This document shows, in pieces, positions 1-37,266 of a DNA stretch of 37,266 nt. The notes beneath the pieces are model-generated. The model made no database searches, was not told where the DNA came from, and saw only the letters and a program-made list of their open reading frames with translations. This DNA is from Candidatus Limivivens merdigallinarum (GTDB lineage Bacteria; Bacillota; Clostridia; Lachnospirales; Lachnospiraceae): positions 1 to 37,266 of the forward strand of contig DVFT01000099.1 of assembly GCA_018713105.1 (NCBI GenBank), given 5' to 3'. Each line of letters begins with the position of its first letter. The stretch's first letter is position 1. A program made the translations under genes and the position numbers.

Positions 1-530
1 ACCTCCGGCATAGCGGCGATTTTCCGCTCCACCGCAGCGGCGCAGTTGGCACAGTCCAGATTTTCTATGGTGTAAACTTTGCGCACTGCAGAAGCAGAGA
101 GGGGACGGTGGGGAGAAGTCTCATGGGGGATGCTAGGCGCTTCGTGAGAGTGCCCACAGGAGCAGCCTTCGTGATGGTGCTCCTCATGAGAGTGCCCACA
201 CCCGCAGCCATCATGCTGGTGATGCCCCTCCCGTGAATATCCGCAGCCGTCTCGCTCCTGTTCCTCGTGTTCCAGGAGATTCGGCGCAGAACTATGCTGG
301 TGCGTTTTGCGTTTCCGTTCTGTGATGACAATGTCGGGTTCGTGGGAATTTGCAATCCTCTGCATCTCGGAAAGATAGGAATCCGGATCCTCAGCAGCAA
401 CGAGGAGCTGCCTGGTGGCAAAGGTGATCGTGGCGGACTGGATGCCGGGAAGAGCGGCAATCTCGCGCTCTATTTTGGCGGCACAGTTGGCACATCCCAA
501 ATGTTCTAACAGATATATTTTTTGAGCCAT
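1..530 (-). CDS. Heavy-metal-associated (HMA) domain protein, N-terminal part of a probable heavy-metal translocating P-type ATPase; truncated by the window start
   Basis: Open minus frame from ATG at 530 running off the left edge, so absent from the ORF track: MAQKIYLLEHLGCANCAAKIEREIAALPGIQSATITFATRQLLV... then a His-rich linker, then a second HMA motif YTIENLDCANCAAAVERKIAAMPE. Two CANCA motifs. Confidence 0.85.
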   Translation of the reverse strand, partial: MAQKIYLLEHLGCANCAAKIEREIAALPGIQSATITFATRQLLVAAEDPDSYLSEMQRIANSHEPDIVITERKRKTHQHSSAPNLLEHEEQERDGCGYSREGHHQHDGCGCGHSHEEHHHEGCSCGHSHEAPSIPHETSPHRPLSASAVRKVYTIENLDCANCAAAVERKIAAMPE

Positions 531-554
531 GTTGTCTGGTCTCCTTTCCTGGAA

Positions 555-580
555 ATCACATGAATACTTATTCATATGTT
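555..580. promoter_or_regulatory. Candidate SmtB/ArsR-type 12-2-12 metal-responsive operator
   Basis: Inverted repeat ATCACATGAATA-CT-TATTCATATGTT (10/12 arm positions complementary) immediately downstream of the -10 of the metal ATPase gene. Confidence 0.6.
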
Positions 581-604
581 AATATAAACAGATGGGATTG
601 TCAA
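576..604 (-). promoter_or_regulatory. Sigma-A type promoter for the metal ATPase gene
   Basis: Minus strand TTGACA (599-604) - 17 bp - TAACAT (576-581). Confidence 0.7.
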
Positions 605-627
605 CGGAAAAAGAAAAGAATTTAAGA

Positions 628-653
628 CTTGTGGGGGCAGTGATGCCCCCACA
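628..653 (-). terminator. Intrinsic terminator-like hairpin downstream of the 657-2384 gene
   Basis: TGTGGGGGCA-GTGA-TGCCCCCACA perfect 10-bp stem; minus strand continues into a T-rich run. Confidence 0.6.
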
Positions 654-656
654 GGA

Positions 657-2384
657 TTACCGTTCTCCACGGTAGCGATTGAAGCAGCAGAAAATTTCCT
701 GGATTCTGGGAAGGGCGAAGCCGCAGCGTTCGCAGCCGTCAAAGAGAAATTCCATGCCTTTACTGTCCAGAAGGGACTGAAGATGGGCGACGGTTTCCCG
801 GAGAGTCTTTCCGGCGGGATGTTCGATGGCGTATTTCAGGAGGGCAGCCAGGGCAGCGGTCTGTTCGGTGTCCACGATCTGCTCCACAAAACGCAGATCC
901 ACCGTCTCCTTGCCGATCTGAAATCCATCCCTTCCGCGCACTTTGGTCTTAATGCGGTCGTCCTCCCGGTGCCCCATCCGTTTGCTTGATGGTCGGGGCA
1001 GGGGAAGGGAACGCTGAAAATCGGGCAGGGTGAAGGCGGGGGCGTGGGTGGCGGTCAGAGGGTATTTGTCCAGCATCCCCTTTACGTTGTCTGTGATATC
1101 GATAGGACGGTAGCAGTCCATCTGGATGACGGTGTCTGCGATGTGAAAGAAAGCGCCGGAGCTTCCTGCCACCAGGATGGTGGAGATGTCCGCTTTCTCA
1201 TACAGATCCCTTGCCCGTTCCAAAAACGGTGTGATAGGCTCCTTGTCCCGATGAATGACTTCCTGCATGAAGGTATCCCGCACCATGAAGTTGGTGGCGG
1301 AGGTGTCCTCGTCGATAAAGAACAGGCGGCTGCCGGACTCCATGCCCTCCACAATGCCGGCTGCCTGGGAAGTGCTGCCGCTGGCATCGGGAGTAGAGAA
1401 GGAATGGGTACCCTTTTTGTTGGGCAGGTCATTGATAAAGAGGGAGATATTCACGTTTCGGATGGAGCGTCCGTCCTCCGCCCGCAGCTTCAGCCCGCTT
1501 TCGTCAGAAATGACATATTCTCTGCCGTCCCCCTTGATGTGGGAATAAACGCCCCGTTCCAGCGCATTCAAAAGCGTGGACTTTCCATGATAGCCGCCGC
1601 CGACGATGAGCGTGATCCCTTTTGGGATTCCCATACCGGACAGCTTGCCCTTGTAGGGAAGATCCAGGGTGATCCGCAGGGATTCGGGGGACACGAAGGG
1701 AACGCAGTCTCTTAAGGGGCGGGAGGAAACGCCGCTTTCTCTGGGAAGGACGGAGCCGTCTGCCACAAAGGCAGCCAGGTTCAGGCGTTTGATCTCATTC
1801 CGGATAAACTGCTGGTCCTCCGCAAGCTCAAAGACCTCCCGGTAGACTGCTGCGTCCAGATTCTTATAATAGAAGGAACGGCGCACACAGACGGGGAGGA
1901 AGTCGAAGAGAATTTTCTCCAGTTCCGGTGCGTTGATGGTACGCCCGTTGGCGGGAAAGCCCACCTCAAACCGGGCGATGAGTTCCCTGGATGTCAGAGA
2001 AAGGGCGGTCCGTTTCAGGATTTCCTGGTCGGGGCGGCTCACCGAGATCAAGCCGCTTTTGCCGGATCCCTTTGCGCGGAAATTGTATTTCTGGATCTCC
2101 GATTCAAACTGGCGGAGCAGGGCGTCTTCCAGCGCCGTTTTGGTGTGGGCTGCCTGGTAGTATTCCTTTGGGATTCCCGTTTTCAGGAGAGGAATGTGGA
2201 CGCTCACGTTGGAAGGGGAGGCGAAGGGGTCTCCCTGCACATGGTCGATGGATAACGTATATTCACGGAAATCATAGCTGCCCCGCAGAGATTTGTAGGC
2301 GGGATAGCTTTTCCGGTGGATGCTTGAGAGCATACTGCGAAGTTCGGTTGATGATTGCATAGGTGTTAAATTCCTCCTTGTCAA
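657..2384 (-). CDS. Predicted ATPase of the ABC class (PF09818/COG3044-like)
   Basis: 575 aa ORF with Walker A-like GGGYHGKSTLLNALERGVYSHIKGDGREYVI and FFIDEDTSATNFMVRD; family recognised from these motifs. Confidence 0.8.
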   Translation of the reverse strand: MTRRNLTPMQSSTELRSMLSSIHRKSYPAYKSLRGSYDFREYTLSIDHVQGDPFASPSNVSVHIPLLKTGIPKEYYQAAHTKTALEDALLRQFESEIQKYNFRAKGSGKSGLISVSRPDQEILKRTALSLTSRELIARFEVGFPANGRTINAPELEKILFDFLPVCVRRSFYYKNLDAAVYREVFELAEDQQFIRNEIKRLNLAAFVADGSVLPRESGVSSRPLRDCVPFVSPESLRITLDLPYKGKLSGMGIPKGITLIVGGGYHGKSTLLNALERGVYSHIKGDGREYVISDESGLKLRAEDGRSIRNVNISLFINDLPNKKGTHSFSTPDASGSTSQAAGIVEGMESGSRLFFIDEDTSATNFMVRDTFMQEVIHRDKEPITPFLERARDLYEKADISTILVAGSSGAFFHIADTVIQMDCYRPIDITDNVKGMLDKYPLTATHAPAFTLPDFQRSLPLPRPSSKRMGHREDDRIKTKVRGRDGFQIGKETVDLRFVEQIVDTEQTAALAALLKYAIEHPAGKTLRETVAHLQSLLDSKGMEFLFDGCERCGFALPRIQEIFCCFNRYRGER

Positions 2385-2567
2385 ACATGTTTTCTACAGT
2401 GTATTCTAGCATTTTTGGACGGGAAAGAGAAGGGAAAATTGCCTGTCTTTACAAATGAGGAATCGGATGATAAAATGGGTGATAGCAGAAAAAAGAAGCA
2501 AAGGCAAGAAGCGGGGGAAGGCATACGCCTTCCTATTGTCATGCCTGTCAGGAGAAGGAGGAGCCCC

Positions 2568-3071
2568 ATGAGGGAAAAATTGACCAAACACGACGTAGAG
2601 AGAATTGAAGAGGAGATTGAGTACCGGAAGCTGGTGGTCCGAAAGGAAGCCCTGGAAGCGGTGAAGGAAGCCAGAGCCCACGGGGACTTAAGCGAAAATT
2701 TTGAGTACCATGCCGCAAAGAAGGATAAGAACCGGAATGAAAGCAGGATCCGCTATCTGGAGCGGATGCTGAAGACGGCTGAGATCGTATCGGAGGAATC
2801 CAAGGAGGATGAGGTTGGGCTGAACAATACGGTGCAGGTCTATCTGGAGGACGACGATGAAGAGGAGACCTATAAGCTGGTGACCTCCATCCGGGGAAAT
2901 TCCCTGGACGGCAAGATCAGCACCGAATCCCCGCTGGGAAAAGCGATCCTTGGTCACAAAGTGGGCGACCGGGTGGAGGTGAAGGTCAGCGACGACTACA
3001 GCTACTATGTGGTGATCCGAAAGATCGAAAATACGGTGGACGACGGGACGGACCGGATTCGGAGTTATTAA
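2568..3071 (+). CDS. greA: Transcription elongation factor GreA/GreB family
   Basis: Start at ATG 2568 with GGAGAAGGAGGAG upstream: MREKLTKHDVERIEEEIEYRK...EARAHGDLSENFEYHAAKKDKNRNESRIRYLE...SPLGKAILGHKVGDRVEVKV. Confidence 0.88.
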   Translation: MREKLTKHDVERIEEEIEYRKLVVRKEALEAVKEARAHGDLSENFEYHAAKKDKNRNESRIRYLERMLKTAEIVSEESKEDEVGLNNTVQVYLEDDDEEETYKLVTSIRGNSLDGKISTESPLGKAILGHKVGDRVEVKVSDDYSYYVVIRKIENTVDDGTDRIRSY

Positions 3072-3101
3072 TTTTCCCACCTTTTTGCTGTTAAAATAAC
3101 G

Positions 3102-3123
3102 AAAGGCTCCCGCAGGAGCCTTC
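3102..3123 (-). terminator. Probable terminator between convergent genes (possibly bidirectional)
   Basis: AAGGCTCC-CGCA-GGAGCCTT stem; minus strand continues TTTCGTTATTTTAAC. Confidence 0.6.
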
Positions 3124-3178
3124 CGGACTGGAGGCTTCACAAGTTTCTCCAGTACGATCACTGAACTAAATCTTGTTT

Positions 3179-3598
3179 TCATTCATGATGTCCCATCCCT
3201 CCCTCATCCATCAAATCAAACATATCCCGATAACCGGATTCTTCCATCAGATCCCGAAGCCCTTCCAGGACTTCTTCCAGGGAGTAATTGTTTGCGGTCA
3301 GAAAATCGGGATCCTTTTCGCTCAGATACTGGTAAAAGAGGGCGGCTGCCATGACCTCCTCCTTGTCGGTATAGTCAATGCCGTCCAGCAGCAGATTTTC
3401 CGCTTCATTGATCAGCCCTAAATCTGCCATTTTCAGAAAATCATTGAAATCCTTTCCGGACACCTCGTATTTGTTCTCCCGTTCCAGCTCGACGGAAACG
3501 AATTTTTTGCCGAAGGCAATGGAAAAGAGAGCCCGGACCACTTCCTTTATGAGACGCATGAGATAGTCTTTTTCATCTAAAACTGCCATTGTATCCAC
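3179..3598 (-). CDS. DUF6483-like small protein
   Basis: 139 aa MDTMAVLDEKDYLMRLIKEVVRALFSIAFGKK...; complete ORF, family assignment from recall. Confidence 0.6.
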   Translation of the reverse strand: MDTMAVLDEKDYLMRLIKEVVRALFSIAFGKKFVSVELERENKYEVSGKDFNDFLKMADLGLINEAENLLLDGIDYTDKEEVMAAALFYQYLSEKDPDFLTANNYSLEEVLEGLRDLMEESGYRDMFDLMDEGGMGHHE

Positions 3599-3682
3599 CT
3601 TCCTGTCTCTTTGATTGGTCTATTCTCCTATTCTAACAAACTTTCATAGAAAATACGATACCTGGATTTCAAAAAGAATTTC

Positions 3683-3711
3683 TTGACAAACAATGAACCG
3701 CAGATTAACAT
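3683..3711 (+). promoter_or_regulatory. Sigma-A type promoter
   Basis: TTGACA (3683-3688) - 17 bp - TAACAT (3706-3711), upstream of the 3780 gene. Confidence 0.6.
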
Positions 3712-3779
3712 AGAATTTAGATATTATAGATAAAAAAGAGAAGAAATTCAGAACAAAATTAGACAAAGGAGACGAAACT

Positions 3780-4271
3780 ATGAGAACGATCAAAGCAGAA
3801 AAATTGACACATGAGGCATTTTCTCCATTTGGGACTTTTTATTCCATGACAGAGCCGGACGGGTATGCGCTCAAGGGGGAACTGCACCGTTTCTTCCCGG
3901 ACAGAGTCAGCGAATCCTACCCGGTGCGTGTGGGATTTTCCCCGATCCTGGTGAAGAAGCCGGAACGTATGCAGATCACCCAGGTGGAGTATCACACCAC
4001 AACTCCGGAAATGATCCTTCCGCTCAACGACGACTGCATCCTCCACGTAGCGCCGGCTTCCGCGGGAACCCCCCTTCCGGATATGACGAAGGTGTTCATT
4101 GTTCCAAAAGGAACTCTGGTGAAAATCCATACGGCGATCTGGCATCTGGCTCCGCTGCCTGTTTCCGCAGAGGAACTGCAGGCAATGATCATCCTGCCGG
4201 AGTGCACCTACGCAAACGACTGTACAGTGGTGGATTTAAAGGAAGAAGAGCAGTTTGAAATCGTATTGTAA
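3780..4271 (+). CDS. Ureidoglycolate lyase family (AllA-like cupin) protein
   Basis: 163 aa; MRTIKAEKLTHEAFSPFGTFY...VEYHTTTPEMILPLNDDCILHVAPAS...KVFIVPKGTLVKIHTAIWHLAPLP, AllA-like pattern. Confidence 0.65.
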   Translation: MRTIKAEKLTHEAFSPFGTFYSMTEPDGYALKGELHRFFPDRVSESYPVRVGFSPILVKKPERMQITQVEYHTTTPEMILPLNDDCILHVAPASAGTPLPDMTKVFIVPKGTLVKIHTAIWHLAPLPVSAEELQAMIILPECTYANDCTVVDLKEEEQFEIVL

Positions 4272-4369
4272 AAGAAAAAGGCAAAACAGGAGCAGGACAT
4301 ACAGGAACGGAAAAGAAAGAGGAGAAAACGAAAAGTAAGGATAAAAGAAAGAATTAAGCGAAACAAGAT

Positions 4370-4414
4370 CGTCTGGCAGATGAGAACCGCATCGTCATCT
4401 GCCAGACGTTTTTT
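4370..4414 (+). terminator. Strong intrinsic terminator
   Basis: CGTCTGGCAGATGA - 11 nt loop - TCATCTGCCAGACG followed by TTTTTT. Confidence 0.9.
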
Positions 4415-4529
4415 ATGAGGGGAATCAACTGCAAAATGGGCAGTCTGCCTTTGGGAATCTCAGAGAATTTCGCCGGATTGTCACAGGATGCCAGTAAGCC
4501 TGCCCTGCGGGGCATGGGGATTCTCCCCC

Positions 4530-5255
4530 TTAGGTGCGTTTCCGGATCGCCGTATCCTGAAAGCAAAAGTAGTCTGGGCGGTGGCGTGACTGGGTGTATT
4601 CAAACAGAATGCCATTGGAGTCAAAGGTCTGGCTGGTGATGACTGCCAGGAAGTCGTAGTCGTTCAGCTCCAGGTATTTCTCATCGATCTGGGTCGTCCG
4701 TTCGGCAGTCATTTTGCGCTTGCTGGTTACGATCTGGACGCCCAGGGTGTTCTCCAGGTATTCATAGATGGAGGATGCGGCAATCGCTGGGGTCAGATCC
4801 TTCACCACGCTCTGGAGAAACATGTTGATGTCAAAAATCAGCGGTTTCCCGTCTAAATACCGCACGCGCTGTACATAATAGAGAGGGCTGCCTACCGGAA
4901 AGCCGGTTTTTTCGAAGATCCGTTCATCGGAGGTGATCTCCGCAAACTGCACGACCTTGGTTCCGGCTATTTTGTGGTTCCTGGCTGCGGACTCCTTGAA
5001 GGATTCAATTCCGCCCACGGTGAACGCTGCCTTGGCGACGGGCTGGTAGATGATGCGCACGCCCTTGCCGTGAAGGGGCTGGACATACCCCTCGTCCGCC
5101 AGCATGGAGACAGCGCGCCGGATGGTATTGCGGGAGCAGCCGTAGATGTCTACCATGGTATTTTCGGATGGGAGGAGCCCCTGGTAGGGATAGTCCTGTG
5201 ATTCAATTTTTTCTTTCAGATCCTTGTATATTTTTTCAAACTTGGCTTTTGGCAT
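4530..5255 (-). CDS. treR: GntR-family transcriptional regulator, probable trehalose operon repressor
   Basis: Start ATG 5255: MPKAKFEKIYKDLKEKIESQDYPYQGLLPSENTMVDIYGCSRNTIRRAVSMLADEGYVQPLHGKGVRI (wHTH) plus UTRA domain; divergent from treP. Confidence 0.88.
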   Translation of the reverse strand: MPKAKFEKIYKDLKEKIESQDYPYQGLLPSENTMVDIYGCSRNTIRRAVSMLADEGYVQPLHGKGVRIIYQPVAKAAFTVGGIESFKESAARNHKIAGTKVVQFAEITSDERIFEKTGFPVGSPLYYVQRVRYLDGKPLIFDINMFLQSVVKDLTPAIAASSIYEYLENTLGVQIVTSKRKMTAERTTQIDEKYLELNDYDFLAVITSQTFDSNGILFEYTQSRHRPDYFCFQDTAIRKRT

Positions 5256-5267
5256 AGTGCAACTCCT

Positions 5268-5283
5268 ACTTGTTTGAACATCT
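5268..5283. promoter_or_regulatory. Candidate TreR operator O1 (degenerate)
   Basis: ACTTGTTTGAACATCT, one conserved half-site matching O2/O3. Confidence 0.5.
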
Positions 5284-5331
5284 AAAGTTATTATAAACCA
5301 AATTTGGAAGAAGTCAACCCAAAAATACTTG

Positions 5332-5347
5332 ACTTGTTTAAACAAGT
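5332..5347. promoter_or_regulatory. Candidate TreR operator O2
   Basis: Perfect 16-bp palindrome ACTTGTTTAAACAAGT in the treR-treP intergenic region. Confidence 0.8.
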
Positions 5348-5368
5348 ATTCTATAAAGAGAATAAAGA

Positions 5369-5384
5369 ACTTGTTCAAACAAGT
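5369..5384. promoter_or_regulatory. Candidate TreR operator O3
   Basis: ACTTGTTCAAACAAGT, near-perfect palindrome, just upstream of treP. Confidence 0.8.
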
Positions 5385-5408
5385 AGAGGGAAAATAGGAG
5401 GTAGGGAT

Positions 5409-7472
5409 ATGGCTAAGTATACCCAGGAAGTCAAGGAACTGCTCACCCTCATCGGAGGGAAGGAAAATATTGCGGCAGTTTCCCATTGTATGACGAGGAT
5501 GCGCTTCGTCCTCACAGATGAGAAGAAGGCGAAGACGAAGGAGATCGAGCAGATCAAATGCGTGAAAGGAACCTTCACCCAGGCAGGGCAGTATCAGGTC
5601 ATCATCGGAAATGATGTGTCCACCTTTTACAACGAATTCACCGCTTATGCCGGTATCGAGGGTGTGAGCAAGGAAGCGGCGAAGCAGGCGGCGAAGACCA
5701 ATCAGAACTGGATCCAGAAGCTGATGAGCAATTTGGGAGAGATCTTCGCTCCCATCATACCGGCTCTGATCTGCGGAGGTCTGGTGCTGGGCTTCCGCAA
5801 TATCATCGACGCGATCCAGTTTTTTGACGGCGGTACGAAAACACTGGTGGAAATTTCCCAGTTTTGGGCAGGCATTGACAGTTTTCTGTGGCTGATCGGT
5901 GAGGCGGTCTTCTGGCTGCTGCCGGTAGGCATCGTCTGGTCCATCACCAAGAAGATGGGGACGACGCAGATCTTAGGTATCATCCTTGGATTGACGCTGG
6001 TATCCTCCCAGCTGTTAAACGGCTATGACGTGGCGACCACGGCGGCAGCAGATATCCCCAAATGGGATTTTGGCTTCGCACAGGTGAATATGATCGGATA
6101 TCAGGGACAGGTCATCTCCGCGATGCTGGCAGGGTTTGTGCTGGTATATCTGGAGAAATTTTTCCGGAAAATCTGCCCGGCAGTGGTCAGCATGATCGTC
6201 GTACCATTCTGCTCCCTGGTTCCCGCAGTCTTTATCGCCCACATGGTGGTAGGTCCCATCGGCTGGACCATCGGAAATGCCATCGGAGATGTGGTGTATG
6301 CGGGATTGACATCCAACTTTAAATTTATCTTCGCAGGAATCTTCGGACTTCTGTACGCACCTGTGGTTATGACAGGGCTTCACCATATGACCAATGCCAT
6401 CGACAGCCAGCTCATCGCCAGCATGCAGAATACCAGCACGCCGGGAACGATCCTCTGGCCGATGATCGCCCTCAGCAACATTGCCCAGGGCTCCAGTGTC
6501 CTGGCGATGAGTGTCCTGCAGAAGAAGAATGAGCGGGCACAGCAGATCAACATTCCGGCATGTATTTCCTGTTATTTGAGTGTCACAGAACCGGCGCTCT
6601 TCGGCGTCAACCTGAAATACGGCTTCCCGCTGGTATGCGGAATGATCGGTTCCGCGCTGGCAGCCATGATTTCCGTAGGCTTCGGCGTGCGGGCCATCAG
6701 CATCGGTGTGGGCGGTCTTCCGGGTATTCTCTCCATTTATCCGGAATACTATGTCATCTTCCTGATAGCTATGCTGGTAGCCATTGTCGTGCCCTTTGTG
6801 CTGACGATGATCGTGGGAAGGATCAAACTGTCCAAAGCCGACCTCTACGGGGACGATGCCAGGGAAGGTCAGGAAAGCCTGCCGGAAACCCGGGAAGAGA
6901 TCAGCCAGCAGAAAGAAGAAAACGGATACACAGCCGCTGAATCCGGAAAGACCGGATACACAGCCGGGGAATCTATGAAAATCGGAGAAACAGCGGATGG
7001 AACAGCGCTGGAAGATTTCCATGAACTGTGTGCAGGGCTTACCGGAAAGGTGATTCCCCTGGATGACGTGCCGGATGATGTCTTTTCCCAGCATGTGATG
7101 GGAGACGGCGTTGCCATTGAGCCGGAGAATGATACGGTGGTGGCTCCGGCAGACGCTACAGTAGGCGTGGTGATGGCAGATACCGGCCATGCGGTAGGTC
7201 TTGTCTTTGCCAATGAGATGGAGCTTTTGATCCATGTGGGAGTGGATACGGTGGATATGAACGGCGATGGCTTCACGCTTCTGGTAGGTGAGGGAGACCA
7301 GGTGAAGAAGGGGCAGCCCTTGATCCGTTTTGACAAGGCAAAGATTCAGGCAGCGGGGCACCCGTCTGTGACCGTCTTTATCGTGACGGAGGAAGGCAAT
7401 GCCAAGAATCTTGAATACCTGACCGGAATGACGGCAGAGGCAGGAAAGACGCCGGTGATTCGTTTTGAATAG
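5409..7472 (+). CDS. treP: PTS trehalose-specific EIIBCA fusion
   Basis: Start ATG 5409 after AGGAGG: MAKYTQEVKELLTLIGGKENIAAVSHCMTRMRFVL (EIIB), multi-TM EIIC, C-terminal EIIA-Glc domain VGLVFANEMELLIHVGVDTVDMNGDGF. Confidence 0.92.
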   Translation: MAKYTQEVKELLTLIGGKENIAAVSHCMTRMRFVLTDEKKAKTKEIEQIKCVKGTFTQAGQYQVIIGNDVSTFYNEFTAYAGIEGVSKEAAKQAAKTNQNWIQKLMSNLGEIFAPIIPALICGGLVLGFRNIIDAIQFFDGGTKTLVEISQFWAGIDSFLWLIGEAVFWLLPVGIVWSITKKMGTTQILGIILGLTLVSSQLLNGYDVATTAAADIPKWDFGFAQVNMIGYQGQVISAMLAGFVLVYLEKFFRKICPAVVSMIVVPFCSLVPAVFIAHMVVGPIGWTIGNAIGDVVYAGLTSNFKFIFAGIFGLLYAPVVMTGLHHMTNAIDSQLIASMQNTSTPGTILWPMIALSNIAQGSSVLAMSVLQKKNERAQQINIPACISCYLSVTEPALFGVNLKYGFPLVCGMIGSALAAMISVGFGVRAISIGVGGLPGILSIYPEYYVIFLIAMLVAIVVPFVLTMIVGRIKLSKADLYGDDAREGQESLPETREEISQQKEENGYTAAESGKTGYTAGESMKIGETADGTALEDFHELCAGLTGKVIPLDDVPDDVFSQHVMGDGVAIEPENDTVVAPADATVGVVMADTGHAVGLVFANEMELLIHVGVDTVDMNGDGFTLLVGEGDQVKKGQPLIRFDKAKIQAAGHPSVTVFIVTEEGNAKNLEYLTGMTAEAGKTPVIRFE

Positions 7473-7484
7473 GAGGAGACGCTG

Positions 7485-9248
7485 ATGGCAGAGTTTAAAG
7501 ACAAGGTGATTTATCAGATTTATCCCAAGTCCTTCCAGGATACCAATGGGGACGGCTTGGGAGACCTTCGGGGAGTCACAAAGAGGCTGGATTATCTTGC
7601 CAAGCTGGGAGTGGATTACCTCTGGCTGACCCCCTTCTTCGTGTCGCCCCAGAGGGACAACGGCTACGATGTGGCAGACTACTACCGTATCGATCCCAGG
7701 TTCGGGACCATGGAAGATCTGGAGAAATTGATTTCTGAGGCGGAGAAACGCGGCATCGGGCTGATGTTTGATATGGTGTTCAACCACACCTCCACCGAAC
7801 ATGAATGGTTCCAGAAGGCTCTCCAGGGAGAGAAGGAATACATGGATTATTATATTTTCAAGGATGGGGAGCCGGATAAGCTTCCAACCAACTGGGTTTC
7901 CAAATTCGGAGGACCGGCATGGAAATACGTCCCCTCCCTGAAAAAATGGTATCTCCATCTGTTCGATGAGACCCAGGCGGATTTAAACTGGGAAAACCCG
8001 AAGGTACGGGAGGAACTGAAGAAAGTGCTCCGTTTCTGGAAGGAAAAAGGGATCAAAGGGTTCCGTTTTGATGTGGTCAACCTGATCTCCAAGCCGGAAC
8101 GCTTCGAGGATGACGATCAGGGAGACGGCAGGAGGTTCTACACCGACGGCCGTCATGTCCATGAATTTTTAAAGGAGCTGGTGCATGACGCCGGCATTGA
8201 AGAGATGGTGACGGTGGGCGAGATGTCCTCCACCACCCTGGAAAACTGCATCCGCTATTCTAACCCTGCGGAGAAGGAGCTGTCCATGTGCTTCAGCTTC
8301 CATCATCTGAAGGTGGATTATAAGAATGGAAACAAATGGGAGCTGATGAAGCCGGACTACCATGCGCTGAAAGAATTGTTTGAACACTGGCAGGTGGGAA
8401 TGCAGGAGCATAACGGATGGAACGCCGTGTTCTGGTGCAACCACGACCAGCCCAGGATCGTATCAAGGCTGGGGGATGACGAAGGTTCCTACTGGAAAGA
8501 ATCCGCCAAGATGCTGGCGACCAGCATCCATATGATGCGGGGAACCCCCTACATCTACCAGGGCGAAGAACTGGGCATGACCAACGCTCACTACACCTCC
8601 ATCGACCAGTACCGTGACGTGGAAAGCCTGAACTATCACAAGATCCTCCTGGAAGAAGGAAAGACCGAGGAAGAAGCCATGAAAATCCTGGGCGAACGCT
8701 CCAGAGACAACGGGCGTACCCCCATGCAGTGGGACGACAGCCAATATGCTGGTTTCTCAAGCGTGCCCCCCTGGATCTCCATCCCCGACAATTACCCAAC
8801 CATCAATGCAGCCAGGGAGATGGATGATCCGGATTCCATTTTCACTTACTACCAGGAGCTGATCCGCCTTCGTAAAGCCAAAAAAGCCATCTCCGAGGGC
8901 ACCATCACGTTCCTGGAAACCAACCGGGATCAGGTAATGGCATACAAACGCCAATATCAGGATCAGGAAATCACTGTCTACATCAACTTCGGAAAAGAAG
9001 AAACCACACTGCCCGCAAAGACAGCCGGCACACAAAAATTGCTTGGCAATTATCAGGATACTAAGCCAGCAGGAGAACTACTGCACCTTAGACCCTACGA
9101 AGCTCTGGTACTGGAAACGATTAATCCAAGTACCAGACAAGGAACGGGCGCCACTTTCTTCTTGCAATTTCCACCGTCTACCGTCTATAATCAAAGAGAT
9201 AGACCCAATCCTACAAAGACTAAACAACACGGAGGAAGAGCACAATGA
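7485..9248 (+). CDS. treC: Alpha,alpha-phosphotrehalase (trehalose-6-phosphate hydrolase, GH13)
   Basis: 587 aa; KDKVIYQIYPKSFQDTNGDGLGDLRGV, GFRFDVVNLISK, VGEMSS, NHDQPR GH13 motifs; directly downstream of treP. Confidence 0.93.
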   Translation: MAEFKDKVIYQIYPKSFQDTNGDGLGDLRGVTKRLDYLAKLGVDYLWLTPFFVSPQRDNGYDVADYYRIDPRFGTMEDLEKLISEAEKRGIGLMFDMVFNHTSTEHEWFQKALQGEKEYMDYYIFKDGEPDKLPTNWVSKFGGPAWKYVPSLKKWYLHLFDETQADLNWENPKVREELKKVLRFWKEKGIKGFRFDVVNLISKPERFEDDDQGDGRRFYTDGRHVHEFLKELVHDAGIEEMVTVGEMSSTTLENCIRYSNPAEKELSMCFSFHHLKVDYKNGNKWELMKPDYHALKELFEHWQVGMQEHNGWNAVFWCNHDQPRIVSRLGDDEGSYWKESAKMLATSIHMMRGTPYIYQGEELGMTNAHYTSIDQYRDVESLNYHKILLEEGKTEEEAMKILGERSRDNGRTPMQWDDSQYAGFSSVPPWISIPDNYPTINAAREMDDPDSIFTYYQELIRLRKAKKAISEGTITFLETNRDQVMAYKRQYQDQEITVYINFGKEETTLPAKTAGTQKLLGNYQDTKPAGELLHLRPYEALVLETINPSTRQGTGATFFLQFPPSTVYNQRDRPNPTKTKQHGGRAQ

Positions 9249-10399
9249 TGGAAAAACGAAGTATGGAAAAATTAGGAGCAGAAGTCTCCCTGCTGGGATT
9301 CGGCTGCATGAGATTCCCCATGGATGCCCAGGGAAATATCAAGGAAAAGGAAGCCGAGGCGATGCTGGATACGGCGATCAAAAGCGGTGTCAACTACATA
9401 GACACGGCATACCGCTACCACAACGGGGACAGCGAACCCTTTGTGGGCAGAGTGCTGAACAAATACCCCCGGGATTCCTACTATCTGGCGACGAAGCTTC
9501 CCATCTGGATGGTAAATTCACCGGAGGATGTGGACCGGATCTTTGAAGAGCAGCTGAAACGGCTTGACAAGGAGTACGTGGATTTCTATCTGGTTCATGC
9601 CCTGGACAAGGAACGCTTCGAGGCCATGAAGAAATTCGGCGTACTGGAACGGCTGGAACAGAAAAGGGCAGAAGGAAAGTTCCGTTATCTGGGATTTTCC
9701 TTCCACGATGAGGAGAAGGTATTTGAAGAGATCCTTTCCTATTATAACTGGGATTTCTGCCAGATTCAGTTCAACTACATGGATACCGATATCCAGGCAG
9801 GGCTCAAAGGCTATGAGTTTGCTAAAGAAAAAGGCGTGCCCATGGTGATCATGGAGCCCATCAAGGGAGGAATGCTCGCTTCCCTGCCTTCCGATGTGGA
9901 GGCTGCGTTCCGGAAGGAAAGACCAGGCAGCAGCATGGCTTCCTGGGCGCTGCGGTTTGTGGGAAGCTTTTCCAACGTAAAGGTGATCTTAAGCGGAATG
10001 AGTTCCATGGAACAGGTGAAAGATAATCTTGGAATCTTTTCTGATTTTCAGCCACTGAGAGAAGAGGAGAAGGAACTGGTGGATCAATGCGCGCGGAACC
10101 TGAAAGCAAAAGTGAAAAACGGCTGTACCGGCTGCTCCTACTGTATGCCATGCCCTTCAGGGGTGAATATCCCGCTGAATTTCAAGATCTGGAATGAGTA
10201 TGCCATCTATCAGAACCAGGGACGTACCAAAGAGCGTCTGAATACGGAGCTTAAAAAGGAAGAGATGGCGGATGTCTGCGTACAATGCGGGAAGTGCGAG
10301 CAGGTCTGTCCTCAGAAGCTGCCCATCCGGGAACACTTAAAGCAGGCGGCAGAAGACTTTGGAAAATTGTTGGGAAAATGTGAAGGAGGAAAAGCGTGA
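9245..10399 (+). CDS. Aldo/keto reductase with C-terminal ferredoxin-like 4Fe-4S domain
   Basis: 384 aa; LGFGCMRFP...YIDTAYRYHNGDSE...; C-terminal CTGCSYCMPCPSGVNIP and CVQCGKCEQVCPQKLPIREHL. Confidence 0.88.
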   Translation: MMEKRSMEKLGAEVSLLGFGCMRFPMDAQGNIKEKEAEAMLDTAIKSGVNYIDTAYRYHNGDSEPFVGRVLNKYPRDSYYLATKLPIWMVNSPEDVDRIFEEQLKRLDKEYVDFYLVHALDKERFEAMKKFGVLERLEQKRAEGKFRYLGFSFHDEEKVFEEILSYYNWDFCQIQFNYMDTDIQAGLKGYEFAKEKGVPMVIMEPIKGGMLASLPSDVEAAFRKERPGSSMASWALRFVGSFSNVKVILSGMSSMEQVKDNLGIFSDFQPLREEEKELVDQCARNLKAKVKNGCTGCSYCMPCPSGVNIPLNFKIWNEYAIYQNQGRTKERLNTELKKEEMADVCVQCGKCEQVCPQKLPIREHLKQAAEDFGKLLGKCEGGKA

Positions 10400-11598
10400 G
10401 TTTGGCGATCGTGACACTGAAAAAGGGAGAAGGCCGTTTCCTGAAGGGCGGCGGGATGTGGATCTTTGACAACGAGATCGATCTGGTGACCGGCAGTTTT
10501 GAAGATGGAGATATCGTACTGGTTCACGACTTTGACGGCTATCCTCTGGGCAGAGGCTTTATCAACCGGAATTCCAAGATCCGGATCCGTATGATGACGA
10601 GAAACCAGGATCAGGAGATCGACGAGAAATTCCTGCGTATGCGGGTAAAAAACGCATGGGAATACCGGAAAAAGACCGTGGACACGGACAGCTGCCGCCT
10701 GATCTTCGGGGAAGCGGATTTCCTGCCGGGTTTTGTGGCGGACAAATTTTCGGACGTGCTGGTGATCCAGTCCCTGGCCTTGGGGATTGACCGCTTCAAG
10801 GAGACGCTGGTCCGCCTGATCAAGGAGGTTCTTCTTGAGGACGGGATCCGGATCCGGGGCGTCTTCGAGCGGAGTGACGCCAAGGAGCGGGAGAAAGAGG
10901 GCATGGAGCGGCTCAAAGGATTCCTGGGGGAACCCTTTGACACCTGCGTCCCCATCGTGGAAAACGGAGTGCACTACGAGGTGGATGTGCGCGACGGTCA
11001 GAAGACAGGATTTTTCCTGGATCAGAAATACAACCGCCTGGCGATCCAGCGTCTGGCAAAGGATGCCTCCGTGCTGGACTGCTTCACCCATACAGGATCC
11101 TTTGCCTTAAACGCGGCGAAAGGCGGGGCAAGGGAGGTCCTGGGCGTGGACGTCTCAGAGCTTGGCGTCAACCAGGCACGGCGGAACGCGGAACTTAACG
11201 GTATGGGAGACCGGGTGCAGTTCCTCTGCGAGGATGTCTTTGAGCTGCTCCCCCGCCTGGAAAAAGAAGGAAGGGAATTCGACCTGGTCATCCTGGATCC
11301 CCCGGCATTTACCAAGTCCCGGAATTCGGTGAAGAACGCTGTGAAGGGATACCGGGAGATCAATTTAAGGGGAATGAAGCTGGTGCGTGACGGCGGATAC
11401 CTTGCTACCTGCTCCTGTTCCCATTTTATGAGCTATGAGCTCTTTACCCAGACATTGGGACAGGCTGCCAGGAATGTACACCGGAGGCTCAGACAGGTGG
11501 AATACCGTACCCAGGCGCCGGATCATCCGATCCTCTGGGCAGCCGATGAGTCCTATTATTTGAAGTTCTATATCTTCCAGGTGGTCAAAGAGAAATGA
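10396..11598 (+). CDS. rlmI: Class I SAM-dependent rRNA methyltransferase with PUA domain (RlmI family)
   Basis: GTG start; KGGGMWIFDNEI..., DVRDGQKTGFFLDQKYNR, VLDCFTHTGSFALNAA, VILDPPAFTKS, CSCSHFM. Confidence 0.85.
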   Translation: MSLAIVTLKKGEGRFLKGGGMWIFDNEIDLVTGSFEDGDIVLVHDFDGYPLGRGFINRNSKIRIRMMTRNQDQEIDEKFLRMRVKNAWEYRKKTVDTDSCRLIFGEADFLPGFVADKFSDVLVIQSLALGIDRFKETLVRLIKEVLLEDGIRIRGVFERSDAKEREKEGMERLKGFLGEPFDTCVPIVENGVHYEVDVRDGQKTGFFLDQKYNRLAIQRLAKDASVLDCFTHTGSFALNAAKGGAREVLGVDVSELGVNQARRNAELNGMGDRVQFLCEDVFELLPRLEKEGREFDLVILDPPAFTKSRNSVKNAVKGYREINLRGMKLVRDGGYLATCSCSHFMSYELFTQTLGQAARNVHRRLRQVEYRTQAPDHPILWAADESYYLKFYIFQVVKEK

Positions 11599-12512
11599 CG
11601 GGACGAGAGAAGGCGTATCAGTCCTGCCATCTCTGTCCCAGAAGCTGCGGCGTGGATCGGGCGCGGGGAGAGAGAGGACGCTGCGGGGAGGGCAGTACCC
11701 CCAGAGCTGCTTTGGCCACCCTCCACATGTGGGAGGAGCCTTGCATTTCCGGGGAAAAAGGTTCCGGCGCGGTCTTCTTTTCCGGCTGCCCGGTGGGCTG
11801 CATCTTCTGCCAGAATCGGGAGATCGCGGCAGGAAGGAGCGGAAGGGAAGTGGACAGGCAGCGTTTAAGTGAAATTTTCCTGGAACTTCAGGGAAAAGGC
11901 GCTGCGAATTTGAACCTGGTGACCGCCGTCCATTTTGTCCCCACCATCCTGGACGCCCTGGATGACGCCAAAAGGCAGGGCTTTTCCCTGCCGGTGGTCT
12001 ACAACTCCAGCGGCTATGAGACGGTGGATACCCTGAAAAGCCTGGAGGGATATGTGGACATCTATCTGCCGGATTTCAAGTATATGGATCCAGCATTGGC
12101 AGAACGCTATTCCCACGCTCCCGATTACCCGGAGACAGCCCAAAAGGCAGTGGAAGAAATGGTCCGCCAGCAGCCAAGGGCTGACTTCGACGGGGAAGGT
12201 TATCTCAGGGCAGGCGTGATCGTGCGCCATCTCATCCTGCCCGGGCACACCAGGGATTCCATGGCAGTACTGGATTATCTGAAAGGAACCTTCGGGGATC
12301 AGATCTATGTAAGCATCATGAATCAGTATACCCCGCTTCGCCATGTGGCGCCTTATCCCGAGATCAACCGGAAGGTGACCAGGCGGGAATACGAAAAGGT
12401 ACTGGATTATGCCATCGGGATCGGCATGGAGCAGGCGTTTATCCAGGAAGGGCAGACGGCGGAGGAAAGCTTTATCCCAATGTTTGATTGCGAAGGAATC
12501 AGCCGGGAATAG
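11595..12512 (+). CDS. Radical SAM protein, PflA/PflX-like (COG1313)
   Basis: ATG overlaps rlmI stop; CHLCPRSCGVDR, radical SAM CPVGCIFCQN (CxxxCxxC), VYNSSGYETVDTLKSLEGYVDIYLPDFKYMD. Confidence 0.85.
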   Translation: MTGREKAYQSCHLCPRSCGVDRARGERGRCGEGSTPRAALATLHMWEEPCISGEKGSGAVFFSGCPVGCIFCQNREIAAGRSGREVDRQRLSEIFLELQGKGAANLNLVTAVHFVPTILDALDDAKRQGFSLPVVYNSSGYETVDTLKSLEGYVDIYLPDFKYMDPALAERYSHAPDYPETAQKAVEEMVRQQPRADFDGEGYLRAGVIVRHLILPGHTRDSMAVLDYLKGTFGDQIYVSIMNQYTPLRHVAPYPEINRKVTRREYEKVLDYAIGIGMEQAFIQEGQTAEESFIPMFDCEGISRE

Positions 12513-12579
12513 CCAACTTGTTCAACCAAAAGGACGTGTACTTTTGCCAAAAGATGTGATATTCTATAGACAACATATA

Positions 12580-12595
12580 CAGGCGGAGACGCCTG
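12580..12595 (+). other. 5' leader hairpin with GNRA-type tetraloop upstream of ptsI
   Basis: CAGGCG-GAGA-CGCCTG. Confidence 0.5.
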
Positions 12596-12628
12596 GATTT
12601 GAAATAATCGAGAAATGGAGTAGGTACC

Positions 12629-14257
12629 ATGAAGAGAGAAACAGGAAAAAGTGTCTACAAAGGCATTGCGATCGGTAAGATTTCCCTTCATAAAAGCGGA
12701 GAACAGACCGTGAAGCGGGTACACATCACGGATGTGGAGGGAGAGAAGGAACGCTTTTATGCAGCCAAGGCAAAAGCCTGTGAACAGCTCCAGGCTCTTT
12801 ATGACAAAGCGCTCGCGGAAGTCGGGGAGGCAAACGCGGCAATCTTTGAAGTACACCAGATGATGCTGGATGATTTGGATTATCTGGAGTCCATTACCCA
12901 TATGATCGAAAATCAGGAAATCAACGCGGAATATGCGGTTGCAACTACCGGAGAGAATTTTTCCCAGATGTTTGCAGCCATGGATGACGACTATATGAAG
13001 GAGAGGGCAGCGGACGTCAAGGATGTTTCCGAGCGGGTGATCAAAGTCTTAAGCGGAAGGGGGGACGGGATGTTGACTTCCGAAGAGCCGGTGATCATCG
13101 TGGCTGACGACCTGGCGCCCAGCGAGACCATCCAGCTGGATAAATCCAAAGTGCTGGCATTCGTTACGAAATTTGGATCCACCAATTCCCATACGGCGAT
13201 CCTTGCCAGGATGATGAATATTCCAGCTCTCATAGGCGTAAACTATGAGGATGACTGGGACGGAAGGATGGCGGTCGTGGATGGCTTTGAGGGAAGCATC
13301 TATGTGGACCCCACCGAGGAGGTGCTCAAGGAAAAGGAGGAGATCCGCCGGGAGGAGATCCGAAAGAGAGAGCTTCTCCAGACGCTCAAGGGTCAGAAGA
13401 ACATTACGCTGGACGGAAAAGAGATCAATATCTATGCCAATATCGGAAACCTCTCCGACGTGGGCGCAGTGCTTCAGAATGATGCCGGAGGGATCGGGCT
13501 GTTCCGAAGTGAGTTTCTGTATCTGGAGAAAAATGATTATCCTACGGAGGATGAGCAGTTCCAGGTATATAAGACCGTGGCGGAAAATATGGCAGGGAAA
13601 AAGGTAATCATTCGTACTCTGGATATCGGGGCGGACAAGCAGGTGGATTATTTCAATATGGAGCATGAGGAGAATCCTGCCATGGGCTACCGTGCCATCC
13701 GCATCTGTCTGGACCGGAAGGAAATCTTCAAGACACAGCTTCGGGCGCTGTACCGTGCCAGCATGTTCGGCAATATTTCTATCATGTTTCCAATGATCAT
13801 TTCCGTGGAGGAGGTCTTAGAGATCAAGAAGATTCTCACCCAGGTCAAGGCGGAGCTGACCGCCAGCGAGATCCCCTTTAAGGATGTGGAAATCGGAATC
13901 ATGATCGAGACGCCGGCAGCTGTGATGATCAGCGATCTTTTGGCAAAGGAAGTAGATTTCTTCAGCGTAGGGACCAACGACTTGACTCAGTACACCCTGG
14001 CGATCGACCGCCAGAATCCGAAGCTGGATCATTTGTACCAGCCGGACCATCCGGCGATCATGAGGATGCTGAAAATGATCGTGGACAATGGGCATGCCGG
14101 CGGATGCTGGGTAGGCATCTGCGGAGAGCTGGCGGCAAATCTGTCGCTTACGGAGGAATTCCTGAAGATGGGATATGACGAGCTGAGTGTATCCCCGACT
14201 TTTGTACTTCCCCTTCGCCAGAAGGTAAGGGAAAGCCGTATCACACCGGAGGAATGA
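12629..14257 (+). CDS. ptsI: Phosphoenolpyruvate-protein phosphotransferase (PTS enzyme I)
   Basis: 542 aa; YKGIAIGKI, GSTNSHTAILARMMNIPALIG (phospho-His site), GGIGLFRSEFLYL, NDLTQYTLAIDRQN. Confidence 0.95.
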   Translation: MKRETGKSVYKGIAIGKISLHKSGEQTVKRVHITDVEGEKERFYAAKAKACEQLQALYDKALAEVGEANAAIFEVHQMMLDDLDYLESITHMIENQEINAEYAVATTGENFSQMFAAMDDDYMKERAADVKDVSERVIKVLSGRGDGMLTSEEPVIIVADDLAPSETIQLDKSKVLAFVTKFGSTNSHTAILARMMNIPALIGVNYEDDWDGRMAVVDGFEGSIYVDPTEEVLKEKEEIRREEIRKRELLQTLKGQKNITLDGKEINIYANIGNLSDVGAVLQNDAGGIGLFRSEFLYLEKNDYPTEDEQFQVYKTVAENMAGKKVIIRTLDIGADKQVDYFNMEHEENPAMGYRAIRICLDRKEIFKTQLRALYRASMFGNISIMFPMIISVEEVLEIKKILTQVKAELTASEIPFKDVEIGIMIETPAAVMISDLLAKEVDFFSVGTNDLTQYTLAIDRQNPKLDHLYQPDHPAIMRMLKMIVDNGHAGGCWVGICGELAANLSLTEEFLKMGYDELSVSPTFVLPLRQKVRESRITPEE

Positions 14258-14260
14258 GAA

Positions 14261-14752
14261 ATGTTTTCATTATTTAAGAAAAAAAACATGGAGGGAGTCT
14301 CGGAGTTAAGGGCGTACCTTTCTGGAAGGGCAGTCCCCATCGAGGAAGTGCCGGATCAGGTCTTTTCCGCTAAGATCATGGGGGACGGAATCGCCATCTG
14401 GCCTTCCTCCAGTACGGTCGTGGCGCCGGCCGATGGGGAGATCACGGCAGTGATGGAGGATTCCAAGCATGCCTTGGGAATGAAGCTGAAAAACCAGATG
14501 GAGCTGTTCCTCCATGTAGGTCTGGATACCATGGATATGCGGGGAGACGGCTTCGAGGTACATGTGAAACTGGGAGAAAAGGTGAAGGCGGGCGCTCCTC
14601 TGTTTTCCTTTGACAAGGAGAAAATCGAGGCGGCAGGGCATCCTGCCATTACGATCCTGGCAGTCACGGATGAGGGCTCGGCAAAGGATATCCGGTATCA
14701 TACCGGAATACAGGTAGTGGCAGGCGAGACGGTGATCGCCACCATCGAATAA
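14261..14752 (+). CDS. crr: PTS glucose-type EIIA component, free-standing
   Basis: 163 aa; DQVFSAKIMGDGIAIWPSSSTVVAPADGEI...MELFLHVGLDTMDMRGDGF...AAGHPAITILAVT. Confidence 0.92.
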   Translation: MFSLFKKKNMEGVSELRAYLSGRAVPIEEVPDQVFSAKIMGDGIAIWPSSSTVVAPADGEITAVMEDSKHALGMKLKNQMELFLHVGLDTMDMRGDGFEVHVKLGEKVKAGAPLFSFDKEKIEAAGHPAITILAVTDEGSAKDIRYHTGIQVVAGETVIATIE

Positions 14753-14793
14753 AGAGTAAAACAAGAAAGCCAACAAGAAAAGGAGAATAAAAA

Positions 14794-15051
14794 ATGCAGA
14801 ATTTCAAGTATGTGATCAAGGATGAACTGGGAATCCACGCAAGGCCAGCCGGAATGCTGGTGAAAGCGGCGAAGGCGCTGGACAGCAAGGTGACGTTGAA
14901 CGCCAACGGAAAGAGCGCAGATGCTACCAGACTGATGGCGATCATGTCTATGGGAGTGAAGAAGGACTGTGAAGTGGAGGTGTCCGTAGAAGGCGGAGAC
15001 GAAGCGGCATCCCTGGAAGCCATGAAGAAGTTCTTTGAGGAGAACCTGTAA
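14794..15051 (+). CDS. ptsH: HPr family phosphocarrier protein
   Basis: 85 aa MQNFKYVIKDELGIHARPAGMLVKAAK..., His15 motif GIHARPAG. Confidence 0.93.
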   Translation: MQNFKYVIKDELGIHARPAGMLVKAAKALDSKVTLNANGKSADATRLMAIMSMGVKKDCEVEVSVEGGDEAASLEAMKKFFEENL

Positions 15052-15060
15052 AATGGAAGA

Positions 15061-15093
15061 AAGAGCTTTTCCTGCATGGGAGAGGCTTTTTTT
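15061..15093 (+). terminator. Intrinsic terminator of ptsI-crr-ptsH
   Basis: AAGAGCTTTTCC / GGAGAGGCTTTT stem (with G-U pairs), then further T's. Confidence 0.7.
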
Positions 15094-15118
15094 GCGGAAT
15101 TTTTGTATAGATTGCAGG

Positions 15119-15147
15119 TTGACATTTCAGGCAATCAATGATAAGTT
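15119..15147 (+). promoter_or_regulatory. Sigma-A promoter of the amino-acid ABC transporter operon
   Basis: TTGACA (15119-15124) - 17 bp - TAAGTT (15142-15147), AGGAGG further downstream. Confidence 0.75.
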
Positions 15148-15184
15148 ATTTGCATGTTATGATTATTTAGGAGGATGTATATTT

Positions 15185-16045
15185 ATGAAGAAAAAAATCG
15201 TTGCAGTGATGATGGCAGCTATGATGGCAGCACTGCCGGTGAGCGCAATGGCTTCTGAGTCAGAGACTTCCGCGGAAACCGAGGCAGCAAGTGAAGCAGC
15301 AGAGACCGAGGCGGCAAGTGAAGAAGAGACCGAGGCGGCAGAGAAGGTTGACTTGACTGGCATGAAGATCGGCGTCCAGCTGGGAACCACCGGGGATCTG
15401 TCAGTCACTGAAGAGTATGGAGACGATGCCGTAGAGCGTTACAACAAGGGATTTGAGGCTGTGCAGGCTCTGCTTCAGGGCAAGATCGACGCAGTGGTGA
15501 TCGATGAGCTTCCGGCAGAGGAGTTCGTGGCATCTACGGAAGGGTTAAAAATCCTGGACGGTGCATACAGCCAGGAGGATTATGCAATTTGCTTTGCCAA
15601 GGACAACCAGGAACTGACCGACAAGGTGAATGAGGCAATCGCAGAGATCCGTGAGGAAGGAACCTTTGAGCAGATCGCAAATTCCTATGTGGGAGACAAT
15701 GCCGGAGAGAATTACTATGAGTCACCGGAAGATATCGACAGGTCAAACGGAGAGCTGGTTATGGCAACCAACGCTGAATTTCCGCCTTATGAATATTACG
15801 AGGGTGATGAAATCGTAGGGCTGGATGTGGATTTTGCACAGGCGATCGCAGACAAGCTGGGAATGGAGCTGACCATCGAGGATATGGCGTTCGATTCTAT
15901 CATCGCTGCAGTAACCAGTGGAAAAGCCGACATGGGTGTTGCTGGAATGACCGTTACAGAAGATCGTGCCACCCAGGTGAATTTCTCCGATACCTATTAC
16001 ACCTCCAAGCAGGTGATCATCATGAAGGATGACGCTGCGGAATAA
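15185..16045 (+). CDS. Polar amino-acid ABC transporter substrate-binding protein (SBP_bac_3 type) with permuted domain order
   Basis: Start ATG 15185 after GGAGG; signal peptide MKKKIVAVMMAAMMAALPVSAMA; contains GMKIGVQLGTTGDL and AVVIDELPAEEFVA followed C-terminally by GELVMATNAEFPPYEYYEGDEIVGLDVDFAQAIADKLGMELTIEDMAFDSIIAAVTSGKADMGVAGMTVTEDRATQVNFSDTYYTSKQVII. Confidence 0.9.
   Translation: MKKKIVAVMMAAMMAALPVSAMASESETSAETEAASEAAETEAASEEETEAAEKVDLTGMKIGVQLGTTGDLSVTEEYGDDAVERYNKGFEAVQALLQGKIDAVVIDELPAEEFVASTEGLKILDGAYSQEDYAICFAKDNQELTDKVNEAIAEIREEGTFEQIANSYVGDNAGENYYESPEDIDRSNGELVMATNAEFPPYEYYEGDEIVGLDVDFAQAIADKLGMELTIEDMAFDSIIAAVTSGKADMGVAGMTVTEDRATQVNFSDTYYTSKQVIIMKDDAAE
15275..15343 (+). 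repeat. Short in-gene direct repeats encoding an acidic Ala/Glu linker
   Basis: Units beginning GARACCGAGGCRGCAAGTGAAG...; encode ETEAASEAAETEAASEEETEAAE after the signal peptide. Confidence 0.75.
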
Positions 16046-16071
16046 AGACAGAAAAGCTTCGGACGAACCAG

Positions 16072-16104
16072 ACAGGGAGCCGCACGGATGCGGCCCCCTG
16101 TTTT
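16072..16104 (+). terminator. Terminator/attenuator hairpin between substrate-binding protein and permease
   Basis: ACAGGGAGCCGCA-CGGA-TGCGGCCCCCTGT (one mismatch) followed by TTT. Confidence 0.7.
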
Positions 16105-16176
16105 GTGCGGGAGCCGGTGAAACAAGCATGGCAAACAGACATGTGAGATACGGAAAGAAAAAAGAATGGAGAAGCG

Positions 16177-16866
16177 ATGGAGTCGTTAAAAGAACAGTTT
16201 TATATCAATTTTATTGAAGAGAACCGATGGCATTATCTCGTGGACGGTTTGAAGGTGACCCTCCAGGTGACCTTTCTTGCGGTGATCATCGGTATTGTGC
16301 TGGGGCTTCTGGTGGCGATCATACGTTCCACCTATATGAAGACCGGAAAATTAAAGGTGTTGAATTTCCTCTGCAATATTTATCTTACGGTGATCAGAGG
16401 AACACCGGTATTGGTACAGCTTTTGATTATCTATTTTGTCATCTTTGGTTCGGTCAACATCGATAAGGTGATCGTCGCTGTCCTGGCGTTTGGATTGAAT
16501 TCCGGCGCTTATGTAGCTGAAATCTTCCGCTCAGGAATTATGTCCATAGACAACGGACAGTTTGAAGCAGGGAGAAGCCTGGGATTTAGTTATGTACAGA
16601 CCATGTACCATATCATTATGCCCCAGGCGTTTAAAAACGTATTGCCGGCGCTTTGCAATGAGTTTATTGTGCTTTTGAAAGAAACATCCGTGGTAGGCTA
16701 TATCGCTCTGCAGGATCTGACCAAAGCCGGAGATATTATAAGGAGCCGTACTTACAGTGCATTTATGCCTTTGATTGCGGTGGCGATTATTTATCTGGTG
16801 ATGGTGATCGTATTTAACAAGCTGGTAGGAATTCTGGAAAGGAGGCTTCGCAGCAGTGACCACTAA
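16177..16866 (+). CDS. Amino-acid ABC transporter permease (HisM/GlnP type)
   Basis: 229 aa; [84 protein letters not shown]. Confidence 0.93.
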
Positions 16867-17602
16867 CGGAGAAGTCCTGATCAGGACAGAAAATTTAAAA
16901 AAAGTATTTGACGGAAGCCTTCATGCCTTAAATGGTGTGAGCCAAGAGATCCGAAAAGGGGAGGTCGTGGTGATTGTGGGGCCTTCCGGTTCGGGCAAAT
17001 CTACTTTCCTGCGTTCCCTGAACCTCTTGGAGATGCCCACCAGCGGGCACATTTATTTTGAAGGTGTAGATATCACCGATAAGAAGGTGGATATCAACAA
17101 GCACCGCCAAAGAATGGGAATGGTGTTCCAGCATTTCAACCTGTTTCCGCATATGACGATCCTGAAAAATATGACCATTGCACCTATGAAGCTTTTGAAA
17201 AAATCGAAGGAAGAGGCAGAAAGGCAGGCGATGGAGCTTCTTGAGAGGGTAGGGCTAAAGGAACGGGCGAACGCCTATCCAAGCCAGTTATCCGGCGGCC
17301 AAAAGCAGCGGATTGCCATCGTGCGTGCGCTGTGTATGGATCCTGAGGTGATGCTTTTTGATGAGCCGACTTCCGCCCTGGATCCGGAGATGGTCGGCGA
17401 GGTTCTGAATGTTATGAAAGAGTTGGCCAAAGAGGATATGACGATGGTGGTGGTTACCCATGAGATGGGCTTTGCCCGTGAGGTGGCAGACCGCGTGATC
17501 TTCATGGCGGAAGGACAGGTAGTAGAGGAGAATACTCCCAAAGAGTTTTTTGAGCACCCGAAGTCCGAGCGGCTTCAGGCATTCCTCGGAAAAGTGATAT
17601 AA
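16856..17602 (+). CDS. Amino-acid ABC transporter ATP-binding protein (GlnQ type)
   Basis: GTG start; [50 protein letters not shown]. Confidence 0.95.
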
Positions 17603-17610
17603 AGACGCAA

Positions 17611-17645
17611 GGGTTCCCGGGCTATGTCCCGGGAACTTCGTTTTT
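17611..17645 (+). terminator. Intrinsic terminator
   Basis: GTTCCCGGG-CTATGT-CCCGGGAAC then TTCGTTTTT. Confidence 0.88.
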
Positions 17646-17731
17646 CCTGCCGTTTTTTGCGAAAAAATTAGCTTGCATAAATCTTGACCTATATTATAAT
17701 AAGTAAGTAATCTAAAACACATAAAGATAAG

Positions 17732-19054
17732 GTGAGTACATTGAATTATACAGAAGCAGTGGAATACATTTACCGTGTTCCCAAATTCACGACCAAAAAC
17801 AAGCTGGAGCATACGATGGAATTTATGAGGCGGTTAGGGCATCCGGAACGGAACCGAAAGATCATCCATGTGGCAGGCACCAATGGAAAGGGATCCGTCT
17901 GCGCCTTCTTGTCCTCCATGCTGGTTCAAGGCGGAAAGCGAACCGGTCTTTTCACCTCCCCTCACTTGGTGAAGATCAACGAAAGATTCCAGATTAATAA
18001 CGTTCCAGTGGGAGATGAGGAATTCCTGGAAGCATATCAGAAGGTGGATACTGTCATCCGGGAAATGGTAACAGACGGGCTTCCGCATCCCACCTACTTT
18101 GAACTGCTCTTTGCCACGGCTATGGTGCTGTTTGAGCGGGAAAACGTGGAATATGTGGTGCTGGAGACCGGGCTTGGAGGAAGATTGGACGCCACCAATA
18201 CGGTGGAAAAGCCCCTTGCTACGGTCATCACGTCCATCAGCCTGGATCACACGGAAATCCTTGGGGATACCATCGGAAAGATCGCCTTTGAGAAGGCGGG
18301 GATCATCAAGCCGGGGGTGCCTGTGATCTACGATGGGAGCGTGAAAGAAGCAGAGGAAGTGATCCTAAAACGTGCCGGGGAGCTTGGAAGCCCTGCCTAT
18401 GCCTTGTATCCGTCCATGTATAAAGTTTTGGAAAAGACGGATAAAAGCATTGATTTTTCCCTGAATTGCAAGTATTATGAGAATGTCAGGGTGGAAGTGC
18501 CATACCTGGCAGACTACCAGATGATGAACAGCTCGCTGGCATTGCTGACGCTGGCTGTGGTGGACGAGAAGGGGGAGATTCCTCTCAAGACCCGCCTTGC
18601 GGGCATTCGGGACACCCGCTGGGAAGGACGTATGGAGACGGTCCTTCCAGGAGTTGTGCTGGACGGAGCACACAATGCAGCCGGCATCCGGGAGTTTATC
18701 CGTACGGTGCAGCAGATCGAAGGAAGCCGCCGGGTGGTGATGCTTTTTTCCGCTGTGGTGGAGAAAAACTATGAGAAGATGATCGCGACGATCTGCAGGG
18801 ACACCAACCTTGCTGAGGTGGTGGTCACCCAGATCGAAGGCGACCGCATCGTACCGGCAGAGACGCTGAAGGAAGTGTTTGAACGGTATACCGCTGTTCC
18901 GGTGACGGCTGTGCCCGATATCCGGGAGGCATTTCGCCTGGCGAGGGAGAAGAAGGGCGACGGAATCCTCTTCTGTGCAGGTTCCCTGTATTTGGTTGGG
19001 GAATTGAAGGGGATCCTGAAGGAGGAGCAGAGAAGCCAGACGGAGGGATCCTGA
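17732..19054 (+). CDS. folC: Bifunctional folylpolyglutamate synthase/dihydrofolate synthase
   Basis: 440 aa; HVAGTNGKGSVCAFLSSML, FTSPHLVKINERFQIN, ETGLGGRLDATNTV, LDGAHNAAG. GTG (17732) or TTG (17741) start. Confidence 0.93.
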   Translation: MSTLNYTEAVEYIYRVPKFTTKNKLEHTMEFMRRLGHPERNRKIIHVAGTNGKGSVCAFLSSMLVQGGKRTGLFTSPHLVKINERFQINNVPVGDEEFLEAYQKVDTVIREMVTDGLPHPTYFELLFATAMVLFERENVEYVVLETGLGGRLDATNTVEKPLATVITSISLDHTEILGDTIGKIAFEKAGIIKPGVPVIYDGSVKEAEEVILKRAGELGSPAYALYPSMYKVLEKTDKSIDFSLNCKYYENVRVEVPYLADYQMMNSSLALLTLAVVDEKGEIPLKTRLAGIRDTRWEGRMETVLPGVVLDGAHNAAGIREFIRTVQQIEGSRRVVMLFSAVVEKNYEKMIATICRDTNLAEVVVTQIEGDRIVPAETLKEVFERYTAVPVTAVPDIREAFRLAREKKGDGILFCAGSLYLVGELKGILKEEQRSQTEGS

Positions 19055-19127
19055 GGAGGAACCGACCAGATCTGGATGTCTGAAAGAGCGATAAACGTGT
19101 GGAGTATAGAGAGTTAGGAGGTACATC

Positions 19128-19277
19128 ATGATTAACTATGAGGAGGAACTGAAGAAATTTCATCCCAGCCTGGATGTGAACGAGGCGGAGGATGCGATTT
19201 ACAACAGGGATTTTACCGATGTGACCGATATCTTAAAGGAATTGATCAACGACGAAAAGAAGAAAAGAAAGCAGTAA
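19128..19277 (+). CDS. Small acidic/basic hypothetical protein, 49 aa
   Basis: Below ORF-track length: MINYEEELKKFHPSLDVNEAEDAIYNRDFTDVTDILKELINDEKKKRKQ, preceded by TTAGGAGG at 7 bp spacing. Confidence 0.75.
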   Translation: MINYEEELKKFHPSLDVNEAEDAIYNRDFTDVTDILKELINDEKKKRKQ

Positions 19278-19286
19278 GGGGTACCT

Positions 19287-20909
19287 ATGAATTGTATATA
19301 TTGTGGAACTCCGCTGTCGGGCATCGATTACTGCACCGGCTGCGGGGCGGACGTCACATTACAGAAACGTATTATCCGCATTTCCAACCTGCTGTACAAT
19401 GAGGGGCTGGAAAAAGCGCAGGTGCGGGATCTCTCGGGCGCCATCGCCTGCCTGAACCGAAGCCTGAAGATGAATAAAGAAAACATTGCAGCCAGGAATC
19501 TGCTGGGTCTGGTGTATTTTGAGACCGGCGAGGTGGTGTCTGCCTTGAGCGAATGGGTGATCAGCAAGAACTTTAACGTGCCGGACAATGCCGCTGATCT
19601 GTACATAGCGAAGCTGCAGGCGAACAAGAATAAGCTGGATGCCATCAACCAGACCATCCGCAAATACAACCAGGCGCTCATCTACTGCAGGCAGGACAAC
19701 GAGGACATGGCAGTGATCCAGCTCAAAAAGGTTCTGTCGCAGAATCCTAAATTCATCAAGGCATACCACCTGCTGTCCCTGCTGTACCTGAAGCGTCAGG
19801 AATATGAGAAAGCCAGAAAGCTCCTGAAAAAAGCAGCCTATATCGATACCACCAATACCACGACGCTTCGCTACCTCCAGGAGGTGGAACTGGCGACAGG
19901 AATCAGCACCAGCCTGGATGTAAAGCGGAAGAAGAAATACGCCAAGGAAGAGAAGGTCAATAAACTCACCGGAACCACTACCTATATGAGCGGCAATGAG
20001 ATGATCATTCAGCCTGCAACGTTCCGGGACAGTTCCGCGCTGGCAACCTTTCTCAATATCTGCCTGGGACTAATCTTGGGCGGCGCCATTGTCTATTTCC
20101 TGGTGGTGCCTGCTACCAGGCAGAGCATTCACGCGGACGCAAACCGCCAGGTGACCGATGCCAATACCACCATGGCGCAGGAGGTGGCACGGGTGCAGGA
20201 TCTGGAGGAGGAGATCGAGAACTACCAGAGCCAGATCGAGGAAGCCAACAAGACCATGGAGGATGCCAACACTAAGGCGGAGTCCTATGATGATCTTCTG
20301 GAGGCTGCCAATATTTATATCACAGCCGGACAGGGGCAGGAAGCCGCCCAGGCTCTGGCACAGGTGGACGCTGATTCCATGACCGGAAAAGGGGAGGAGC
20401 TGTACACGACATTGAATACGCTCCTTCAGGATTATGTGTTCAATGAGGCATATGCAGCGGGAAATACTGCCTATGTGGCAGGGGACTATGAGACTGCCAT
20501 CACTTACTATGAATCCGCCCTGGAAGCGAATCCCAGCAGCACGGATGCCCTTTATTATCTGGGATATGCCTACTATAACACTGGCGATTATACCAATTCC
20601 GACCGCTGCTTTAAGGAACTGATCCAGAGAGATCCCACCAGGGCAGCCGAGGTACAGGGATACATCCAGAACCAGTCTACAGAAAGTGAGACGGGCGAGA
20701 CGGACGAGAACGGAAATCCGGTGCAGGAGACGAACGCAGACGGGACACCGGTGCAGGAGACGAATGCGGATGGAACACCCGTACAGGAGACGAACGCAGA
20801 CGGAACGTCCACAGGGGAGACGGACAGCACACAGGGAGAAAGCACATCTACGGAGAGCGCCGGCACATCATCGGGAGCCGGTGACAACGGTATCGAGGTG
20901 ATACAGTAA
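19287..20909 (+). CDS. Zinc-ribbon / TPR-repeat membrane protein
   Basis: 540 aa; N-terminal MNCIYCGTPLSGIDYCTGCGADV zinc ribbon, TPR-like helices, one TM (ATFLNICLGLILGGAIVYFLVVPA), coiled coil, C-terminal TPRs, low-complexity tail. Confidence 0.85.
   Translation: MNCIYCGTPLSGIDYCTGCGADVTLQKRIIRISNLLYNEGLEKAQVRDLSGAIACLNRSLKMNKENIAARNLLGLVYFETGEVVSALSEWVISKNFNVPDNAADLYIAKLQANKNKLDAINQTIRKYNQALIYCRQDNEDMAVIQLKKVLSQNPKFIKAYHLLSLLYLKRQEYEKARKLLKKAAYIDTTNTTTLRYLQEVELATGISTSLDVKRKKKYAKEEKVNKLTGTTTYMSGNEMIIQPATFRDSSALATFLNICLGLILGGAIVYFLVVPATRQSIHADANRQVTDANTTMAQEVARVQDLEEEIENYQSQIEEANKTMEDANTKAESYDDLLEAANIYITAGQGQEAAQALAQVDADSMTGKGEELYTTLNTLLQDYVFNEAYAAGNTAYVAGDYETAITYYESALEANPSSTDALYYLGYAYYNTGDYTNSDRCFKELIQRDPTRAAEVQGYIQNQSTESETGETDENGNPVQETNADGTPVQETNADGTPVQETNADGTSTGETDSTQGESTSTESAGTSSGAGDNGIEVIQ
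20697..20810 (+). repeat. 30-bp tandem repeats encoding VQETNADGTP
   Basis: Units at 20721, 20751 and 20781 (GTGCAGGAGACGAACGCAGACGGGACACCG and variants), plus a degenerate unit from 20697. Confidence 0.9.
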
Positions 20910-20944
20910 CCGGTACAACAACCAAAGAGAAACCTCAGAGAAGA

Positions 20945-20981
20945 GGACGTATGGAGCAAAGATCAGCCCATACGTCCTTTT
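20945..20981 (+). terminator. Intrinsic terminator between the TPR gene and spoIIA
   Basis: GGACGTATGG - loop - CCATACGTCC followed by TTTT. Confidence 0.8.
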
Positions 20982-21027
20982 ACTTATGTATTGTGGGGCA
21001 GGAATCAAAAAAAGGGGGATTAGATTG

Positions 21028-21363
21028 ATGGAGGACAGTTTTCACATCTCAGGAACAAATCTGACCATCCACCTTCCGGTGGAACTGGATCATCACAACG
21101 CGGAGAAGATTAAGCAGAGGGTGGACCGGATGCTTGCCACCAGGAATATCCGAAGTATCGTCTTTGACTTTGAGAAGACGGTGTTCATGGACAGCTCGGG
21201 GATCGGGATGATCATGGGGAGATACAAGAACATACGCTTTATGGGGGGAACCGCCATTGCAGTGAAGGTCAGCGACCGGATCAGAAGGATCCTGACCTTG
21301 TCGGGAGTCTACAAGTACATGGATATTTATGAAGGCATGCCCAGGCAGTCAGAACTTTTTTAA
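21028..21363 (+). CDS. spoIIAA: Anti-sigma F factor antagonist
   Basis: ATG 21028 after AAAGGGGG; STAS domain with phospho-Ser motif FMDSSGIGMIMGRYKNI. Confidence 0.93.
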   Translation: MEDSFHISGTNLTIHLPVELDHHNAEKIKQRVDRMLATRNIRSIVFDFEKTVFMDSSGIGMIMGRYKNIRFMGGTAIAVKVSDRIRRILTLSGVYKYMDIYEGMPRQSELF

Positions 21364-21377
21364 GGGGGAAAAGAACC

Positions 21378-21830
21378 ATGCAGTATGAAAACGAAATGAA
21401 ACTGGAATTTGTGAGCCGCTCTGCCAATGAGAGCTTTGCCAGGGTGGCGGTGGCAGCCTTCTTAAGCCAGCTCAATCCCACTCTGGAGGAGGTGGCGGAT
21501 GTCAAGACGGCGCTTTCGGAGGCGGTGACCAACTGCATTGTCCATGGATACGGGGACCGGAAGGACGGGAAAGATCTCATTGTAGTGGAATGCAAGGTCA
21601 GCGGAAGGGAACTGTACGTCTCGGTCATTGATCAGGGATGCGGCATTGAGAATGTAGAGCAGGCGATGGAGCCGCTCTTTACCACCAAGCCGGACTCAGA
21701 GCGGTGCGGTATGGGATTTGCCTTCATGGAAGCCTTTATGGACGAGATTTCCGTGACCTCCAAGGTGGGAGAGGGAACCAGAGTGGATATGAAAAAGATC
21801 ATAGGACGGGGAAACAAGTTTGACCAGTGA
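21378..21830 (+). CDS. spoIIAB: Anti-sigma F factor (serine kinase)
   Basis: 150 aa; SEAVTNCIVHGY, VIDQGCGIENVEQAMEPLFTTKPDSERCGMGFAFMEAFMD. Confidence 0.95.
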   Translation: MQYENEMKLEFVSRSANESFARVAVAAFLSQLNPTLEEVADVKTALSEAVTNCIVHGYGDRKDGKDLIVVECKVSGRELYVSVIDQGCGIENVEQAMEPLFTTKPDSERCGMGFAFMEAFMDEISVTSKVGEGTRVDMKKIIGRGNKFDQ

Positions 21831-21842
21831 AAGGATGCGCCC

Positions 21843-22559
21843 ATGGATAGAACCCTTGAACTCATTGAACGATCACACCAAGGGGATAAAACGGCACGGG
21901 AGACACTGGTAGAAGAAAATTTAGGGCTGGTCTATTCTATCGCCCGGAGATTTTTGGGCAGAGGGGTGGAGATGGAAGATCTGATCCAGATCGGGAGCAT
22001 CGGGCTTCTGAAAGCCATCGACAAATTCGACTTGAGTTTTGACGTGCGGTTTTCCACCTATGCGGTCCCCATGATTTCCGGGGAGATCAAGCGTTTCTTA
22101 AGGGATGACGGCATCATCAAGGTCAGCCGCAGCCTAAAGCAGACCGCCATGAAAGCATGCATGGCGCGGGAAATGCTGGAAAAAAGGGAGGGCAGGGAGC
22201 CGAGCATCGGTGAGATCGCCCGTGAGATCGGGATGGAGAGCGAGGAGATCGTCCTTGCCATGGAGTCTGCCGCAGAGGTGGAATCCATCTACAAAACCAT
22301 CTACCAGGGAGACGGAAGCGCTATCGCCCTCATGGACAAGCTGGAGGAAAAGGAAAACGCCAACGACAAGCTGCTGGACCACATGGTCCTCTATGAAGTC
22401 CTGGATTCCCTGGAGGAGAAGGAGCAAAAATTGATCCGCCTTCGCTACTTTGACGAAAAAACCCAGAGCCAGGCGGCAAAGGAGCTGTCCATGACCCAGG
22501 TTCAGGTCTCCAGATTGGAGAAGAAGATCCTGCAGAAAATGCGGGGAAGGTTTTTTTGA
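21843..22559 (+). CDS. sigF: RNA polymerase sporulation sigma factor SigF
   Basis: 238 aa; sigma-70 region 2 VYSIARRFLGRGVEMEDLIQIGSIGLLKAIDKFDLSFDVRFSTYAVPMISGEIKRFLRDDG; follows spoIIAA-AB. Confidence 0.95.
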   Translation: MDRTLELIERSHQGDKTARETLVEENLGLVYSIARRFLGRGVEMEDLIQIGSIGLLKAIDKFDLSFDVRFSTYAVPMISGEIKRFLRDDGIIKVSRSLKQTAMKACMAREMLEKREGREPSIGEIAREIGMESEEIVLAMESAAEVESIYKTIYQGDGSAIALMDKLEEKENANDKLLDHMVLYEVLDSLEEKEQKLIRLRYFDEKTQSQAAKELSMTQVQVSRLEKKILQKMRGRFF

Positions 22560-22578
22560 CCTTCCCCGCATATTTTTT
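22539..22578 (+). terminator. Intrinsic terminator whose stem includes the end of sigF
   Basis: ATGCGGGGAAGGT-loop-ACCTTCCCCGCAT then ATTTTTT; sigF TGA at 22557-22559. Confidence 0.85.
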
Positions 22579-22629
22579 GCAGGAACAGGGACACTACTCA
22601 TAGAAAGCTTGAGAAAAGGAAGTGATGGA

Positions 22630-22788
22630 ATGTATCGGAATAAGAAGCTTTTTGTGATGCTGCTGATCGTGCTCGCCCTTCTGGCTGGCGTGCTGGTCTA
22701 TGCTGCAGTCACAGGAGGGGATCAGGAAGATATGAGAGGGACCCTGGTGAAGATCCACTGTCCCGTGAGGATGAGGAGCAGGGCATGA
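22630..22788 (+). CDS. Small single-TM hypothetical protein, 52 aa, upstream of and overlapping spoVAA
   Basis: MYRNKKLFVMLLIVLALLAGVLVYAAVTGGDQEDMRGTLVKIHCPVRMRSRA; stop overlaps spoVAA ATG (ATGA). Not in the ORF track. Confidence 0.55.
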   Translation: MYRNKKLFVMLLIVLALLAGVLVYAAVTGGDQEDMRGTLVKIHCPVRMRSRA

Positions 22789-23429
22789 ATAAGGAAGATC
22801 AGACCGTACACATCAAGATTGACAAAAATGTACAGATCCATGATACCAACGTGCACGTAAGAGACATTGCCCAGGTGGAATGCGGGGACAAAGCCATGGA
22901 GGCAAAGGTCAAGTCCCTGCGTCTGGACAGTGTTCAGGTGGAAAAGCCCGGCAGATATGTTTGTTCTGTGATGGGGATCTTCGCGGATATCCACCGAAGC
23001 TTCCCGGAGGTTGCCGTCGAGAATGTGGGAGAGGACGATTTCATCATCACCTATGAGAAACCGCTTCAGCCTCCGGTCTGGATCAGTTATCTGAAGACGG
23101 CGGCAGTTGCCCTGATCGCCTTTTTCGGGGCGGCGTTCGCCATAATGACGTTCAACAATGATGTGGATATCCCCAAGCTGTTCGGTCAGCTGTACCTTCA
23201 GTTCACCGGCCGGGAGTCAGACGGATTCACCATCCTGGAACTGACCTACTCCGTGGGGCTAGGACTTGGGATTTTGATCTTCTTCAATCATTTTGCCGGC
23301 AAAAAGCTGACAAAGGATCCCACGCCCATGGAGGTGGAGATGCGCCTCTATGAGGATGAGGTGGATACCACGCTGATCGAGGCGAGCAGACGAAAGCCGG
23401 ATAAGGAGAAACGGGGAGGCTCAAAATGA
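22785..23429 (+). CDS. spoVAA: Stage V sporulation protein AA
   Basis: 214 aa; VHIKIDKNVQIHDTNVHVRDIAQVECGD...; two TM segments; heads the spoVA cluster. Confidence 0.85.
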   Translation: MNKEDQTVHIKIDKNVQIHDTNVHVRDIAQVECGDKAMEAKVKSLRLDSVQVEKPGRYVCSVMGIFADIHRSFPEVAVENVGEDDFIITYEKPLQPPVWISYLKTAAVALIAFFGAAFAIMTFNNDVDIPKLFGQLYLQFTGRESDGFTILELTYSVGLGLGILIFFNHFAGKKLTKDPTPMEVEMRLYEDEVDTTLIEASRRKPDKEKRGGSK

Positions 23430-23839
23430 AAGAACAGATCCTTTTGGCAGTGATTGGGCTGTCAGCGGGCTTCGTCATCTCAGGAGGCGTCATCGCGCTG
23501 CTGGTGGGTCTCGGGGCGATCACGCGGTTTGTGGGGCTTTCCAGGACGGCGGGGAAGGTCTGGCTCTATGAGGATGCCATTCTCCTGGGAAGCCTGTTCG
23601 GAAACTGGCTCACCGTTTATGGGATGCCCTGCCCGCTGGGAAACGTGGGGCTTGTGATTTTTGGAATCTGTTCCGGAATCTATGTGGGCGGGTGGATCCT
23701 GACGCTGGCGGAGATTGCCAATATTTTTCCCATTGTCGCCAGAAGGGTCGGCATCACGAAGGGATTAAGCCTGGTGGTTATTGCCGTAGCTTTGGGCAAG
23801 ACGGCAGGCAGCCTGATACATTTTTTCTTGAGATGGTAA
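23426..23839 (+). CDS. spoVAB: Stage V sporulation protein AB
   Basis: 137 aa integral membrane; SAGFVISGGVIALLVGLGAITRFVGLSRTA; gene order. Confidence 0.87.
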   Translation: MKEQILLAVIGLSAGFVISGGVIALLVGLGAITRFVGLSRTAGKVWLYEDAILLGSLFGNWLTVYGMPCPLGNVGLVIFGICSGIYVGGWILTLAEIANIFPIVARRVGITKGLSLVVIAVALGKTAGSLIHFFLRW

Positions 23840-23853
23840 AGGAGAGAAACAAG

Positions 23854-24321
23854 ATGGCACAGGACAAGAAAGAAGAGAAATATAAAGCGTATAACGAGTA
23901 TGTGGAGCAGGTGACGCCGAAGCACAGCCTGCCGATGAACATGGTCAAAGCCTTCCTGGTAGGAGGAGCAATCTGCACGGCGGGGCAGGTGATCCGGAAT
24001 ATTGCCTTGGGGATGGGCATGGGAGAGGAGACGGCGGGCAGCTGGTGCTCTCTGATCCTGGTATTTTTAAGTGTCCTTTTGACCGGGCTGAACATCTACC
24101 CGAAGCTTGCCAAATTCGGCGGCGCGGGAACCCTGGTGCCCATCACTGGATTCGCCAATTCTGTGGCGGCGCCTGCCATTGAATTCCAGAAGGAGGGACA
24201 GGTATTCGGCATCGGATGCAAGATCTTTACCATCGCCGGACCGGTCATTCTCTTTGGAATCTTCACAAGCTGGGTGCTGGGGCTGATCTATTGGGCATTG
24301 GGGATGATGGGGATCCTATGA
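23854..24321 (+). CDS. spoVAC: Stage V sporulation protein AC
   Basis: ATG 23854 after AAAGGAGAG; YNEYVEQVTPKHSLPMNMVKAFLVGGAICTAGQ, FGGAGTLVPITGFANSVAAPAIEFQKEGQVFGIGCKIFTIAGPVI. Confidence 0.95.
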   Translation: MAQDKKEEKYKAYNEYVEQVTPKHSLPMNMVKAFLVGGAICTAGQVIRNIALGMGMGEETAGSWCSLILVFLSVLLTGLNIYPKLAKFGGAGTLVPITGFANSVAAPAIEFQKEGQVFGIGCKIFTIAGPVILFGIFTSWVLGLIYWALGMMGIL

Positions 24322-24349
24322 GAAAGCCATTCATACAGGAGGGAAATTT

Positions 24350-25378
24350 ATGGACAAGCATTGTAGAATAGGGAAAAGCAGCCTGAGGTTTCCGGACGGT
24401 CCCCGCATTATCGCCCATTCCAGCCTTGCAGGGAAAAAAGAAGGAGAAGGACCTTTGGGGCCGCTGTTTGACCGCATCTATGAGGATGCCACACTGGGGG
24501 AGGACAGCTGGGAAAAGGCGGAGAGCACCCTGCAGCAGGAGGCAGCCAAGCTGGCTCTCAAAAAGGCGGGGCTCTCCTCGGAACAGATCCGTTACCTGTT
24601 CGGAGGCGACCTGCTGGGGCAGATCATTGCCACTTCTTTTGGGGTGGAGGAGCTGAATATCCCGGTCTTTGGGCTGTACGGGGCATGTTCCGTCTGCGGT
24701 GAGGCGCTGTCACTGGCAGCTATGACCGTGGCGGCAGGATATGCGGAACGGGCGATGGCAGTCACCAGCAGCCACTTTGCCAGCGCGGAAAAGCAGTTTC
24801 GCTTTCCTCTGGGCTATGGGAACCAGAGACCTCTCTCCGCCACCTGGACGGTGACCGGCGCAGGGGCGTTCATTGTGGCGCCCAAAGGGGGCGCGGTGAA
24901 GATCAGTGGGATCACCACCGGAAAGGTGGTGGACTTTGGAGTGAAAGATTCCATGAATATGGGCGCCTGTATGGCTCCGGCTGCCTGTGATACGATCTGT
25001 CAGCATCTGAAGGATTTTGGGCGGCAGCCCAAAGACTATGACCGGATCTTCACAGGGGATCTGGGGCTGGTGGGACAGAAGATCCTGATCAAGCTGCTGC
25101 GGGATGAGGGGATCGATCTGGCAAGCGTGCACGATGACTGCGGCATCGAGATGTTTGATTCCGATACCCAGGATACCCACGCAGGGGGAAGCGGGGCGGG
25201 ATGCTCCGCCGCGGTGCTCTCCGCCCTGATCCTTCCGAAGCTTCAGCGGGGAGACTGGAAGCGGGTACTGTTCGTGCCCACCGGGGCGCTGCTTTCCACC
25301 GTCAGCTTTAACGAAGGGCAGAGCGTGCCGGGGATTGCCCACGGTCTCGTGCTGGAACATTGTGAGGAGGAAACATGA
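24350..25378 (+). CDS. spoVAD: Stage V sporulation protein AD
   Basis: 342 aa thiolase-like; YLFGGDLLGQIIATSFGVEELNIPVFGLYGACSVCGEAL, DCGIEMFDSDTQDTHAGGSGAGCSA. Confidence 0.95.
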   Translation: MDKHCRIGKSSLRFPDGPRIIAHSSLAGKKEGEGPLGPLFDRIYEDATLGEDSWEKAESTLQQEAAKLALKKAGLSSEQIRYLFGGDLLGQIIATSFGVEELNIPVFGLYGACSVCGEALSLAAMTVAAGYAERAMAVTSSHFASAEKQFRFPLGYGNQRPLSATWTVTGAGAFIVAPKGGAVKISGITTGKVVDFGVKDSMNMGACMAPAACDTICQHLKDFGRQPKDYDRIFTGDLGLVGQKILIKLLRDEGIDLASVHDDCGIEMFDSDTQDTHAGGSGAGCSAAVLSALILPKLQRGDWKRVLFVPTGALLSTVSFNEGQSVPGIAHGLVLEHCEEET

Positions 25379-25734
25379 TGGAATATTTCAATGCGTTTTG
25401 GATCGGCGGTCTGATCTGCGCGCTGGTGCAGATCCTTCTGGACCGCACCAAGCTTTTGCCGGGGAGAATCATGGTAGGGCTGGTGTGTACAGGCGCGGTG
25501 CTTGGCGCCTTGGGAATCTATGAGCCCTTCCTTGAGCTTGCCGGGGCAGGGGGCAGCGTGCCTCTGCTTGGATTCGGCAGCACGCTCTTTCAGGGAGTGA
25601 AAGAGGCGGTGGATGAACACGGCTTTCTGGGCATTTTCATGGGAGGCTTTACGGCGAGCGCAGTGGGGATTTCGGCGGCGCTGATCTTCTCCTATCTGGC
25701 AAGCCTGATTTTTCAGCCAAAAATGAAGGAATGA
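25375..25734 (+). CDS. spoVAE: Stage V sporulation protein AE
   Basis: 119 aa; FWIGGLICALVQILLDRTKLLPGRIMVGLVCTGAVLGALGIYEPFLELAGAGGSVPLLGFG. Confidence 0.94.
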   Translation: MMEYFNAFWIGGLICALVQILLDRTKLLPGRIMVGLVCTGAVLGALGIYEPFLELAGAGGSVPLLGFGSTLFQGVKEAVDEHGFLGIFMGGFTASAVGISAALIFSYLASLIFQPKMKE

Positions 25735-25750
25735 GCATTCGCTCATTCCT
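25727..25750. terminator. Hairpin spanning the convergent stop codons of spoVAE and the ABC exporter gene
   Basis: AGGAATGAGC-ATTC-GCTCATTCCT perfect 10-bp stem; no strong T tract. Confidence 0.5.
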
Positions 25751-27512
25751 CCGCTGCAAACTGACTGTTATAGAGATGGAAGTAAAATCCTTTCTTCGCC
25801 AACAGCTCCTCGTGGGTGCCCTGTTCGACGATCTGTCCCTGGTTCATGACCAGGATCCGGTCAGCATTCTGGATGGTGGAAAGCCTGTGCGCCACGATGA
25901 AGCTGGTGCGTCCCTCCATCAGGGTCTCGAACGCCCGCTGAATACGGATTTCCGTCCGGGTATCGATGGAGGAGGTCGCTTCATCCAGGATCAGCATGGG
26001 AGGCAGGCAGAGCATGATGCGGGCGATGCACAGAAGCTGCTTCTGTCCCTGGGACAGATTGCCGCCGCCCTCTGCGATCACCGTGTCATACCCCTCGGGC
26101 ATCCGCTGGATAAAGCTGTGGGCGTGCGCCTTTTTGGCGGCGGCGATGATCTCTTCCTCGGATGCGTCCGGGCGCCCGTAGGCAATGTTGTCGCGGATCG
26201 AGGCGGCTTTCAGCCAGGTTTCCTGGAGAACCATGCCGTAGCTGATCCTAAGGGAACGGCGGGTGATCCCTCGGATATCACAGCCGTCTACCTGGATGGA
26301 ACCTTTCTGGACGTCATAGAAGCGCATCAGAAGGTTGATCAGGGTGGTTTTTCCGCAGCCGGTAGGTCCCACGATAGCGATTCTCTGACCGGGCGCTACG
26401 GAAAGATTCAGATCCTTAATCAGCGTAACGTCTGGAGCGTAGGAGAAATCCACATGGGACAGGCAGATTTCTCCACGGGGGTGTTCCAGAACGACGGCAT
26501 CCTTGGGCTCTGCCGGGGCAGAAGGCTCGTCCAGCAGCTCAAAGACTCTGGCTGCGGAGGCGAGGGAATTCTGGAATTCCGTCAGCACGCTGGTGATGTC
26601 GTTGAACGGTTTGGTGTACTGGTTGGTATAGCTCAAGAAGCTGGAGAGCTGTCCCACAGTGATGCTCCCTGCAATTGCCAGGAGCCCTCCGGAAATGGCG
26701 ACACCGGCATAGATGGCAGAATACATAAACCGGGTGGCGGGGTTGGTGATGGAGGAGAAGAAGGTAGCCTTCAGGGAATACTCGGACAGGCGGTCATTGA
26801 TCTCGTCAAATCTGCGGTCCGCGTCTTGCTGGTAATTGAACGCCTGCACCACCTTGATGCCGCCCAGCATTTCATTGGTAAATCCGGTCAGCTCTCCCCG
26901 GGTCTCCGATTGTTTCTTGAACATGGAGAAGGATTTCTTCGCGATGAAATTCGCCACCACAAAGGAGAGGGGGCTTAACAGGACGACGATCAGGGTGATC
27001 CAGGGGTTGATGGCAAGCATGAAAAGGATTGTCCCCAGGATGGTGGCGACTCCGGTGAAAAGCTGGGTAAACCCAAGGAGAAGACCGTCGGAAAACTGAT
27101 CGATGTCTGTGACGATACGGCTGATCAGATCTCCGGAGGGGTGCCGGTCCACATAGGACAGGGGAAGATCCTGGAGGTGCTCGAATGCCTGTACCCTAAG
27201 ATCACGGACAATGCGGTAGGTGATCTGATTGTTAATGTGGTTCATGATCCACTGAGCCAGTGAGGTGATCAGGACGGAGACCACAATACTTGCGATCACT
27301 GCCAGAAGACCGTCAAAATTTACGTTCCCCTCCCCCACGATCTGGTCTACGCCGCGTCCCGTCAGGATGGGGACGTAGAGGGTCAGACCGACGGTCAGGA
27401 TGGACAGAAGGAGAGAGAGGATCACAAGCCCGCTGTAGGGGCGGATGTAGCGAAGGATCCGTTTCAGGGTTTGCTTTTGCTTCTTTTGTCTGTCGGATGA
27501 TGGATGTTTCAT
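25743..27512 (-). CDS. ABC exporter subunit (ATP-binding/permease fusion)
   Basis: 589 aa; GPTGCGKTTLINLLMRFYD, LSQGQKQLLCIARIML, MLILDEATSSIDTRTE. Confidence 0.94.
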   Translation of the reverse strand: MKHPSSDRQKKQKQTLKRILRYIRPYSGLVILSLLLSILTVGLTLYVPILTGRGVDQIVGEGNVNFDGLLAVIASIVVSVLITSLAQWIMNHINNQITYRIVRDLRVQAFEHLQDLPLSYVDRHPSGDLISRIVTDIDQFSDGLLLGFTQLFTGVATILGTILFMLAINPWITLIVVLLSPLSFVVANFIAKKSFSMFKKQSETRGELTGFTNEMLGGIKVVQAFNYQQDADRRFDEINDRLSEYSLKATFFSSITNPATRFMYSAIYAGVAISGGLLAIAGSITVGQLSSFLSYTNQYTKPFNDITSVLTEFQNSLASAARVFELLDEPSAPAEPKDAVVLEHPRGEICLSHVDFSYAPDVTLIKDLNLSVAPGQRIAIVGPTGCGKTTLINLLMRFYDVQKGSIQVDGCDIRGITRRSLRISYGMVLQETWLKAASIRDNIAYGRPDASEEEIIAAAKKAHAHSFIQRMPEGYDTVIAEGGGNLSQGQKQLLCIARIMLCLPPMLILDEATSSIDTRTEIRIQRAFETLMEGRTSFIVAHRLSTIQNADRILVMNQGQIVEQGTHEELLAKKGFYFHLYNSQFAAEE

Positions 27513-29254
27513 TTTGCATACGCCTCCTTTCCTTCTGACTGGGATGCACAGATCTCCTGATAGAGCGGGCTGCTTAGGAGCAGCTCCTGGTGGGTGCCGT
27601 AGCCGGCAGGGCAGCCGTCGTCCAGCACCAGGATGTGGTCTGCATTGCGGATGGCAGATACACGCTGGGAGATGAGAAAGACCGTCTGCGTGTGGGTGTT
27701 CTCACGGATCGCCTTGCGAAGCCTGGCGTCGGTGGCAAAATCAAGGGCTGACGCGCTGTCGTCCAGGATCAGGATATCCGGCTGTCCCACCAGCGCCCTG
27801 GCGATGGTGAGGCGCTGCTTCTGCCCGCCGGACAGGTTGGTGCCGCCCTGCTGGATGGAAAGATCCAGCCCATCTCCTTTTTGATCCACGAAATCCCTCG
27901 CCTGGGCAGTGTCTAGGGCTTGATAGATCTCCACGTCCGTGGCATCCCGCTTGCCGAAGCGTATGTTGTCCCTTAAGGAACCGGAAAAAAGCGTCGCTTT
28001 CTGGGGAACCATCCCCACATGCTCCCGGATGGAGGCGGGGGAGAGCGATTTCACATCCTGCCCGAACAGCCGGATGGTGCCGGAGGTACAGTCGTAAAAC
28101 CTGGGGATCAGGTTGGCAAGGGTCGTCTTGCCGGATCCGGTACCGCCGATGATGCCCAGCGTCTCTCCGGGCATCACCGAAAAGCTGATGCCCTGGAGGG
28201 CCTCCTTTCGGGATCCTGCGTAGGCAAAGCCGACGTTTTCAAAGGAGACGGCAGGAATGTCCTTTGGCAGGGAATCGGCAGAGGAAAGTTCGCTGCCTTC
28301 CTCGGTGATGGAAGGACTCAGGTCAAAAATTGCATTGACCCTGGAGAGGCTTGCCAGAGCTTTGGACAATAAGATGACCAGATTGGCAAGCTTTACAAGC
28401 TCGGTCAGTATCTGGGACATGTAATTAACAAGGGCGATGACCTGCCCCTGGGTTAAGTCTCCCTCATTGACCTGATGGCCGCCGAAAGAGAGGACTGCCA
28501 CAATCCCCAGATTGATGATCACATAGGTCAGAGGATTCAAGAGGGCAGAGATTTTTCCCACAAAGATCTGTTTCTGATAGAGTGCGCCCGTCTCATCCCG
28601 GAAGCGGGCTTTCTCTTCCTCCTGTCTGGCAAAGGCGCGGACCACCCGGATCCCTAAGAGATTTTCCCGGGTGGAGAGAAGTACCCGGTCCAGCTGCTTC
28701 TGTACCTTGGTATAGAGAGGCATGCTGGAAAGCAGGATGGCGAAGACCACCGCCATCAGCACCGGGATGGTCACGGCGAAGGGGACTGCCGCCCTTAAGT
28801 TCACCGTGAATGCCATGATCATGGCGCCGAATACCACGAAGGGGGAACGAAGGAACAGACGGAGAAACATATTTAACCCGTTCTGGACCTGATTGACGTC
28901 GTTGGTCATGCGGTTGATCAGTGTGGAAGTCCCGACGGTGTCGATCTCCCGGTAGGAGAAGGTGTTGATATGGGCGAACAGGTCGCTTCGCATGGCGCGC
29001 CCCGCGCTGACCGCGGATTTGGCGGCAAAATACTGGGCGGTCAGGGAAAAGCCAAAGCCCACGATGCCAAGCCCGATCAGCAGGAAGCACATCTTCAGGA
29101 GGTAGGTGCGGTCAGACTGGGCGATTCCCACGTCGATCATCTGTGCCACCACCAGAGGGACGAACAGTTCAAAGGTTGCCTCCAGCATTTTGAACAAAGG
29201 CGCCATAATGGTGATAAAGGGGTGAGGCTTTAGGTAATGGAGCAAACGTTTCAT
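27509..29254 (-). CDS. ABC exporter subunit (ATP-binding/permease fusion), partner
   Basis: 581 aa; [53 protein letters not shown]; stop overlaps the start of the downstream subunit. Confidence 0.94.
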   Translation of the reverse strand: MKRLLHYLKPHPFITIMAPLFKMLEATFELFVPLVVAQMIDVGIAQSDRTYLLKMCFLLIGLGIVGFGFSLTAQYFAAKSAVSAGRAMRSDLFAHINTFSYREIDTVGTSTLINRMTNDVNQVQNGLNMFLRLFLRSPFVVFGAMIMAFTVNLRAAVPFAVTIPVLMAVVFAILLSSMPLYTKVQKQLDRVLLSTRENLLGIRVVRAFARQEEEKARFRDETGALYQKQIFVGKISALLNPLTYVIINLGIVAVLSFGGHQVNEGDLTQGQVIALVNYMSQILTELVKLANLVILLSKALASLSRVNAIFDLSPSITEEGSELSSADSLPKDIPAVSFENVGFAYAGSRKEALQGISFSVMPGETLGIIGGTGSGKTTLANLIPRFYDCTSGTIRLFGQDVKSLSPASIREHVGMVPQKATLFSGSLRDNIRFGKRDATDVEIYQALDTAQARDFVDQKGDGLDLSIQQGGTNLSGGQKQRLTIARALVGQPDILILDDSASALDFATDARLRKAIRENTHTQTVFLISQRVSAIRNADHILVLDDGCPAGYGTHQELLLSSPLYQEICASQSEGKEAYAK

Positions 29255-29362
29255 TTTTTCTCATCCTTTCTGGCAGGAGTTCTTTTTTCTGGCTTCGTTT
29301 TTTGATTCCTGTTATAATTATAAGAACATAGAAACGAATCTAAACAGAAAGTGGGGAACTCC

Positions 29363-30295
29363 ATGAATTTTAATCAGTTGAAATATTTTCAGTCGGTCTG
29401 CAAATACAACAATCTCACGAGAGCCGCCGAGGAGCTTCATATTTCCCAGCCGGGGCTGTCCCATGTGATCCATGAGCTGGAGCAGGAATTCGGCTTTGCA
29501 CTTTTCTTACGCCGGAACAAAGGGCTCATCCTGACCAATAAGGGAAAACAGTTTCTTGAGGAAACCAATCTTCTTCTGCAGCAGGTGGATTCCTTTGTGG
29601 ACCGTATGAAGCTTTTGGGGCAGGCGGATCAGAGCGTCCAGTTCGGCATCCCGCCCGCCAGCGCGACCTTGTTCTTTTCTCCCATCATGCAGGAGTTTCA
29701 CCGCAGATATCCGGAAATCAAAGTCAATGTGGTGGAAAACGGAAGCATCATGAACCACCGGAATGTCCTGGAGGGGAAGCTGGATCTGGCGCTGATGTCC
29801 TCCGATTCCCCGGTGTCCTCCGTCTTTGGGGCGCTCAAGATCGCAGTCACGAAGATCTGCCTCTATCTCTTCCGGGAACATCCTCTGGCACAGAGAACGA
29901 GCATCTCCCTGAAGGAAATGGAAGGTCTTCCTCTGGTGCTGCTTTCCGAGGATTCTTTTTTGACGACCAATACCCTAAAGACCTGCGCCATCTATAAGAT
30001 CGAGCCCAATATTATCCTGACCACCAACCAGATCGTGATCATCAAGCAGCTGATCGAGGGGAATACAGCGGGAACCCTTCTCTTTCACGGAACCTTGCCG
30101 GACAGCGAACGCTATCGGGCAATCCCAGTCCGGGAATTCCAGGATGCCTACATCTACCTGGTCTGGAATCAGAGCAATCCCATCAGTGCGGCAGCTAAGT
30201 CGCTGATCGAGGCAGCCAGGGCGGTCTATCCGAATCCCAGAATCGATTCCTATTGTAGTAGGAATCATCTGGAAAATCAAATACTTGAAACTTAG
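29363..30295 (+). CDS. LysR family transcriptional regulator
   Basis: ATG 29363; MNFNQLKYFQSVCKYNNLTRAAEELHISQPGLSHVIHELEQEFGFALFLRRNKGLILTNKG. Confidence 0.93.
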   Translation: MNFNQLKYFQSVCKYNNLTRAAEELHISQPGLSHVIHELEQEFGFALFLRRNKGLILTNKGKQFLEETNLLLQQVDSFVDRMKLLGQADQSVQFGIPPASATLFFSPIMQEFHRRYPEIKVNVVENGSIMNHRNVLEGKLDLALMSSDSPVSSVFGALKIAVTKICLYLFREHPLAQRTSISLKEMEGLPLVLLSEDSFLTTNTLKTCAIYKIEPNIILTTNQIVIIKQLIEGNTAGTLLFHGTLPDSERYRAIPVREFQDAYIYLVWNQSNPISAAAKSLIEAARAVYPNPRIDSYCSRNHLENQILET

Positions 30296-30320
30296 GCTGC
30301 AATCAATTTTTTTTATGGCA

Positions 30321-30352
30321 GTCATCAAATTGTCATTTTTCTCTGTTAGAAT
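30321..30352 (+). promoter_or_regulatory. Candidate response-regulator box plus -10 upstream of the response regulator gene
   Basis: GTCATCAAATTGTCATTTTTCTCTGTTAGAAT: GTCAT repeats 11 bp apart, TAGAAT 15 bp after the second repeat start. Confidence 0.6.
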
Positions 30353-30377
30353 AACTTCAAAAAAGGAAAAAAAGAGG

Positions 30378-31046
30378 ATGGAAATCTATTATGTAGAGGA
30401 CGACAAAAGCATAGCGGAGCCGGTGAGGGGCTATCTGGAGGAGAGAGGCTTTCAGGTGACCATTTTGGGCACCTTTTTGGAAGCAAGGCAGCGTTTGGAA
30501 AAGCGTGTGCCGGCGATGGTGCTTTTGGACTGGAACATGCCGGACGGACAGGGAGACAGGATGTGCCAATGGATCCGCAGCAAGTTTCCGGAGCTGCCGG
30601 TTATTTTTTTGACGGTTCGGGGCGATTCCAGGGATGTGATTACAGGATTTTATAGCGGAGCGGATGATTACGTGACAAAGCCCTTTGAATTGGAGGTGCT
30701 GTATTCCAGGATCCGGGCGCTGCTTCGACGAACCAAAGGATTCAAAGAAAGGTACTTGTCCTGCGGTGGGATCCTGCTGGACCGGGAGCGGCGGACGGTT
30801 CACTGCGATTCCAGGGAGGTGGCTTTGAGTGCGTCGGAATATCAGCTCCTTGCCTGTCTGATGGAGAACATGGGGAGGACCGTGACCAGGGAGAAGATTT
30901 TGGAGCAGGTGTGGGATGTCAACGGCAATTATGTCAATGACAATACCCTGACCGTCACCATGAAGCGGCTTCGTGACAAGCTGCATCAGCCCTCCTGCCT
31001 GAAGACGGTTCGAAGCGTGGGATACCGGATGGAGGAGGAAACGTGA
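30378..31046 (+). CDS. OmpR-family response regulator
   Basis: ATG 30378; YYVEDDKSIAEPVRGYLEERGFQ, LLDWNMPDGQGDRM, GADDYVTKPFELEVLYSRIRALLRR, C-terminal winged helix. Confidence 0.94.
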   Translation: MEIYYVEDDKSIAEPVRGYLEERGFQVTILGTFLEARQRLEKRVPAMVLLDWNMPDGQGDRMCQWIRSKFPELPVIFLTVRGDSRDVITGFYSGADDYVTKPFELEVLYSRIRALLRRTKGFKERYLSCGGILLDRERRTVHCDSREVALSASEYQLLACLMENMGRTVTREKILEQVWDVNGNYVNDNTLTVTMKRLRDKLHQPSCLKTVRSVGYRMEEET

Positions 31047-32221
31047 TCATGGGAAAAAACAAAAAGATCCTGTTGGGATTTGTGGTATCGGTAAGCCTCA
31101 TGGCGTCCATGGCTGCTGCGGCAATGTTATCCTACTGTGACCGTGAACGGCAGTTCGCGCTTTTAAATACCGTCTGCGAACGCATCCTGGAACAGGAGCC
31201 GGGAGCGGAGGAGGCGGTTTTTGCTGCGCTTAAAGGGGCTTCCGGGGAAGTTGGAGAGACGTCGGGAATTCTTCTGGAGACTTGGGGATACAAAAGCCCG
31301 GACTTTATGGGAAATTCCGGGAGAATGCAGGTTATGGCTGCTGCTGCGGGCGTTGTATTGGGGGCGCTGCTGTTTTTTGCCACGCTGTTTTGCCAGCGCA
31401 GAAAGGAAGCGTTGAGGCTTCGGTCTCTGGCAGATCATCTGGAACAGGTCAACCTTGGAACAGGGGGATTGTTTGCTGCCTCCGGGGAGGATGATTTTTC
31501 GAAGCTGGAGGATGAGATCTACAAGACGGTAACGTCTCTCAACCAGGCAAGGGATGCGGCGGTACAGGCGAGAAACGGATTCGCGGAGAATCTCTCCAAT
31601 ATTGCCCATCAGATCAAGACCCCGATTACAGCGATTTCCCTGTCCGTACAGAGGATGGGGGAAGGGAACAAAAGCCATAAGGATCAGATCCGGCGGCAGC
31701 TTGCAAGGCTTACACGCCTGGAGGAGGCGCTGCTGGTACTGTCACGCCTGGACGCGGGAGCCCTATCGTTCCAGAGAAAGGAGACGGATGTCTTCACGCT
31801 GCTGGTGCTGGCTGCGGACAATCTGGAGGAGTTCTTCCGCCAGAAGGGCGTCGCCGTGGAAGTGCCGGAAAACGGAGAAATGGCACTCAATGTGGATCCG
31901 GAGTGGACCATGGAGGCGCTGATGAATCTGATGAAAAACTGTCTGGAGCACAGTGAAAGACAGGGATCCGTCCGCTGTTCCTATACACAGAACCTATTGT
32001 ATACGCAGATCCTCATCTGGGATGAAGGGAGGGGATTTTCCAAAGAGGATCTTCCCCATCTTTTTGAACGGTTTTATCGGGGAAAGGATGCGAAAGAAGG
32101 GGGCATCGGGATCGGGCTTTCGCTTTCCAGGGAGATCATCGAGCGGCAGAACGGTACGATCCGAGCCGGAAACAGAGCGGAGGGGGGAGCTTGCTTTGAA
32201 ATCCGCTTCTACCGTCACTGA
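31043..32221 (+). CDS. Sensor histidine kinase
   Basis: GTG start; two TM segments, H-box LSNIAHQIKTPITAISLSVQRM, N/G boxes NLMKNCLEHS, GIGIGLSLSREIIERQNGTI. Confidence 0.94.
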   Translation: MIMGKNKKILLGFVVSVSLMASMAAAAMLSYCDRERQFALLNTVCERILEQEPGAEEAVFAALKGASGEVGETSGILLETWGYKSPDFMGNSGRMQVMAAAAGVVLGALLFFATLFCQRRKEALRLRSLADHLEQVNLGTGGLFAASGEDDFSKLEDEIYKTVTSLNQARDAAVQARNGFAENLSNIAHQIKTPITAISLSVQRMGEGNKSHKDQIRRQLARLTRLEEALLVLSRLDAGALSFQRKETDVFTLLVLAADNLEEFFRQKGVAVEVPENGEMALNVDPEWTMEALMNLMKNCLEHSERQGSVRCSYTQNLLYTQILIWDEGRGFSKEDLPHLFERFYRGKDAKEGGIGIGLSLSREIIERQNGTIRAGNRAEGGACFEIRFYRH

Positions 32222-32245
32222 GCTGTCATTTTCATCTGCTATCAT
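32214..32245 (+). promoter_or_regulatory. Candidate response-regulator box plus -10 upstream of the ABC transporter operon
   Basis: GTCACTGAGCTGTCATTTTCATCTGCTATCAT: same 11-bp repeat and 15-bp distance to TATCAT as at 30321; overlaps the kinase stop codon. Confidence 0.6.
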
Positions 32246-32295
32246 GGAATCAGGAAATACAAACGAAGATTTGGATAGCAGGAAAGGAGAACAAC

Positions 32296-32976
32296 ATGGA
32301 GCTTTTAAGATGTGAAGGTGTGAGGAAGGTATACGGCTCCGGGAACAGCCAGACGGCAGCACTGAATGGAATCGACCTCACGGTGGAAAAAGGGGAATTC
32401 ACAGCCATAGTGGGCGCGTCCGGTTCGGGAAAGTCCACACTGCTGCATATCCTTGGCGGTGTGGACAAGCCTACGGAGGGGAAGGTCTGGGTGGATGGGA
32501 CGGAACTTCGAAAATTGAACAGGACGGAGGCTGCAATTTTTCGGAGAAGGAAGGTGGGTTTGGTCTATCAATTCTATAATCTGATCCCAACCCTTACCGT
32601 GAAAAAAAATATCCTCATTCCCCTGGCGCTTGACCGAAAGAAACCAAATCAGGAGTATTTTGACACAATCGTCGCCGCACTGGGGCTTTCCGATAAGCTG
32701 GAGGCTCTGCCCAGCCAGCTTTCCGGAGGAGAGCAGCAGCGGGCTGCCATTGCCCGTTCGCTGGTCTACCGTCCGGCGCTTCTTTTGGCAGATGAACCCA
32801 CCGGAAACCTGGACCAGAAGAATTCCAAGGAAGTTGTGGATATGCTGAAGCTGTCCAACCGGAATCTGGGACAGACGATCCTTTTGATCACCCATGATGA
32901 ACGGGTAGCGCTGGAGGCTGACCGCATCATCACTCTGGAGGACGGCAGGATCCTCTCTGATGATCGGAGGAGGTAG
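32296..32976 (+). CDS. ABC transporter ATP-binding protein (MacB/LolD/BceA type)
   Basis: 226 aa; GASGSGKSTLLHILGGVDKPTEG, LSGGEQQRAAIARSLVYRPALLLADEPTGNLDQ. Confidence 0.95.
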   Translation: MELLRCEGVRKVYGSGNSQTAALNGIDLTVEKGEFTAIVGASGSGKSTLLHILGGVDKPTEGKVWVDGTELRKLNRTEAAIFRRRKVGLVYQFYNLIPTLTVKKNILIPLALDRKKPNQEYFDTIVAALGLSDKLEALPSQLSGGEQQRAAIARSLVYRPALLLADEPTGNLDQKNSKEVVDMLKLSNRNLGQTILLITHDERVALEADRIITLEDGRILSDDRRR

Positions 32977-32979
32977 CCT

Positions 32980-35166
32980 ATGTGGAAAGACTATTCGTTC
33001 AGCTATATCAAAAACAACCGTTCCTCCAGCGTATCCGTCCTGATCGCCGCTTTTCTCGCAGCGCTTTTTTTGTCGCTGCTTTGCGGAAGCTTTTACAATC
33101 TTTGGAAGTATGAGGTTGAAAGGATTGAGATCGAGGAGGGAAACTGGCAGAGCCGGATTGAGGGAACCTTTGACCGAGACGACGTGGAAGCGCTTAAGGG
33201 CTTTGCCACGTTAAAGGATGTGACAGTGGAGGACGGCAGTATCTGGCTTCGTTTTGAACGTATGTGGGATGTCTTGGGGGACACGCCGAAGATCGCCAGG
33301 CTTTTGGGAGTCTCAGAGGAGAAGATTTCCTATCACTATGGGCTTTTGGCGATGTATCTGATCCGGGATGGCAGGGATACGGCGCAGAGGATGGTGTTTC
33401 CGGTAGTTCTTCTGGTCACGGTCCTGGCGGCGGTCTCGCTGATCGTGATGCTCCATTATCCCTTTGCGGTGTCCATGAATGCGAGGGTTCATCAGTTTGG
33501 CATCTTTTCCAGCATCGGAGCTACGCCGAAGCAGATCCGGGCTTGTCTGATGCAGGAGGCAGCCATATTGTGCACGCCGCCCATTCTGGCAGGAACCCTG
33601 CTGGGGATCCTGGGGAGCAGAGGGCTGGTGTGTTTGAGCAATCAGTTGGGAAGCGGCGTGCCGGGCAGGCATGAAGCAGTGTTTGGCTACCATCCCCTGA
33701 TATTGGCGCTGACCCTGCTGGCGATCGTCCTCACGGTCGGGATTTCCGCATGGATGCCAGCCAGAACCGTAAGCAGGCTTACGCCCTTGGAGGCGATCCG
33801 GGATATGGGCGAGCTGAAGCTGAAGCGGCGGAAACATTCTCCCATCCTTCGGAAGCTGTTCGGTGTGGAGGGAGAGCTTGCGGGAAATGCATGGAAAGCA
33901 CAGAAAAAGGCGCTGAGGCTGGCGTCGTTTTCCCTGACCATTTCCCTGATGGCGTTTATCCTGATGCTCTGCTTTTTTACCATGTCAGAGATCAGCACCA
34001 GGGAAACGTATTTTGAACGGTATCAGGATATCTGGGATCTCTACGTCACGGTCAAGGATACTGAGGTGGATTCCGTGGAGCAGCTATCAGAAATCCGAAG
34101 CCTTTCTGGTGTGGAGCGTGTCATTGGGTATCAGAAAGCGGCGGCGAAGAGCATGATCGGAGAGGAAGACCTAAGCGAAGAATTGAAAGCATTGGGCGGG
34201 CTTGAAGGCGCAGAGGAGAGCAGTGTCCAAAGGACGGAGGACGGCTATCTGATCAACGCTCCCATCCTGATCCTGGATGATGCGAGTTTTTTGGCCTACT
34301 GTGAGGAACAAGGAATCCCGGAAACGCTTGACGGAGCGGTGATCTTCAATCGGATCCGGGACGTGACCAATCCGGATTTCCGTCATCCCAGATATCTGCC
34401 TTACACAAAAGGAGAAAACGAGACCGCTCTGCTGAAATCGGCGGATGGAGAGAAGACGGTCCAACTCTCGGTCCTTGCCTATGCAGAAACCCTTCCGGCT
34501 CTTAGGGAAGAGTATGGGAACATCGACTATTATGAGATGGTGCATATTGTCCCGGCATCGTTGTGGCGGGAGATCAAGGGAGAGATCGGCGGTGCGGAGA
34601 AAGACAGCTATCTCTGCGTTCTGGGAGAAGGAACGGCGACGCTGGAGGGGCTTCAAGAACTTGGGACGGAGGTCGGGAACATTCTGGAAACGAGGTACAC
34701 GGTGGAAAGTGAGAACCGCATCCAGGAACAGCTGGACAATGACCGTCAGATCCAGGGGATGAAACTTATTTTTGGCGGCATCTGCGTATTGTTGGCAGTC
34801 ATCGGCATCGGCAATGTGTTTTCCAACACGCTGGGATTTGTACGTCAACGGAAAAGGGAGATTGCCAGGTATCTGTCGGTGGGAATGACGCCTGGGGAAA
34901 TCCGGAAGATGTTTGCCATTGAAGCTCTGATCATTGCGGGGCGCCCGATCTTGCTGTCCGCGGTTTTGACTGCTCTGGCAGTATGGGGGATGCTTCGGAT
35001 GAGTTATCTGGAGGCAGCGGTATTTTTTGCAGAAGCACCGGTTCTTCCGGCTGCGTTGTTCGTTTTGGCAATCCTGGCGTTTGTAGCGCTTGCCTATGGT
35101 CTTGGGTGGCGCAGTGTGCAGCGGTTCAATCTGGCTGAGGTTTTGCGGGATGATACGGTGATGTGA
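32980..35166 (+). CDS. FtsX-like ABC transporter permease
   Basis: 728 aa; N-terminal TM, FGIFSSIGATPKQIRACLMQEA, MPARTVSRLTPLEAIR, FVRQRKREIARYLSVGMTPGEIRKMFAIEALII, large extracytoplasmic domain. Confidence 0.92.
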   Translation: MWKDYSFSYIKNNRSSSVSVLIAAFLAALFLSLLCGSFYNLWKYEVERIEIEEGNWQSRIEGTFDRDDVEALKGFATLKDVTVEDGSIWLRFERMWDVLGDTPKIARLLGVSEEKISYHYGLLAMYLIRDGRDTAQRMVFPVVLLVTVLAAVSLIVMLHYPFAVSMNARVHQFGIFSSIGATPKQIRACLMQEAAILCTPPILAGTLLGILGSRGLVCLSNQLGSGVPGRHEAVFGYHPLILALTLLAIVLTVGISAWMPARTVSRLTPLEAIRDMGELKLKRRKHSPILRKLFGVEGELAGNAWKAQKKALRLASFSLTISLMAFILMLCFFTMSEISTRETYFERYQDIWDLYVTVKDTEVDSVEQLSEIRSLSGVERVIGYQKAAAKSMIGEEDLSEELKALGGLEGAEESSVQRTEDGYLINAPILILDDASFLAYCEEQGIPETLDGAVIFNRIRDVTNPDFRHPRYLPYTKGENETALLKSADGEKTVQLSVLAYAETLPALREEYGNIDYYEMVHIVPASLWREIKGEIGGAEKDSYLCVLGEGTATLEGLQELGTEVGNILETRYTVESENRIQEQLDNDRQIQGMKLIFGGICVLLAVIGIGNVFSNTLGFVRQRKREIARYLSVGMTPGEIRKMFAIEALIIAGRPILLSAVLTALAVWGMLRMSYLEAAVFFAEAPVLPAALFVLAILAFVALAYGLGWRSVQRFNLAEVLRDDTVM

Positions 35167-35574
35167 AGGTTTGTCCCAATATTGCCAGAAGGCAGTCCGG
35201 TGGAACTTATTCAAGTTTTTTGAAGTCTGAGAGTTCTGCCGGGCTGTTTTTCTTTTTTGCTGTTTTGGGTTGGATGACATGGTAGGCAGATGGTTTTGTT
35301 GGATAGGAGTAATTTGTATGGGTACAATGCAGAAAAGGAGAATATAGACGGAAACAAATAGTTGGATACGATTCGAAAAAGCCCAGCAAACCAAAAAGAA
35401 TGATTAAAACCAGACAAGCAGTTCCCTTTAAGTAAGAGTCCCTGCTCAAGGAAACAGTCCGACATAAAATCAAGACTATGAAAAGCCTGGATTTTACGGG
35501 AACGTTTGCTTCTTAAGAGTAGGGAGCCGAAAACCGGCAAGGACCGCTTCGCAGATGCATACAGAGAAATCAGA

Positions 35575-35928
35575 CTATTCGTTCTGAGAAAAAGGGACGA
35601 GATTGGAATTTTGTGCCTTGTACTCCGATCCCCAATCCCACATAGCATCCAGAATGGGTTTCAGGCTGCGTCCTAATTCTGTCAAGCTGTATTCTACACG
35701 GGGAGGAACCTCTGCATAGACCTTTCGGCTGACCAATCCTTTTTCCTCCATATCGCGAAGCTGGGCGGTCAGCACCTTCTGGGAGACATTCCCGATGGAT
35801 TTCTTCAATTCACCGAAGCGTTTGGTACCGGGCATCAGGTCACGAAGGATGAGAACCTTCCATTTATCACCGATCAGCATGAGTGTGGTTTCCACCGGGC
35901 AGGCGGGCAGTTCTTTCGCTGTCTGCAT
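35575..35928 (-). CDS. HxlR family winged-helix transcriptional regulator
   Basis: ATG 35928 with AAAGGAGG upstream: MQTAKELPACPVETTLMLIGDKWKVLILRDLMPGTKRFGELKKSIGNVSQKVLTAQLRDMEEKGLVSRKVYAEVPPRVEYSLTELG. Confidence 0.93.
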   Translation of the reverse strand: MQTAKELPACPVETTLMLIGDKWKVLILRDLMPGTKRFGELKKSIGNVSQKVLTAQLRDMEEKGLVSRKVYAEVPPRVEYSLTELGRSLKPILDAMWDWGSEYKAQNSNLVPFSQNE

Positions 35929-36013
35929 GGCGCGTGCGCCTCCTTTCAATAGTTTCCTTTTGGTAACTACAGTACAAAAATGTGCCTGCTTTACGAATGA
36001 TGCTTACGGGACT

Positions 36014-36042
36014 ATTATAAGGTTACAGGAGTAAGATTGCAA
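36014..36042 (-). promoter_or_regulatory. Sigma-A type promoter for the HxlR gene
   Basis: Minus strand TTGCAA (36037-36042) - 17 bp - TATAAT (36014-36019). Confidence 0.65.
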
Positions 36043-36148
36043 GCCCCAAACATCGCGGTGTTTGCCGGACGGATGCATCCGTATGTCTGCTTGGCTCGCT
36101 GCCCGCAGGAATAAAGAATAGAGAATAGGAGAAACGGAGGACTCAAAG

Positions 36149-37063
36149 ATGCTTGGATGGAGGATTCCTAAATTGGCGAATGAGCCAGGACAGATTGAAA
36201 AACTGAAAGAGGCGCTTGAAACTTCAGATGCCGTCCTTGTAGGAGCGGGAGCAGGGCTGTCTGCCTCCGCTGGCTTTTCCTACGCAGGAGAGCGTTTTGA
36301 ACGGTATTTCGGGGACTTTGCCGCAAGGTACCATTTTACAGATATGTATTCCGGCGGCTTTTATCCTTACGATACTTTGGAAGAGCACTGGGCATATTGG
36401 AGCAGATATATTTACATCAACCGTTATCTGGACGCACCCAAACCGGTGTACGAACAACTGTATGGGCTGGTCAAAGAAAAGGATTATTTCGTGCTGTCCA
36501 CGAATGTGGATCACTGCTTTCAGAAAGCAGGATTTGAGAAGCACCGTCTGTTTTATACCCAGGGGGACTACGGGCTGTTCCAGTGCAGCGAACCCTGCCA
36601 TCAGGCAACCTATGACAATGCCGATGTGATCCGAAGGATGGTTAAGGCTCAGGGGTATGAAATCTTAGAGAACGGAGAACTGGGGCTGCCCAAAGGAAGA
36701 GAGACGCTTAGGAGGATCCCTTCCGAACTGGTTCCCCATTGCCCGAAGTGCGGGAAGCCCATGAGCATGAACCTCAGGGCAGACAGTACCTTTGTGGAGG
36801 ACGAGGGATGGCACAGGGCTTCCGAGCGGTACAGTGACTTTCTGCGCAGGCACAGAAACGTCAAGGTTTTATTTCTCGAATTGGGAGTCGGTTTCAACAC
36901 CCCCGGTATCATCAAATATCCTTTCTGGCAGATGACATATCAGAATCCGGAGGCAACGTATGCGTGTATCAATTACGGGGATGCGGCGGCACCGAAAGAG
37001 ATTGCAGGAAGGTCAATCTGTATTAATGGGGATATTGGGGAGGTATTAAAAAAATTAAAATGA
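36149..37063 (+). CDS. Sir2-family NAD-dependent protein, resembling class M sirtuins (SirTM)
   Basis: 304 aa; VLVGAGAGLSASAGFSYAG, VLSTNVDHCFQKAGF, FYTQGDYGLFQCSEPCH with HCPKCGKPM (four Cys, Zn), LFLELGVGFNTPGIIKYPFW. Confidence 0.88.
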   Translation: MLGWRIPKLANEPGQIEKLKEALETSDAVLVGAGAGLSASAGFSYAGERFERYFGDFAARYHFTDMYSGGFYPYDTLEEHWAYWSRYIYINRYLDAPKPVYEQLYGLVKEKDYFVLSTNVDHCFQKAGFEKHRLFYTQGDYGLFQCSEPCHQATYDNADVIRRMVKAQGYEILENGELGLPKGRETLRRIPSELVPHCPKCGKPMSMNLRADSTFVEDEGWHRASERYSDFLRRHRNVKVLFLELGVGFNTPGIIKYPFWQMTYQNPEATYACINYGDAAAPKEIAGRSICINGDIGEVLKKLK

Positions 37064-37266
37064 AAATCAGCAGATTCATTGGCTATTCGTTGCCGGGATA
37101 CATTTTATGTCGGTTGCTAAGGTATCAATCGTGTCACAATCGGCTCAGGTGTTTATGCAGGCAGTATGGGGAAATAAAATAATAGCATGCTTTGTCTTGC
37201 TATGATGTATGAAGAAGTCTTTTTTGGGAACTCTTTACGAAAAGGGGCAAGTTCATTGCTTTTTTG

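Follow-up and report, generated by a model that had tools for sequence, protein, structure and literature searches.

The gene at positions 15185-16045 (+) of the window, the whole 37,266-nucleotide stretch of DNA analyzed here, very probably (at roughly 0.92) encodes a working type II substrate-binding protein (SBP) that is circularly permuted by nature and serves a polar amino-acid ABC importer with a single permease, judging from sequence comparisons and a structure model. Such a protein would fold into the usual Venus-flytrap and hold a polar or basic amino acid between its lobes by conserved residues of both halves. It would then close, dock on the presumably homodimeric permease, and deliver its substrate. 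The main mechanical change would be an N-terminal tether on lobe 2 instead of lobe 1, with the tether being a lipid anchor in most relatives and a non-lipidated leader plus acidic linker in the window species.

Anatomy and half order of the window protein

The gene is an intact open reading frame for a 286-aa protein of family PF00497 (SBP_bac_3). The Pfam profile matches it in two stretches (E 3.9e-37, 127 bits, cut-off 26.4), the best of which aligns residues 191-284 with profile positions 1-94; these are the two out-of-order partial matches for which the first-pass annotation had proposed to look. A phmmer comparison with solved type II SBPs aligned residues 188-282 with AncQR 9-104 and residues 55-170 with AncQR 113-232. 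By both profile and phmmer, the canonical N-to-C order is absent and the halves are reversed, B-A rather than A-B. Chance is excluded as the cause by the E-values together with 107 distinct homologs of the same order. Based on these alignments, the window protein is a circularly permuted relative and not an ordinary SBP_bac_3 member.

The protein starts with a signal peptide (residues 1-23; 15185-15253, +), assigned from the translation and the alignment of relatives and predicted to be of the SPase I type. This leader contains no Cys and thus no lipobox. It is followed by an acidic low-complexity linker (residues 24-54; 15254-15346, +), recognized from its sequence and from a pLDDT below 50 for residues 1-51. 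The canonical second half is now N-terminal (residues 55-170; 15347-15694, +) and contains the lobe-2 core, the second crossing strand, and the C-terminal helices, with pLDDT of about 86-98 from residue 61. A new linker (residues 171-188; 15695-15748, +; pLDDT 82-95), with a family consensus of approximately GDDTKGKTPYESPADVDRSNG, connects the old C terminus to the old N terminus. The canonical first half, now C-terminal (residues 189-286; 15749-16042, +), comprises the lobe-1 core and the first lobe-crossing strand. A whole-genome scan for PF00497 found only one other match, in a 646-aa frame on a different contig.

Within the genus, SBPs at this locus lack a lipobox and carry an acidic low-complexity stretch, which is N-terminal in the permuted window protein (15185-15346) and C-terminal in the canonical sister proteins (L045 and L085).

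Cut point, linker, and leader across the family

Canonical relatives read ...QVIIVKEDSDIAGPDDLEGKKIGVQLGT... around the cut, which falls between QVIIVKE and DSDIAGPDDLxGKKIGVQ. Permuted proteins finish at VK(E) and start with a remnant resembling I.S.DDL.GKKIGVQ; with one exception, those that are separate SBPs end 0 to 3 residues past the first-half match. By this alignment, the new termini are in the lobe-2 loop just past the first lobe-crossing strand. The earlier placement of the cut exactly at the hinge is thus corrected, the real cut being slightly beyond it.

The linker is 13 to 21 aa long in the 107 permuted proteins, most commonly 16, and conserves G174 (81%), Y178 (96%), and P181 (76%) among 106 of them. 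It varies more than either half, with a mean entropy of 1.99 bits versus 1.35 and 1.07. A simple pattern test found a lipobox Cys in 94 of the 107 proteins. The altered tethering suggested in the first-pass annotation accordingly holds for the majority of the relatives, predicted to be lipoproteins, but not for the window protein, which has no lipobox.

Predicted structure

We modeled the window protein with AlphaFold using a ten-sequence alignment of permuted proteins. In the model (pTM 0.75), 164 residues have a pLDDT of at least 90 and only residues 1-51 fall below 50. The order of secondary-structure elements is that of the AlphaFold model of a canonical relative (L041) rotated by half. 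The model confidence and this element order suggest a complete two-lobed fold with two crossing strands.

Foldseek, which compares structures in sequence order, gave the permuted model target TM scores of only about 0.4 to 0.5 near full length, and its matches included the tandem structure 6h30 and first-half matches. The canonical control scored 0.92 (target TM) against arginine-binding proteins. A sequential score of about 0.4 to 0.5 is what would be expected from a half-swap of a pseudo-symmetric fold and is not itself proof of one.

Operon, partners, and pocket

Downstream of the SBP gene lies a gene for a cognate ABC permease of the HEQRo family, GlnP/cystine-permease-like (16177-16866, +; PF00528, NCBIfam TIGR01726 above cut-off), followed by one for a GlnQ/TcyN-like cognate ATPase (16856-17602, +; PF00005, NCBIfam). 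This adjacency of HEQRo-type permease and cognate ATPase, the PAAT arrangement, is seen in the window and likewise in relatives, where the two genes follow nearly every permuted copy with enough flanking sequence (a few cut or weak loci were left unjudged). A role mainly as a sensor or other non-transport binding protein has a precedent in the type I permutant TpMglB-2, which has been discussed as a chemoreceptor (PMC4990184). The operon with permease and ATPase, and the direct fusion of 33 of the 107 permuted proteins to a permease, make that role highly improbable here and argue for transport.

A strong stem-loop separates the SBP and permease genes (16070-16103, +; region fold z -3.7). A terminator-like scan match falls at 16079-16094, where chance alone would give about one match over the region scanned. 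The stem-loop is terminator-like and is possibly a partial terminator giving an excess of SBP.

The closest solved relatives of the SBP are arginine and glutamine binders. At ligand-contact positions, R261 and D107 are invariant in 106 permuted proteins, F199 and F236 are conserved in at least 99%, and T256 in 94%. We take R261 to be the carboxylate-binding Arg, D107 the ammonium-binding Asp, and F199 and F236 the aromatic contacts, with roles as in GlnH and LAO.

Well-diverged pairs of permuted genes have dN/dS of about 0.01 to 0.07 (window versus L016, 0.062; L016 versus L017, 0.074; L019 versus L024, 0.011), dS being near saturation in the more distant pairs. Close Fournierella pairs give NG86 values of 0.17 to 0.33. 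By these ratios, the permuted form is conserved under purifying selection.

These data bear on whether the protein could be a decayed or partner-dependent fragment of a tandem SBP, with no single site or with half-swapping between chains. Its half order is indeed that of the middle of a tandem array, and the tandem substrate-binding domains (SBDs) of 6h30 align with it contiguously over the second half of SBD1 and the first half of SBD2. A fragment would sit poorly with purifying selection, pocket residues conserved from both halves, a confident monomer model, linker lengths within a narrow range, and the lack of a close canonical ortholog as partner. We therefore consider a fragment quite improbable and favor a self-contained permuted SBP.

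Distribution of the permuted form

Ten further permuted SBPs, one truncated by a contig end, came from a scan of our collection; among their sources are the isolate Hespellia stercorisuis DSM 15480, four Fournierella MAGs, and further Lachnospiraceae. Of the 397 Lachnospiraceae genomes sampled, 88 gave a match at E <= 1e-55 to a search profile built from ten permuted proteins; by architecture, 81 of these are C-N, 3 canonical, 1 a tandem array, 2 a different permutation, and 1 a split frame. The permuted SBP is thus verified in at least 81 of the 397 sampled genomes, about a fifth; the first few candidates per genome were scored, making all genome and protein counts lower bounds. Five genomes from other families of the same order also carry it. 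The phylum sample gave three matches only, all in Lachnospiraceae, and a plasmid search returned no record in which one place covered at least 80% of the query.

In all, at least 107 proteins of distinct sequence carry the permutation; they come from many genera, and 74 are separate SBPs and 33 fused to the permease. Could the reversed order be only apparent, created in assembly or binning by the collapse or mis-joining of tandem SBP genes? The window genome is a 231-contig draft, and relatives do carry tandem SBP arrays. However, the 107 proteins include one from an isolate and come from many genera and from several single-contig genomes (G266, G272, G382, G392, and G645), and they share an identical cut, a similar linker, and the operon context. 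Because many independent genomes carry the same order, we regard misassembly as excluded, its probability being close to nil. The central claim of the first-pass annotation, a natural circular permutant, is supported by the profile order, the confident model with elements rotated by a half turn, and the many independent homologs.

The 33 distinct fusions of permuted SBP and permease (CNP) are about 500 to 600 aa long (L130-L139, L182, L190, L194-L195, L198-L201, L204, L207-L208, L210-L211, L213-L221, and L224). In these direct fusions, the fusion point is the new C terminus in lobe 2. One further fusion (L230, G210 contig C50) is split over two frames by either a frameshift or a sequencing error. 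Permuted SBP operons are also present in the Fournierella MAGs (L025-L028; Oscillospiraceae, outside Lachnospirales), which suggests horizontal transfer.

Relation to known systems

The window protein shares homologous halves, pocket residues, and ABC partners with AncQR (4zv1), Thermotoga maritima ArgBP (6svf and 4prs), GlnH (1wdn), and ArtJ (2pvu). It differs from canonical SBP_bac_3 proteins in its reversed halves, its new linker, and its new termini in the lobe-2 loop.

TpMglB-2 (Tp0684, "Type Ic / Cluster Bc") is a natural permuted ABC binding protein that has kept ligand binding, and its homologs belong for the most part to treponemes and to Gram-positive bacteria, many being gut-dwelling (PMC4990184). 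Its glucose-binding fold is of type I and the permutation lies within the N-lobe, whereas the window protein has a type II amino-acid fold with exchanged halves and is homologous to PF00497, not to type I MglB. The halves of T. maritima ribose-binding protein have been permuted and crystallized in a study of the part that duplication, permutation, and domain swap play in the evolution of binding proteins; the constructs are laboratory-made (PMC9815098), in contrast to the natural window protein.

In the tandem SBD1-SBD2 of GlnPQ (6h30), the second half of SBD1, the linker, and the first half of SBD2 align with the permuted protein and so model the duplication route, but the tandem consists of two complete canonical domains and contains no permutant. 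Among the best 60 chains matching the permuted profile, only this tandem aligns contiguously in the permuted order. TpMglB-2 was the only natural permutant in the literature searched. The full-text papers searched, chiefly from outside the subscription journals, describe no type II amino-acid-binding protein that is permuted in nature. Permutation of an ABC binding protein is already known for type I, and the type II case is apparently unreported in that literature, though it may have been mentioned elsewhere.

It is uncommon for a natural permutant to have close canonical orthologs at its own locus, and such cases serve to test the limits that topology sets on fold and function. Canonical, half-swapped, differently cut, tandem, and permease-fused forms all exist in this one family and have kept their sequence similarity: each half of the window protein is 56 to 72% identical to its counterpart in canonical relatives of the same genus. 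The consequences of topology for opening and closing, affinity, tethering, and docking are therefore open to direct test. The natural linker and cut sites may serve biosensor engineering. The family is also an annotation hazard, as profile tools label permuted proteins ordinary SBPs.

Replacement of the canonical ortholog

A close canonical ortholog was found in 0 of 80 permuted genomes versus 29 of 80 others (Fisher p 1.7e-10, uncorrected for phylogeny), a contrast that uses one query (L041) at one threshold (E <= 1e-58) and is phylogenetically confounded. Its absence from the permuted genomes suggests that the permuted form probably displaced and replaced it.

Two genomes of the same genus have a canonical SBP at the equivalent locus, in the order SBP, permease, ATPase, Mur-ligase-family gene, TPR-like gene, with more genes downstream. 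Over the start and ribosome-binding region (15159-15193), the window gene and the canonical gene of the sister genome L085 share 91% identity. Given the shared locus and start region, the permuted body may have been swapped in behind the resident leader, displacing the canonical one.

Origin and other topologies

In quick trees, the window protein clusters with L016 and L017 (SH-aLRT 95 to 97), and permuted proteins form a few groups scattered among canonical ones. Multiple origins of the half-swap, as these trees would imply, are not upheld: a single permuted clade is unrejected (AU p 0.608), and the constrained tree is even likelier. The permutation is not mirrored in the permease and ATPase trees, on which it requires 14 to 15 changes, so either the SBP form has recombined with its partners or the resolution of the trees is poor. 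The half-swap probably arose once within Lachnospirales and spread vertically and horizontally afterwards.

The half-swap presumably began with tandem copies, duplicated or fused, whose outer halves were later lost. Duplications do happen in the family, as seen from NCNC and NCNCNC arrays and from a tandem permuted pair. The duplication-then-loss route put forward in the first-pass annotation thus stands as plausible rather than demonstrated. The arrays are single frames of about 780 to 973 aa that join canonical SBP domains to a permease, with three domains in L018:3900, L020:4881, L022:3876, and L202 and two in L021:3062. The permuted pair (L108, G114 contig C48) precedes one permease and ATPase, and its first copy is far more diverged. 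We rejected the NCNCNC proteins as the immediate source of the half-swap, since they fall within the close canonical SBPs and not beside permuted ones, and so show only that such an intermediate is feasible.

A different order, C2-N-C1, cut inside lobe 2, occurs in L228:1355-2155 (+; G032 contig C20) and L229 (G349 contig C260). It was found in two species of one genus only, with a permease downstream. All three pieces are closest to canonical proteins, and C2-N-C1 therefore looks like a second permutation, independent of the half-swap.

A broader proposal is that at least two natural type II permutations (B-A, and C2-N-C1 in genus g31) arose, and that the half-swap displaced the canonical form in about a fifth of Lachnospiraceae, because transport is altered when the tether or fusion sits on lobe 2 instead of lobe 1. 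We hold this adaptive, non-neutral account only tentatively and think it rather unlikely as a whole.

In one permuted SBP from another family of the order (L140, G400), the linker is without the usual PYESP-type motif, and the protein shows a weak grouping with canonical SBPs from outside Lachnospiraceae. A separate origin is possible for this protein.
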